Source: Macrococcoides canis
GTDB taxonomy: Bacteria; Bacillota; Bacilli; Staphylococcales; Staphylococcaceae
Reading direction: 5' to 3'
DNA: 64,000 nucleotides
NCBI RefSeq assembly: GCF_002119805.1
Contig: NZ_CP021059.1
Span: 2,046,001-2,110,000 of the forward strand
The notes below the pieces were generated by a model. It saw only the letters and a program-made list of their open reading frames with translations. It had not been told where the DNA came from and ran no database searches. Shown here in pieces: positions 1-64,000 of the stretch. Position numbers and translations under genes: made by a program. Position 1 is the first letter of the stretch, and every line of letters starts with the position of its first letter.

Positions 1-19
1 TATGGTAAGGAGTAATCGC

Positions 20-1222
20 ATGCCAACAAGTAAGACTCGCAATAAACCAAAACGTTCCTGGATTGAAAGAATTGACTGGTGGCTCATTATATTAGTATTA
101 GGCTTCTTTACAATCAGCCTTGTAATTATCTCGTCTGCAATGACAGGTCAGCAATACGGAACAAACTTTGCCGTGAGACAAGTCTTCTATTATGTATTAG
201 GATTTGTCCTCGCACTTTCCATTATGTTTATACATCCAAAGACGATAAAGAAGTGGACGTTCTTCATTTATTTACTAGGAAATATTGCTTTACTAGGGTT
301 ATTGATTTTACCAGAATCTCCATTTACACCTGTAATCAATGGTGCAAAAAGCTGGTATGTATTCTTTGATAAGCTCAGCTTACAGCCTTCTGAATTTATG
401 AAGATTATCCTTATGCTGACATTAAGTAAAGTAGTCTATGATCATAATCGCTTTACGTATTATAAATCATTTCAGACGGATCTCATATTACTTCTTAAAA
501 TAGGATTGACTGCAATGATTCCAATGATACTTATATTATTGCAGAACGATCTTGGAACAACGCTTGTATTGCTCGCCATTATACTTGGGATCATCGTTGT
601 TTCTGGCGTGACATGGAGAATACTTGCACCATTTCTCATTACGGTTTCATTGCTAGGGGCTTCCATCATTATGATGATTATCTATAGACCCTCTCTCATC
701 GAGAAGCTGCTCGGTATACAGACATATCAGCTCGGCCGAATCAACTCGTGGCTAAATCCTGGTCAGTATAGTGATGGGGAAGGATTCCACTTGATGGAAT
801 CACTGAAAGCAATAGGTTCTGGCGGATTATTTGGTAAAGGCTATAAAGGTGGAGAGGTGTATATCCCTGAAAATCATACGGACTTCATATTCTCAATTAT
901 CGGAGAAGAGTTTGGTTTTATCGGTGCCATTATTGTTTTGATACTATTTTTAGCACTGTTTGCACATCTCGTTCGCTTAGCTCAAATTACGACTGCACCA
1001 TTTTCATCCATATTTATTGTTGGATTTATTAGTATGATCGCTTTTCACGTTTTCCAGAATGTCGGCATGACGATACAAGTTGTCCCGATAACAGGAATAC
1101 CATTACCATTTATCAGTTACGGCGGAAGTTCTTTATGGGCGCTCATGTGCGGCATCGGTGTTACACTTTCTATTTATTACCACTCTAACCCTGAACAACT
1201 AAAGAAATTAAAGTCTAAATAA
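20..1222 (+). CDS. rodA: Peptidoglycan glycosyltransferase RodA (SEDS family)
   Basis: Polytopic membrane enzyme that polymerises lipid II into glycan strands, working with a class B penicillin-binding protein. About ten hydrophobic segments are visible. SEDS landmarks are present: QPSEF near residue 125, NDLGTT near 175, ENHTDFIFSIIGEEFG near 285 and PLPFISYGGSS near 360. The ATG at 20 is preferred over the upstream in-frame ATG at 2 because AAGGAG at 7-12 sits 7 bases before it. It gives 400 residues, the usual staphylococcal length. A strong terminator follows directly. FtsW is an alternative, but the size and the cls/yidC neighbourhood favour RodA. Confidence 0.9.
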   Translation: MPTSKTRNKPKRSWIERIDWWLIILVLGFFTISLVIISSAMTGQQYGTNFAVRQVFYYVLGFVLALSIMFIHPKTIKKWTFFIYLLGNIALLGLLILPESPFTPVINGAKSWYVFFDKLSLQPSEFMKIILMLTLSKVVYDHNRFTYYKSFQTDLILLLKIGLTAMIPMILILLQNDLGTTLVLLAIILGIIVVSGVTWRILAPFLITVSLLGASIIMMIIYRPSLIEKLLGIQTYQLGRINSWLNPGQYSDGEGFHLMESLKAIGSGGLFGKGYKGGEVYIPENHTDFIFSIIGEEFGFIGAIIVLILFLALFAHLVRLAQITTAPFSSIFIVGFISMIAFHVFQNVGMTIQVVPITGIPLPFISYGGSSLWALMCGIGVTLSIYYHSNPEQLKKLKSK

Positions 1223-1258
1223 GAAAACAAGCGTTCAATTATGAACGCTTGTTTTCTT
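1221..1258. terminator. Terminator after rodA
   Basis: Perfect 17-bp stem with loop ATTA, running from AAGAAAACAAGCG to its complement and ending in a T-rich arm. It begins on the rodA stop codon. It is A-rich on one side and T-rich on the other, so it can also stop the small gene converging from the minus strand. Confidence 0.9.
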
Positions 1259-1271
1259 ATTCTACTATGTA

Positions 1272-1406
1272 TTATTTCAACTTTGCAGGCGCAACATTTG
1301 GTAATGTACGCATAACATCAAGACGAGATTTAGTCTTTGTGATATTTACACCTAGTGAAGAAAGCAGAGTGACAACACTTTTGATCTTTTCTTGTGATTG
1401 TTTCAT
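1272..1406 (-). CDS. Small Lmo0850-family protein
   Basis: A 44-residue basic protein starting MKQSQEKIKS and containing LGVNITKTKSRLDVMRTLP. It resembles the short uncharacterised proteins annotated as the Lmo0850 family in Listeria and staphylococci; function unknown. The ATG at 1406 is preferred over a longer open frame because GGAG lies 9 bases upstream on the minus strand, while the extension has no ribosome binding site. It stands alone, convergent with rodA and divergent from cls. The family call is from memory of the motif and is moderately sure. Confidence 0.65.
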   Translation of the reverse strand: MKQSQEKIKSVVTLLSSLGVNITKTKSRLDVMRTLPNVAPAKLK

Positions 1407-1566
1407 AAAAATCACTCCAATCCATTTGTTAATACTAGTGTACCCGAAATCATAGCCGTTGACCATAGGCCTATAGTCTTATTTATGTTAATTTTTTGAT
1501 AACTTTATGAATTATTCGTTAACTATTTCCATGATACTCTACATATCATGCTTGTATCTATTCGTG

Positions 1567-1590
1567 TATAATAGATTTAATTAGGGGGGA
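1567..1590 (+). promoter_or_regulatory. cls -10 box and ribosome binding site
   Basis: A perfect TATAAT at 1567-1572 with no convincing -35 partner, then the strong ribosome binding site AGGGGGGA at 1583-1590. The latter supports the TTG start at 1596. Confidence 0.55.
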
Positions 1591-1595
1591 TTACG

Positions 1596-3071
1596 TTGGA
1601 GCAGTTATCTCAAATTGATTATTCACAAATTTTCTCGATTTTATTTTTTGTAGGATTTATCTTTAACATCTTTTTAGCTTTCGTAGTCATCTTTCTCGAA
1701 AGAAGACAAGCTGGTTCTACGTGGGCATGGCTACTCGTACTCTTTTTCTTGCCAATCATAGGATTCATCCTTTATCTATTGTTCGGACGTCAAATCAAGC
1801 ATCAGACCATATTTACTTTAAATGATGATGACCGATTAGATCTGGAAGGTATCGTCAATGCTCAACGTGAAGCTATAGACAAAGGTAATATAGAAGTGCG
1901 TTCCGGAGAAATCATCAAACATAGTCATATCATCAGAATGTTACTGCACAACTATGCCTCCTTTCTAACTACAGATAATAAAGTGGAAATCTTAACGGAT
2001 GGCAGAAAGAAATTCGACGCTCTATTGAACGACATCCATAATGCCACAGATCATATTCATATCCAGTACTATATCTTCAAAAAAGATGGTATCGGTCTAG
2101 AAATCATCAATGCGCTCATGAAGAAGCTTGAAGAAGGTGTAGAAGTAAAGATGCTCTATGATGATATCGGTTCAAGAACTTTATCTATTTCTAGATTCAA
2201 GCAGTTTAAGAAGCTTGGTGGACAAGTAGAATCTTTCTTCCCTTCTAAATTACCGCTAATTAACTTTAGAATGAATAATCGAAATCACCGTAAGATTGTC
2301 GTGATTGATGGTAAAATCGGCTATATCGGTGGGTTTAATGTCGGTGATGAATATCTTGGGCTGGATAAGAAATTTGGTTACTGGCGCGATACCCATCTTA
2401 GAGTCGAAGGCGATGCAGTAAATGCACTACAACTCCGCTTTATGATGGACTGGAATTCACAGATTACACGTGACTTCATGTCCTATGACAAGAAATACTT
2501 CCCGGATGTAACGAGCAAAGGTGATATCGGCATTCAGATTGTATCAAGCGGACCGGATTCCTCTGCCCAACATATAAAAAACGGATATCTTAAAATGATC
2601 ACATCTGCTAAAGAATCCATATATATTCAGTCGCCCTACTTTATACCCGATACGTCATTACTAGATGCATTAAAAATTGCTGCAATGACTGGAGTAGAAG
2701 TTAATATTATGATTCCAAATAAGCCTGACCATCCATTTGTATATTGGGCTACATATTCAAACGTCGGAGAACTGCTCGACGTCGGCTGTAATATCTTCAT
2801 CTATGAGAATGGCTTTATTCATACAAAGATGCTCCTTATTGACGATGAAGTTGCAAGCGTCGGAACTGCCAACATGGACTTTAGAAGCTTTGAATTAAAT
2901 TTTGAAGTGAACGCCTTTATTTACGATGATATCGTAGCTAAGGACTTACGAAAGTCATTTGAAGATGATGTGCACGTCTCTTCGCAGCTTACTAAGGAAA
3001 TTTATGATCAGCGCGTCATCCTTATTCGTGTGAAAGAAGCGATTGCACGACTCATTTCTCCAATATTATAG
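1596..3071 (+). CDS. cls: Cardiolipin synthase
   Basis: Joins two phosphatidylglycerol molecules to make cardiolipin and glycerol at the cytoplasmic membrane. The 491-residue protein opens with two hydrophobic segments (residues about 12-65). Two phospholipase D HxK(x)4D motifs follow: HRKIVVIDG near 231 and HTKMLLIDD near 409, each with the expected downstream G/N and E. The start codon is TTG, five bases after AGGGGGGA, and no better in-frame ATG exists. Length and layout match staphylococcal Cls. It is monocistronic, with a hairpin at its stop codon. Confidence 0.95.
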
Positions 3072-3097
3072 AGGTCCAGGCTAATGCCCGACCTCTA
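3069..3097 (+). terminator. Hairpin at the end of cls
   Basis: TAGAGGTC and GACCTCTA pair, with an inner GGC/GCC stem and loop TAAT. It starts on the cls stop codon but lacks a strong T-run, so it may be a weak or factor-assisted terminator. Confidence 0.55.
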
Positions 3098-3108
3098 CAT
3101 GTTAATTA

Positions 3109-3231
3109 TTAAAAATGCATATACATAAAATCTACAGCAATATTTACAAAGAATAGACTATGTACAATGAGATAAGTGAATGCTCCGCGCTTTTGTTGTC
3201 TCGTAAGTTCAAAATGATATGTATTTTCCAA
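3109..3231 (-). CDS. Small membrane protein
   Basis: A 40-residue frame (starting ENTYHFELTRQQKRG after the initiator) with one membrane segment, AFTYLIVHSLFFVNIAVDF. The strongest support is upstream: a TATAAT box with a TGG extension at 3285-3290, a TTTACT-like -35 near 3307-3312, and AAGGGG. Both an ATG (3240, zero spacing from AAGGGG) and a TTG (3231, spacing 9) are possible; spacing favours TTG. No function is recognised. It lies between cls and the HD gene on the opposite strand. Confidence 0.55.
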   Translation of the reverse strand: MENTYHFELTRQQKRGAFTYLIVHSLFFVNIAVDFMYMHF

Positions 3232-3284
3232 TTGTCTCATCCCCTTAAATATAAATATTGAATATTCTGAATATTTGTAAATTA

Positions 3285-3312
3285 ATTATACCACCATTAT
3301 TCAAAAAGTAAA
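3285..3312 (-). promoter_or_regulatory. Promoter of the small membrane protein gene
   Basis: Minus-strand TATAAT (plus 3285-3290) preceded by TGG, an extended -10, with TTTACT 16 bases upstream. It drives the 40-residue frame. Confidence 0.5.
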
Positions 3313-3337
3313 CAAAAAGAAAGGGATTTTTCACAAT

Positions 3338-3976
3338 ATGACATATACTATAATTGAAACAACTGAAAAGTTTGTGAAAGAAATACACAAACATGATTCC
3401 TCAGGTCATGATTTCGCACATATTGATCGTGTAAGAAAGCTCGCATTATATATCGGAGCACATGAAGGTGCGGATTTATTCATCGTAGAAATGGCTGCGC
3501 TTTTACATGATACTGTTGACGAGAAACTATTCAATGAACAGTCGGCCTGGGAACGTCTTGAACACTTTTATACAACGATTGGATTAAGCGATACACAAAA
3601 AGAACGTATTAATCATATTTTGCGCTATATGAGTTTTAAAGGCGGTACCAATCAAGGTAAATTAAAATCACTTGAAGGCTTTGTCGTGCAGGATGCTGAC
3701 CGTATCGATGCGCTAGGTGCAATCGGCATCGCGCGCACATTTATGTTTGCAGGTAAATTTGGAGAAGCAATGTATGATCCGGAAATTCAACCGCGTGAAG
3801 ATTTAAGTGATTATAGAGCACCTAGTACTGCCATCAATCACTTTCATGAAAAGCTATTTAAACTCATTCATCTCATGAACACTGAAACGGGTAAACAAAT
3901 TGCGCAATCACGTAATGACTATATGCAGCAGTTCATCGATACGTTCTTACAAGAGTGGCACGGTGAGCAATTATAA
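3338..3976 (+). CDS. HD-domain phosphohydrolase
   Basis: A 212-residue soluble protein with the metal-binding HD fold. His24 lies in GHDFAHIDR, the His-Asp pair is at residues 57-58 in LLHDT, and a downstream Asp lies in VQDADRIDALGA. It resembles the YpgQ/YedJ group, some of which hydrolyse nucleoside triphosphates; the substrate here cannot be read from sequence. The spacing from AAAGGGA to the ATG is long (about 11 bases). It sits between cls and the convergent yidC as in staphylococci, and ends in a large palindromic element. Confidence 0.8.
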   Translation: MTYTIIETTEKFVKEIHKHDSSGHDFAHIDRVRKLALYIGAHEGADLFIVEMAALLHDTVDEKLFNEQSAWERLEHFYTTIGLSDTQKERINHILRYMSFKGGTNQGKLKSLEGFVVQDADRIDALGAIGIARTFMFAGKFGEAMYDPEIQPREDLSDYRAPSTAINHFHEKLFKLIHLMNTETGKQIAQSRNDYMQQFIDTFLQEWHGEQL

Positions 3977-3978
3977 AG

Positions 3979-4152
3979 AAATACCGAGGGTGGACATAAG
4001 TCTCAGCCCTCTTCTGTTTAACAGCTTAAACGGCGGAACAGAAGTTGCCCCTACGACAAAAACCGAACAAAAACTATAAATCAAAGAACGATTTATTAGT
4101 TTTGTTCGGTTTTTGCTTGTGGCAGAACACTTCTGTCCCAGCCTCGGTATTT
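3979..4152. repeat. Nested palindromic intergenic element, bidirectional terminator
   Basis: The outer arms AAATACCGAG (3979-3988) and CTCGGTATTT (4143-4152) are exact complements. Just inside, GGTGGACATAAGT on the left matches the complement of the right-hand ACTTCTGTCCCAGCC imperfectly. The centre is a long hairpin at 4057-4115 built on CAAAAACCGAACAAAA. It separates convergent genes. The TGGGACA-type core is like a repeat I recall scattered between staphylococcal genes. Confidence 0.75.
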
Positions 4153-4166
4153 TTAATCATGATATA

Positions 4167-5027
4167 TTATCTTCTTTTCTTCTTTTTTGAAGAAACGACT
4201 TGTGTGTTCTTTGGTTGTTTTGCACGCTCATTCTCTTCATGTGCTTCGATTAAAGGTGCAATTTCTTCATGCACTTTCTTCTTGTAGAACTTGTTTCCTA
4301 ACCAAGTTTGTACAACTAAGAAAGCTCCACCAACAGCCCAGTATAAAGGTAATGCTGCAGGAGAAATAGCTGACATCCAGACAATCATAATTGGCGAGAT
4401 GAACATCATCATACGCATCTGTGCTTTTTGTTCTTCAGGTATGTTTTGCATAGAAACATATGCCTGTAATGCATATACGATACCTGCGATAACTGTCATA
4501 GCGATATCCGTTTTCGTTAGATCAAACCATAAGAAGTTCGGATACTGTGTAATTCCGCCTTCAGTTGGATATTTTAATACATAGAATAATCCAGTAACGA
4601 TCGGCAATTGAATTAATAATGGTAAACATCCCATGTTTAATGGATTAATGCCATTATCTTTGTATAATGCCATCATCTCCTGGTTTGCTTCCATCTTCTC
4701 TTCTTGAGTGCGCGCACGCTTTACTCGTTCTTGAATTTCAGTCATCTGGGGCTTGATTAAAGCCATTTTCTCACGCATAACGCTCTGGTTCTTGTATGTC
4801 TTCATCATAAATGGGAATAGCGCTAAACGTACGATTAAGGTAATTGCAATAATCGCAAGTCCGTAGTTATGTCCCATATGTGCACCTAACCAGTGAATTA
4901 ACTGATCTAATGGATGCACAAATGTATCATAGAAAAATCCATTACGGTTTGATTCTTTTGAATAGTCACAGCCAGATAAAATTATCGCTGCAGTAAATAC
5001 TAGGAGCCATATCGACTTCTTTTTCAT
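4167..5027 (-). CDS. yidC: Membrane protein insertase YidC (lipoprotein type)
   Basis: Inserts proteins into the cytoplasmic membrane alone or with SecYEG. The 286-residue protein has a lipoprotein signal with lipobox LSGC (Cys20). The five-segment YidC/Oxa1 core begins at YGLAIIAITLIVRLALFPF, whose Arg is the hydrophilic-groove residue. An amphipathic cytoplasmic hairpin (about 85-125), NMGCLPLLIQLPIVTGLFYVL and a basic C-terminal tail rich in Lys follow. GAGGTG precedes the ATG. It is the last gene on the strand after thiE, probably with its own promoter in the AT-rich gap. Confidence 0.95.
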   Translation of the reverse strand: MKKKSIWLLVFTAAIILSGCDYSKESNRNGFFYDTFVHPLDQLIHWLGAHMGHNYGLAIIAITLIVRLALFPFMMKTYKNQSVMREKMALIKPQMTEIQERVKRARTQEEKMEANQEMMALYKDNGINPLNMGCLPLLIQLPIVTGLFYVLKYPTEGGITQYPNFLWFDLTKTDIAMTVIAGIVYALQAYVSMQNIPEEQKAQMRMMMFISPIMIVWMSAISPAALPLYWAVGGAFLVVQTWLGNKFYKKKVHEEIAPLIEAHEENERAKQPKNTQVVSSKKKKRR

Positions 5028-5113
5028 TTTTTCACCTCATAATATTATTCACATAGAGGTTATTTTATCATAAATCGAAGCATACATAAACAAAAACCAT
5101 GATATTTTACTTT

Positions 5114-5749
5114 TTACTTATAATACTGTAAGTAATCTGTAACCACTTGCTTAATATCATTGCTTCTAGCGATAGAAGAAATGGTCGAGATACCGTCAGC
5201 ACCTGAAGCGATGATCATCTCGCAGTTACTGCTCGTTATACCACCGATCGCCACAATAGGAATGTCTTCATCGTAAAGGCGCATCTTACGTATCAGTTCG
5301 ATACCACCCGGCTTTTTCGCATCGCTCTTACTACTCGTTTCATATATAGGACCAACACCTATATAGTCCACATGCGTTAAATCCGACTGATCATACTCTT
5401 CAAAATTGCCGACAGATAATCCAATGATTTTTCCCTGGAAGTCATCGATGATATTTTCTACCTTTTCATCATCCTGTCCAAGATGAATACCGTCTGCACC
5501 AATTGCTTCAGCAAGTGCAACATCATCATTGACGATAAATGGAACTTTATAGTCTTTACACAGATTAAACAAATGTTCAGCAAGCAGCTGTTTCTCTTGG
5601 CCTGTCTTTGCTTTCGGACCTTTTTCTCTGAACTGAAACATTGTTATTCCTGCTTCAAGTGCTTCTTTAAGCACACGTTCTAAGTCACCGTCAGGAACGT
5701 CAGAAGTCCCTGCAATGAAATATACGTGAAGCATCTCTCTTTTAAACAT
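5114..5749 (-). CDS. thiE: Thiamine-phosphate synthase
   Basis: Couples hydroxymethylpyrimidine diphosphate to thiazole phosphate, giving thiamine monophosphate. The 211-residue TIM barrel shows FQFREKG, VNDDVALAEAIGADGIHLGQDD and VGPIYETSSK, all family signatures. It begins two bases after the thiM stop. A second ATG at codon 6 has a purine-rich stretch, but the first start (MFKREML) matches the staphylococcal N-terminus. It is the last gene of the TPP-controlled operon. Confidence 0.95.
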   Translation of the reverse strand: MFKREMLHVYFIAGTSDVPDGDLERVLKEALEAGITMFQFREKGPKAKTGQEKQLLAEHLFNLCKDYKVPFIVNDDVALAEAIGADGIHLGQDDEKVENIIDDFQGKIIGLSVGNFEEYDQSDLTHVDYIGVGPIYETSSKSDAKKPGGIELIRKMRLYDEDIPIVAIGGITSSNCEMIIASGADGISTISSIARSNDIKQVVTDYLQYYK

Positions 5750-5752
5750 AAG

Positions 5753-6538
5753 CTACACTTCTTTCACACGTGATTCCTTTGCTATATCATCTTGTTGAAT
5801 CAAATAGAGCTGGTCTATTAAATTCACCGCAAAATGTCCTGGCAAGGTCCCATTAGCACTATGCTCAGCACGTTCTGCCGCAATCGTATAAGTCGCAATT
5901 GCTTCTGTTAATAATGCTAATGAAGGTTTAGTTTCATTATATATGAAACTTGCAACAACTGCTCCTAATAAACATCCTCCCCCTGTTACTTTCGTCAGGA
6001 GCGGTGTGCCATTTTCTACTAAAGCAATTTGTCCATCCTGACATATCGCATCAACCGCACCGGTTACGATAATCGCAGTATTGAACTTATTATATGCGCT
6101 TCGTGCGACGCTTTCCGTCGATAACGATTGATCTGCATCTGTCCCTTTCATTGTGGCATCGTCCGTTAATGCTGCGAGCTCAGACGCGTTTCCACGAATA
6201 ACACTAATATGATGCTCGTTCAGCAATTTTAAACAGAAGTCTTTACGAAACTTAGATGCACCACATGCGACAGGGTCAAGTACGATAGGCACTTGATGTT
6301 TATTTGCAAATGCAGCCGCTTGTAACATATTTTCTTTGTCTGTTTCTTCAATAGAGCCAATGTTGATTAGCAGAGCTCCTGCGTGCGCCAGAAACTCATC
6401 CATTTCCTGACGTTCTGTGGCCATCGCAGGGCTTGCTCCAAGTGCGAGCAGACCGTTCGCTGTAAAGTTTTTGACGACATCATTCGTAATACAGATGATC
6501 AGCGGGTTGTCATTACGAAGTTGATTGAGCTTTACCAT
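5753..6538 (-). CDS. thiM: Hydroxyethylthiazole kinase
   Basis: Phosphorylates 4-methyl-5-hydroxyethylthiazole for thiamine salvage. The 261-residue ribokinase-like protein contains PLIICITNDVV near the N-terminus, LDPVACGASKFR near 90 and the anion-hole/nucleotide region VTGGGCLLGAVVASF near 185. Its ATG overlaps the thiD stop by one base (TAATG), indicating translational coupling. Confidence 0.95.
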   Translation of the reverse strand: MVKLNQLRNDNPLIICITNDVVKNFTANGLLALGASPAMATERQEMDEFLAHAGALLINIGSIEETDKENMLQAAAFANKHQVPIVLDPVACGASKFRKDFCLKLLNEHHISVIRGNASELAALTDDATMKGTDADQSLSTESVARSAYNKFNTAIIVTGAVDAICQDGQIALVENGTPLLTKVTGGGCLLGAVVASFIYNETKPSLALLTEAIATYTIAAERAEHSANGTLPGHFAVNLIDQLYLIQQDDIAKESRVKEV

Positions 6539-7326
6539 TATTCTACCTCCTGAAACTTAAAGTGATTTACCGGACCATTGCCGTGCCCGATGCCAGGAGT
6601 GTACTTAATGGCCACATCCATATAGCGCTTCGCTAGCTGCACAGCATCTTCTATACTTTTACCTTTAGCGAGTTCCGCTGTAATAACGGCTGAATACGTA
6701 CAGCCTGTCCCATGTGTATGTTTCGTATTATAACGCGCTCCATGCAAAGTAATTAATCCTGTCTTCGTAAATAGATAGTCTGTTGCATCTCCCTTTAAAT
6801 GTCCACCTTTAATGAGTACACTCTCAGCGCCAATCTCATCGATAAATATTTTTCCTGCACGTGAGATATCCGCTTCTGTCTCCACTTTCATATTGATGAT
6901 CTTCTCTAATTCAGGGATATTCGGTGTCACCACAGTCGCAATATCCAGTAATTTCGTGCGTACGGCATTTTGTCCGTTCTCATCGAGCAACAAATCTCCA
7001 CTTTTAGCAACCATCACAGGATCGATGACATACGGAATGTTATAACGTTCTATATACGGTCTCACCACATCCATCACTTCACTCGTGGCTAACATACCTG
7101 TCTTTACTGCATCCGGTACAATATCTGAATATACACTTTCAAGCTGTTTCTGTATAACCTCTACCGGCTGATTAAAGACATCCTGCACACCTAATGTATT
7201 CTGTGCAACAAGACTTGTTACTACGCTCATCCCATATACTCCACGTGATTGAAAGACTTTCAAGTCCACTGTCGTTCCAGCACCACCTGTCGGATCTGTT
7301 CCAGCAATCGATAATGCAGTCTTCAT
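6538..7326 (-). CDS. thiD: Hydroxymethylpyrimidine (phosphate) kinase
   Basis: Phosphorylates hydroxymethylpyrimidine twice to the diphosphate used by ThiE. The 262-residue protein begins MKTALSIAGTDPTGGAG and has VIDPVMVAKSGD and HTHGTGCTYSAVITAELA near residue 210. A longer frame upstream exists, but GGGAGGG sits 7 bases before the ATG at 7326 and that ATG overlaps the tenA TGA by one base. The start is therefore well supported. Confidence 0.95.
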   Translation of the reverse strand: MKTALSIAGTDPTGGAGTTVDLKVFQSRGVYGMSVVTSLVAQNTLGVQDVFNQPVEVIQKQLESVYSDIVPDAVKTGMLATSEVMDVVRPYIERYNIPYVIDPVMVAKSGDLLLDENGQNAVRTKLLDIATVVTPNIPELEKIINMKVETEADISRAGKIFIDEIGAESVLIKGGHLKGDATDYLFTKTGLITLHGARYNTKHTHGTGCTYSAVITAELAKGKSIEDAVQLAKRYMDVAIKYTPGIGHGNGPVNHFKFQEVE

Positions 7327-7994
7327 CAATAACCCTCCCACGTTTCAATGTTATAAGACATATTAAAGAATCGCTTCTCATGAATGCAGCTTTCAACAAA
7401 GTTCTTTCTCAATATATTTAATTCTTCCTCAGAAGCTGTTTCACTGAATTCATCTACCCAGCGATCTAGATGTCCGATAAGCTCATCCATATTCGTGCAA
7501 TAAAAATCTACCCAAGGTTTTAGCGGATTACCTTCCAGATTATTACGTTCAGCAATCTTTAGTGCAAGCTGCTGATACACATATGGACACGGAGCCATCG
7601 CACATATTGTAAAACTTGCATCACTATATCGATAGGCGTTGTAATACATATGCTTAATATAATGGTCACTTGACGGGTACCATTCACCATCTTGAATCAC
7701 TGTTTTATAATCAACACCTGCATAGTCTGCTAATGTATAATGCGCATCCACTTCGCCATTCATCACAAAATCAATCTGGCCAAGCAAGAACTGAATGCCT
7801 TCTCTATCATTCAGCTTCGGAATAAGCAGACTATATATCTTTGCAAACTCGTTTAAATATAAACTATCTGCCTTTAAGTAATGCTTTACTGCCTCTTTCT
7901 TTAAATCTCCATGAATAATACCTTGAATAAATGGATCATTATAAATAGATTCAATAATCGGTTCTACTTCTTTCTTCAACTGTTTCGTAAACAC
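7326..7994 (-). CDS. tenA: Aminopyrimidine aminohydrolase / thiaminase II
   Basis: Hydrolyses the amino group of degraded pyrimidine moieties so that thiamine breakdown products can be salvaged. The 222-residue helical protein has the catalytic Cys at 136 in AMAPCPYVYQ. The start codon is GTG, with AGGAGGG six bases upstream. It is the first gene after the TPP riboswitch. No thiC or thiG is in the operon, so it encodes salvage plus final coupling only. Confidence 0.95.
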   Translation of the reverse strand: MFTKQLKKEVEPIIESIYNDPFIQGIIHGDLKKEAVKHYLKADSLYLNEFAKIYSLLIPKLNDREGIQFLLGQIDFVMNGEVDAHYTLADYAGVDYKTVIQDGEWYPSSDHYIKHMYYNAYRYSDASFTICAMAPCPYVYQQLALKIAERNNLEGNPLKPWVDFYCTNMDELIGHLDRWVDEFSETASEEELNILRKNFVESCIHEKRFFNMSYNIETWEGY

Positions 7995-8006
7995 GATATC
8001 CCTCCT

Positions 8007-8045
8007 AAAAAAATAAAAAACCTATCTCCTGATAGGAAATAGGTT
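8007..8045 (-). terminator. Riboswitch-controlled terminator of the thi operon
   Basis: On the minus strand a 12-bp stem from AACCTATTTCCT to AGGAGATAGGTT, one G-U pair, loop ATC(A), then a T-rich tract reaching the tenA leader end. It lies immediately after the TPP aptamer and so is the expression platform. Confidence 0.9.
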
Positions 8046-8047
8046 AA

Positions 8048-8153
8048 ATACACATAACGGGTACTTAGCACAACTTTCCTACGCCGGCATTATCCGGATC
8101 AGGTAAAGGGTTTGGCAATAGCCATCTCAGCACAAGGCACCCCTAGTGTGTAT
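8048..8153 (-). ncRNA. TPP riboswitch (THI element)
   Basis: Minus-strand leader with the conserved THI-box parts GGGGTGCC, CTGAGA, ACCCTTTACCTGATCCGG and ATAATGCCGGCGTAGGAAA. The closing P1 stem pairs ATACACA (plus 8147-8153) with TGTGTAT (plus 8048-8054). When TPP is bound the downstream hairpin should form and stop transcription before tenA. Confidence 0.97.
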
Positions 8154-8194
8154 ATTACTATCAGTGTAACGAAGTTAGGTCATTAATGCAAAAA

Positions 8195-8226
8195 AGAACT
8201 TTAAAGTGAATTCACTTTAAAGTTCT
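8195..8226. terminator. Terminator of the first lytic-enzyme gene
   Basis: Perfect 32-bp palindrome centred on GTGAATTCAC, with an A-run at 8191-8195 that reads as a T-run on the minus strand. Confidence 0.85.
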
Positions 8227-8234
8227 ACTCTATA

Positions 8235-9059
8235 TTATAGATAAGCACCACATACTGGCCATGGCTGCGCGCCACGCATATTGTATAAAATTTGTGCACG
8301 CTTCGTCTGCTCTGCTGCAGATGCTTGATGTGGATATCCGCTTCCACCGACACCACGCCATGTCTGTAAGTTGAACTGGTACATTCCGTAGTAACCATTT
8401 CCTGTATTGATCGATGGATTACCACCAGATTCACATCTCGCTAATGCTGCCCAGTTTAATCCATTGTTAACACGTACTGCTGGCGCTTGTGTTCTTGTCG
8501 TTGTAACACGCTTCGCTGGTGCACTATAAACAGTTTGTCTAACCGGCGCTTGATAAGTTGACTTTGCAACAGCGCGTTTAACAGGAGCTGTGTACGCTGT
8601 TCTTGTAACCGGTGCAGCTGCTCTATTTACAGGTGCAACAGCTGGTCCATTAATCTTTAATGTACGTCCTGCAATGATTAAATCTGAACGTAAGCCATTC
8701 CATGCTTTAAGTTGAGCAACAGATACACCGTAACGTGATGCAATCTTACCTAAAGTATCTCCAGGAACGATGCGGTAATATGAACCTGTAGTCACAGGTG
8801 CAACAGCTGGTTTATATGCCGGTTTATAAGCATTGCGCTTCGTTGTGTTCTCATTAATATTCAATACTTGATTAACATGAATTAAGTTAGATCTTAAACC
8901 ATTCTCACGCTTTAATGCCTGAACTGAAGTTCCATAGATTTGAGAGATTTTCCATAAAGAATCTCCGCTTTTCACTCTATATTGAGCTGCATCTGCTTGA
9001 GTTGCTGCAAATGTACCACCTACTGCAAATACTGTCGTTACCGCTAAAAGTTTTTTCAT
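8235..9059 (-). CDS. Secreted LysM / Rpf-fold transglycosylase
   Basis: Cell-wall lytic protein of the SceD/resuscitation-promoting-factor type. The 274 residues comprise a signal peptide (MKKLLAVTT to AQADA), two LysM domains (YRVKSGDSLWKI and YRIVPGDTLGKIASRYG), and a Pro/Ala/Thr/Arg linker. A C-terminal domain follows with LARCESGGNPSINTGNGYYG and YQFNLQTW, whose Glu in CESGGN is the expected catalytic acid. Two Cys residues (in ARCESGG and PVCGAYL) could form the disulfide typical of Rpf domains. The ATG at 9059 is chosen over a longer frame because AGGAGG and the signal peptide fit it. A WalR-type site lies upstream. Confidence 0.88.
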   Translation of the reverse strand: MKKLLAVTTVFAVGGTFAATQADAAQYRVKSGDSLWKISQIYGTSVQALKRENGLRSNLIHVNQVLNINENTTKRNAYKPAYKPAVAPVTTGSYYRIVPGDTLGKIASRYGVSVAQLKAWNGLRSDLIIAGRTLKINGPAVAPVNRAAAPVTRTAYTAPVKRAVAKSTYQAPVRQTVYSAPAKRVTTTRTQAPAVRVNNGLNWAALARCESGGNPSINTGNGYYGMYQFNLQTWRGVGGSGYPHQASAAEQTKRAQILYNMRGAQPWPVCGAYL

Positions 9060-9159
9060 CTGGAAAGTCCTCCTAAAGATTATATGCATTTCGAATACGT
9101 TAACTATATCAAAATTTTTCAAGTGATAGGTTACAGTAATATAAAAGATTAAGTGTTAT

Positions 9160-9176
9160 GTTACACTTCTATTACA
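9160..9176 (-). promoter_or_regulatory. WalR-type binding site
   Basis: Minus-strand TGTAATAGAAGTGTAAC, two TGTWAH half-sites separated by five bases, exactly the WalR (YycF) consensus. It lies about 100 bases before the start of the lytic-enzyme gene. WalKR is known to activate sceD-type autolysins. Confidence 0.75.
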
Positions 9177-9186
9177 ATTTGTAAGT

Positions 9187-9213
9187 AAAAAGATTTCGTT
9201 GTAAACGAAATCT
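9187..9213 (-). terminator. Terminator of the second lytic-enzyme gene
   Basis: Perfect stem AGATTTCGTT/AACGAAATCT with a three-base loop, and an A-run at 9187-9190 that is a T-run on the minus strand. Confidence 0.85.
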
Positions 9214-9226
9214 CTCTATCGATAAA

Positions 9227-10111
9227 TTAATATGCTGTTGACCACTGAGAAGCTCCAGCAGTTTGGTATAAAATTCTAGCACGTTTCCATTGTTCTTCAA
9301 CCGAAGCATTCGCTGGGTTACCTGTACCACCTACAGATGCCCATGTAGATGGTGAAAATTGGAATAATCCGTAATATCCAGCTGGATTAACAGCGCTCGG
9401 GTTACCACCTGATTCACGTTGTGCAATAACACGTAAATGTGCATCCATAGATGAGTTCCCAGCAGGTGCTGCTTGTTGTGCTGGTTGTTGTGGTGCAGGT
9501 TGCTGCACTACTTGTTGTACCGGCTTTTGGACTGGTTGTTGGACTGGTGCTTGGACTGGTTGTTGGACTGGCTGTTGGACTGGCTGTTGTGCTACTTGCT
9601 GTACCGGCTTTTGGACTGGTGCTTGGACTGCAGGTTTTGCTTGCTCAGGTGCTTTTACAACTGGTGCTTTTACAACTGGTGCTTGATATGCTACTGTCTG
9701 CTGTACAGTAACAGGCGTCTTTTGCGCAGCTGTTTGTGTTACAACTTGTCTTTGTTCCTCTTTATCAACAACAATGAGTTTACCTACTTTTAGGTCTTTA
9801 TTTGTTTTGATCTTGTTCCATTTCTTTAAATCCGCAACATTAGCATCAAACTTTTTAGCAATTTTCTCTAAAGTATCGCCTTTTTGGACTTCATATTTAC
9901 CTTTTACTAATACTTCTAGTTTTTGATTCGGTAAAATTAAATCTGACTCTAATTTGTTGATCTTTTTAATTCTTTCAACTGTTGTATCATATTTGTCAGC
10001 GATTGACCAAAGTGACTCTCCTTGAGTTACCGTATGTTCCTTTGCATCAGCTTGTGCTGTAATTCCTGTTGCTAAAATAGCCATTCCTGTAAGTGCAGTA
10101 AACTTTTTCAT
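9227..10111 (-). CDS. SceD-like secreted LysM transglycosylase
   Basis: A 294-residue exported peptidoglycan lytic enzyme. It has a signal peptide ending TAQADA, two LysM domains (HTVTQGESLWSIADKY; YEVQKGDTLEKIAKKF), and a low-complexity linker of about 90 residues built from QQPVQ/QAPVQ/QKPVQ blocks (residues about 150-225). The C-terminal domain contains AQRESGGNPSAVNPAGYYG, LFQFSPSTW and a TAGASQWSTAY end very like staphylococcal SceD. No Cys is present in the catalytic domain, unlike its neighbour. The ATG at 10111 follows GGAGG by 11 bases. It is likely a tandem paralogue of the adjacent gene. Confidence 0.88.
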   Translation of the reverse strand: MKKFTALTGMAILATGITAQADAKEHTVTQGESLWSIADKYDTTVERIKKINKLESDLILPNQKLEVLVKGKYEVQKGDTLEKIAKKFDANVADLKKWNKIKTNKDLKVGKLIVVDKEEQRQVVTQTAAQKTPVTVQQTVAYQAPVVKAPVVKAPEQAKPAVQAPVQKPVQQVAQQPVQQPVQQPVQAPVQQPVQKPVQQVVQQPAPQQPAQQAAPAGNSSMDAHLRVIAQRESGGNPSAVNPAGYYGLFQFSPSTWASVGGTGNPANASVEEQWKRARILYQTAGASQWSTAY

Positions 10112-10239
10112 TGTTATTGTTGCCTCCGATAATTTTCTAAATTTATATTGTTTGCATTTATTTGTCGTTTGTCTTTGTTTTGATTGATATAAATTTACCA
10201 CGTATTGTGATTTCTTTGGTTACAGAACGATGATTTATA

Positions 10240-10256
10240 ATTACAAATATATTACA
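10240..10256 (-). promoter_or_regulatory. WalR-type binding site
   Basis: Minus-strand TGTAATATATTTGTAAT matches TGTWAH-N5-TGTWAH perfectly. It lies about 130 bases before the sceD-like start. Confidence 0.75.
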
Positions 10257-10278
10257 AAAGCATATCAATTTAACATTT

Positions 10279-10318
10279 AACCCCACAATAGCGTTCAGCA
10301 CAGCGCTACTGCGGGGTT
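10279..10318 (-). terminator. Hairpin after ssb
   Basis: AACCCCACAATAGCG pairs with CGCTACTGCGGGGTT (13 of 15) around a ten-base loop. The minus-strand 3' flank (AAATGTT) is only weakly T-rich, so termination is probable but not certain. Confidence 0.6.
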
Positions 10319-10364
10319 ATGGGGTGTATTTGAATGAGATTTGAGTGTGAGTAATGAAATGATG

Positions 10365-11027
10365 TTAAAATGGCGTACTGGAGTCTGTTACATCTGAAAC
10401 AGATGCATCTTCTGATTGATTACTGTCTTCCTGAACTTCTTCCTCTGCGTCAGCTATGGCGTCTTTTTGTGCTTCATTGTTTGTTGCGACTTTAATAATC
10501 TCATCTGCCTGAGCAGCATATTCACTCGGTGTTTTTTCTTCTCCATCTTCTACACCGAAAAGTTTACTGTTCCATCTTTCTTCTGCAGTAGACTGAATAA
10601 GCTGCTCCGTACCTTTGACAATAAGATTCTGGGCCACCTTATCTTTAATTTCATCCGGCAAACTGTTCCACACAGCATCCGATCTTGATTCACTTTTTTC
10701 AGCTTTATTTCCTCCGATATTCGGCAGAAACTTAATATTCTCTACTAGAATTTCGGTAGAATAATGCGTTTTTCCATCTTTTTCGTAACGATTGCTATGA
10801 AACTGACCTGTTATGCATACAAAACTTCCTTTACTACAATACTTGCTAATATTTACAGCCGTCTTGTTAAATGCTTTGCACATCAAAAAGTCTGTCGAAC
10901 GCTCACCATTTTTAGAAATCCCTCGATCAACCGCTAACGAAAAAGTGGCAATGGTCGTATTATTAGCTGCTTGTCGTAACGATGGGTCTTTTACTAAGCG
11001 TCCTGCTACAATCGCTTTGTTTATCAC
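10365..11027 (-). CDS. ssb: Single-stranded DNA-binding protein, SsbB-like paralogue
   Basis: Binds single-stranded DNA. The N-terminal OB fold (1-105) begins INKAIVAGRLVKDPSLR and has TDFLMCKAFNKTAVNISKYC. A long acidic tail ends DVTDSSTPF, a variant of the usual DDxPF partner-binding tip that keeps Pro-Phe but lacks adjacent acids. The start is GTG, seven bases after AAGGAGG. It is divergent from a ywpF homologue, as ssbB (ywpH) is close to ywpF in Bacillus subtilis. It is therefore likely the accessory/competence SSB rather than the replicative one between the two S-protein genes. Confidence 0.88.
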   Translation of the reverse strand: MINKAIVAGRLVKDPSLRQAANNTTIATFSLAVDRGISKNGERSTDFLMCKAFNKTAVNISKYCSKGSFVCITGQFHSNRYEKDGKTHYSTEILVENIKFLPNIGGNKAEKSESRSDAVWNSLPDEIKDKVAQNLIVKGTEQLIQSTAEERWNSKLFGVEDGEEKTPSEYAAQADEIIKVATNNEAQKDAIADAEEEVQEDSNQSEDASVSDVTDSSTPF

Positions 11028-11187
11028 ATCTTCACCTCCTTCCCTCCTAAAATATAGAGGAAAAATTAAACTTTGAAAAATTGCAGTAATTTAAAAATTG
11101 CATCGAAATCTATATCATTTTTTAAAAATGGGGCAAAATACATTAAATAACCGCTTAAAATTAACGTCAATTTTTAAATATTGTAAT

Positions 11188-11215
11188 TTGAAAAATTTAT
11201 TGAAAGAATTATAAT
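11188..11215 (+). promoter_or_regulatory. Promoter of the ywpF-like gene
   Basis: TTGAAA (11188-11193), 16-base spacer, TATAAT (11210-11215), followed by GGAGGG at 11223-11228. The rest of the 11028-11234 gap is AT-rich with no further structure. Confidence 0.75.
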
Positions 11216-11234
11216 AGATAATGGAGGGATACAC

Positions 11235-11666
11235 ATGAAAACGTTTAAAGCAATTCGCTTTCAGCTCGTCGAAGATGAAGCAATCAAGGAATATATGCTG
11301 TATGATGGCGTTATAATTAACAAAGAGAATAGCGGTACAGGCTGGCTACTCGAAATATTGATAGATGAAATTCATCTGGAGACGATGGAAACGTATATGC
11401 ACAACGAAACGATTCTTGATACACGTATCGTTATTACGCGTGCCTCCAATGACCCCGCAATGTTCGAATCTACGATCAAAGACATTCAAAAGTTGAATGA
11501 TAAGATTTCAGTAATCTTTGAATGCCATATTTATACATTGAGACAGACTTATGCAGAAAAGTTATTAGAGCAACTCGTCAATGAAGGTTTATCTGGTCAG
11601 GCTCTAATCACTGCATTTAACAGAAAGATGCAGTCTAAACCGAAATTAAAAGATGAAAATGAATAA
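11235..11666 (+). CDS. YwpF-like protein
   Basis: A 143-residue soluble protein beginning MKTFKAIRFQLVEDEAIKEY. It matches the YwpF-like family of Firmicutes (from memory of family and position); function unknown. No membrane segment or catalytic motif is visible, and the C-terminus is basic and charged. It has its own promoter and GGAGGG ribosome binding site. It lies divergent from ssb and convergent with fabZ, the arrangement seen around ywpF/fabZ in relatives. Confidence 0.7.
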   Translation: MKTFKAIRFQLVEDEAIKEYMLYDGVIINKENSGTGWLLEILIDEIHLETMETYMHNETILDTRIVITRASNDPAMFESTIKDIQKLNDKISVIFECHIYTLRQTYAEKLLEQLVNEGLSGQALITAFNRKMQSKPKLKDENE

Positions 11667-11668
11667 AA

Positions 11669-11711
11669 TATACCTCCAGCGTGATGTTTTTGGCATCATT
11701 CTGGGGGTATT
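11669..11711. terminator. Bidirectional terminator between ywpF and fabZ
   Basis: ATACCTCCAG pairs with CTGGGGGTAT and the inner TGATG with CATCA, with a two-base mismatch between them. It sits between convergent genes, A-rich on the left and T-rich on the right. Confidence 0.75.
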
Positions 11712-11732
11712 TATTGATTTCTTCTATTCGTC

Positions 11733-12170
11733 CTACTTATCGATAATCGCAAAACTGATTTCACAGCTACAAGCGAGTTTATCTCCGACTTTCGCTGTGG
11801 CAGTACCTTTACCAATTGGTCCTTTCACACGTGTCATCTCAACGGATAACGTTAACGTGTCTCCAGGTGTGACTTGGGATTTAAAGCGGCACTTATCAAT
11901 TCCTGTAAACATAGCAAGCTTTCCTTGATTCTCTTCTAGTTTCAGCATTGCAACTGCACCGACTTGTGCCAGTGCTTCTACAATAAGTACACCAGGCATT
12001 ACGGCGTATTCAGGAAAATGTCCTTGAAAGAAAGGCTCATTACCACTTACTTGTTTAATTCCCGTACAACGTTTACCCTCTTCAAGTTCGATAATACGAT
12101 CGATTAATAAAAACGGATAACGATGCGGGATAATCTTCTTAATTTCATCATAAGTTAATAAAGTTTCCAT
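11733..12170 (-). CDS. fabZ: 3-hydroxyacyl-ACP dehydratase
   Basis: Dehydrates 3-hydroxyacyl-ACP in type II fatty acid synthesis. The 145-residue hot-dog fold protein carries [12 protein letters not shown] and the catalytic stretch [20 protein letters not shown], with His and Glu in their expected places. The ATG overlaps the stop of the preceding epuA-like gene by one base (TAATG). Confidence 0.97.
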
Positions 12171-12400
12171 TAGCTGTCACTCCCAGTAAGTTCTTTAAGA
12201 TGCTGCCATGTAGAAGGTTTAAAGATATCAATCGGTGAATGCAGAATGCCATATCCAATCATCATTCCAACAATAAACAATACAATCATAAGTACGAATA
12301 TAATGAGTAATGTAATATAAATTGGAACAGTACGATGAACAACTTCTGTTTCGCCGATTTTGCTGACCTTTTGTTTAAAAATAGGCTGTTTAAACTTCAT
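12170..12400 (-). CDS. EpuA-type small membrane protein (annotated as RNA polymerase beta-associated)
   Basis: A 76-residue protein with a basic N-terminus, one membrane segment ([20 protein letters not shown]) and the conserved end [20 protein letters not shown]. This is the signature of the EpuA family, often labelled 'DNA-directed RNA polymerase subunit beta' in databases; that name is not evidence of a polymerase role. It lies between murA and fabZ, as in staphylococci, and is translationally coupled to fabZ. Confidence 0.75.
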
Positions 12401-12413
12401 ATTGCATACGCTC

Positions 12414-13697
12414 CTAGGCTTTGATTAGTTGTTTTGTATCACCTGTGCGTTCAATTTCTGCGCCAAGATTGCGAAGCTTCTTATGGAAATCAACATAGCC
12501 TCGGTCCAGGTGATGCAGTGCAGTTACTTTAGTATAGCCTTTTGCAATAAGTCCTGCAAGAACAAGTGCAGCACCACTTCGTAAATCTGTAGCAGCAACA
12601 TCTGCACCTTGTAATGTACTAGTACTAATATAAGCAAATCGTTTATCCACTTTAATTTGTGCATTCATTTTCTGGAACTCTGTCGCATGCATAAAGCGAT
12701 TTTCAAACACAGTCTCATTAACACTGCTATCACCTTCTAATGATAACATTAACGCCATCATCTGAGCCTGCATATCGGTTGGAAAGCCAGGGTGCGGCAT
12801 CGTCTTGATATCGATTGCTTTAAGGTTCTGACTCGCAGTCAGGTGAATACCTTTCGTATCAATCTCGATATGACATCCTGCTTCTTTCAGCTTTGCAATA
12901 AGCGCCTGCATATGCTCATAAATCGCACCTTCAACATATACATCTCCACGCGTGATTGCTGCAGCGACTAAGAATGTTCCCGCTTCAATACGGTCGGGAA
13001 TAATCTCGTGTTTTGCTCCTGTCAATGTCTCTACACCATTTACGGTAATCGTATCTGTGCCAGCACCTTGAACGTTTGCACCCATCTGGTTTAAGTAGTT
13101 CGCAAGATCCACAATCTCAGGTTCACGTGCAACATTTCCGATGACAGTCTTACCTTCTGCTAGAACTGCAGCCATTAATATATTTTGCGTCGCTCCGACA
13201 CTTGGAAAATCTAGATAAATATCGGCACCTTTCAGTCTGTCTTTAACAGTACCAATTAAATAACCATTCTTCTGTTCAATAACTGCTCCTAACGCTTCTA
13301 ATCCTTTAAGATGTAACTCAATAGGTCTCGAACCGATCGCACACCCTCCAGGCATCGCGACTTCCGCATAACCAAATCTTGCAAGCAGTGGCCCTAGTAC
13401 AAGTACACTGGCACGCATCTTACTTACAAATTCATATGCGGCTAGTGTTGAAAGGTCCCCACGCGCATCAACCACTACTTTATTTTGCTCGATATGCTTC
13501 TCTACTTTGGCGTTTAACCCTTCTAATACTGCTGAGATTGTATCCACATCAGATAGTGCGGGCACGTTTGTAAATTCACTAATACCTTCAGACGCTAACA
13601 ATGATGCTGTCATAATAGGTAATACAGCATTTTTTGCTCCTTCTACTTTTACACGCCCTGATAATCTATGTCCACCTTTTACTATAATCGTATCCAT
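12414..13697 (-). CDS. murA: UDP-N-acetylglucosamine 1-carboxyvinyltransferase (MurAA)
   Basis: First committed step of peptidoglycan synthesis: transfers enolpyruvate from PEP to UDP-GlcNAc. The 427-residue protein has the catalytic, fosfomycin-target Cys119 in [30 protein letters not shown] near the N-terminus and [15 protein letters not shown] near 300. GGAGG precedes the ATG. A second copy (murZ) lies near 33 kb, as usual in low-GC Gram-positives. Confidence 0.96.
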
Positions 13698-13772
13698 TAT
13701 TTCCTCCGAATTTCATAACTTAGCTATACAAGTATTTTATATCATTTACCCTATAATTACATTATTTATACA

Positions 13773-13994
13773 TTAAAATAATATAAATATCTGATTTGTA
13801 TATTTAATCAAGTCAATGAGAAAATTAGTGATAAGATAACTTAAAGACATGCTAAGGCCGATAAATAGCGTCTGTATCTCTTTTGTACGATTTGCTTTGA
13901 ACCACTGTTCTGTTCTTATTGCCTGCAAGCTATTAAATATTATCCCTGCAATCCCGATATACAGCACGATATATGTTAAAGCATAAACATTCAT
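13773..13994 (-). CDS. DUF1146 (YwzB-like) membrane protein
   Basis: A 73-residue protein with two membrane segments (about 5-25 and 45-65). It matches the DUF1146 family, whose gene lies between atpC and murA in Bacillus and staphylococci. Function unknown. AGGAG is seven bases before the ATG and lies directly after the atp terminator. Confidence 0.75.
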   Translation of the reverse strand: MNVYALTYIVLYIGIAGIIFNSLQAIRTEQWFKANRTKEIQTLFIGLSMSLSYLITNFLIDLIKYTNQIFILF

Positions 13995-14009
13995 AAATTT
14001 CTCCTATGT

Positions 14010-14042
14010 AAAAAAGGAGCAAGACAATTGTCTCACTCCTTT
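14010..14042 (-). terminator. Terminator of the atp operon
   Basis: AAAGGAG and CTCCTTT flank an inner AGACAATTGTCT palindrome. The minus strand continues into six T. Confidence 0.9.
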
Positions 14043-14047
14043 ATTTA

Positions 14048-14458
14048 TTATCTAAACTTCGCGACTTCAATACGGTTAATCGCGCGGTGCAATGCACGTT
14101 CTGCACGATGGAAATCAACTTGAGCTGCTTTATCTTCATTAAGACGTGCTTCTGCACGCTTTAATGACTCTTTTGCACGCTCAATATCAATTTCATCTGC
14201 TTGTTCTGCAGCTTGTACTAACACCGATACTTGTTGTGGACGAATTTCAGCAAATCCTTCAGTTACAGCAATGTAATCTTTATCATTGCCTGACTTCGTC
14301 ACACGAACAGCACCAATCTTAAGTGGTGCGACTGTAGGAATATGTCCAGCCATCACACCCATTTCACCTGACTCAGTCTGTAGAACAATTAATTCAGCTT
14401 CAGTTTCTGAGTATATTGATCCATTAGGAGTGACTATTTCAATTGCTAATTTGTTCAT
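14048..14458 (-). CDS. atpC: ATP synthase epsilon subunit
   Basis: Regulatory subunit of the F1 stalk. The 136-residue protein has an N-terminal beta sandwich (IEIVTPNGSIYSETEAE, GEMGVMAGHIPTVAPL) and a C-terminal helical hairpin rich in Ala, Arg and Glu (residues about 90-136). It is the last gene of atpIBEFHAGDC, with a terminator immediately downstream. Confidence 0.97.
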   Translation of the reverse strand: MNKLAIEIVTPNGSIYSETEAELIVLQTESGEMGVMAGHIPTVAPLKIGAVRVTKSGNDKDYIAVTEGFAEIRPQQVSVLVQAAEQADEIDIERAKESLKRAEARLNEDKAAQVDFHRAERALHRAINRIEVAKFR

Positions 14459-14476
14459 AGTTTCTTCCTCCTATGT

Positions 14477-16789
<2,313 letters not shown>

Positions 16790-16808
16790 TTATGATTAAT
16801 TTCCCGTT

Positions 16809-18320
<1,512 letters not shown>

Positions 18321-18342
18321 TTATGTCACTCCTCTTAAGAAA

Positions 18343-18876
18343 TTATTGTTTGTGAAACGATTTTTCAAGTTGTGTTAGTTCATTCGCAACAGAGCCATCA
18401 TAAACAGTCGTACCAATTGTTGCACGTATACCACCAATTAAAGTGCTATTTACTACGTTTTCAATTAATAACTTTTTGTAGCCTGTACGTTTAATGAACG
18501 CTTTTCCGATTTCATCAAGCTCTTCACTTGATAATGCATATACTGATTCAACTTTCATGTACTGCTGATTATTAAACTTGTTATAGTGTTCAGTATAATA
18601 GTCTGCAATTTCAGGTAATAGTGCAAGCTGCTGCTTATCTGCAAGTATGCTTAATAAGTTTTGCAATGGCTTGTCCACACCTTTAAATGTTGCCTGTACG
18701 AATGCATTTCTCTTCTCACTTGATACTTTAGGATCTTCAGCAAATAAAAAGAATGCTTTGTTTCCTGTTAAAGCTTTTTTAATTTCAGCAAGATCTTTAT
18801 GTACACTTTCATGTACACCTTGTGCTTGTGCTACTTCAAAAAGACTTTGTGCGTATTTATCCTGGACGATGGCCAT
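18343..18876 (-). CDS. atpH: ATP synthase delta subunit
   Basis: Peripheral-stalk subunit linking F1 to the b subunits. The 177-residue protein has a helical N-terminal domain (YAQSLFEVAQAQG) and the C-terminal signature LIENVVNSTLIGGIRATIGTT. Its ATG overlaps the atpF stop by one base (TAATG). Confidence 0.97.
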   Translation of the reverse strand: MAIVQDKYAQSLFEVAQAQGVHESVHKDLAEIKKALTGNKAFFLFAEDPKVSSEKRNAFVQATFKGVDKPLQNLLSILADKQQLALLPEIADYYTEHYNKFNNQQYMKVESVYALSSEELDEIGKAFIKRTGYKKLLIENVVNSTLIGGIRATIGTTVYDGSVANELTQLEKSFHKQ

Positions 18877-19394
18877 TATTTATCGCCTGCCTCTTCGATA
18901 AACTCTCTTACTAATTGTTTTTGATCTTGTGCATTGATTTCTTTGTTAATAACTTTTTGAGCAATTAATACAGATAATTCAGCCACACGATCATTGATGT
19001 CTGCAATTGCACGTTGTTTTTCGTTTTCGATTTCAACTTGTGCATCGCTTACAATTTTGTTTGCACGTGTGTTTGCTTCATGAATAATTTCTTCTTGCTG
19101 TGTTTTCGCTTGTTTCTTAGCATCTTCCATAATGATAGATACTTCTTGCTGTGTTTTCGCTAATAACGCTTTATTTTCTTCAGCGTAACGCTTAGCTTCT
19201 TCGTTTTGACGTTTCGCATTATCAAGGTCAGCTGTAATGCCTGCTTGACGCTCGTCCATAATGTTCTTTAATGGTCCCCATGCGAATTTGCTTAATAAGA
19301 ATAGTAATAGCGCAAATAATACTAATGTATATGCTGCTGTTCCCCACTGTACACCAGTGTGTTCAGCTGCTTGACCTAATAATAAGAAATCCAA
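18876..19394 (-). CDS. atpF: ATP synthase b subunit
   Basis: Membrane-anchored peripheral stalk. It has one membrane segment (TLVLFALLLFLLSKFAWGPL) and then a long charged coiled coil. An ATG 30 bases upstream opens a longer frame, but AAAGGAG with eight-base spacing points to a TTG start at 19394 (initiator then DFLLLGQAAEH). This gives 172 residues, close to the staphylococcal length. Automated annotation may pick the wrong start here. Confidence 0.95.
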   Translation of the reverse strand: MDFLLLGQAAEHTGVQWGTAAYTLVLFALLLFLLSKFAWGPLKNIMDERQAGITADLDNAKRQNEEAKRYAEENKALLAKTQQEVSIIMEDAKKQAKTQQEEIIHEANTRANKIVSDAQVEIENEKQRAIADINDRVAELSVLIAQKVINKEINAQDQKQLVREFIEEAGDK

Positions 19395-19477
19395 GTATAA
19401 CGCTCCTTTCATCGCACTTTTCATAAATGAATGGCGAAATCAGAACGACTTCGCCTTTAACGAGTTATATTTTATAA

Positions 19478-19732
<255 letters not shown>

Positions 19733-19737
19733 TTATA

Positions 19738-20484
<747 letters not shown>

Positions 20485-20838
20485 TTATTTTTTCAAACTG
20501 TTAACAGAATGTATGATAATCATAACATAAGTTAACATAAGACCGAGCGCAATTCCCAGTAAATTTATCATCTCCGGAAATCTTACCCAGAAGAGGCATG
20601 CCATGACCGCTATTAAAAAGCGAATCCCCATACCACTCGAAACATAGAGCGCATCACTATTGATTGCACGCAATAAATTGTGATGCCAGACAAAACTACT
20701 GATTGCCGAAGCAATTGTGCCGATGATCAATCCTAATATAAAGCTGTTTCTATAAAATATATATATAACAGCTAATAGAATAATCAGACATAAAAAATAC
20801 TTCAGATACAGCTTAAAAAATGTCTTAAATTCTGTCAT
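20485..20838 (-). CDS. atpI: ATP synthase protein AtpI
   Basis: A 117-residue protein with four membrane segments, at the first position of the atp operon. AtpI proteins assist c-ring assembly or Mg2+ supply. The sequence is divergent, as is usual for AtpI, and is recognised from size, topology and position more than motifs. The ribosome binding site AAGGAG is about 11 bases from the ATG. Confidence 0.85.
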   Translation of the reverse strand: MTEFKTFFKLYLKYFLCLIILLAVIYIFYRNSFILGLIIGTIASAISSFVWHHNLLRAINSDALYVSSGMGIRFLIAVMACLFWVRFPEMINLLGIALGLMLTYVMIIIHSVNSLKK

Positions 20839-20872
20839 ATCAGGATAAACTCCTTAGAAAAAGTTTTCACAT

Positions 20873-20892
20873 GAATGAAAACCGTTTCATTC
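20873..20892 (-). promoter_or_regulatory. 5' hairpin of the atp mRNA
   Basis: GAATGAAA and TTTCATTC form a perfect 8-bp stem around ACCG. It falls at about +1 of the promoter just upstream, so the transcript would begin with this stem. It may protect the 5' end. It also resembles a cre site with a disrupted central CG. Confidence 0.5.
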
Positions 20893-20899
20893 CTAATTT

Positions 20900-20928
20900 A
20901 TGATAATATAGCCCTAAAAGTGTGTCAA
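20900..20928 (-). promoter_or_regulatory. Promoter of the atp operon
   Basis: Minus-strand TTGACA (plus 20923-20928), 17-base spacer, TATCAT (plus 20900-20905). It is the best promoter in the 20839-21025 gap between mnaA and atpI. The remainder of the gap holds TGTGAA/TTCACA half-repeats without a clear full site. Confidence 0.8.
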
Positions 20929-21025
20929 TGCTATGTGAAAAAGTTGAAAATTAATATTTCACGAAATGTTCACATTTCAGACACATTTATACGTTTAATA
21001 AATAGTCAGACAATTGCAAACGGTA

Positions 21026-22168
21026 CTAGTTGCTTTCAACTTTAAATGGAGCCGGTTTTTCCTCTGTCAAGCCAAAATAAAATTTAATATGTTCACATAT
21101 ACGGCTTGATGTCTCACCATCACCATAAGGGTTGCTAGCTTTAGACATTGATTCATAAAGTGCAGCATCCGTCAGTAATGATTTCGTCATGTTGTAAATA
21201 TCTTCTTCTTCAATACCTGCAAGTTTCAGTGTGCCAGCTTTCACACCTTCAGGACGCTCAGTTGTATCACGTAACACAAGTACAGGTTTCCCAAGTGATG
21301 GCGCTTCTTCTTGAACGCCGCCTGAGTCCGTCAATATGAAATGGCTGCGACTTGCAAAGTTATGGAAATCGATAACATCTAAAGGTTCAATCAATTGAAT
21401 ACGCTCATGGTTGCTTAAGTGCTCTCCAGCAATTTCGCGTACTTTTGGATTTTTATGCATTGGGTATACAACTTCAATATCTTCAAATTCCTCTACGATT
21501 CTTCTGATCGCACTGAAGATGTTATGCATTGGCTGTCCAATGTTTTCTCTTCTATGAGCGGTTAATAAAATTACTTTGCGTTCACCTGCATTGTTCAATA
21601 TATCCGATGAATAGTCTGATTTTACAGTTGTTTTTAGTGCATCAATAGCTGTATTACCAGTAACTACGATGCGATCTTCTGGTTTATTTTCATTTCGCAA
21701 GTTCTGCGCTGCATCATCTGTCGGTGCAAAGTGAAGATCTGCAAGCGTTCCTGTCATTTGACGATTCATTTCTTCAGGGAATGGTGAATATTTCTGCCAA
21801 GTTCTAAGACCCGCTTCAACATGCCCGATAGCAACTTCGTTATAGAATGCTGCTAAACTTCCTGCAAATGTCGTCGTCGTATCTCCGTGAACTAATATCA
21901 TATCTGGACGTGCCTCTTGAATGACTTCTTCTAATCCAAGAATTACTCGGCTTGTAACTTCTGATAACGTTTGGCCCGCTTTCATAATATTCAAATCATA
22001 ATCCGGCGTAATACCGAATATATCTAGTACTTGATCCAGCATTTCACGATGTTGGGCAGTAACTACAACGATTGGTTCTAATTCTGGATCGTTCTTTAAT
22101 GCAAGTACTAAAGGTGCCATCTTAATCGCTTCTGGTCGTGTACCAAAGATTGTCATAATTTTCTTCAT
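21026..22168 (-). CDS. mnaA: UDP-N-acetylglucosamine 2-epimerase (non-hydrolysing)
   Basis: Interconverts UDP-GlcNAc and UDP-ManNAc, which feeds wall teichoic acid linkage-unit synthesis. The 380-residue GT-B fold shows MKKIMTIFGTRPEAIKMAPL, VHGDTTTTFAGSLAA, HVEAGLRT and TDSGGVQEEAPSLGKPVLVLR. It lies between upp and atpI, as in staphylococci. GGAG precedes the ATG. Confidence 0.96.
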   Translation of the reverse strand: MKKIMTIFGTRPEAIKMAPLVLALKNDPELEPIVVVTAQHREMLDQVLDIFGITPDYDLNIMKAGQTLSEVTSRVILGLEEVIQEARPDMILVHGDTTTTFAGSLAAFYNEVAIGHVEAGLRTWQKYSPFPEEMNRQMTGTLADLHFAPTDDAAQNLRNENKPEDRIVVTGNTAIDALKTTVKSDYSSDILNNAGERKVILLTAHRRENIGQPMHNIFSAIRRIVEEFEDIEVVYPMHKNPKVREIAGEHLSNHERIQLIEPLDVIDFHNFASRSHFILTDSGGVQEEAPSLGKPVLVLRDTTERPEGVKAGTLKLAGIEEEDIYNMTKSLLTDAALYESMSKASNPYGDGETSSRICEHIKFYFGLTEEKPAPFKVESN

Positions 22169-22182
22169 ATCAAGTCTCCTAA

Positions 22183-22812
22183 TTATTTAGTCCCAAACAG
22201 TCGATCGCCTGCATCGCCAAGTCCTGGTACGATATAGCCATGATCATTCAGTTGTTCATCTAATCCTGCAATATAGATATCTACATCAGGATGAGCTTCC
22301 TGCAATGCTTTCACACCTTCTGGAGCAGCGATGAGACACATAAATCTAATCTTTACCGCACCGCGTTTCTTCAAGGAGTTAATCGCTTCTATCGCTGAAC
22401 CACCTGTTGCAAGCATTGGATCTACTACAATAAAGTCACGCTCTTCAATATCTTGTGGTAATTTTGCAAAGTATTCTACAGGCTGAAGCGTCTCAGGGTC
22501 ACGATATAGACCAATGTGGCCAACACGTGCAGCAGGAATCATCTTCAGTACGCCTTCTGTCATGCCGAGTCCAGCACGTAATATCGGTACAACTGCAATC
22601 TTCTTCCCTGACAGACGTTTCGCTGTCATCTCAGTAACAGGTGTCTTAATCTGTACATCATCCAGCTCAAGGTCACGCGTCACTTCGTATGCCATTAACA
22701 TACCGACTTCATCAACAAGCTCACGAAATTCTTTCGTACCTGTTGATTCATCTCGAATATAACTTAATTTATGTTGAATAAGGGGGTGATCAAATACATG
22801 GACTTTCGCCAT
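22183..22812 (-). CDS. upp: Uracil phosphoribosyltransferase
   Basis: Makes UMP from uracil and PRPP for pyrimidine salvage. The 209-residue protein contains [19 protein letters not shown], the PRPP loop [17 protein letters not shown] and the C-terminal uracil-binding [16 protein letters not shown]. It lies between glyA and mnaA on the same strand. Confidence 0.98.
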
Positions 22813-22833
22813 AATATACCTCTTTCCTAATCA

Positions 22834-24069
22834 TTATTGATATAATGGATATTTTTCCGTTATTGCACGTACACGCGCTTTTGCATCACGCTTTACTGCT
22901 TCATCTTCTGGGTGAGCGAGTACATCTGCAATAATCGATGCAATCTCTTTCATGTCTTCTTCATTAAATCCACGTGTCGTTACAGCTGGTGTTCCGATTC
23001 TAATACCACTTGTAACAAATGGACTTTCTTTATCAAATGGAATCGTGTTTTTATTTGTAGTAATGCCGACATCGTCAAGTGCACGCTCTGCGACTTTACC
23101 AGTAATGTTAAAGCTCGTTACATCGATGCTCATCACGTGATTGTCTGTACCACCAGAAACAATACGTAATCCCTTTTCAGTTAGAGCATCCGCCAATGTC
23201 TTAGCGTTAAGTACTACTTGCTGCTGATATGCTTTAAAGTCTTCAGTCAACGCTTCACCAAATGCGACTGCTTTAGCTGCGATAACATGCATCAATGGTC
23301 CTCCTTGAATTCCGGGGAAGATCATCTTATCAATCGCTTTTGCATATTCTTCTTTACAGATAATCATACCACCACGAGGTCCACGTAAAGTTTTATGTGT
23401 CGTCGTCGTAACAAAGTCTGCATGAGGTACTGGACTTGGATGAAGACCTGCAGCTACTAATCCTGCGATATGTGCCATATCAACCATCAGTTTTGCACCA
23501 ACTTCATCTGCAATCGCTTTAAACTTCTCAAAATCAATCGTTCTTGAATATGCTGATGCCCCTGCAATAATAAGTGCAGGTTTATGTTCACGTGCAAGTT
23601 CACGAACAACGTCATAATCAATTCTCTCTGTTTCCTTGTCTACACCATAAGCAACGAAGTTGTAATCTACGCCACTAAAGTTCACTGGAGAACCATGCGT
23701 CAGGTGACCTCCGTGACTTAAATTCATTCCTAGAACTGTATCTCCAGGCTTTAAAGCAACACGATAAACAGCCATATTAGCTTGCGAACCTGAATGCGGC
23801 TGTACGTTGACATGCTCTGCCCCAAAAAGTTCTTTAATGCGATCGCGGGCTAAGTCTTCAACGATATCTACAAATTCACACCCGCCATAATAACGGCGAT
23901 GCGGGTAGCCTTCAGCGTATTTATTTGTCAGAACCGATCCCTGTGCTTCCATCACGGCTTTTGATACAAAATTCTCTGATGCAATTAATTCAATATGACG
24001 ATCTTGTCTCTCAAATTCTTTCGTGATTGCTTCAAAAACTTGACTATCTTGTTGTTTAATTTCTGACAT
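22834..24069 (-). CDS. glyA: Serine hydroxymethyltransferase
   Basis: Converts serine and tetrahydrofolate to glycine and methylene-THF. The 411-residue PLP enzyme has [34 protein letters not shown] and the PLP Lys in [15 protein letters not shown] longer upstream frame exists, but AGGAGGGG and homology place the start at MSEIKQQD (24069). It follows ywlG closely. Confidence 0.98.
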
Positions 24070-24079
24070 AATACCCCTC

Positions 24080-24604
24080 CTATTTATATTGAGCGCGTGG
24101 CCCACCAATTAATTTCGGACGATGTGCTGCCATCGTAACGACTGCTTCACCCACTTTTTTCGTTGTGGTTCTTACGGGAATCTGTACATGTTTAATATGC
24201 ATTCCAATTAACGTCTGACCAATATCAATACCACAGTCTGCCTGCACATGCTCCACTACAACAGGATCCTTAAAGTACTGATAAGCAGCTGCTGACATAC
24301 TACCTCCTGCTTGTTTTACAGGAACAACTGTGACTTCATTCAGCTGATAGCGAAGCATCACTGCTCGCTCCATCGTTAATGCACGGTTAATATGTTCACA
24401 TCCTTGGAAACAGAAATCTACACCTGTTCTGTTATGAACGTCATCAAATATTTCAATGAACTGTGCGGCAACTTCATCAGAGCTGTGCGTACCGATTTTT
24501 TCACCGATGACCTCTGATGTAGAACAGCCGATTATACATAGTTCGCCTTCTTTAAAGAAATCGTTTGCTTCCAGCTCTGTCATCAACTGTTTAAGACTAT
24601 CCAT
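24080..24604 (-). CDS. YwlG-type conserved protein (TIGR01440/UPF0340)
   Basis: A 174-residue protein with [21 protein letters not shown] and [14 protein letters not shown], signatures of the UPF0340 family whose function is unknown. It overlaps the end of rpiB by eight bases and precedes glyA, the conserved ywlG position in Firmicutes. Confidence 0.85.
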
Positions 24605-25043
24605 TGCAAGACTCCAGCGCTGCTACTTTATCGATTCTCTTCTGATGACGACCACCTTCAAATTCAGCATTTAGCCATGTCTTAACGATTAGCAGCATCA
24701 ATCCTTCACCGATTACACGCTGCCCCATTGCCAAAATATTAGAGTTGTTATGTTCACGTGTCACTTGTGCTGTAAATACATCGTGCACCAGCGCACAACG
24801 GATACCCGGCACTTTATTTGCTGCGATACTCATTCCAATACCTGTGCCACAAATCAAGATTCCGCGATCGCATTCTCCGTTCACAACACTATCTGCAACT
24901 GGTTTAGCATAATCAGGATAATCTACAGACGTTTCATCTGCTGGACCAAAATCGATATATTCAATATTTTGGGACTGTAATAGTTCAATGATTTTCTCTT
25001 TATACTGAAATCCACCATGATCACTTGCAATTGCAATTTTCAA
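24597..25043 (-). CDS. rpiB: Ribose 5-phosphate isomerase B
   Basis: Interconverts ribose 5-phosphate and ribulose 5-phosphate. The 148-residue RpiB/LacAB-fold protein starts MKIAIASDHGGFQYKEKI and has GILICGTGIGMSIAANKVPGIR and the HNNSNILAMGQR motif. The ywlF position supports the pentose phosphate role over galactose 6-phosphate isomerase. Confidence 0.92.
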   Translation of the reverse strand: MKIAIASDHGGFQYKEKIIELLQSQNIEYIDFGPADETSVDYPDYAKPVADSVVNGECDRGILICGTGIGMSIAANKVPGIRCALVHDVFTAQVTREHNNSNILAMGQRVIGEGLMLLIVKTWLNAEFEGGRHQKRIDKVAALESCNG

Positions 25044-25109
25044 ACGAATAACCTCCCTTAAATGTATATCACTCTATATTATACCGTATTTCATGTATGA
25101 GTAAATCAA

Positions 25110-25532
25110 TTATCGGTCAAGCTTTTGTAGCATTTCACGGATATAATAGGAGAGTTCATTATAAGTATCTGAATACACTAAGAAATCCCCTCCGTAAGGG
25201 TCTGATATGTCTCCGTTCTCATTCATCGCATATTCTTTCAAAGTGTATACATTACTTTCTGGATAAAGTGACTTAATTTGCAATTTATGACTATTTGTCA
25301 TCGTCAATATTAAATCCTTTTCACTATCTACTGCATCGAACTGATGACTCTGTGTCGCAGGCTGTAAGCCTTCCTGTTCAATGATTGCTGCTGCATGCTT
25401 CGAAACAGGATGCCCTTCTTGTGCATACAGTCCTGCTGAAGAAAATATATGTTTAGTATTGAGTGATTTTGCGATACTTTCTGCCATCGGACTACGACAA
25501 GTGTTCCCTGTACAAACGAATACGACTTCCAT
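25110..25532 (-). CDS. Protein-arginine phosphatase (YwlE type)
   Basis: Low-molecular-weight phosphatase, 140 residues. The P-loop at residues 7-14 reads CTGNTCRS, and SDPYGGD near 105 carries the general-acid Asp. Thr in the third loop position of CTGNT is the residue that gives YwlE its phospho-arginine preference, so it likely reverses McsB arginine marks. It lies in the ywlC-E-F-G block. Confidence 0.88.
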   Translation of the reverse strand: MEVVFVCTGNTCRSPMAESIAKSLNTKHIFSSAGLYAQEGHPVSKHAAAIIEQEGLQPATQSHQFDAVDSEKDLILTMTNSHKLQIKSLYPESNVYTLKEYAMNENGDISDPYGGDFLVYSDTYNELSYYIREMLQKLDR

Positions 25533-25539
25533 ATGCCCC

Positions 25540-26544
25540 CTACTTTCTTGTAACTGCTTTATTGATACGATTCATCAGCGCATCACTACCATTATAAGGT
25601 GTAAAGTCCGTAATATATATCTTTTCAATTTGCTCAATATTATCAGCACTGCGCAGTGCATTATACAAATCATACATTGCACCGCTACTATCTTCATATG
25701 TAGCACCTAGCGCAAAGAACCATCCACCATTCACTTTATCCTTCTCACTTAATGGTGCAATGACCGCTTCATTTGCACTCAGTTCCAGACTTTCAAAGCA
25801 ATCCACTAATTCTAACGGACTGTCTGGTGCATAATGACGATATTTCATACCGGGAGCAATCGGTTTATCTCCCATAATATGTTCATCGCTCATACAACCA
25901 GGTACTACTGCTTCCAGGTCATTACGTGTAATCGCGCCTGGCCTTGCGATTCTAAAAGGATACTGACTACAGTCAACAACCGTGCTTTCTATCCCGACCT
26001 CAACTTGTTCACTTTGAACAATGCCAAATATTTTCCCATCCATATCATGAATCACATGTTCCGCTTTCGTTGGTGACGGTTTGCCACTCGTATTAGCAGA
26101 CGGTGCAGCGAGCAATAAATCTGTCATCTCAATCAGTTGATGCGCAACCTTATGCGCAGGCATACGCACTGCTACTGTATTTAATCCTGCAGTTACACTT
26201 TCAGCAAGCACACCTTGCTGTACAGGTACAATAAACGAAATCGGTCCCGGCCAGAAATGATCCATCAACTTATAGGCTGCTGCGTGAATATCATGGGTAA
26301 ACCATTCAAGTTGAGATTGATGATGAATATGTACGATTAACGGATTATCTTGTGGTCTGCCTTTCGCTTTGAATATCGCTGCCACCGCTTCATTGTTTGT
26401 TGCATCGGCTGCCAGACCATACACTGTTTCAGTAGGAATTGCTATCGTCTCACCTGCTTTGAAACCTGTAATGATTTCATGTACGTGTGGATATGTGGAC
26501 AAATCTTCCACATAGTTACGCACATCCCAAACATTCGTTCCCAT
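25540..26544 (-). CDS. L-threonylcarbamoyladenylate synthase (Sua5/YwlC)
   Basis: Makes threonylcarbamoyl-AMP from threonine, bicarbonate and ATP for the t6A37 tRNA modification. The 334-residue protein has the YrdC domain (AIPTETVYGLAADATN, KGRPQDNPLIVHI, AAPSANTSGKPSPT) and the Sua5 C-terminal domain (from about 200). GGGGG precedes the start. A DnaA-box cluster lies in the gap upstream. Confidence 0.93.
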   Translation of the reverse strand: MGTNVWDVRNYVEDLSTYPHVHEIITGFKAGETIAIPTETVYGLAADATNNEAVAAIFKAKGRPQDNPLIVHIHHQSQLEWFTHDIHAAAYKLMDHFWPGPISFIVPVQQGVLAESVTAGLNTVAVRMPAHKVAHQLIEMTDLLLAAPSANTSGKPSPTKAEHVIHDMDGKIFGIVQSEQVEVGIESTVVDCSQYPFRIARPGAITRNDLEAVVPGCMSDEHIMGDKPIAPGMKYRHYAPDSPLELVDCFESLELSANEAVIAPLSEKDKVNGGWFFALGATYEDSSGAMYDLYNALRSADNIEQIEKIYITDFTPYNGSDALMNRINKAVTRK

Positions 26545-26591
26545 TCCATTACCCCCTTTATTTTATTGATAATTCATATAAAAATAAAAAG

Positions 26592-26632
26592 TTATACACA
26601 AATTGTGGATAACTTTTTAGAATTGTGCATAA
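26592..26632. promoter_or_regulatory. DnaA-box cluster upstream of ywlC
   Basis: Three nine-base boxes all fit TTATNCACA: TTATACACA (26592-26600, plus), TTATCCACA (26604-26612, minus) and TTATGCACA (26624-26632, minus). Two are inverted and could also form a hairpin. Bacillus subtilis has a DnaA-box cluster before ywlC, from memory. Confidence 0.75.
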
Positions 26633-26636
26633 CTTA

Positions 26637-27476
26637 TTAACACCACTTAAACCATAGCACACGATCATTGCTATTAATATCTTTGTGCACATTGACGTGT
26701 ATATGACTGAAATGTGCGTGAATATACTGCGTAAGTGCATCCGCCTGACGATGACCGATTTCAAATGCAACAAATGAACCTTGATTCATAACTTCAGGAA
26801 GGCATTGAATCATACGTTTATATAACGCGAGCCCTTCATCTTCAGCAAATAGAGCCAGTTCTGGATCATAGAGTGCCGTCAAGTTCATCTCAGCCACTTC
26901 GTCACGTCCGATATAAGGTGGATTAGATAGCAGTGCATCCAGCTTTATCTCTCTATCAATAATCGGTTGAAGTAAATCTCCTTCAAAACATGTCACCTGT
27001 GCGGCAAGAGACGCAATATTATGACGCGCTACTTGTAGTGCTGCCTGACTGATATCAGTAGCATACATCGTGCATCCGCTTTCTAATTGAACTGTCGCGG
27101 CAATTGCACCACTTCCAGTCCCAATATCTACTACAGTGTCCGCTTCTGATATATGCTCTAATGCAAGCGCTACAAGCTCTTCTGTCTCAGGTCTAGGAAC
27201 GAGCACACGCTCATCCACCATAAATTTACGTTCATAGAACATCTGAAAACCCGTAATATGCGCAAGCGGCTCATGTCGAACAAGACGTGCAATACCTTCT
27301 TCAAATTGCACACGCTCTACATCACTCAGTTTACGCTCATTCAGCATAATATCCGTTCTAGAGAGATCAAACAGATCCATCATCAAATATGTCGCTCCAA
27401 TAGCTGGTTCTTGCGCATCAATAAGCGCTGTTTCACCTTCTTTGATGAGACTTCTTAAATTAGAGTACGCCATCAT
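26637..27476 (-). CDS. prmC: Release factor glutamine methyltransferase
   Basis: Methylates the Gln of the GGQ motif in release factors. The 279-residue protein has the SAM motif [15 protein letters not shown] and the catalytic NPPYI in [13 protein letters not shown]. It overlaps the end of prfA by 17 bases. Two adjacent ATG codons are possible starts and neither has a good ribosome binding site, implying coupling to prfA. Confidence 0.95.
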
Positions 27477-28536
27477 TTAACGCTTCTAATTTAGACGTTT
27501 GTTCAGCAATCGTTAACGCATCAATTACTTCGCTTAATTTACCTTCCACGATCTGATCCAGCTTTTGAATCGTTAAACCGATACGGTGATCCGTTACACG
27601 GTTTTGAGGATAGTTGTATGTTCTAATACGTTCAGAACGGTCCCCTGTACCTACCGCTGATTTACGTTGTTCAGAATACTTCGCCTGTTCTTCCTGTAAT
27701 TTCGCATCAAATACACGCGTTTTAAGTAACTTCAATGCCTTTTCACGGTTTTTAATTTGAGATTTCTCTGAAGACGTTGCCACAATCCCAGTCGGAATAT
27801 GTGTAATACGTACTGCTGAGTCAGTCGTGTTAACGTGCTGACCACCAGAACCAGATGAACGGTACGTCTCAATACGTAAATCTTCCTGACGAATTTCAAT
27901 TTCAACATCTTCTACTTCTGGTAATACCGCTACCGTTGCTGTAGATGTGTGAATACGTCCACCACTTTCAGTCGTCGGGATACGTTGTACACGGTGTGCC
28001 CCATTTTCGAATTTCAGTTTACTGTAAGCACCTTTACCAATAATTGTGAAACTAATCTCTTTAAATCCACCGTGATCCGCTTCATTCGTTTCCATAACTT
28101 CAATCTTCCAGCCTTGTTCTTCTGAGAATCTTGAATACATACGGAATAAGTCTCCGGCAAAGATATTTGCTTCATCCCCACCAGCTGCACCACGAATCTC
28201 CATAACTACGTTCTTATCATCCATAGGATCTTTAGGAATCAATAAAAATTTCATTTTTTCTTCTAATACCGGGATTTGCGGCTTTAATTCATTGATTTCT
28301 TCTTTAATCATTTCCTGCTCATCCGCATCACTTGCGTCACCCATCATTTCTAATGCTTCTTCAAGTTGCTGCTTCACTTCTTTATATTCTCTGAACACTT
28401 CAACTGTTTCCTGAAGGTCAGCCTGTTCTTTCGAGTATTCTCTTAATTTGTCTGTGTCGCTGACGATATCAGGATCACTTAATAATTCATTTAACTGTTC
28501 ATAACGTTGTTCTACGATTTCTAACTGATCAAACAT
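27460..28536 (-). CDS. prfA: Peptide chain release factor 1
   Basis: Recognises UAA and UAG and releases the peptide. The 358-residue protein has the GGQ motif in [18 protein letters not shown] (near 235) and the codon-recognition PxT loop region [10 protein letters not shown] near 190. It is the substrate of the overlapping prmC product. GGAG precedes the ATG. Confidence 0.98.
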
Positions 28537-28554
28537 AACATTCTCCTTTAAATT

Positions 28555-29130
28555 TTATTTAGGTACAATATGGTGTTCCCGACATCTCGGTTCGTAGCTT
28601 TCCTTAGCACCAACAAGGATAATCGGATCATCAAACTTAGCAGGGGCACCGTCAATTAATCGTTGCGTACGAGAACTCGGCGCTCCACATACACTGCACA
28701 CAGCCTGCAGTTTCGTTACATGTTCGCTAACCGCCATAAGTTCTGGTACCGGTTCAAACGGCACACCTCGAAAGTCCATATCCAGTCCTGCAACAATCAC
28801 TCTATATCCTTCTTCAGCAAGTTGAGTTGCAACACCTACGACATCATTATCAAAGAACTGTACTTCATCTATCGCTATAATATCATGTGTCTCTTTTACA
28901 TGTTCTAATATTTCTGATGAATGATGTACATTTACAGCCTCTACTTTATTACCGTTATGCGATACAACTTCCAGATCACTATATCTATCGTCTATAGACG
29001 GTTTAAATACAATCACTTTTTGTTTCGCAAAAAGTCCGCGTCGCACGCGTCGAATCAGTTCTTCACTTTTTCCGCTAAACATGCTCCCTGTAATACATTC
29101 TATCCAACCTGAATGGTAATGCTCATACAT
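28555..29130 (-). CDS. tdk: Thymidine kinase
   Basis: Type II thymidine kinase, 191 residues. P-loop [27 protein letters not shown], lasso YEPRC, and a zinc site with the Cys pair of CSVCGAPS and a C-terminal Cys. It sits between rpmE2 and prfA, as in staphylococci. Confidence 0.97.
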
Positions 29131-29183
29131 TTAAATGCCACCTTTATAAACAATAATCGATTAATTATATCATAAATCGTTTA

Positions 29184-29224
29184 TAAAAAATAAAAAATCC
29201 CACAACCAAAACTGGCCATGGGAT
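29184..29224 (-). terminator. Terminator after rpmE2
   Basis: A 12-bp stem (ATCCCATGGCCA with TGGTTGTGGGAT, three G-U pairs), loop GTTT, followed on the minus strand by TTTTTTATTTTTT. Confidence 0.92.
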
Positions 29225-29232
29225 CATTTGAA

Positions 29233-29490
29233 TTATTGGTTGCTTGATTTGAATCCGAACTTTTTGTTGAAACGTTCCACACGACCATCCGCAGATGCGA
29301 ATTTTTGACGTCCTGTGTAGAATGGGTGTGAATCAGATGAGATATCTAAACGGATAACTGGATATTCGTTTCCATCTTCCCATGTCATTGTTTCACTTGA
29401 AGTACGTGTAGACCCACTTAAGAATTTAAAATCTGTAGTAGAATCTAAGAAAATTACTTTGTGATAATCAGGATGAATTCCTTGTTTCAT
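29233..29490 (-). CDS. rpmE2: Ribosomal protein bL31, type B
   Basis: An 85-residue bL31 beginning [19 protein letters not shown] and containing [21 protein letters not shown]. It lacks the CxxC zinc motif, so it is the zinc-independent type B form. Organisms with type A often induce type B on zinc loss; no Zur site is evident here and the window does not show whether type A exists. AAAGGAG precedes the start. Confidence 0.97.
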
Positions 29491-29603
29491 TATTTTTCAG
29501 CTCCTTTGCCCTGAACCATCCGGAACAGAGTTTATTCGTGAATAATTTTCACGTCAATACTTACATATTATATATGGATTGTGTGTAGAATGCAACTATA
29601 AAT

Positions 29604-30920
29604 TTATATAATCGGCTTACCTGTTTTCGCACTTTCAACCATGCGTTCTCCAAGCTGCTTAAAGAAATCTTCATTAGACTCACTTTGTTTCAGACGTCTT
29701 AAGAAACGTTCAGTAAAATCCGGACTATCAGTAAACAAATTGCGCAGCTGCCATATCATATCAAGTTCATTCTTATCGAGTAACAGCTCTTCCTTACGTG
29801 TTGAACTGCGTCGAATATCAATTGCTGGATAGACACGTTTTTCGGCAAGCTTTCTATCCAGCGTCAACTCCATGTTACCAGTACCTTTAAACTCTTCATA
29901 GATCATATCATCCATACGGCTACCTGTTTCTACAAGCGCTGTTGAGAGTATCGTCAAACTTCCCCCAGCTTCAATGTTACGTGCCGCACCGAAGAATGCT
30001 TTCGGCTTATGAAGACTGGCAGGATCTAACCCGCCTGATAACGTTCTTCCACTCGGCGGAATAACAAGGTTATATGCACGAGCGAGACGTGTTATAGAAT
30101 CCATAAGAATGATAACATTCTCTCCAATTTCAACGAGACGCTTCGCACGTTCAAGGAGTAGTTCAGCAACTTTCACGTGATGCTCAGGGGGCTCGTCAAA
30201 CGTTGAATGCACCACTTCAGCAGCTTCAACTGAACGTTCAAGGTCTGTAACCTCTTCTGGACGTTCGCCAATCAGCAGTATAAACAGCTTTGCTTCTGGA
30301 TGGTTAATTGAAATCGCATTTGCAATTTCCTTCAGCAATGACGTCTTACCTGCTTTAGGTGGCGCTACTATCATCCCACGCTGACCAAATCCAATCGGTG
30401 TAACCAAGTCCATTATACGGGTAGAATATGCTGTTTTTGTTGTCTCGAGTCGAATGCGTTCATCAGGATAAAGTGGCGTTAATGCCTGGAAATGCGGACG
30501 TTTCTTAACCTCTTCGGCATTCTGATCATTAACAAAGTCCACTTGTAATAAACCATAATACTTCTCATTTTCTTTAGGTTTACGTACTTTACCAGTAACT
30601 TTATCCCCTTTTTTTATTTCGAATCGACGAATCTGGCTTGCACTGATATAGATATCCTTCTCACCTTTTGAATAGTTGACTGTTCTTAAGAAACCATATC
30701 CATCCGGCTGAATATCGTCCAGGATACCTTCCATATAATAATTCCCGTCTTTTTCCATCTGCTTTTCCATAATGGCAAGCACGAGTTCCTTTTTATTAAG
30801 TTTACTATAATTTACAAGACCTAACTCTTTTGCACGCTGCGTTAAAGCTTTCGTTGTCTGATTTTTGTAGAGTTCATGAAAAGATTCATATTGCGGACTT
30901 GTTCTAATTTTTTCTGTCAT
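29604..30920 (-). CDS. rho: Transcription termination factor Rho
   Basis: RNA helicase that ends transcription at Rho-dependent sites. The 438-residue protein has an N-terminal helical domain, an S1-like RNA-binding domain ([21 protein letters not shown]), the P-loop [14 protein letters not shown], and the Q/R-loop region [22 protein letters not shown]. The start MTEKIRTS at 30920 gives the staphylococcal length and has GGGTG upstream; an ATG four codons earlier lacks a ribosome binding site. Confidence 0.97.
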
Positions 30921-31009
30921 AATGACACCCATTTCTATTAAAAATTGTTTTATATATTTATAAGAGTTTATTTAGTGGAATGAAGAAGCTTATAGGGGCA
31001 AACAAACTA

Positions 31010-31037
31010 ATTTTAACATGATTTCTGTTTATTACAA
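31010..31037 (-). promoter_or_regulatory. Candidate rho promoter
   Basis: Minus-strand TTGTAA (plus 31032-31037), 16-base spacer, TAAAAT (plus 31010-31015). The long leader of about 85 bases to the rho start is typical of rho genes, which often autoregulate. Confidence 0.5.
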
Positions 31038-31088
31038 AGTAATATTGCTTGTTGTTATATAACAATGTCATCTACAGCAACACATATA

Positions 31089-31140
31089 AAAGCCCGAATA
31101 CCACAGAAACGAAAAACTTCTCCTGCAATATTCGGGCTTT
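31089..31140 (-). terminator. Terminator after glpX
   Basis: Perfect 12-bp stem AAAGCCCGAATA/TATTCGGGCTTT with a 28-base loop. The minus strand ends in TTT followed by TATATG, so the T-run is modest. Confidence 0.8.
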
Positions 31141-31160
31141 ACTTAACTTCTGTCGTTCTA

Positions 31161-32138
31161 TTAGATTCTATCGCTATCTTTAATTACTAATCCCGGTTTT
31201 TTCTCTAAGCTGTGTCGTCCTTGAATAAAGCGGACCGTACCTGATTTTGCACGCATAACAAGTGAATATGTTTCAGCAAATCCACCTTTAAATTGAACAC
31301 CTTTCATCAATTCTCCGTCTGTCACAGCAGTTGCTGCAAAGATTGCATCATCACCTTTAACCATATCATCAAGCTTCAATACAGTATTCGGCTCGATACC
31401 CATTGCACGACAACGTGCTTCTTGTTCTTCGTCTTCTGGTAATAATATTCCTTGGAAATCGCCGCCTAACGCTTTAATTCCTACAGCAGCGATAACGCCT
31501 TCAGGTGCACCACCTGAACCGAACAATACATCTACACCTGTGAAATCAAATGCTGTATTGATTGCGCCAGCTACATCACCGTGTTCAATTAATTTAATAC
31601 GCGCACCCGCTTCACGAATTTCTTTAATGATACCTTCATGGCGCTTACGGTTTAATAACGTTGCCGTAACTTCTGAGATGTCTTTTCCTTTTGCTTTTGC
31701 TACTGCCTGCAAGTTCTCTGTTACTGATTTAGAGATATCAACAACACCTTTACATTCCGGTCCAACCGCAATCTTTTCCATATACATATCAGGTGCATGC
31801 AGCAACGTACCACGGTCACCTACAGCAAGTACCGTCATCGCATTCCAGCTACCTTCAGCTACTAGAGTAGTCCCTTCTAAAGGATCTACTGCAATATCAA
31901 TCGCCGGTCCTTCTTTAGTCCCTAGCTCTTCCCCGATATAAAGCATCGGCGCTTCATCCATTTCACCTTCACCGATTACTACAACTCCGTCCATCGGAAT
32001 TGTATCAAATACTTCTCGCATTGCAGTTGTCGCTGCATCATCTGCTTCATTCTTAAGGCCCTTACCTACCCATTTCGCACTCTTCAAAGCTGCCGCTTCA
32101 GTTACTCTGACTAATTCCATCGATAAACTACGTTCCAT
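31161..32138 (-). CDS. glpX: Class II fructose-1,6-bisphosphatase
   Basis: Hydrolyses fructose 1,6-bisphosphate in gluconeogenesis. The 325-residue protein has [33 protein letters not shown] and [12 protein letters not shown], all GlpX signatures. Three ATG codons in a row follow AGGAG; the third ([17 protein letters not shown]) has seven-base spacing and matches Bacillus GlpX. The rho-glpX-murZ order is Bacillus-like; I recall Staphylococcus aureus using an unrelated Fbp instead. Confidence 0.95.
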
Positions 32139-32238
32139 CATCATTCTCCTATCACCATTAATTTTCTTAATTAGTATAACATAATTCGTCATTTTACATA
32201 CTATTAGTTTGTAATTATATACAGGTGATAAATCCAAC

Positions 32239-32269
32239 AAAAAAAGCGAGGCTTACGCTTCGCTTTTTT
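32239..32269 (-). terminator. Terminator overlapping the end of hxlR
   Basis: AAAAAAAGCGA and TCGCTTTTTT arms with an inner AGC/GCT stem. The 5' arm lies inside the last codons of the HxlR-type gene. A perfect A/T flank makes it a good intrinsic terminator. Confidence 0.85.
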
Positions 32270-32591
32270 CTGGAACTTCTAATTCTAGATGTTCCTGTGC
32301 CCAGGCTTCAATTGGATGCATTGCTTCAGACAGCGCGATACCTTTGTCTGTTAAAACGTATTTAATAGATAAAGGTGTTGTTGAGATGACTTTCTTCTCT
32401 ACAAGACCCCACTCAGAGAGTTCTGTAAGTTTCAAACTCAACGCTCTCGGTGTAATCGATTTTAAATCACGTTTAATATCTGAGAAATGCGCTGCATTGT
32501 TCTCAGAACGTGATAAATAATTGATCAACAATCCATTCCAGCTTCTACCGAGGATTTTAAATGTCTCTTCTAAATATGGACATACTTCCAT
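32253..32591 (-). CDS. HxlR-family transcriptional regulator
   Basis: A 112-residue winged-helix protein: MEVCPYLEETFKILGRSWNGLLINYL, FSDIKRDLKSITPRALSLKLTELSEWGLVEK and the wing region TTPLSIKYVLTDKG. Cys4 is where redox-sensing HxlR proteins such as HypR and YodB have their reactive thiol, so a disulfide/quinone/aldehyde sensor role is possible. It stands alone between murZ and glpX. A perfect 18-bp palindrome upstream is a likely autoregulatory operator. Confidence 0.88.
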   Translation of the reverse strand: MEVCPYLEETFKILGRSWNGLLINYLSRSENNAAHFSDIKRDLKSITPRALSLKLTELSEWGLVEKKVISTTPLSIKYVLTDKGIALSEAMHPIEAWAQEHLELEVPEKSEA

Positions 32592-32658
32592 AATATCACC
32601 TCTTTATTCCTCAATTATAACACGATATAAAAAATATATCCAGTATAAAAAGTATAAG

Positions 32659-32676
32659 ATTATACTATAGTATAAT
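32659..32676. promoter_or_regulatory. Palindromic operator candidate for the HxlR regulator
   Basis: ATTATACTATAGTATAAT, a perfect 18-bp palindrome about 70 bases upstream of the hxlR start. AGTATAA repeats at 32642-32648 and 32651-32657 add further half-sites. The palindrome also contains TATAAT-like -10 sequence. Confidence 0.6.
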
Positions 32677-32699
32677 TTTTATATCATAAATGAATAATA

Positions 32700-32721
32700 A
32701 AGACGGTCAGCTGACCGTCTT
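32700..32721 (-). terminator. Terminator after murZ
   Basis: Perfect 22-bp palindrome AAGACGGTCAGCTGACCGTCTT overlapping the murZ stop codon, followed by TTATTATTC on the minus strand. Confidence 0.85.
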
Positions 32722-43164: not shown

Positions 43165-43671
43165 TCATCCTAATTTCTGTACTTCATTCAATCCATTCCA
43201 GTTCATCGCTTTAACTTCAATCACTGTCAAAAAGATATCGCGTGCTTTCTTATAAGCTGAAAAGTCAAAAGGATATACTTTTGCAAGTTCCCATTTGAAT
43301 GCACTGTAACGATCTCTCTCGCTTGCAAACGTACAGAAATAATCTCTCAGCTTAATACGCTTTAATAGCTCCTCATCCGCTTCACTATACACAAAAAGAT
43401 GAAATTCGTGATGATGTGTAGCGTATACTTTGTAATGCGCTTCTTCGCTGATAAAACGATAGCCAAGTTCAGCTAAATCCTGTGCTTCGATTTCATGCTT
43501 TGACTCTACTGCGATATCTATCGTCGCACGTGCATCCATACCTGGCACGGCAGTAGAACCGATATGATGTATCGCGCTTATGCCTTGTAATTTCTGCAGT
43601 ATTCTCTTTTTTTCACCGATATATAGATGCTGCCAAATACTATCGTAAGGGACTATCATCACTTGTCTCAT
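43165..43671 (-). CDS. GrpB-family (UPF0157) protein
   Basis: A 168-residue protein of the GrpB family with a nucleotidyltransferase-like fold. IHHIGSTAVPGMDARATIDIAV holds the conserved GSTAVPG and the D-x-D pair, followed by HHEFHLFVY and LRDYF. Function is not established. The stop lies just beyond the SAM-operon promoter on the same strand. Two starts are possible (43671 or an ATG four codons in). Confidence 0.82.
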   Translation of the reverse strand: MRQVMIVPYDSIWQHLYIGEKKRILQKLQGISAIHHIGSTAVPGMDARATIDIAVESKHEIEAQDLAELGYRFISEEAHYKVYATHHHEFHLFVYSEADEELLKRIKLRDYFCTFASERDRYSAFKWELAKVYPFDFSAYKKARDIFLTVIEVKAMNWNGLNEVQKLG

Positions 43672-43745
43672 CTCTTCACCCAGCTCTCTTTAAGTGTATT
43701 TTAAATTATTATACTTCTTTGCGCACAATTTCACAAACTATTATA

Positions 43746-43782
43746 TTGAGTGTATACGGAATTCATGCTATTATTAATTCCG
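43746..43782 (+). promoter_or_regulatory. Promoter with CymR-like inverted repeat before yrrT-mccA
   Basis: TTGAGT (43746-43751), 17-base spacer, TATTAT (43769-43774). A perfect inverted repeat CGGAATT (43757-43763) / AATTCCG (43776-43782) lies across the spacer and the start point. GGAATT is the core of the CymR cysteine-repressor motif, and CymR controls mccAB genes in Bacillus and Staphylococcus. Confidence 0.72.
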
Positions 43783-43820
43783 AGTTATCTGATATGAATA
43801 ATAAAAATAGGGGTGTATTT

Positions 43821-45341
43821 ATGAGTTTACCTTTTATGGATATATTTAAAGAATGGGCATCAGAATATGATGATGCTGTAACAGGTCAAAATCCAGAATA
43901 CAAAGATGTATTCTCCAACTACGACTTTATGATAGAAGAAGCAACAAAACATGCTGGCAAACGTGTAACAGAGTTTGGACCTGGTACAGGCAATCTAACA
44001 AACATGCTGTTAAAGCGCGGCTTAGATGTACAAGCTGTAGAGCCAAGTGTTGATATGGCAAAGTTAGGAGAAGCGAAGACTGGCATCACTTTTGAACGTG
44101 GAGATTTCCTGAACTTTAATGCGAGAGAAACAGACACCTTCATTTCTTCCTTTGCTTTTCATCATCTTACAGATAAAGAAAAGCGAGATGCCATCGCACA
44201 ATATAAACCTTTACTTTCTGAAGATGGAAATATCATTATACTCGACACAATGTTCAATTCCTTAGATGAAAAAGAACAAATTAAATCACATTACAATGCA
44301 TTAGGCTATCATAATCTTGTAGAAGATCTGGACCGAGAATATTATCCATTAAAGGAGACGATGGAAGGCATTGCGAACGACTTAGGATTCGATTATCATT
44401 CCACACAGCTGAATCGTTTCGCTCACCTTCAAATTTTAACTAAAAAAAAAGTAAAAACTCCTGCTGACCTAATCGGTAATACACCACTTGTGGAACTTAA
44501 GCATTTTCCTTTGAATAAAGGAAACCGTTTATTCGCAAAACTTGAGTTCTATAATTTGGGTGGCTCTGTCAAAGACCGACTGGGCGTCAATATTTTAGAA
44601 CAGGCATTACATCGCGGCGATATTCAAAACGGTACAGTCGTTGAAGCTACAGCTGGAAATACAGGTATCGGCCTCGCGCTCATCTGTCAACAGCATGGAT
44701 TAAAACTACGCGTCTATGTACCTGAGAAATTCAGCATCGAAAAACAAAGCATCATGCGTGCATTAGGTGCTGAAATCGTAAACACACCTACAGAAAAAGG
44801 AATGCTCTTTGCACGAGAAGAAGCGCTCAAGTTCGCTCAAGAAACCGGCGCATTCTATACGAATCAATTTGAGTCAGAAGATAATCCTTCAAGTTACGAT
44901 AAACTTGCAGACGAAATAAAAAGAGACGCTGGGAAGGTCGATGCAATCGTTGCCGGTGCAGGCAGCGGCGGCACATTTACAGGTCTTGCAAAGCACTTTA
45001 AAGAAAGTTATCGTGTTATCGTAGAGCCTGAAGGTTCAATATTAAATGGCGGAGAATCTGGAAGTCACCGTACAGAAGGTATCGGCGTTGAGAAATGGCC
45101 CGTGTTCTTACATAAAGAGTTAATCGATGCCGTTGAAACAATTTCTGATATCGATGCATTTACACGTGTCTCAGAACTTGCTCAAAAAGAAGGACTCCTT
45201 GTTGGTTCTTCAAGCGGAGCTGCTCTACATGCTGCACTTAAAATACAAGAAAATATGACTAACAGTAATATCGTCGTAATTTTTCCTGATGCAGCCGAAC
45301 GTTACTTGTCACAACAAATATTCAATATTAAAGGAGAATAA
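43821..45341 (+). CDS. mccA: Fused YrrT-type methyltransferase and MccA cystathionine beta-synthase
   Basis: Single 506-codon frame. Residues 1-207 match the SAM-dependent methyltransferase YrrT (FKEWASEYDDAVTG, TEFGPGTGNLTNMLL, SSFAFHHLTDKEKRDAI). Residues about 214-506 are a PLP enzyme of the cysteine synthase fold (DLIGNTPLVELKHF, PLP Lys251 in LGGSVKDRLG, TAGNTGIGLA, GAGSGGTFTGLA, SSGAALHA), matching O-acetylserine-dependent cystathionine beta-synthase. In Bacillus these are separate genes. The junction is nine A (44442-44450); no start codon or ribosome binding site for a free MccA is visible there. The start has GGGGTG upstream; an ATG 34 codons earlier has none. Confidence 0.85.
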   Translation: MSLPFMDIFKEWASEYDDAVTGQNPEYKDVFSNYDFMIEEATKHAGKRVTEFGPGTGNLTNMLLKRGLDVQAVEPSVDMAKLGEAKTGITFERGDFLNFNARETDTFISSFAFHHLTDKEKRDAIAQYKPLLSEDGNIIILDTMFNSLDEKEQIKSHYNALGYHNLVEDLDREYYPLKETMEGIANDLGFDYHSTQLNRFAHLQILTKKKVKTPADLIGNTPLVELKHFPLNKGNRLFAKLEFYNLGGSVKDRLGVNILEQALHRGDIQNGTVVEATAGNTGIGLALICQQHGLKLRVYVPEKFSIEKQSIMRALGAEIVNTPTEKGMLFAREEALKFAQETGAFYTNQFESEDNPSSYDKLADEIKRDAGKVDAIVAGAGSGGTFTGLAKHFKESYRVIVEPEGSILNGGESGSHRTEGIGVEKWPVFLHKELIDAVETISDIDAFTRVSELAQKEGLLVGSSSGAALHAALKIQENMTNSNIVVIFPDAAERYLSQQIFNIKGE

Positions 45342-45344
45342 ATT

Positions 45345-46490
45345 ATGCAAAAGAAAACAATGATGATTCATGGTGGAAACACTATAGATGAATATACTGG
45401 AGCGGTAAATCCTCCTATTTATCAAACAAGCACATACAAACAAGATGGTATCGGGAATATGCGTCAAGGCTACGAATACTCTCGTTCAGCAAATCCAACA
45501 CGTACAGCATTAGAATCATTAATCAGAGACTTGGAATCTGGGGATGCTGGTTTTGCATTCGGATCAGGTATGGCTGCAGTATCTTCTGTAATCATGTTAC
45601 TGAACGCTGGTGATCATATCGTTGTTGGTAGCGATGTCTATGGCGGCACTTATCGTGTGTTCACAAAAGTCTTCGAACGCATCGGTATCAAATCAACATT
45701 CGTAGATACAACGGATATTGAAGCGGTTGAAGCGGCTATCACTGAGAATACTAAGATGCTTTATATCGAAACACCTACAAACCCATTACTTAATGTAACA
45801 GATATTCGTAAGATGGTTGAAATCTCTAAAGCTCATAATTTAATTTCTGTTGTAGACAATACATTTATGACACCTTATTTCCAGAATCCACTTGAACTTG
45901 GTGCAGACATCGTGCTCCATTCAGCAACGAAATACATCGGCGGTCACAGTGATGTTGTAGCAGGTCTTGTAGTCACACGTACACCTGAGCTTTCTGAAGC
46001 AGTTGGTTTTATCCAGAACTCAGTAGGTGGTGTCCTTGGACCACAAGATAGCTTCTTACTTGTACGCGGTATCAAAACACTAGCCATCCGTATGGAACAA
46101 ACAGAGCAGTCAACTTTAAAAATTATCGACTTCCTTCAAAAACAAAGTGTTGTAACAAACATCTTCCACCCTGCACTACTCGGTGAAGCAGATAAGAAAA
46201 TACACGAATCACAAAGTACAGGTTATGGCGGAATGATATCATTTGATGTCGGATCTAAAGAAAATGCTGAAAACTTAGTGAAAGCAACAAAATATTTCAC
46301 TCTAGCAGAATCATTAGGCGCAGTAGAAAGTTTAATTTCTGTACCTAGCCAGATGACTCACGCATCAATCCCTAGAGAACGCCGTCTAGAACTTGGAATT
46401 ACTGACGGTTTAGTTAGAATCTCTGTGGGTATTGAAGATAGTGAAGACTTAATCGCAGACTTAGAACAAGCATTTAAACAATTAAACTAG
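45345..46490 (+). CDS. mccB: Cystathionine gamma-lyase / homocysteine gamma-lyase
   Basis: Cleaves cystathionine to cysteine, ammonia and 2-oxobutyrate, completing reverse transsulfuration. The 381-residue PLP enzyme of the Cys/Met metabolism family has [15 protein letters not shown], the PLP Lys in [20 protein letters not shown], and GGMISFDVG. It starts three bases after the mccA stop, with AAAGGAG upstream, so it is the next gene of the same operon. Confidence 0.93.
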
Positions 46491-46501
46491 GAGTGACTTT
46501 T

Positions 46502-46987
46502 ATGACTAAAAAAATGAACGTCGAAAGCTTTAACTTAGACCACACAATCGTCGATGCACCATTCGTGCGATTAGCTGGTATCAAAGAAGGCATCAAAGGT
46601 GATGTAATCCATAAATATGATATTCGCTTCAAACAACCGAATAAAGAACATATGGAGATGCCTGCACTACATTCATTAGAACATTTAATGGCTGAAAACA
46701 TCCGTAATCATACAGATAAAGTCGTAGATATTTCACCGATGGGCTGTCAGACTGGTTTCTATGTTTCACTTATCAATCATGACGACTACGAAGACGTGTT
46801 ATCAATTTTAGAAAAAACTTTAAATGATGTATTAGCGGCTGAGGAAGTCCCTGCTTGTAACGAAGTACAATGCGGATGGGCAGCAAGTCATTCATTAGAA
46901 GGCGCAAAAGAAATTGCCCAGGAAATGCTTTCGAAAAAAGATAGCTGGAATGTTATTTACCAACCTGGAAAAGAACCACAAGCTTAA
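46502..46987 (+). CDS. luxS: S-ribosylhomocysteine lyase
   Basis: Cleaves S-ribosylhomocysteine to homocysteine and the AI-2 precursor. The 161-residue protein has the metal ligands His57 and His61 in [18 protein letters not shown] with the catalytic Cys, and a third ligand Cys in [21 protein letters not shown] overlaps the mccB stop and is eight bases from the ATG at 46502; a GTG three codons earlier lies on the ribosome binding site. It supplies homocysteine to the two preceding genes. Confidence 0.97.
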
Positions 46988-47048
46988 TTCGTAAATAGTA
47001 TTGAATAATGACTCACACGAACAAGCGTGTAGGCATTTCTATAAATCA

Positions 47049-47081
47049 AAGAAGCGCCGAATTCAAAATTCGACGCTTCTT
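47049..47081. terminator. Bidirectional terminator after luxS
   Basis: AAGAAGCG/CGCTTCTT arms with an inner CGAATT/AATTCG stem, one bulge each side, ending in TTTTT. Confidence 0.9.
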
Positions 47082-47082
47082 T

Positions 47083-47649
47083 TTAAAATCTTATTAAATG
47101 TGTAGCTGCATATACATCATCATATTCATTCAATACTTTTAGCTGCTCATCTACAATATCCAAATGATATGGACCTGTCGATTCATTAATCTTTTCTATC
47201 TTATCAAGCGAAACATCATCGTGTTTCTTAAAATTAAATGTTACACTATAGTCTGCTTTTTCTCCTGTTCCATAAACAAGTTCGCCTAAAACTTTCTCAG
47301 TTCCATTACCTTCGAATAAAGGCTTCAGCTCATTCGGTAGTGTAAATCTAAAACGATAATGCGGAGTATTATGCATCAAATAATTATATAATATTCGATC
47401 AATTTTATAATCTAATCTAAATGAAATACCATGCTCATTATGCGTAGCTACTAAGTTCTTGATCATAAAATGAGGCATCATAAACTCTTTACCAACGACA
47501 TCTGCTGGTACTGGTTCAGGTTTTACCAACTCAACATTCTTACTTTTTTTCTTTTCCATAGCATCACCTTGATTCTTAGTTAAAAAATAATAGAGCGCAC
47601 CGCTTGCTGCAACAAAGATGACAGCACCAATTGTTTGTTTACATTTCAT
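47083..47649 (-). CDS. Membrane-anchored protein of unknown function
   Basis: A 188-residue protein with one N-terminal hydrophobic anchor (TIGAVIFVAASGALYYFL), a Lys/Glu-rich linker and a hydrophilic domain of about 130 residues. The domain is rich in beta-type stretches (ISFRLDYKIDRILYNYL, YRFRFTLPNELK, DYSVTFNFKK). It is probably exported or surface-tethered. I recognise no family. AAAGGAG precedes the ATG. It is convergent with luxS and divergent from the next small gene. Confidence 0.7.
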   Translation of the reverse strand: MKCKQTIGAVIFVAASGALYYFLTKNQGDAMEKKKSKNVELVKPEPVPADVVGKEFMMPHFMIKNLVATHNEHGISFRLDYKIDRILYNYLMHNTPHYRFRFTLPNELKPLFEGNGTEKVLGELVYGTGEKADYSVTFNFKKHDDVSLDKIEKINESTGPYHLDIVDEQLKVLNEYDDVYAATHLIRF

Positions 47650-47808
47650 ATGTACTAGCTCCTTTATGCTTTTTTATCCTTATACCCCTTATCACTTAAG
47701 TAATGCATAAATGTAAAACTTTATATCTGAACATTAATATTATTTTACGTTAAATTAATATTCTATCAATAAATAACGGGTATTATGGTCATAATTGGAG
47801 ATGATAAT

Positions 47809-48087
47809 ATGTTTACAGAGAAAGAACGTATAAATTTAATACTGTCATATGGACTTGAGGATGCAATTGAATTCTATAATAAATATAACGATCATGCTCA
47901 TAAGCATTTAATTGAATATAAAAACTTCAACAAACAACTTAAACAAAAATACCAACTTCCAGAAAAGCTATCTCTGGCAATCAGTTATATTGAATTATGT
48001 TATCGTAATCATCTGCCTAATTACGAAGAAATATTAGATTTCTTCCATACATTACGCGCAATTGAACGTCAAGTTGCTCAATTATAA
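47809..48087 (+). CDS. Small helical protein of unknown function
   Basis: A 92-residue soluble, largely helical protein (MFTEKERINLILSYGLEDAI, HLPNYEEILDFFHTLRAIER). GGAG eight bases upstream selects the ATG at 47809 over one eight codons earlier. No family is recognised. It has a perfect terminator and is the last gene before the surface adhesin, with which it converges. Confidence 0.65.
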   Translation: MFTEKERINLILSYGLEDAIEFYNKYNDHAHKHLIEYKNFNKQLKQKYQLPEKLSLAISYIELCYRNHLPNYEEILDFFHTLRAIERQVAQL

Positions 48088-48120
48088 AAGGAGTAGATAT
48101 CCGAGATATCTACTCCTTTT
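48086..48120. terminator. Bidirectional terminator between small gene and adhesin gene
   Basis: Perfect 16-bp stem AAAAGGAGTAGATATC with loop CGA and its complement ending TTTT. Confidence 0.95.
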
Positions 48121-48126
48121 CATCTT

Positions 48127-51100
48127 TTATTTTCTTCTGCCGAAAAGTAACGCTAATCCTGCAAGTAATGTCAATACTCCTGCTGTGGCTACTAATCCAT
48201 TATTCGTTTCACCTGTGTCTGGTAATCCAATATTACCAGATGGTTGACCTGTACCTTTATCTTGTTTTAACCCTACAGAGCTATCAGGCATATAAGCTGG
48301 TTTATCTTTTGGCTGTGTATTATGTGGTGGTGTTATCGGTGTTTCTATGATACCTTCAATTGGTTTTTCAGGTGTATAGAATCCTGAATCTAATGTGAAG
48401 TCATCTTTATCCTTCACCGTTACCCATGTTGATGTACCGTTCGAGTCATTACCTTGGTTTCCTTTACCAACCTCAGTTGGCGTGAAACCTTTAGGCGTTT
48501 CGAATACGATTTCGTATTTACCGTTCGGCACATCCTTAAAGATATACTTGCCATTTTCATCTGTCGTCGTTGTTCGGATAACATTACCATTCTCATCTTT
48601 CAATGTTACCTTCACTCCTGGAATTCCAGGTTCGTTGCTGTCCTGTACTCCATCTTTATCTTTATCATGCCATACATAATCTCCGATATCCGGAAGGTCT
48701 TTGCCTGGCTCATTTGGAGTTATAGTATCTGATTCCTTCACAATTCCGAAGTCTACTGTCATGTTGTCTGCATCTTTAATCTCTGCTGACGTCTTCTGTG
48801 AGTTCGAGTTACCATCTACATTATCTTCGTCACTTGTTACTGGTGTACCAACATAATCTTTTGGTAGGTTTGTGAATTCTACTTCATATTTACCGTTCGG
48901 TAAGTTTTCAAAGATATAGTGACCATTCTCATCCGTTGTTGTTGTTAACTTTGTTCCATCCGGTTTCGTTAATGTCACTGTAACTCCTGGAACTGGCTTC
49001 TCGCCTGCATCCTGGATGCCGTCTTTGTCTTCGTCATACCATACGTAGTTTCCAAGATCGTATAACTTCTCTTCCTTCACAATTCCGAAGTCCACCGACA
49101 TGTTGTCTGCATCTTTAATCTCTGCGGATGTCTTCTGTGAGTTCGAGTTACCATCTACATTATCTTCGTCACTTGTTACTGGTGTACCAACATAATCTTT
49201 TGGTAGCTTTGTGAATTCTACTTCATATTTACCGTTCGGTAAGTTTTCGAAGATATAGTGACCATTCTCATCCGTTGTTGTTGTTAACTTTGTTCCATCC
49301 GGTTTCGTTAATGTCACTGTAACTCCTGGAACTGGCTTCTCGCCTGCATCCTGGATGCCGTCTTTGTCTTCGTCATACCATACGTAGTTTCCAAGATCGT
49401 ATAACTTCTCTTCCTTCACAATTCCGAAGTCCACCGTCATGTTGTCTGCATCTTTAATCTCTGCTGATGTCTTCTGTGAGTTCGAGTTACCATCTACATT
49501 ATCTTCGTCAATTGTTACTGGTGTGCCGATATAATCTTTTGGTAAGTTTGTGAATTCTACTTCATATTTACCATTCGGTAAGTTTTCGAAGATATAGTGA
49601 CCATTCTCATCCGTTGTTGTTCTATCTATTTCATTACCATCTCTATCTCTAAGAATCACTGTCACATCAGGAACTGGATTTTCATTAGAATCTTGTTGTC
49701 TATCTTTGTTATCGTCATACCATACATAGTTTCCTAAGTCATATAATTTTTCTGGTGCTTCTGTCGTTGGTGCTTCTGTCGTCGGTGCTTCTGTCGTTGG
49801 TGCTTCTGTCGTTGGTGCTTCTGTCGTCGGTGCTTCTGTCGTTGGTGCTTCTGTCGTTGGTGCTTCTGTCGTTGGTGCTTCTGTCGTTGGTGCTTCTGTC
49901 GTCGGTGCTTCTGTTGTCGGTAATTCTGTCGTCGGTAATTCTGTCGTCGGTGCTTCCGTCGTTGGTGCCTCTGTCGTTGGTATTTCTGTTGTCGGTAATT
50001 CCGTCGTTGGTATTTCTGTTGTCGGTAATTCCGTCGTTGGTATTTCTGTTGTCGGTAATTCCGTCGTTGGTGCTTCTGTCGTTGGTGCCTCTGTCGTTGG
50101 CAATTCTGTCGTCGGTAATTCTGTCGTCGGTAATTCTGTCGTCGGTAATTCTGTCGTCGGTAATTCTGTCGTCGGTAATTCTGTCGTCGGTAATTCTGTC
50201 GTCGGTAATTCTGTCGTCGGTAATTCTGTCGTCGGTAATTCTGTCGTCGGTGCTTCCGTCGTTGGTGCCTCTGTCGTTGGTATTTCTGTTGTCGGCAATT
50301 CCGTCGTTGGTATTTCTGTTGTCGGTAATTCCGTCGTTGGTGCTTCTGTCGTTGGTGCCTCTGTCGTTGGTGCTTCTGTCGTTGGTGCTTCCGTCGTTGG
50401 TAATTCTGTCGTTGGTGCTTCCGTCGTTGGTGCTTCCGTCGTTGGTAATTCTGTCGTCGGTAATTCTATCGTCGGTAATTCTGTCGTCGGTAATTCTGTC
50501 GTCGGTAATTCTGTCGTTGGTGCCTCTGTCGTTGGTAATTCTGTCGTCGGTAATTCTGTCGTCGGTGCTTCTGTCGTTGGTGCTTCCGTCGTCGGTGCTT
50601 CTGTCGTCGGTGCTTCTGTCGTTGGTGCTTCTGTTGTTGGCGCTTCCGTTGTTGGTGCCTCTGTCGTTGGTAATTCTGTCGTTGGTGCTTCTGTCGTTGG
50701 TAATTCTGTCGTCGGTAATTCTGTCGTCGGTAATTCTGTCGTCGGTAATTCTGTCGTCGGTGCTTCCGTCGTTGGTGCCTCTGTCGTTGGTATTTCTGTT
50801 GTCGGCAATTCCGTCGTTGGTGCTTCTGTCGTTGGTGCTTCCGTCGTTGGTGCTTCCGTCGTCGGCTCCTCCGTCGTTGGTGTTCCATCACCAATTCCTC
50901 CAGAAGTATTAAATTCCAAAGCATTCCCACCTGTTATCATTCCTTGATCTGAAGAGATACGGAATAATTGAGCAACTTCTGCAGTTTCACTTGTAGTAGG
51001 CGCCAGATTATCTTCCACAATTACAATAAAAGTACTTGAAGTATTACCGAAATCTATCGTAGCCGTTTCACCATTAAATGTAACTGGATAATTACCTGTA

Positions 51101-51978
51101 ACTTCCGTTGCAGTAGTATTATTTGGATCAAAATAAATACTTTCGTTCAATGTACTTCCATCAGCAATTTCAAATATCCTGATGTTAGTTGTAGCTTCAT
51201 TAATATTTGCTAAGTTACCTGGATAAGCATTTGTATTTGTAGTAATATCTAACGTTACGTTCGTTAAATCTGAATTAATCGGATTTACATATATTGTCTG
51301 AGAATAATAACCTGGATTCTCTGTATTATTCACACGAGAAACAACCTCTTCAAATACAGAAGCTGAAGTAACACCATTTACATTTTGATATGGTGCATAT
51401 TGTACATCTATATTATTGCTAGTTGTTACTCCACCAAGCGTGAATGAAAATAGCTCATCTTGGGTTTTATTTGGTACAGTCTCTCTATCAACATATAAAT
51501 TTGTATACAAGTTCATATCAATATTTTCTTTTCCATTTACGTAATCAGTAAATGTATAAGTTACTAAACCAGTATTAGGATCAAACGTCGATCGCGCGAT
51601 TACTTCACCTGTATTTGGATCCACTAAAGTCGGAAAAGCTGTAGCAGCATCTTCTGGATTTTGTTGATAATATGAAATATTGTCAGAATACGATATTGTA
51701 AAATAGTCTCCTGCACTAACAGGTCCAGTAGTACTAAATATAGACTGTAATGTTATCGCTTCACTGTTTCCATCTAAAATACCATTTCCATTTGTATCAT
51801 CTGCAGTAATGGAACTTTGTGTAGTCACTATAGAGGAATTAACATTTGTCGCTGCTTGCGCTACATTCATAAACGGATGTGTTGCCGGTAAATATGATGC
51901 TCCTAGATTTGTCATCATCAATACTGTGGTCCCAATCATCGCTTTTTTATACACTTTATTTGTTCTTTTTTCTTTCAT
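48127..51978 (-). CDS. LPXTG cell-wall anchored adhesin (MSCRAMM, Sdr-like)
   Basis: A 1283-residue surface protein. It has a signal peptide (residues 1-43, without a clear YSIRK motif) and an A region (about 45-360) containing TYTFTDYVNGKENIDMNLY, the motif of dock-lock-latch MSCRAMM adhesins. About 75 five-residue units PTTE(A/L/I) follow (about 365-744), then four SdrD-type B repeats of about 113 residues (GNYVWYDEDKDGIQD, TTTDENGHYIFENLPNGKY). The sortase signal is LPDTG, a membrane segment and GRRK. The low-complexity region separates A from B, unlike classical Sdr proteins where SD repeats follow B. It replaces nothing recognisable and looks inserted between otherwise syntenic genes. 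The ligand is unknown. Confidence 0.93.
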   Translation of the reverse strand: MKEKRTNKVYKKAMIGTTVLMMTNLGASYLPATHPFMNVAQAATNVNSSIVTTQSSITADDTNGNGILDGNSEAITLQSIFSTTGPVSAGDYFTISYSDNISYYQQNPEDAATAFPTLVDPNTGEVIARSTFDPNTGLVTYTFTDYVNGKENIDMNLYTNLYVDRETVPNKTQDELFSFTLGGVTTSNNIDVQYAPYQNVNGVTSASVFEEVVSRVNNTENPGYYSQTIYVNPINSDLTNVTLDITTNTNAYPGNLANINEATTNIRIFEIADGSTLNESIYFDPNNTTATEVTGNYPVTFNGETATIDFGNTSSTFIVIVEDNLAPTTSETAEVAQLFRISSDQGMITGGNALEFNTSGGIGDGTPTTEEPTTEAPTTEAPTTEAPTTELPTTEIPTTEAPTTEAPTTELPTTELPTTELPTTELPTTEAPTTELPTTEAPTTEAPTTEAPTTEAPTTEAPTTEAPTTEAPTTELPTTELPTTEAPTTELPTTELPTTELPTIELPTTELPTTEAPTTEAPTTELPTTEAPTTEAPTTEAPTTEAPTTELPTTEIPTTELPTTEIPTTEAPTTEAPTTELPTTELPTTELPTTELPTTELPTTELPTTELPTTELPTTELPTTELPTTEAPTTEAPTTELPTTEIPTTELPTTEIPTTELPTTEIPTTEAPTTEAPTTELPTTELPTTEAPTTEAPTTEAPTTEAPTTEAPTTEAPTTEAPTTEAPTTEAPTTEAPTTEAPEKLYDLGNYVWYDDNKDRQQDSNENPVPDVTVILRDRDGNEIDRTTTDENGHYIFENLPNGKYEVEFTNLPKDYIGTPVTIDEDNVDGNSNSQKTSAEIKDADNMTVDFGIVKEEKLYDLGNYVWYDEDKDGIQDAGEKPVPGVTVTLTKPDGTKLTTTTDENGHYIFENLPNGKYEVEFTKLPKDYVGTPVTSDEDNVDGNSNSQKTSAEIKDADNMSVDFGIVKEEKLYDLGNYVWYDEDKDGIQDAGEKPVPGVTVTLTKPDGTKLTTTTDENGHYIFENLPNGKYEVEFTNLPKDYVGTPVTSDEDNVDGNSNSQKTSAEIKDADNMTVDFGIVKESDTITPNEPGKDLPDIGDYVWHDKDKDGVQDSNEPGIPGVKVTLKDENGNVIRTTTTDENGKYIFKDVPNGKYEIVFETPKGFTPTEVGKGNQGNDSNGTSTWVTVKDKDDFTLDSGFYTPEKPIEGIIETPITPPHNTQPKDKPAYMPDSSVGLKQDKGTGQPSGNIGLPDTGETNNGLVATAGVLTLLAGLALLFGRRK
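48737..49753 (-). repeat. Three 339-bp B-domain repeats in the adhesin gene
   Basis: Units begin at about 48737, 49076 and 49415, each 336-339 bp. The first two are nearly identical at DNA level (a few substitutions), and the third differs mainly in its upstream part. Such identity suggests recent duplication or gene conversion. Confidence 0.88.
49753..50885 (-). repeat. About 75 copies of a 15-bp repeat in the adhesin gene
   Basis: On the plus strand units read GGTGCTTCTGTCGTT, GGTAATTCTGTCGTC or GGTATTTCTGTTGTC, coding PTTEA, PTTEL and PTTEI. One unit carries Ile for Thr. Blocks of several units recur, for example runs of ten L units at 50110-50250. Slippage would change length in frame. 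Confidence 0.95.
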
Positions 51979-52179
51979 TTCTATTTCTCCTTTTGAAATT
52001 CAATTAAATATCAAACAATATATTCTCAATTAAATAGTATATTAAAATTAATAAATTGTAAAATATTTATATTTTTCATATTATAAGTATATTATTTTAC
52101 TCAATATTTATATAGTATATTCAAATGAACCTCAATTTATCTCATTAATATAAATTATATCAGTATAACTTTTGCAACC

Positions 52180-52218
52180 AAAAAAGCAGAAATCTAAAAT
52201 ATAGATTTCTGCTTTTTT
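52180..52218. terminator. Terminator after deoB
   Basis: Perfect 17-bp stem AAAAAAGCAGAAATCTA with loop AAATA and its complement. The rest of 51979-52225, upstream of the adhesin gene, is over 80% A+T with no clear promoter. Confidence 0.95.
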
Positions 52219-52225
52219 ATATCTT

Positions 52226-53398
52226 TTATTCCAATTCTTTCAAATAACTCTCACCAAACTCCGGCAACTTAACCCCGAAATTATCAGCAATTGTTGCACC
52301 GATTGATGCGAATGTCGTATGTGATTCTAATGCTGCTCCGCCATCAAATTGTTTACTGTACATAAGTAGCGGTACGTATTCTCTCGTATGATCTGTTCCT
52401 GGCATCGTCGGGTCATTTCCGTGGTCTGCTGTAATAATGAGAAGATCATCTTCTCTCAATGCTTCTAACAATTCACCCAATCTATCATCAAATGCTTTAA
52501 TCGCATTCATATATCCTTCTTTATCACGACGATGTCCATATAATGCATCAAAGTCCACTAAGTTTAAGAAACTGATTCCATCAAAGTCAGATTTCACGAC
52601 TTCTAATAACTTATCCATCCCATCCATATTATCTTTCGTACGAATCGACTTAGTTACACCTTCACCATCATAGATATCATTAATCTTACCAATTGCAATG
52701 ACGTCACGTCCTGCATCCTGAAGTTCATTCATAACTGTACGCCCAAATGGTTTTAACGCATAATCATGGCGATTTGATGTTCTCGTGAAATTTCCCGGCT
52801 CACCGACATATGGTCGTGCAATAATGCGACCGATCAAGTATTTCGGGTCTTTCGTATATTCACGGACTTTCTCACAAATCTCATATAATTCTTCTAACGG
52901 GATAATCTCCTCATGTGCAGCAATTTGTAGTACTGGGTCAGCTGAAGTATAAACGATTAAGTCACCTGTCTTCATCTGATGTTCGCCCCACTCATCAATG
53001 ATTGCTGTTCCTGATGCTGGTTTATTCGCTACAACTTTACGTCCTGTCATTTCTTCAATTGCTGTTACGAGTTCTTCAGGGAATCCATCTGGATAAACTT
53101 TGAATGGCTGATCAATATTCAACCCCATAATCTCCCAATGTCCTGTCATCGTATCTTTTCCTACGGATGCTTCAGATAATTTCGTGTAATATGCTTTTGG
53201 CTTATCTACTTTGTTTACGACAGGAAGTTCTGCAATATTTCCTAAACCTAACATTTCTAAGTTCGGTAATTTTCCATCAAATCCTTCTAGCGTATGTTTT
53301 AACGTATGACTGCCAGCATCACCAAATTGCTCTGCATCTGGTGCTTCACCAATCCCTACCGAATCCATTACGATTAGATGTACTCTTTTAAATGTCAT
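52226..53398 (-). CDS. deoB: Phosphopentomutase
   Basis: Interconverts (deoxy)ribose 1- and 5-phosphates in nucleoside catabolism. The 390-residue alkaline-phosphatase-superfamily protein has [33 protein letters not shown] with the phosphorylated Thr, and [19 protein letters not shown] metal ligands. It lies ten bases after pdp. Confidence 0.97.
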
Positions 53399-53408
53399 AG
53401 TATCTCTC

Positions 53409-54710
53409 CTATTCAGTTATGACTTTATGAATTAACACTGGTGCTTCTGCATGGTCAGAGATTTCAATATTGTCATAGATTTTGTTCATTACATCCTCTA
53501 CATTATCACGGTTTGCATATATCGTTACAAGTGATTCGCCTTTTTCAACTTTGTCTCCAACTTTTTTACGTAACATCAACCCTACCGCAAGATCGATTAC
53601 ATCTTCTTTTGTTGCACGGCCCGCTCCAAGCAGCATAGAAGCAATGCCGATTTCATCAGCAACTATCTTACTGATGACACCACTTTGTTTTGCTGGCACT
53701 TCAATTTCAAATTGTGCTTGTGGTAATTTCGTTACATCGTCAACTACAGATGGATCTCCGCCTTGATTTTCAAGGAATGTTTTAAACTTCTCTAATGCTT
53801 TACCGTTATCGATGACTTCCTCTAACTGTGTGCGTGCATCTTCTAACGTCTCAGCTTTACCAGCTAGCACAACCATCTGGCTGCCTAACGTTAATACAAG
53901 TTCCGTTAAGTCTTCAGGGCCTTCACCACGTAACGTTTCAATCGCTTCTTTTACTTCAAGCGCATTACCAATTGCGTATCCTAACGGTTGACTCATATCA
54001 GAGATAATCGCCATCGTATTACGTCCAACGTTATTACCGATTTTAACCATCGCTGTGGCTAACACTTCAGCATCTTCATCCGTCTTCATGAATGCACCAG
54101 CCCCCGTCTTAACATCCAGTACAATTGCATCAGCTCCTGCTGCAATTTTCTTACTCATAATACTTGATGCAATTAGCGGGATACTATTCACTGTACCTGT
54201 AACATCACGCAGTGCGTATAGCTTCTTATCAGCTGGTGTTAAATTGCCGGTTTGACCGATAACAGCAAGTTTATCTTCGTTAACAAGCTTTACGAATTCC
54301 TCTTCAGAAATTTCTACGTGGAAGCCATCTACTGCTTCTAGCTTATCAATTGTACCACCCGTATGACCGAGACCACGTCCACTCATCTTAGCAACCGGAA
54401 TATCAAGTGCAGCAACTAACGGTCCAAGCACTAAAGTCGTTGTATCACCTACACCACCTGTGGAATGCTTATCCACTTTAACCCCTTCAATTGCTGATAA
54501 GTCAATCTGATCACCACTTTCCACCATTGCCATCGTCAAGTTTGCTCGTTCTTCGTCGTTCATGTCCTGGAAGAAGATAGCCATCGCTAAACTTGACGCC
54601 TGATAATCAGGAATTTCACCATTTGTATAACCTTTAATGAAAAAATCAATCTCTTCTTTTGAGAGTGCATGTCCGTCTCTTTTCTTCGCAATAATATCTA
54701 CCATTCTCAT
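53409..54710 (-). CDS. pdp: Pyrimidine-nucleoside phosphorylase
   Basis: Phosphorolyses thymidine and uridine to base and pentose 1-phosphate. The 433-residue protein has [20 protein letters not shown] and [20 protein letters not shown], with a C-terminal hammerhead domain. GGAGG with eight-base spacing supports the first ATG. A cre-like site lies in the gap to deoC. Confidence 0.96.
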
Positions 54711-54729
54711 AATGATGTCCTCCTTATAA

Positions 54730-54743
54730 TGTAAACGCTTTCT
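54730..54743. promoter_or_regulatory. cre-like site between deoC and pdp
   Basis: TGTAAACGCTTTCT matches the CcpA consensus TGWAANCGNTNWCA at all fixed positions but the last. The Bacillus dra-nupC-pdp operon is known to be under CcpA control. Confidence 0.65.
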
Positions 54744-54766
54744 TTATCATTAAAAGTGAAAGGGAA

Positions 54767-55429
54767 TTAATAATCCCCTTTAGCTTCTTCACCTTTTAAT
54801 ATTTGTACACCTGCACTCGCACCGATACGTGTGGCACCCGCATCAATCATCGCCATAACGTCTTCGTAAGAACGTACGCCACCTGAAGCTTTAACACCCA
54901 TATCTGGACCTACTGCTTTACGCATTAATGCGATATCTTCTTTTGTAGCACCACCAGTTGAAAAACCTGTTGATGTCTTAACGAAATCTGCACCTTGTGT
55001 TTTCGCAATTTCACACGCTTTCACTTTCTCTTCATCTGTTAATAGCGCTGTTTCGATAATTACTTTCGTCGTTACATCTCCAGCAGCCTCTACAACTGCT
55101 TTAATATCTTCCGCTACTAAGTCATAATTTTTATCTTTCAGTGCGCCAATGTTGATGACCATATCAACTTCACCTGCTCCATTGTCAATTGCATCTTTCG
55201 TTTCGAAAGCTTTAACTGCAGGTGTATTTGCACCTAAAGGGAAACCGATAACTGTACACACAAGTACATCAGTTCCTTCTAATAAAGATTTCGCATACTG
55301 TACGTGCGTAGGATTGACACATACACTCATAAATCCATACTCGCGTGCTTCTTGTGCTAATTGTTCAATTTGCGCTTTCGTAGTTTCAGGCTTTAATGCT
55401 GTATGATCAATATACTTTGCTAAGTTCAT
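54767..55429 (-). CDS. deoC: Deoxyribose-phosphate aldolase
   Basis: Splits deoxyribose 5-phosphate into acetaldehyde and glyceraldehyde 3-phosphate. The 220-residue TIM barrel has the Schiff-base Lys in [18 protein letters not shown] and [29 protein letters not shown] precedes the ATG. It is first in the catabolic operon. Confidence 0.97.
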
Positions 55430-55456
55430 GGTTCATCCTCCTTTAATTTCACTTCT

Positions 55457-55507
55457 ATTATATCAGATGTTGAACAAAAGTAAAAATTATAAATGAACTT
55501 ATGTTCA
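55457..55507 (-). promoter_or_regulatory. deoC promoter and DeoR-type operator
   Basis: Minus-strand -10 TATAAT (plus 55457-55462). Upstream lie the half-site TTGAACAAAA (plus 55470-55479) and the palindrome TGAACTTATGTTCA (plus 55494-55507). Bacillus DeoR binds a TTGAAC-type palindrome plus half-site next to its target promoter. Confidence 0.75.
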
Positions 55508-55509
55508 AA

Positions 55510-56448
55510 TCAAAGTAATTTTCTCGCTGTAATACTATCTGTAATGAGCACATTAGGAATCTTTCCATTTAATGCACCACGTATTGCTTCAACCTTATGG
55601 TTTCCTCCAGCAACAAGTATACTCGTCGGTATTTTACGTAATGTGTCGAGTGTAACACCCATCGTACGATCATCTACCCATCTGTCTGCCGTATTACCAT
55701 CTTTCGCATAGAATCTTGAACAAATATCACCTACAGCACTCGTTTTCAATCGCTTTACTTCATCTTTGGAGAAAAACCCGAGTTTAAAAAGTAGCGCCTC
55801 ATCTCTAACTGTTCCTGTCGTATAAATAGCAATGTTACATTGCGGTGCCATCTTCAATATACTTTTAATATGACGATCTGCACTCACAAGCTTCTTTACT
55901 TCCTTATTATCAAATATTACTGGAACCGGTAAATCTCTCGGAATGGAATTAAAGCTACGGGCAAATAATGACAATGTTTCGTGTGAATTGGTCACCACAT
56001 CAGAATAAGAGATTCCACCTTTAAGCTGAATCGTTTCTACACCTTGTAAATTTAACGGTTTCATAAGTTCAGCAACACGAAACATCGTCTTACCCCAGCT
56101 GACACCTACGATATCATTGTTCTTTACAGTTCGAGATAAATATTCTGCTGCACATTCAGAAATTGCCTTTAACACTGTTTCATCACGATCGTTTGTTACA
56201 TCTTTAATGATGACCTCTTTCAAACCGTATTTCTCCTGAATTAAATGTGCTAATTCATCGCTTTTCTCGTATGGATCATGAATAGTTATTTCAACTATTC
56301 CCATCTCTCTCGCATAGTTTAACTGTCTTGATACAGTAGGCCTTGATATATCCAGCTCATCCGCTATTTCTTTTTGACCAAGGTTCTCCTCATAGTACAT
56401 CTTTGCAATCTTAATACATTGCTTCATCTTATCTTCCATTCTCTTCAC
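55510..56448 (-). CDS. deoR: Deoxyribonucleoside regulator DeoR (SorC family)
   Basis: A 312-residue regulator with an N-terminal HTH (GQKEIADELDISRPTVSRQLN, about residues 25-50) and a SorC/CggR-type sugar-phosphate-binding domain (GVSWGKTMFRVAELM, ILVAGGNHKVEAIRGAL). In Bacillus this protein represses the deo operon and is released by deoxyribose 5-phosphate. It lies directly upstream of deoC with the operator between. Confidence 0.88.
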   Translation of the reverse strand: MKRMEDKMKQCIKIAKMYYEENLGQKEIADELDISRPTVSRQLNYAREMGIVEITIHDPYEKSDELAHLIQEKYGLKEVIIKDVTNDRDETVLKAISECAAEYLSRTVKNNDIVGVSWGKTMFRVAELMKPLNLQGVETIQLKGGISYSDVVTNSHETLSLFARSFNSIPRDLPVPVIFDNKEVKKLVSADRHIKSILKMAPQCNIAIYTTGTVRDEALLFKLGFFSKDEVKRLKTSAVGDICSRFYAKDGNTADRWVDDRTMGVTLDTLRKIPTSILVAGGNHKVEAIRGALNGKIPNVLITDSITARKLL

Positions 56449-56476
56449 CTCTACTCCTCAATTCTATATAAAAACA

Positions 56477-56510
56477 CAAAAAAATACACTCCAAACCATT
56501 TGGAGTGTAT
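56477..56510 (-). terminator. Terminator after dps
   Basis: Perfect 12-bp stem ATACACTCCAAA/TTTGGAGTGTAT, loop CCA, then a seven-base T-run on the minus strand. Confidence 0.95.
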
Positions 56511-56522
56511 CAAGTAAATTTA

Positions 56523-56975
56523 TTATTTCAAGAATGATTTAAGCATCCAGTTATGTTTCTCAAGGTTAGTAATCATACCTAAGAACATATCTGCTGTCAT
56601 TTCATCTTCCGCTTCTTCGGCTGCTGCTTTACCTTCTTCTAATTGTTTAATCACTTTATCAAAGTCTTTAGATAAATCTTTAACCATATCTTCAGCAGTT
56701 AAATTCTTCTTAGCTTCTTTAACAACTGATAATTCAAGTGATTCTTTCAATGTTGCAATTGGATGTCCTTGAATTGCTAGAATACGTTCAGCTAGTTCAT
56801 CGATATATGTGCTCGCTTCATTATAAAATTCTTCAAACTTCACATGCAGGCTAAAGAAGTGAGGCCCTTTAACATACCAGTGGTAATTATGAATTTTAGT
56901 GTATAATACCGTCCAGTTTGCTACTTGCTGGTTTAATGCTGATACAACTTTGTTATCATTTGATTTTTTTGCCAT
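56523..56975 (-). CDS. dps: Dps/MrgA-family ferritin-like DNA-protecting protein
   Basis: Oxidises and stores iron and protects DNA from peroxide. The 150-residue helical protein has the inter-subunit ferroxidase ligands in [19 protein letters not shown] and [22 protein letters not shown] six bases upstream is in frame, but AGGAGAG spacing favours the ATG at 56975. A PerR-type box in its promoter fits peroxide induction. Confidence 0.95.
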
Positions 56976-57010
56976 TATCAATCTCTCCTCTATTCTTATT
57001 TATATTAATT

Positions 57011-57039
57011 ATTATATTAGAATTATTCTAATTAATCAA
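57011..57039 (-). promoter_or_regulatory. dps promoter with PerR box
   Basis: Minus-strand TTGATT (plus 57034-57039), 17-base spacer, TATAAT (plus 57011-57016). The spacer contains TTAGAATTATTCTAA (57017-57031), a perfect 7-1-7 palindrome that fits the PerR consensus TTAnAATnATTnTAA exactly. Confidence 0.88.
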
Positions 57040-57094
57040 GTCTTATGTCTTATTTTTATTTTTTTGGGTATACTATTTAAAAAAGGAGGCCACC

Positions 57095-57775
57095 ATGCTT
57101 AAAAAATACATATTACCGATTGTTATAGCAGTTATTATCTTTTTTATCCTTTTCACAATTGATTTTTGGAAAGTACCATTAATGGATATACTTACTTCTA
57201 CCCCATTTATCATACTTTTATGCATTTGTGCGTTAATTGCTGCTTTGTTAGCTTATATCTTCAGCAAACTTGCCTATAAAGTTGATAATGATCCATCACT
57301 CGAACACTATGAGCAGGATCGCGCAAGTTTCAAGAAATTTTCAGAAATGAATATCTTTCTAATTATTTCTTTTTATTTTGCGCTTGGCTCAATCATGTTA
57401 ATCAGTTTAAACGATGCTCCTTTCTATTTAGGGATCATTAGTATTGTGACACTCATTATTGCAATTGTAATGCGCTATTATGGATACAGCATGATTAACA
57501 AACTTTATCCAGAACGCGATCTTCCAGAAAACTTCGAATCAGACTTTGATGATAAACTCATCGACTCATTAAATAAAGAAGAAATGATCACAATATTTAC
57601 CGGACTTTATAATGCGTTTAAGTTAACAAATATCGTCTTACCTGCAGCAATGCTGTTAATCACAATTTATGGTTATGCCACAGGTATTCCTCAACATTTC
57701 GCATTAAGTGTTATTGCAGGATGTGCAATTGCAATTAATATTATGTATCAAGTAACAGTAAGAAAGCTGATATAA
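57095..57775 (+). CDS. DUF3169 membrane protein
   Basis: A 226-residue protein with six membrane segments (about 5-25, 35-57, 88-105, 112-130, 175-190, 200-220). It matches the DUF3169 family found in staphylococci and other Firmicutes; function unknown. AAGGAGG precedes the ATG. It stands alone, divergent from dps and convergent with the MFS gene. Confidence 0.72.
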   Translation: MLKKYILPIVIAVIIFFILFTIDFWKVPLMDILTSTPFIILLCICALIAALLAYIFSKLAYKVDNDPSLEHYEQDRASFKKFSEMNIFLIISFYFALGSIMLISLNDAPFYLGIISIVTLIIAIVMRYYGYSMINKLYPERDLPENFESDFDDKLIDSLNKEEMITIFTGLYNAFKLTNIVLPAAMLLITIYGYATGIPQHFALSVIAGCAIAINIMYQVTVRKLI

Positions 57776-57811
57776 AAATAGCAGTTATCCACAAAAGGAT
57801 AACTGCTATTT
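57776..57811. terminator. Bidirectional terminator after the DUF3169 gene
   Basis: Perfect 15-bp stem AAATAGCAGTTATCC with a six-base loop and its complement ending in TTT. Confidence 0.92.
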
Positions 57812-57816
57812 CTATA

Positions 57817-59082
57817 TTATTTTTCTTCTGTTATTAATGGCTGGTCAGGCTTAACAAAGAACCATAGTAAAATTGCTACGACTGCTGGAATAATCATCAA
57901 ATAGAATGTTGTATCCCAACCATAGTGCTGTACGAGATACCCACCAAGCATCGGACTTAAGAATGCTCCAACGTTACCCCAAAGGTTCATCCATCCTGAA
58001 ACTGTTCCAGAGAAGTTACGTCCAAGATCTGTAGCTGACGCCCAGCTCATACCCATAGATAAACCTACACCTCCGAGACATAATGATAAGTAGATTAAAT
58101 TCATGATCATATCATCTGTTTGCACGGATAAGAATAATGAAATCGAGAAGACAATAAAGCCAAAGATGGCGATTAATGCACGAGCTTTAAATCTTGAATG
58201 TCCTCTTGCAATAATAGCATCAGAAATCGATCCTCCAGCCATAATCAAAATAAACATAATGAGCCACGGTGCAGCTGCTAAAAATTTCATATCCTTTAAT
58301 ACGACATGATATTCTTCCTGCAGATAAGTTGGTAGCCAGATTAAGAATAACGTAATTACGAACTGAACGACAAAGTATTGTCCAGCAATCGCAAAGAAGC
58401 TAAAACGTTTGAAAAATAAACCCCAAGGTGCTGATTTCTTAGTCGTTTGTACGACATCACGATTTTCCATAATGTAAGCTTTCTCAGCTTCATTTACCAT
58501 CTTGTGATGTTCTGGTAAGTCTTTAGCAATAATTACCCATAATGCCGCAATAACGATACCAATTGCACCAAAGATAAAGAATACCGCTTCCCACCCAAAG
58601 GCTTGATAAATAGCAATCGTTACAAACGGTGCGATGACCGGACCGAAATATGATCCAGCTAACAATGCACTTGATGCACGGCCTTTTTCACTTTTGGCGA
58701 ACCAGTATGTGTTAAATACTGCATTGGAAGGATACATCGGTCCTTCACCAACACCAAATAAGAAACGCATTGTGTATAATAATCCATGATTTCTGACAAT
58801 CCCAGTAAGAATAGTAAACGCACTCCACCAAACAAGTGCAAATGTTAACATCTTCTTAGGTCCGAATTTCTCAGCCATAATTCCTGCTGGCACTTGCATT
58901 AATGCATACCCTGCTGCAAATACTGAAGCTAACATCCCAAACTGTGTCTTATTCATATTCAGGTCTTCCATCATCGGTTGTGCAATATAAGAAATATTTG
59001 CTCTATCCATATATGCAATAACCCCGATAAGGAAGAACATTAATGCGAACATCCACCTTACTTTACTCGCTTTTTGATTCAT
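57817..59082 (-). CDS. MFS transporter, anion:cation symporter (ACS) family
   Basis: A 421-residue protein with 12 membrane segments. It opens VRWMFALMFFLIGVIAYMDRANIS with the ACS-type DR pair and has VPAGIMAEKFGPKKMLTFAL and FLFGVGEGPMYPSNAVFNTYWF. These resemble GudP/GarP/ExuT-type uptake systems for hexarates, hexuronates or galactonate; the substrate is not determined. No matching catabolic gene is adjacent. A perfect cre match upstream implies CcpA control. Confidence 0.88.
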   Translation of the reverse strand: MNQKASKVRWMFALMFFLIGVIAYMDRANISYIAQPMMEDLNMNKTQFGMLASVFAAGYALMQVPAGIMAEKFGPKKMLTFALVWWSAFTILTGIVRNHGLLYTMRFLFGVGEGPMYPSNAVFNTYWFAKSEKGRASSALLAGSYFGPVIAPFVTIAIYQAFGWEAVFFIFGAIGIVIAALWVIIAKDLPEHHKMVNEAEKAYIMENRDVVQTTKKSAPWGLFFKRFSFFAIAGQYFVVQFVITLFLIWLPTYLQEEYHVVLKDMKFLAAAPWLIMFILIMAGGSISDAIIARGHSRFKARALIAIFGFIVFSISLFLSVQTDDMIMNLIYLSLCLGGVGLSMGMSWASATDLGRNFSGTVSGWMNLWGNVGAFLSPMLGGYLVQHYGWDTTFYLMIIPAVVAILLWFFVKPDQPLITEEK

Positions 59083-59149
59083 TCAATTCACCTCATTAAT
59101 TTGTATAGTCATCCTATGACCAATTGACTAGATTAAAAATACCACAACG

Positions 59150-59163
59150 TGAAATCGATTACA
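59150..59163. promoter_or_regulatory. cre site before the MFS gene
   Basis: TGAAATCGATTACA matches the CcpA consensus TGWAANCGNTNWCA at every fixed position. It lies about 70 bases before the MFS start, just upstream of a weak TAGTCA/TATACA promoter. Confidence 0.8.
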
Positions 59164-59251
59164 ATGACTTTGTGAAATTTTAAAGGAACAGTAAAGTTAT
59201 TGTTAAATATCACAACCACTTTGTATCAATACCCCCATTTCCAGATATTAT

Positions 59252-59314
59252 TTCTTAAAAAATAAAAAAATCCAGACAGCTGCTATGAATTGCTTCATAG
59301 CAGCTGTCTGGATT
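59252..59314 (-). terminator. Terminator after usp
   Basis: Perfect 21-bp stem between AATCCAGACAGCTGCTATGAA and its complement, loop TTGC. The minus strand then reads a long T-rich tract. It is one of the strongest terminators in the window. Confidence 0.95.
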
Positions 59315-59348
59315 ATGTTTGAGAACAGAATCTAATTCCACCAATTTG

Positions 59349-59843
59349 TTATGATAATTTCTCTCTAAAGTTCTTTGTATAATCATTGAGTTCATATTCT
59401 TCAGGCACTTGCTCTGTTCTTACAACGAGTACATCACATTTCGCATATCTCACAATTGCCTCAGAGACACTACCCATGACGAAACGTTCCAATGCATTAT
59501 AGCCGCTTGAGCCGCACATAATTAAATCAACATTGTGATCGACTGCAATTTGTTTCGGAATAATATTTTTAGCTGCACCATGTGCCACAATGATCTCAAT
59601 ATCCTTAACTCCTCGCTCTAATGCAATTGCTTTGTAACCTTCCAGCAATTCTTGTGCATAAATATCAGCTTTCTCAGCAAGTGAGCCCCCTTGAGCATCA
59701 ACATTAGCGTAAGTTCTAATATCAACAATATGTGTGAGCACAAGCTTTGCATCATTTCTTACAGCAACGCCAATCCCCTTTTCAAATGCATATTCACTAA
59801 CTTTAGAACCATCTAGCGGGATTAATATTGTATTATATTTCAT
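59349..59843 (-). CDS. Universal stress protein
   Basis: A 164-residue UspA-fold protein. MKYNTILIPLDGSKVSEYAFE opens the Rossmann-like core, and GSSGYNALERFVMGSVSEAIV is the ATP-binding GxxGx(9)GS motif, so it is an ATP-binding type Usp. The start at 59843 is chosen for GGGAGGG upstream. It follows the LCP gene on the same strand after a 52-base gap. Confidence 0.92.
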   Translation of the reverse strand: MKYNTILIPLDGSKVSEYAFEKGIGVAVRNDAKLVLTHIVDIRTYANVDAQGGSLAEKADIYAQELLEGYKAIALERGVKDIEIIVAHGAAKNIIPKQIAVDHNVDLIMCGSSGYNALERFVMGSVSEAIVRYAKCDVLVVRTEQVPEEYELNDYTKNFREKLS

Positions 59844-59895
59844 GCCGTTCCCTCCCAATCATGTTTTCTTAATCTTATTATACCATCGAAATGTA

Positions 59896-60846
59896 TTATA
59901 ATCCTAGATTCTTCATGTATTGTTCACGAACATCAGCTTTTAGACTTTCATTAGGAAGAAAGTACCAAAGACCATCTTCTAATATCGCTCCGTCGCCTTG
60001 AAGCTGAACTTTCTTCACATTGCGTACTGCGCCATTATATCCAGTTGCTAAACCTTTCAACTCATCAAATGATAAATCCGTAACAACATTGCCTTCAACA
60101 CTCTTCAGTAAAGAATCTAATTTCGTTACAGAGTCTACACTTAAAACTTTCGTAGCTAATGCCTGAATCACAAGCTGCTGTCTTTCTTGACGACCAAAAT
60201 CGCCCCCAGCACCTTCTTGTTTACGACTTCTGATAAACGCCATAGCACCGTCGCCATCCAGGTGAATTTCCTGTCCTTTTACAAAATTGATTCCACCGTA
60301 GCTGAAAGTCGAATTGCTGACAACATCGATACCACCGACCTTATCTACCATTTCGTGCATGCCATCCATATTAATCGTTGCATAATAATCGATAGGAACA
60401 TTCATAAATTTCTCTACAGATGCTACCGCCATCTTAGCCCCACCGTATGCATACGCATGTGCGATTTTCTCGTTCGTCCCTTTACCTACCATCTCACTGT
60501 ATGTATCACGAGGGATACTTACCATTTGAGATTGGTTCGTCTTTGGATTAATACTCATCAGGATAATCGAATCACTACGTCCAGCATCTCCAGTCGCAAG
60601 TCTTTGCTGATTAGAGTCAACACCGAATAATGCAACACTGATTGCATCTTTATTACCGATATCAACTTTGTCACCACGCAGTTCTGATTTATCTCTTCCT
60701 TCGATCTTATGCTGAATTTGCTCTGCTGTTTGTTTCACTTTAAAATACGAACCGCCTACAATCCATGCAGCGACCAATAACATAAGTACAAATACAATTA
60801 AAAATATTGAAAGACAGCCGAATCTTTTCTTTTTTCTCTTTTCCAT
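59896..60846 (-). CDS. LytR-CpsA-Psr (LCP) family protein
   Basis: Attaches anionic polymers such as wall teichoic acid to peptidoglycan outside the membrane. The 316-residue protein has a basic N-terminus, one membrane anchor (IFLIVFVLMLLVAAWIVGG) and the LCP domain: ALFGVDSNQQR, GRSDSIILMSINPKT, VSIPRDTYSEMVG, and IRSRKQEGAGGDFGRQERQQ with the conserved Arg residues. Which of the several LCP paralogues it is cannot be told. Confidence 0.93.
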   Translation of the reverse strand: MEKRKKKRFGCLSIFLIVFVLMLLVAAWIVGGSYFKVKQTAEQIQHKIEGRDKSELRGDKVDIGNKDAISVALFGVDSNQQRLATGDAGRSDSIILMSINPKTNQSQMVSIPRDTYSEMVGKGTNEKIAHAYAYGGAKMAVASVEKFMNVPIDYYATINMDGMHEMVDKVGGIDVVSNSTFSYGGINFVKGQEIHLDGDGAMAFIRSRKQEGAGGDFGRQERQQLVIQALATKVLSVDSVTKLDSLLKSVEGNVVTDLSFDELKGLATGYNGAVRNVKKVQLQGDGAILEDGLWYFLPNESLKADVREQYMKNLGL

Positions 60847-60968
60847 ATGTTCACCTCTTATACATAATTATACACGGATACAAGCCAATATTCATAAGGC
60901 TTAAGTATGACTTGTTTCTTTTCGTATGCACTTAAAAGTATACTAATAAAAATTTGATTATACAAAAT

Positions 60969-61583
60969 TTATTTAGTAAAAATAAGTAAATTATTTCTTA
61001 GCGCGACCCCTTTATAACCCGCTCTCAGTAATCGTCTGATTTCTTTATCATCAGTCATCTCAACAGCTACTTCCTCTTCATATTTACAATCCTTATCACG
61101 GAACAGCACAAAGACATAACGAACTTTTTCACCATATACATTATCAATCGCTACGATCTTCATTCCATGATGAAACTTGTCTTTAATGCTCGCGATATTA
61201 TCCGGATGTACAGTCGCCATTATTATCTTGTATTTATTATCGATTGCCTGGAATAGCCACTCTCCTAATACTTTCTGTAACCCTCTACCACGATAATCTG
61301 GATGTACAATTGTAATATCAGAATAGATGAGCTTGTCTCTATCAGCTGGATCAAGCGCTATATATTTTCCTAAATAATCTTCTCCCGGTATATGCATGGA
61401 ACGAAATGCTGCAGTTCTGCCATCCACCTGACAAATACATAACATACCATCGTTCACATTTTGAGTAATCTCTTCTTCAGATAAGGTTACAAGCATATCT
61501 TCATTGCTAATTTCTTGTAGAGCAGCTTGCTGAACATCAAGTATCGCTTGAATATCAGAATTAGTTGCGAATTTAATTTTCAT
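60969..61583 (-). CDS. GNAT-family N-acetyltransferase
   Basis: A 204-residue protein with a GNAT core: SDITIVHPDYRGRGLQKVLG (acetyl-CoA binding loop near 110) and IMATVHPDNIASIKDKFHHGM. The last about 40 residues (EEEVAVEMTDDKEIRRLLRAG) are an extra helical tail. The substrate is unknown. It is divergent from the MarR-type gene. Confidence 0.78.
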   Translation of the reverse strand: MKIKFATNSDIQAILDVQQAALQEISNEDMLVTLSEEEITQNVNDGMLCICQVDGRTAAFRSMHIPGEDYLGKYIALDPADRDKLIYSDITIVHPDYRGRGLQKVLGEWLFQAIDNKYKIIMATVHPDNIASIKDKFHHGMKIVAIDNVYGEKVRYVFVLFRDKDCKYEEEVAVEMTDDKEIRRLLRAGYKGVALRNNLLIFTK

Positions 61584-61723
61584 TTTATTCTCCTTTTTAT
61601 ATAAATTATACTTGCAAATTGCATAGATTTAATGCAAAATATTATACGTTGGCCGTAATTATTTCGTTCTACTGCTTCATTCAGTCATAAGTTTAATATA
61701 AATCAAAAAAAAGGGAAGTTACA

Positions 61724-62158
61724 ATGATAAAAATAGAACAGTCAATATTCAAAACAGCAAGCCAAATCGAAAGTTTTTTAAATCCTGAATTTTTAGAGAA
61801 ATTTGGAATTACGTTTACTGAATTTCTGATTTTATACAAAGTCTATAAAGATAGTGATAGTTCAGTAGCAGACATACAAGACGATATTCAATACAAGATG
61901 GATTCTGCAAGCAAAAAAACGAAAAAGCTTAGGGATCTCGGTCTTGTTGTTAAAGAAAGGCGCAAAGACGATGAGCGTAAAGTATGCGTTAAAATTACAG
62001 ACGATGGCCGCGAAATTGTTAACCGCGTTATGGAATATCAACAACGCATTTATAATAGTGCAGAAGATGCTTTCACTAAAGAAGATGGCGAAACACTTTT
62101 TCTCCTTCTCCAAAAATACAGAAAAGCTTTCCATCAATATAGAGATACGATTAATTAA
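61724..62158 (+). CDS. MarR-family transcriptional regulator
   Basis: A 144-residue winged-helix protein. FTEFLILYKVYKDSD and SVADIQDDIQYKMDSASKKTKKLRDLGLV form the DNA-binding helices, and RRKDDERKVCVKITDDG is the wing with the conserved D-x-R. A single Cys in the wing (ERKVCVKIT) is notable. It could regulate the divergent GNAT gene or NhaC. AGGGAAG precedes the ATG. Staphylococcal SarA-family proteins share this fold and are an alternative label. Confidence 0.88.
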   Translation: MIKIEQSIFKTASQIESFLNPEFLEKFGITFTEFLILYKVYKDSDSSVADIQDDIQYKMDSASKKTKKLRDLGLVVKERRKDDERKVCVKITDDGREIVNRVMEYQQRIYNSAEDAFTKEDGETLFLLLQKYRKAFHQYRDTIN

Positions 62159-62188
62159 AAAACTGGATGCATATGCATCCAGTTTTTT
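62157..62188. terminator. Bidirectional terminator between marR and nhaC
   Basis: Perfect palindrome AAAAAACTGGATGC, loop ATAT, and its complement ending in TTTTTT; it touches both stop codons. Confidence 0.95.
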
Positions 62189-63632
62189 ATAGTTCTGCAG
62201 GTTGTACTTGTTGACGTAAAAATTCCTGCTGTTCTTCTTTATTAATTTTAACAATCTTAAATCCAGTATAACCGTAAATAATCGAGATAATAGGTACAAC
62301 AAAGTTTAATATCGCATACGGCGCGTATTCACCAACGCCTACACCTAAAGTAGCCAGAATAAATACACCACATGTATTCCACGGAACGAATACACTTGTC
62401 AACGTCCCGCTATCTTCAAGACAACGCGATAAGTTTTTCGGATGTAATCCTTTATCAATAAATGCTTTTAAATACATACGGCTTGGAACTACAATACTAA
62501 TATACTGCTCTGAGCATGTTGCATTTACAGTGAAACAACTTACGATTGTTGCAGCTATTAAACTTCCTGTTGATTTCGCTACAAGTAAAATCTTTGAAAT
62601 TAAAGCTTGCAACATACCACTAAACTCTAGAATCCCACCGAACGTCATGGCAACGATCGTCATCGAAATCGTAAAGAACATCGACTCTAATCCGCCTTTG
62701 TTGAATAATTCTTGTACAAGTTCATTCTTTGATTCCATAACATATCCAGCTTGTAATGTGTCAGCGATTGTCTTTAATGAATCACCCTGAATGAATAACT
62801 GACATCCTGATCCTAATAAAATACCGACAACTAAAGCAGGAACAGCCGGCACTTTCATTGCAACGAGCACAATAACAGCGACAGGAACTAACAATAACCA
62901 AGGTGAAATCGTAAACTGTGCTTCCATTGCTTTTGTAATAGAATCAATCTTCGAAGTATCTAAATGCCCCCCACTAAATTGACGTCCAATAAAGAAATAT
63001 GCAACTAATGCAATAATTACACCTGGCACAGTTGTATAAAACATATGTTTAATATGAACAAATAAATCCGTACCTGTAAGACCAGATGCAAGGTTTGTCG
63101 TATCTGATAAAGGACTCATCTTATCCCCAAAATAACTGCCTGAAATAACTGCTCCTGCAATCATACCGGCAGGAATATCCATACTTAACCCAATACCCAT
63201 TCCAGCAACACCGACAGTAGCCATTGTTGACCAGCTTGAGCCAATTGCAAGTGCCACGATACCACAAATCACACAGATAGTAACAAGAAACATCGAAGGT
63301 GATATCATCTTTAAGCCATAATAAATCATCGTGGCTACGACACCGCCACCTATCCATGCTCCGATTACAAGACCTACAAGAATGATGATCACAATCGCTG
63401 GTAATGCCATTTTAATTCCACGATACATCATTTCTTCAATCTGTTCCCACGTAAAACCATGACGATGTGCTACTATGGCCGCTACAGCTGTACCAATCAT
63501 CAGTGGAATATGCGGAGCTTGTTCCAATTTTACTACCCAGAATAACATACAGACAATCATAACAAGTAAAGGCACTAACGCCCAGAAAACATTAATATCT
63601 TTTCTTTCAACTACCTTTTTTTCTTTCGCCAT
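62187..63632 (-). CDS. nhaC: Na+/H+ antiporter NhaC family
   Basis: A 481-residue protein with about 11-12 membrane segments. AIGSSWSTMATVGVAGMGIG and SGSYFGDKMSPLSDTTNLASG are NhaC-family signatures, the latter with the transport-site Asp. ATCSEQYISIVVPSRMY is also conserved. NhaC proteins exchange sodium, malate/lactate or other ions, so the exact substrate is uncertain. AGGGGAG precedes the ATG. Confidence 0.92.
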   Translation of the reverse strand: MAKEKKVVERKDINVFWALVPLLVMIVCMLFWVVKLEQAPHIPLMIGTAVAAIVAHRHGFTWEQIEEMMYRGIKMALPAIVIIILVGLVIGAWIGGGVVATMIYYGLKMISPSMFLVTICVICGIVALAIGSSWSTMATVGVAGMGIGLSMDIPAGMIAGAVISGSYFGDKMSPLSDTTNLASGLTGTDLFVHIKHMFYTTVPGVIIALVAYFFIGRQFSGGHLDTSKIDSITKAMEAQFTISPWLLLVPVAVIVLVAMKVPAVPALVVGILLGSGCQLFIQGDSLKTIADTLQAGYVMESKNELVQELFNKGGLESMFFTISMTIVAMTFGGILEFSGMLQALISKILLVAKSTGSLIAATIVSCFTVNATCSEQYISIVVPSRMYLKAFIDKGLHPKNLSRCLEDSGTLTSVFVPWNTCGVFILATLGVGVGEYAPYAILNFVVPIISIIYGYTGFKIVKINKEEQQEFLRQQVQPAEL

Positions 63633-63741
63633 TTTTCATTCTCCCCTTTGATGAAATCGCTTACTTTTTTTATTTTAATGTATTAATGCAAAAAAATCTA
63701 TACTGAATTTTCGAATAAATTAAAAAATTCCAAACAAAATA

Positions 63742-63764
63742 AGATACGCTTGAAATGCGTATCT
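63742..63764 (-). terminator. Hairpin after the terminal small gene
   Basis: AGATACGC/GCGTATCT stem with a seven-base loop, abutting the stop codon. The minus-strand flank TATTTTG is moderately T-rich. Confidence 0.65.
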
Positions 63765-63916
63765 CATTTTTCATCAGATTTAATTTTTTCTACTAACATC
63801 GTGATCGCAAGACACATCATAATAATGAAAGATGCTGCAAGTGCATTATCCGGTCCGACAAACATTTGGAGGAACAACGTTTCTTTCAGGCTAAGTTGCG
63901 TTACTAATACGTCCAT
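63764..63916 (-). CDS. Small single-span membrane protein
   Basis: A 50-residue protein starting MDVLVTQLSLKETLFLQMF, with one hydrophobic segment (ALAASFIIMMCLAITMLV) and a charged tail (EKIKSDEK). GAGGGGG six bases before the ATG at 63916 selects this start over a longer frame. The good ribosome binding site and the terminator support a real gene. No homologue is recognised; its layout recalls small stress or type I toxin-like peptides, but nothing specific supports that. Confidence 0.55.
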   Translation of the reverse strand: MDVLVTQLSLKETLFLQMFVGPDNALAASFIIMMCLAITMLVEKIKSDEK

Positions 63917-64000
63917 ATATTTCCCCCTCATATATCTATTTACTGTCATTATAATATTTTTATCTGAATATTCAAATTACATTTATATTACAAAAAAAAT

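Follow-up and report, generated by a model that had tools for sequence, protein, structure and literature searches.

Are the methyltransferase YrrT and the cystathionine beta-synthase MccA joined in one protein at this locus, or do two genes only appear joined across a run of nine A? An earlier note on the 64,000-nucleotide stretch analysed here (the window) left three answers side by side: a true bifunctional enzyme, slippage at the run, and a plain sequencing error. The frame that it described is open throughout, running on the + strand from ATG 43821 to TAA 45339–45341 (43821–45341, 506 codons), with a YrrT-type methyltransferase followed by an MccA-type cystathionine beta-synthase. Pfam matches both domains, placing methyltransferase families inside residues 42–156 and PALP at 216–490. 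We consider it very probable that this gene specifies one bifunctional protein, an in-frame yrrT::mccA fusion, as the first gene of a reverse-transsulfuration operon with mccB and luxS.

A two-domain protein encoded by one frame

The gene is divided as follows.

43810–43815, + strand: ribosome-binding site of the fusion, GGGGTG 5′ of ATG 43821; purine-rich sites lie at the same place in relatives
43821–44444, + strand: YrrT-type class I SAM-dependent methyltransferase domain, residues 1–208 (Pfam; phmmer match to PDB 3hnr; invariant EFGPGTGN)
44439–44459, + strand: short basic linker, residues 207–213 (TKKKVKT), with pLDDT <50 at 212–214; mostly basic in relatives despite codon changes
44442–44450, + strand: run of nine A in the sequence; across 16 genomes the longest run at the junction ranges from 3 to 10 A
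44460–45341, + strand: MccA-type cystathionine beta-synthase domain (PALP fold), residues 214–506, and stop (Pfam; fold match 5b1h; K251 invariant)

A longer ORF of 540 aa from TTG 43719 was rejected: the ribosome-binding site precedes ATG 43821, and no upstream start is common to the relatives. The predicted structure, built from 17 sequences, has two domains with a weak spot at 212–214 (mean pLDDT 79.5, pTM 0.56). Pfam at E 0.001 places no CBS-pair (Bateman) domain in the protein. At the same threshold, the matches in the window genome are one fusion, one relative of 40% identity labelled CysK-like and one PALP match that is more distant; this genome has no further MccA-like gene above 40% identity, and YrrT has no second match there at E 0.001. 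A distant additional PALP gene (30% identity) lies on the second contig (152 kb) of genome G008 (L020).

Conservation of the fusion in three genera

The fusion is real and conserved, and marks the Macrococcus group. All nine genomes of the window's genus carry it at full length (residues 1–506) free of stops. Across the family it is found in 16 of 108 genomes, filling three genera (9/9, 6/6 and 1/1) and missing from the other two (0/8 and 0/84); in these 92 genomes, among the matches listed, alignments begin at residue 183 or later. Searching the order with the methyltransferase half yielded one further fused genome, G108, from another family, with a frame of 504 aa that is followed by mccB and luxS when the locus is read. 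In a class-wide sample, in which a very divergent fusion could escape detection, at least 7 of 398 genomes hold the full-length protein, all from the three fused genera, the other best E-values among the matches listed being 2.4e-99 or weaker. Plasmid records matching the fusion number 157, none covering >80% of the protein.

Eighty loci with yrrT divide into 11 fused ones (Macrococcoides or Macrococcus; these belong to the 17 fused genomes and are not counted twice) and 69 with a separate yrrT. On the matched strand, the frames of >300 aa that hold two of five reference enzymes combine YrrT and MccA only (n = 11). Three genomes with apparent frames of 685–700 aa around MccA proved on reading to have MccA frames of 332–379 aa, and are not fused.

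The earlier note had proposed comparing the run and the fusion across related Macrococcus genomes, naming relatives with eight A and a separate mccA start as evidence against its proposal. What the comparison gives is a run that varies and a fusion present in all 16 genomes of the three genera, with no such relative among them. For annotation, the gene should neither be called a frameshift nor be named by one half only.

The junction: free MccA, slippage or error

Between codons 201 and 240 the window gene offers two in-frame starts, GTG 224 and TTG 231, neither with a Shine–Dalgarno-like site. Most of the 17 fused genomes have such an unaided ATG, GTG or TTG in this interval; a Shine–Dalgarno-like site accompanies an in-frame start there in 0/17. 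Since no junction start is aided in this way in any fused genome, the fusion is most likely the only form in which MccA is made; as MccA is conserved, this would imply that the fusion is translated. Comparison of 11 species pairs gave, before and after the junction alike, dN values much lower than dS, with dS close to saturation in several cases; for the window against G008 the dN/dS values are 0.037/0.894 and 0.020/0.479, one pair per side. The sequences show both halves to be under purifying selection.

The nine A are exactly as first described, at 44442–44450 in the phase AAA AAA AAA GTA. The predicted effects of a length change also hold: one A fewer brings TAA directly after the run, giving 210 residues, and one A more, expected to reach a TGA within six codons, does so at the fifth codon after the run. 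Over the window gene as a whole, however, the background rate of a stop arising at once after a one-base shift is 6–7%, so the coincidence with a lost base is weak by itself.

Among 16 genomes, the window included, the longest A-run at the junction measures 9, 9, 10, 5, 9, 9, 7, 8, 3, 3, 6, 5, 5, 6, 6 and 3, and is thus ≤6 in nine. Even equal runs can differ in phase: the nine A of G006 and G007 read GAA AAA AAA ACA, unlike those of the window. AAG is among the linker lysine codons in 11/17 fused genomes, the codons changing synonymously while the linker stays basic. One lost base leads to an immediate stop in 6/17 genomes, two of which (G001 and G003) have runs of ≤5 and 3 A, and one gained base does so in 4/17, counts that are inflated by relatedness among the genomes.

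These data bear on the proposal that the run is a selected slippage device yielding a free 210-residue methyltransferase alongside the fusion. It finds some encouragement in A9 of the window and G008 and in A10 of G004, where loss of one base brings TAA immediately in each case, and in the nine A of G006 with TAA one codon later, making four of 17 genomes with a run of 9–10 A and a stop at once or one codon on; given no separate mccA start, the shortened product would be methyltransferase only. Against this, the longest run varies from 3 to 10 A and is ≤6 in most genomes measured, immediate stops after a lost base occur also where there is no long run, and both halves are conserved even where no run exists. 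Tested across the fused genomes, a slippery run combined with an out-of-frame stop is not conserved. As a working switch that gives both products, slippage is hence unsupported, and we regard a selected device as highly improbable. Accidental slippage is possible from the DNA in the four genomes just named, and may occur wherever 8 to 10 A stand consecutively, with no sign of selection for it. The run is most readily understood as a by-product of a linker rich in lysine.

The same variation in length, from 3 to 10 A, disfavours a selected switch and rules out a miscalled run. Long A-runs are prone to errors in some sequencing technologies, and a sequencing or assembly error could in principle join two separate genes. 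Yet 16 other assemblies show this frame uninterrupted as well, most of the runs measured are of six A or fewer, and no fused genome offers the aided in-frame start at codons 201–240 that a separate mccA might use; error as an explanation is refuted by the relatives, and we give it next to no weight.

The methyltransferase half

Two families exceed their cut-offs in this half (PF13649, E 3.4e-10; PF08241, E 8.5e-8), and the SAM-binding motif EFGPGTGN is invariant in 17/17 fused genomes. The nearest solved structure by sequence is PDB 3hnr (phmmer, E 1.9e-42), the probable methyltransferase BT9727_4108, which resembles the YrrT half but, unlike the fusion, stands alone with 220 residues. The fold matches listed are taken up by one domain, and the methyltransferase half is absent from them; its family assignment rests on sequence.

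Identity to the free YrrT of yrrT-mtnN/luxS-mccAB operons is ~40–47%, and in a tree the fused half groups with 27 operon YrrT proteins, six free Staphylococcaceae relatives falling outside the group (SH-aLRT 88). Nine residues beyond the SAM motif (F5, F9, W12, Y16, H114, H115, E173, Y174 and Y175) are invariant in 16 rows, 11 fused and 5 from free relatives. No report identifying YrrT's methyl acceptor is known to us.

Genus g5, presumably Staphylococcus, has a free YrrT-like methyltransferase (40–45% identity) in 14/84 genomes (L070–L082, L100–L105). In the six loci read it does not lie beside mccA, and in the tree it stands apart from operon YrrT.

The MccA half

PF00291 (PALP) covers this half with E 1.3e-64, and the PLP-binding lysine K251, in GGS(V/I)KDR, is invariant in 17/17 fused genomes. 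By fold, the first match is a cystathionine beta-synthase from Lactobacillus plantarum (5b1h; Z 34.1, rmsd 2.6, 290 aligned, 49% identity), and the Helicobacter pylori enzyme 6ahi, by title an O-acetylserine-dependent cystathionine beta-synthase, is close behind (Z 33.1, rmsd 2.6, 289 aligned, 48% identity). Both share fold and sequence with the MccA half alone, having no methyltransferase part, unlike the fusion. Many O-acetylserine sulfhydrylases (31–42% identity) have fold Z scores tied with or slightly below those of the synthases. The best solved structure by sequence is 5xw3, named an O-acetylserine lyase (E 1e-92), ahead of 5b1h (E 4.8e-80), and the NCBIfam models TIGR01137 (cystathionine beta-synthase), cysK and cysM all match below their cut-offs.

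Because sequence, fold and NCBIfam results do not separate synthase from sulfhydrylase, the predicted cystathionine beta-synthase reaction rests on tree, operon and kinship. In the tree, the 17 fused MccA rows fall with 36 free MccA rows, and four CysK-like rows from the same genus stand apart (SH-aLRT 100).

Origin of the fusion

At the 69 separate loci, yrrT precedes mtnN, luxS or the pair of them, or has mccA as its direct neighbour, with mccB coming later. Direct yrrT–mccA neighbours occur in L144, L165 and L168, whose listed ORFs are 96, 63 and 29 bases apart; the mccA ORF of L165 is long, so its true start probably lies further downstream.

Quick trees of the two halves drew on 27 of the 69 separate loci, together with 8 free YrrT-like and 9 free MccA rows of other genomes. 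The 17 fused methyltransferase halves form one group (SH-aLRT 99), as do the fused MccA halves (SH-aLRT 90), with eight free Staphylococcaceae MccA proteins beside the latter (99). The trees support a single origin of the fused family, and the separate-gene outgroups, adjacent yrrT–mccA pairs included, illustrate its likely precursor.

In an rpoB tree of 29 genomes, 9 of them fused, G108 is placed outside the Staphylococcaceae sampled (n = 21; 100/99), and a single group of the nine fused genomes is rejected (p-AU 4.5e-7). By its MccA half, G108 is nested with two of the three fused genera (98/99; p-AU 0.017 for the 16 others as one group), in a tree that omits G146, whose row is long, and every Bacillus-type row; G108 itself has a long branch. 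The tree of the methyltransferase half gives G108 no resolved position. The simpler reading is that G108 acquired the fused operon by transfer; the alternative is an older fusion that was lost in genera g3 and g5. G146 (L106), of another family of the same order, carries mccA-mccB-yrrT as separate genes at 4206–6988 on the - strand.

A join of this kind might also be neutral, a tolerated deletion between neighbouring genes that brings no benefit. Few events would be needed, because adjacent yrrT–mccA pairs exist, and the fusion is 13–22 residues shorter than the separate proteins summed in the five pairs compared. Set against this are its retention in all 16 genomes of three genera and its presence, possibly by transfer, in one genome of another family. 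We hold a neutral fusion to be unlikely.

Proposed function of the fused protein

Our preferred reading remains a bifunctional protein. The earlier note had offered this as one option, and the full-length frame conserved in relatives supports the fusion itself; both enzyme activities are predicted from homology. The N-terminal domain would use S-adenosylmethionine to methylate an acceptor, releasing S-adenosylhomocysteine, which MtnN (encoded elsewhere) and LuxS (two genes downstream) would convert to homocysteine. The C-terminal PLP domain would then condense homocysteine with O-acetylserine to cystathionine, from which MccB would release cysteine. The tether would hold SAM commitment and homocysteine capture for cysteine at a 1:1 ratio, and may also keep MtnN and LuxS close by; any such benefit is conjecture.

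With the MtnN and LuxS reactions intervening, the two halves are unlikely to hand metabolites directly to each other, and the suggestion that the fusion channels SAM-cycle sulfur is in its strict sense unsupported. The roles left to the tether are a fixed ratio, a common location and SAM-responsive control. We prefer the first two, given that conservation in common with free relatives extends to residues outside the SAM motif.

Animal cystathionine beta-synthase has a SAM-binding regulatory domain at its C terminus. By analogy, the methyltransferase half could serve mainly as a SAM/SAH-sensing regulatory domain of the MccA half; the fused steps are non-consecutive, which fits regulation as well as catalysis, and the animal enzyme provides the precedent. 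The nine invariant residues outside the SAM motif are, however, what a working acceptor pocket would lead one to expect, and we think a mainly regulatory role very unlikely. A wider reading, in which a SAM/SAH-sensing methyltransferase sets synthase activity or the protein is the core of a YrrT–MtnN–LuxS–MccA assembly, also strikes us as quite unlikely. Were sensing the true role, bacteria would have arrived independently at a counterpart of the SAM-regulated animal enzyme.

For the bifunctional reading, a natural fusion of the SAM-spending and homocysteine-capturing steps is evidence that YrrT serves the methionine-to-cysteine route, and offers one protein in which to assay its part.

Relation to known systems

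The methionine-to-cysteine pathway has been described in Bacillus (PMC3519770) and in clostridia (PMC2940859). The Bacillus yrrT-mtnN-mccA-mccB operon has the same enzyme families, with the methyltransferase first and mccA before mccB. In the sections of PMC3519770 covered, its genes are separate, YrrT and MccA among them as the earlier note had stated, whereas here yrrT and mccA are one gene, mtnN lies elsewhere and luxS is third. The clostridial ubiG-mccBA-luxS operon likewise begins with a methyltransferase, contains mccA and mccB and ends with luxS; it differs, in the portions of PMC2940859 covered, in having separate genes, mccB before mccA and T-box control, with no fusion mentioned.

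The fusion is not described in the literature searched by title and abstract, a scope outside which most subscription journals lie. Nor is it mentioned in the parts covered of PMC3519770, PMC2940859, PMC6302742 and PMC7358451, or in the CymR passages of PMC2869319 and PMC4265319. As far as these searches show, the enzymes and the operon are known and the fusion is a new arrangement of them: a well-supported protein fusion, not a new kind of system.

The operon and its upstream region

The fused gene is flanked by the following features.

43746–43774, + strand: promoter-like site, TTGAGT, 17, TG-TATTAT (inferred from a consensus scan)
43774–43800, + strand: conserved operator-like element with a conserved core, overlapping the promoter, possibly a CymR-type box
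45345–46490, + strand: mccB, cystathionine gamma-lyase / homocysteine desulfhydrase (NCBIfam NF005810, 632.5 bits, cut-off 594)
46502–46987, + strand: luxS, S-ribosylhomocysteine lyase (NCBIfam NF002604, 220.3 bits, cut-off 158)

The order of fusion, mccB and luxS is kept in 17/17 fused genomes. In 9/9 genomes of the genus, MtnN scores over its family cut-off and is located outside the operon.

The promoter-like site is weak evidence taken alone, because the scan of the region returned 14 such sites against 10.3 expected; the stretch around its second hexamer is conserved across the aligned upstream regions. The operator core, TAAT(T/C)CCGA(G/C)T, is exact in 15/17 upstream regions and has one mismatch in the remaining 2, and a genome search allowing up to 3 mismatches finds the element a single time. 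At ≤2 mismatches, the core precedes 29 of 66 free yrrT genes (a raw count, from the 69 loci less two that were too short and L138), mostly as TAATTCATAGT 50–60 bases upstream. It precedes 2 of 14 free Staphylococcaceae mccA genes against 1.4 expected from simple shuffles. The element is placed where a CymR operator would be expected, and naming CymR is a guess, because the free-mccA comparison is near chance with the pattern used; the literature search yielded no CymR binding motif.

Adjoining the fused operon, a SAM riboswitch (RF00162, 73.6 bits) lies at 42999–43095 on the - strand, before a divergent gene at 41734–42930. In 11/17 fused genomes (L087–L093, L095–L098), ORFs of ~220–264 and 542–556 residues stand upstream of the fusion; L094 has the large one only, and the window, its three nearest relatives and G108 are without the pair. 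Downstream, at 48127–51978 on the - strand, lies a surface-type protein of 1283 residues with long PTTE(A/L/I) repeats and LPDTG near its end, whose further repeats we take to be of the Sdr B-type.
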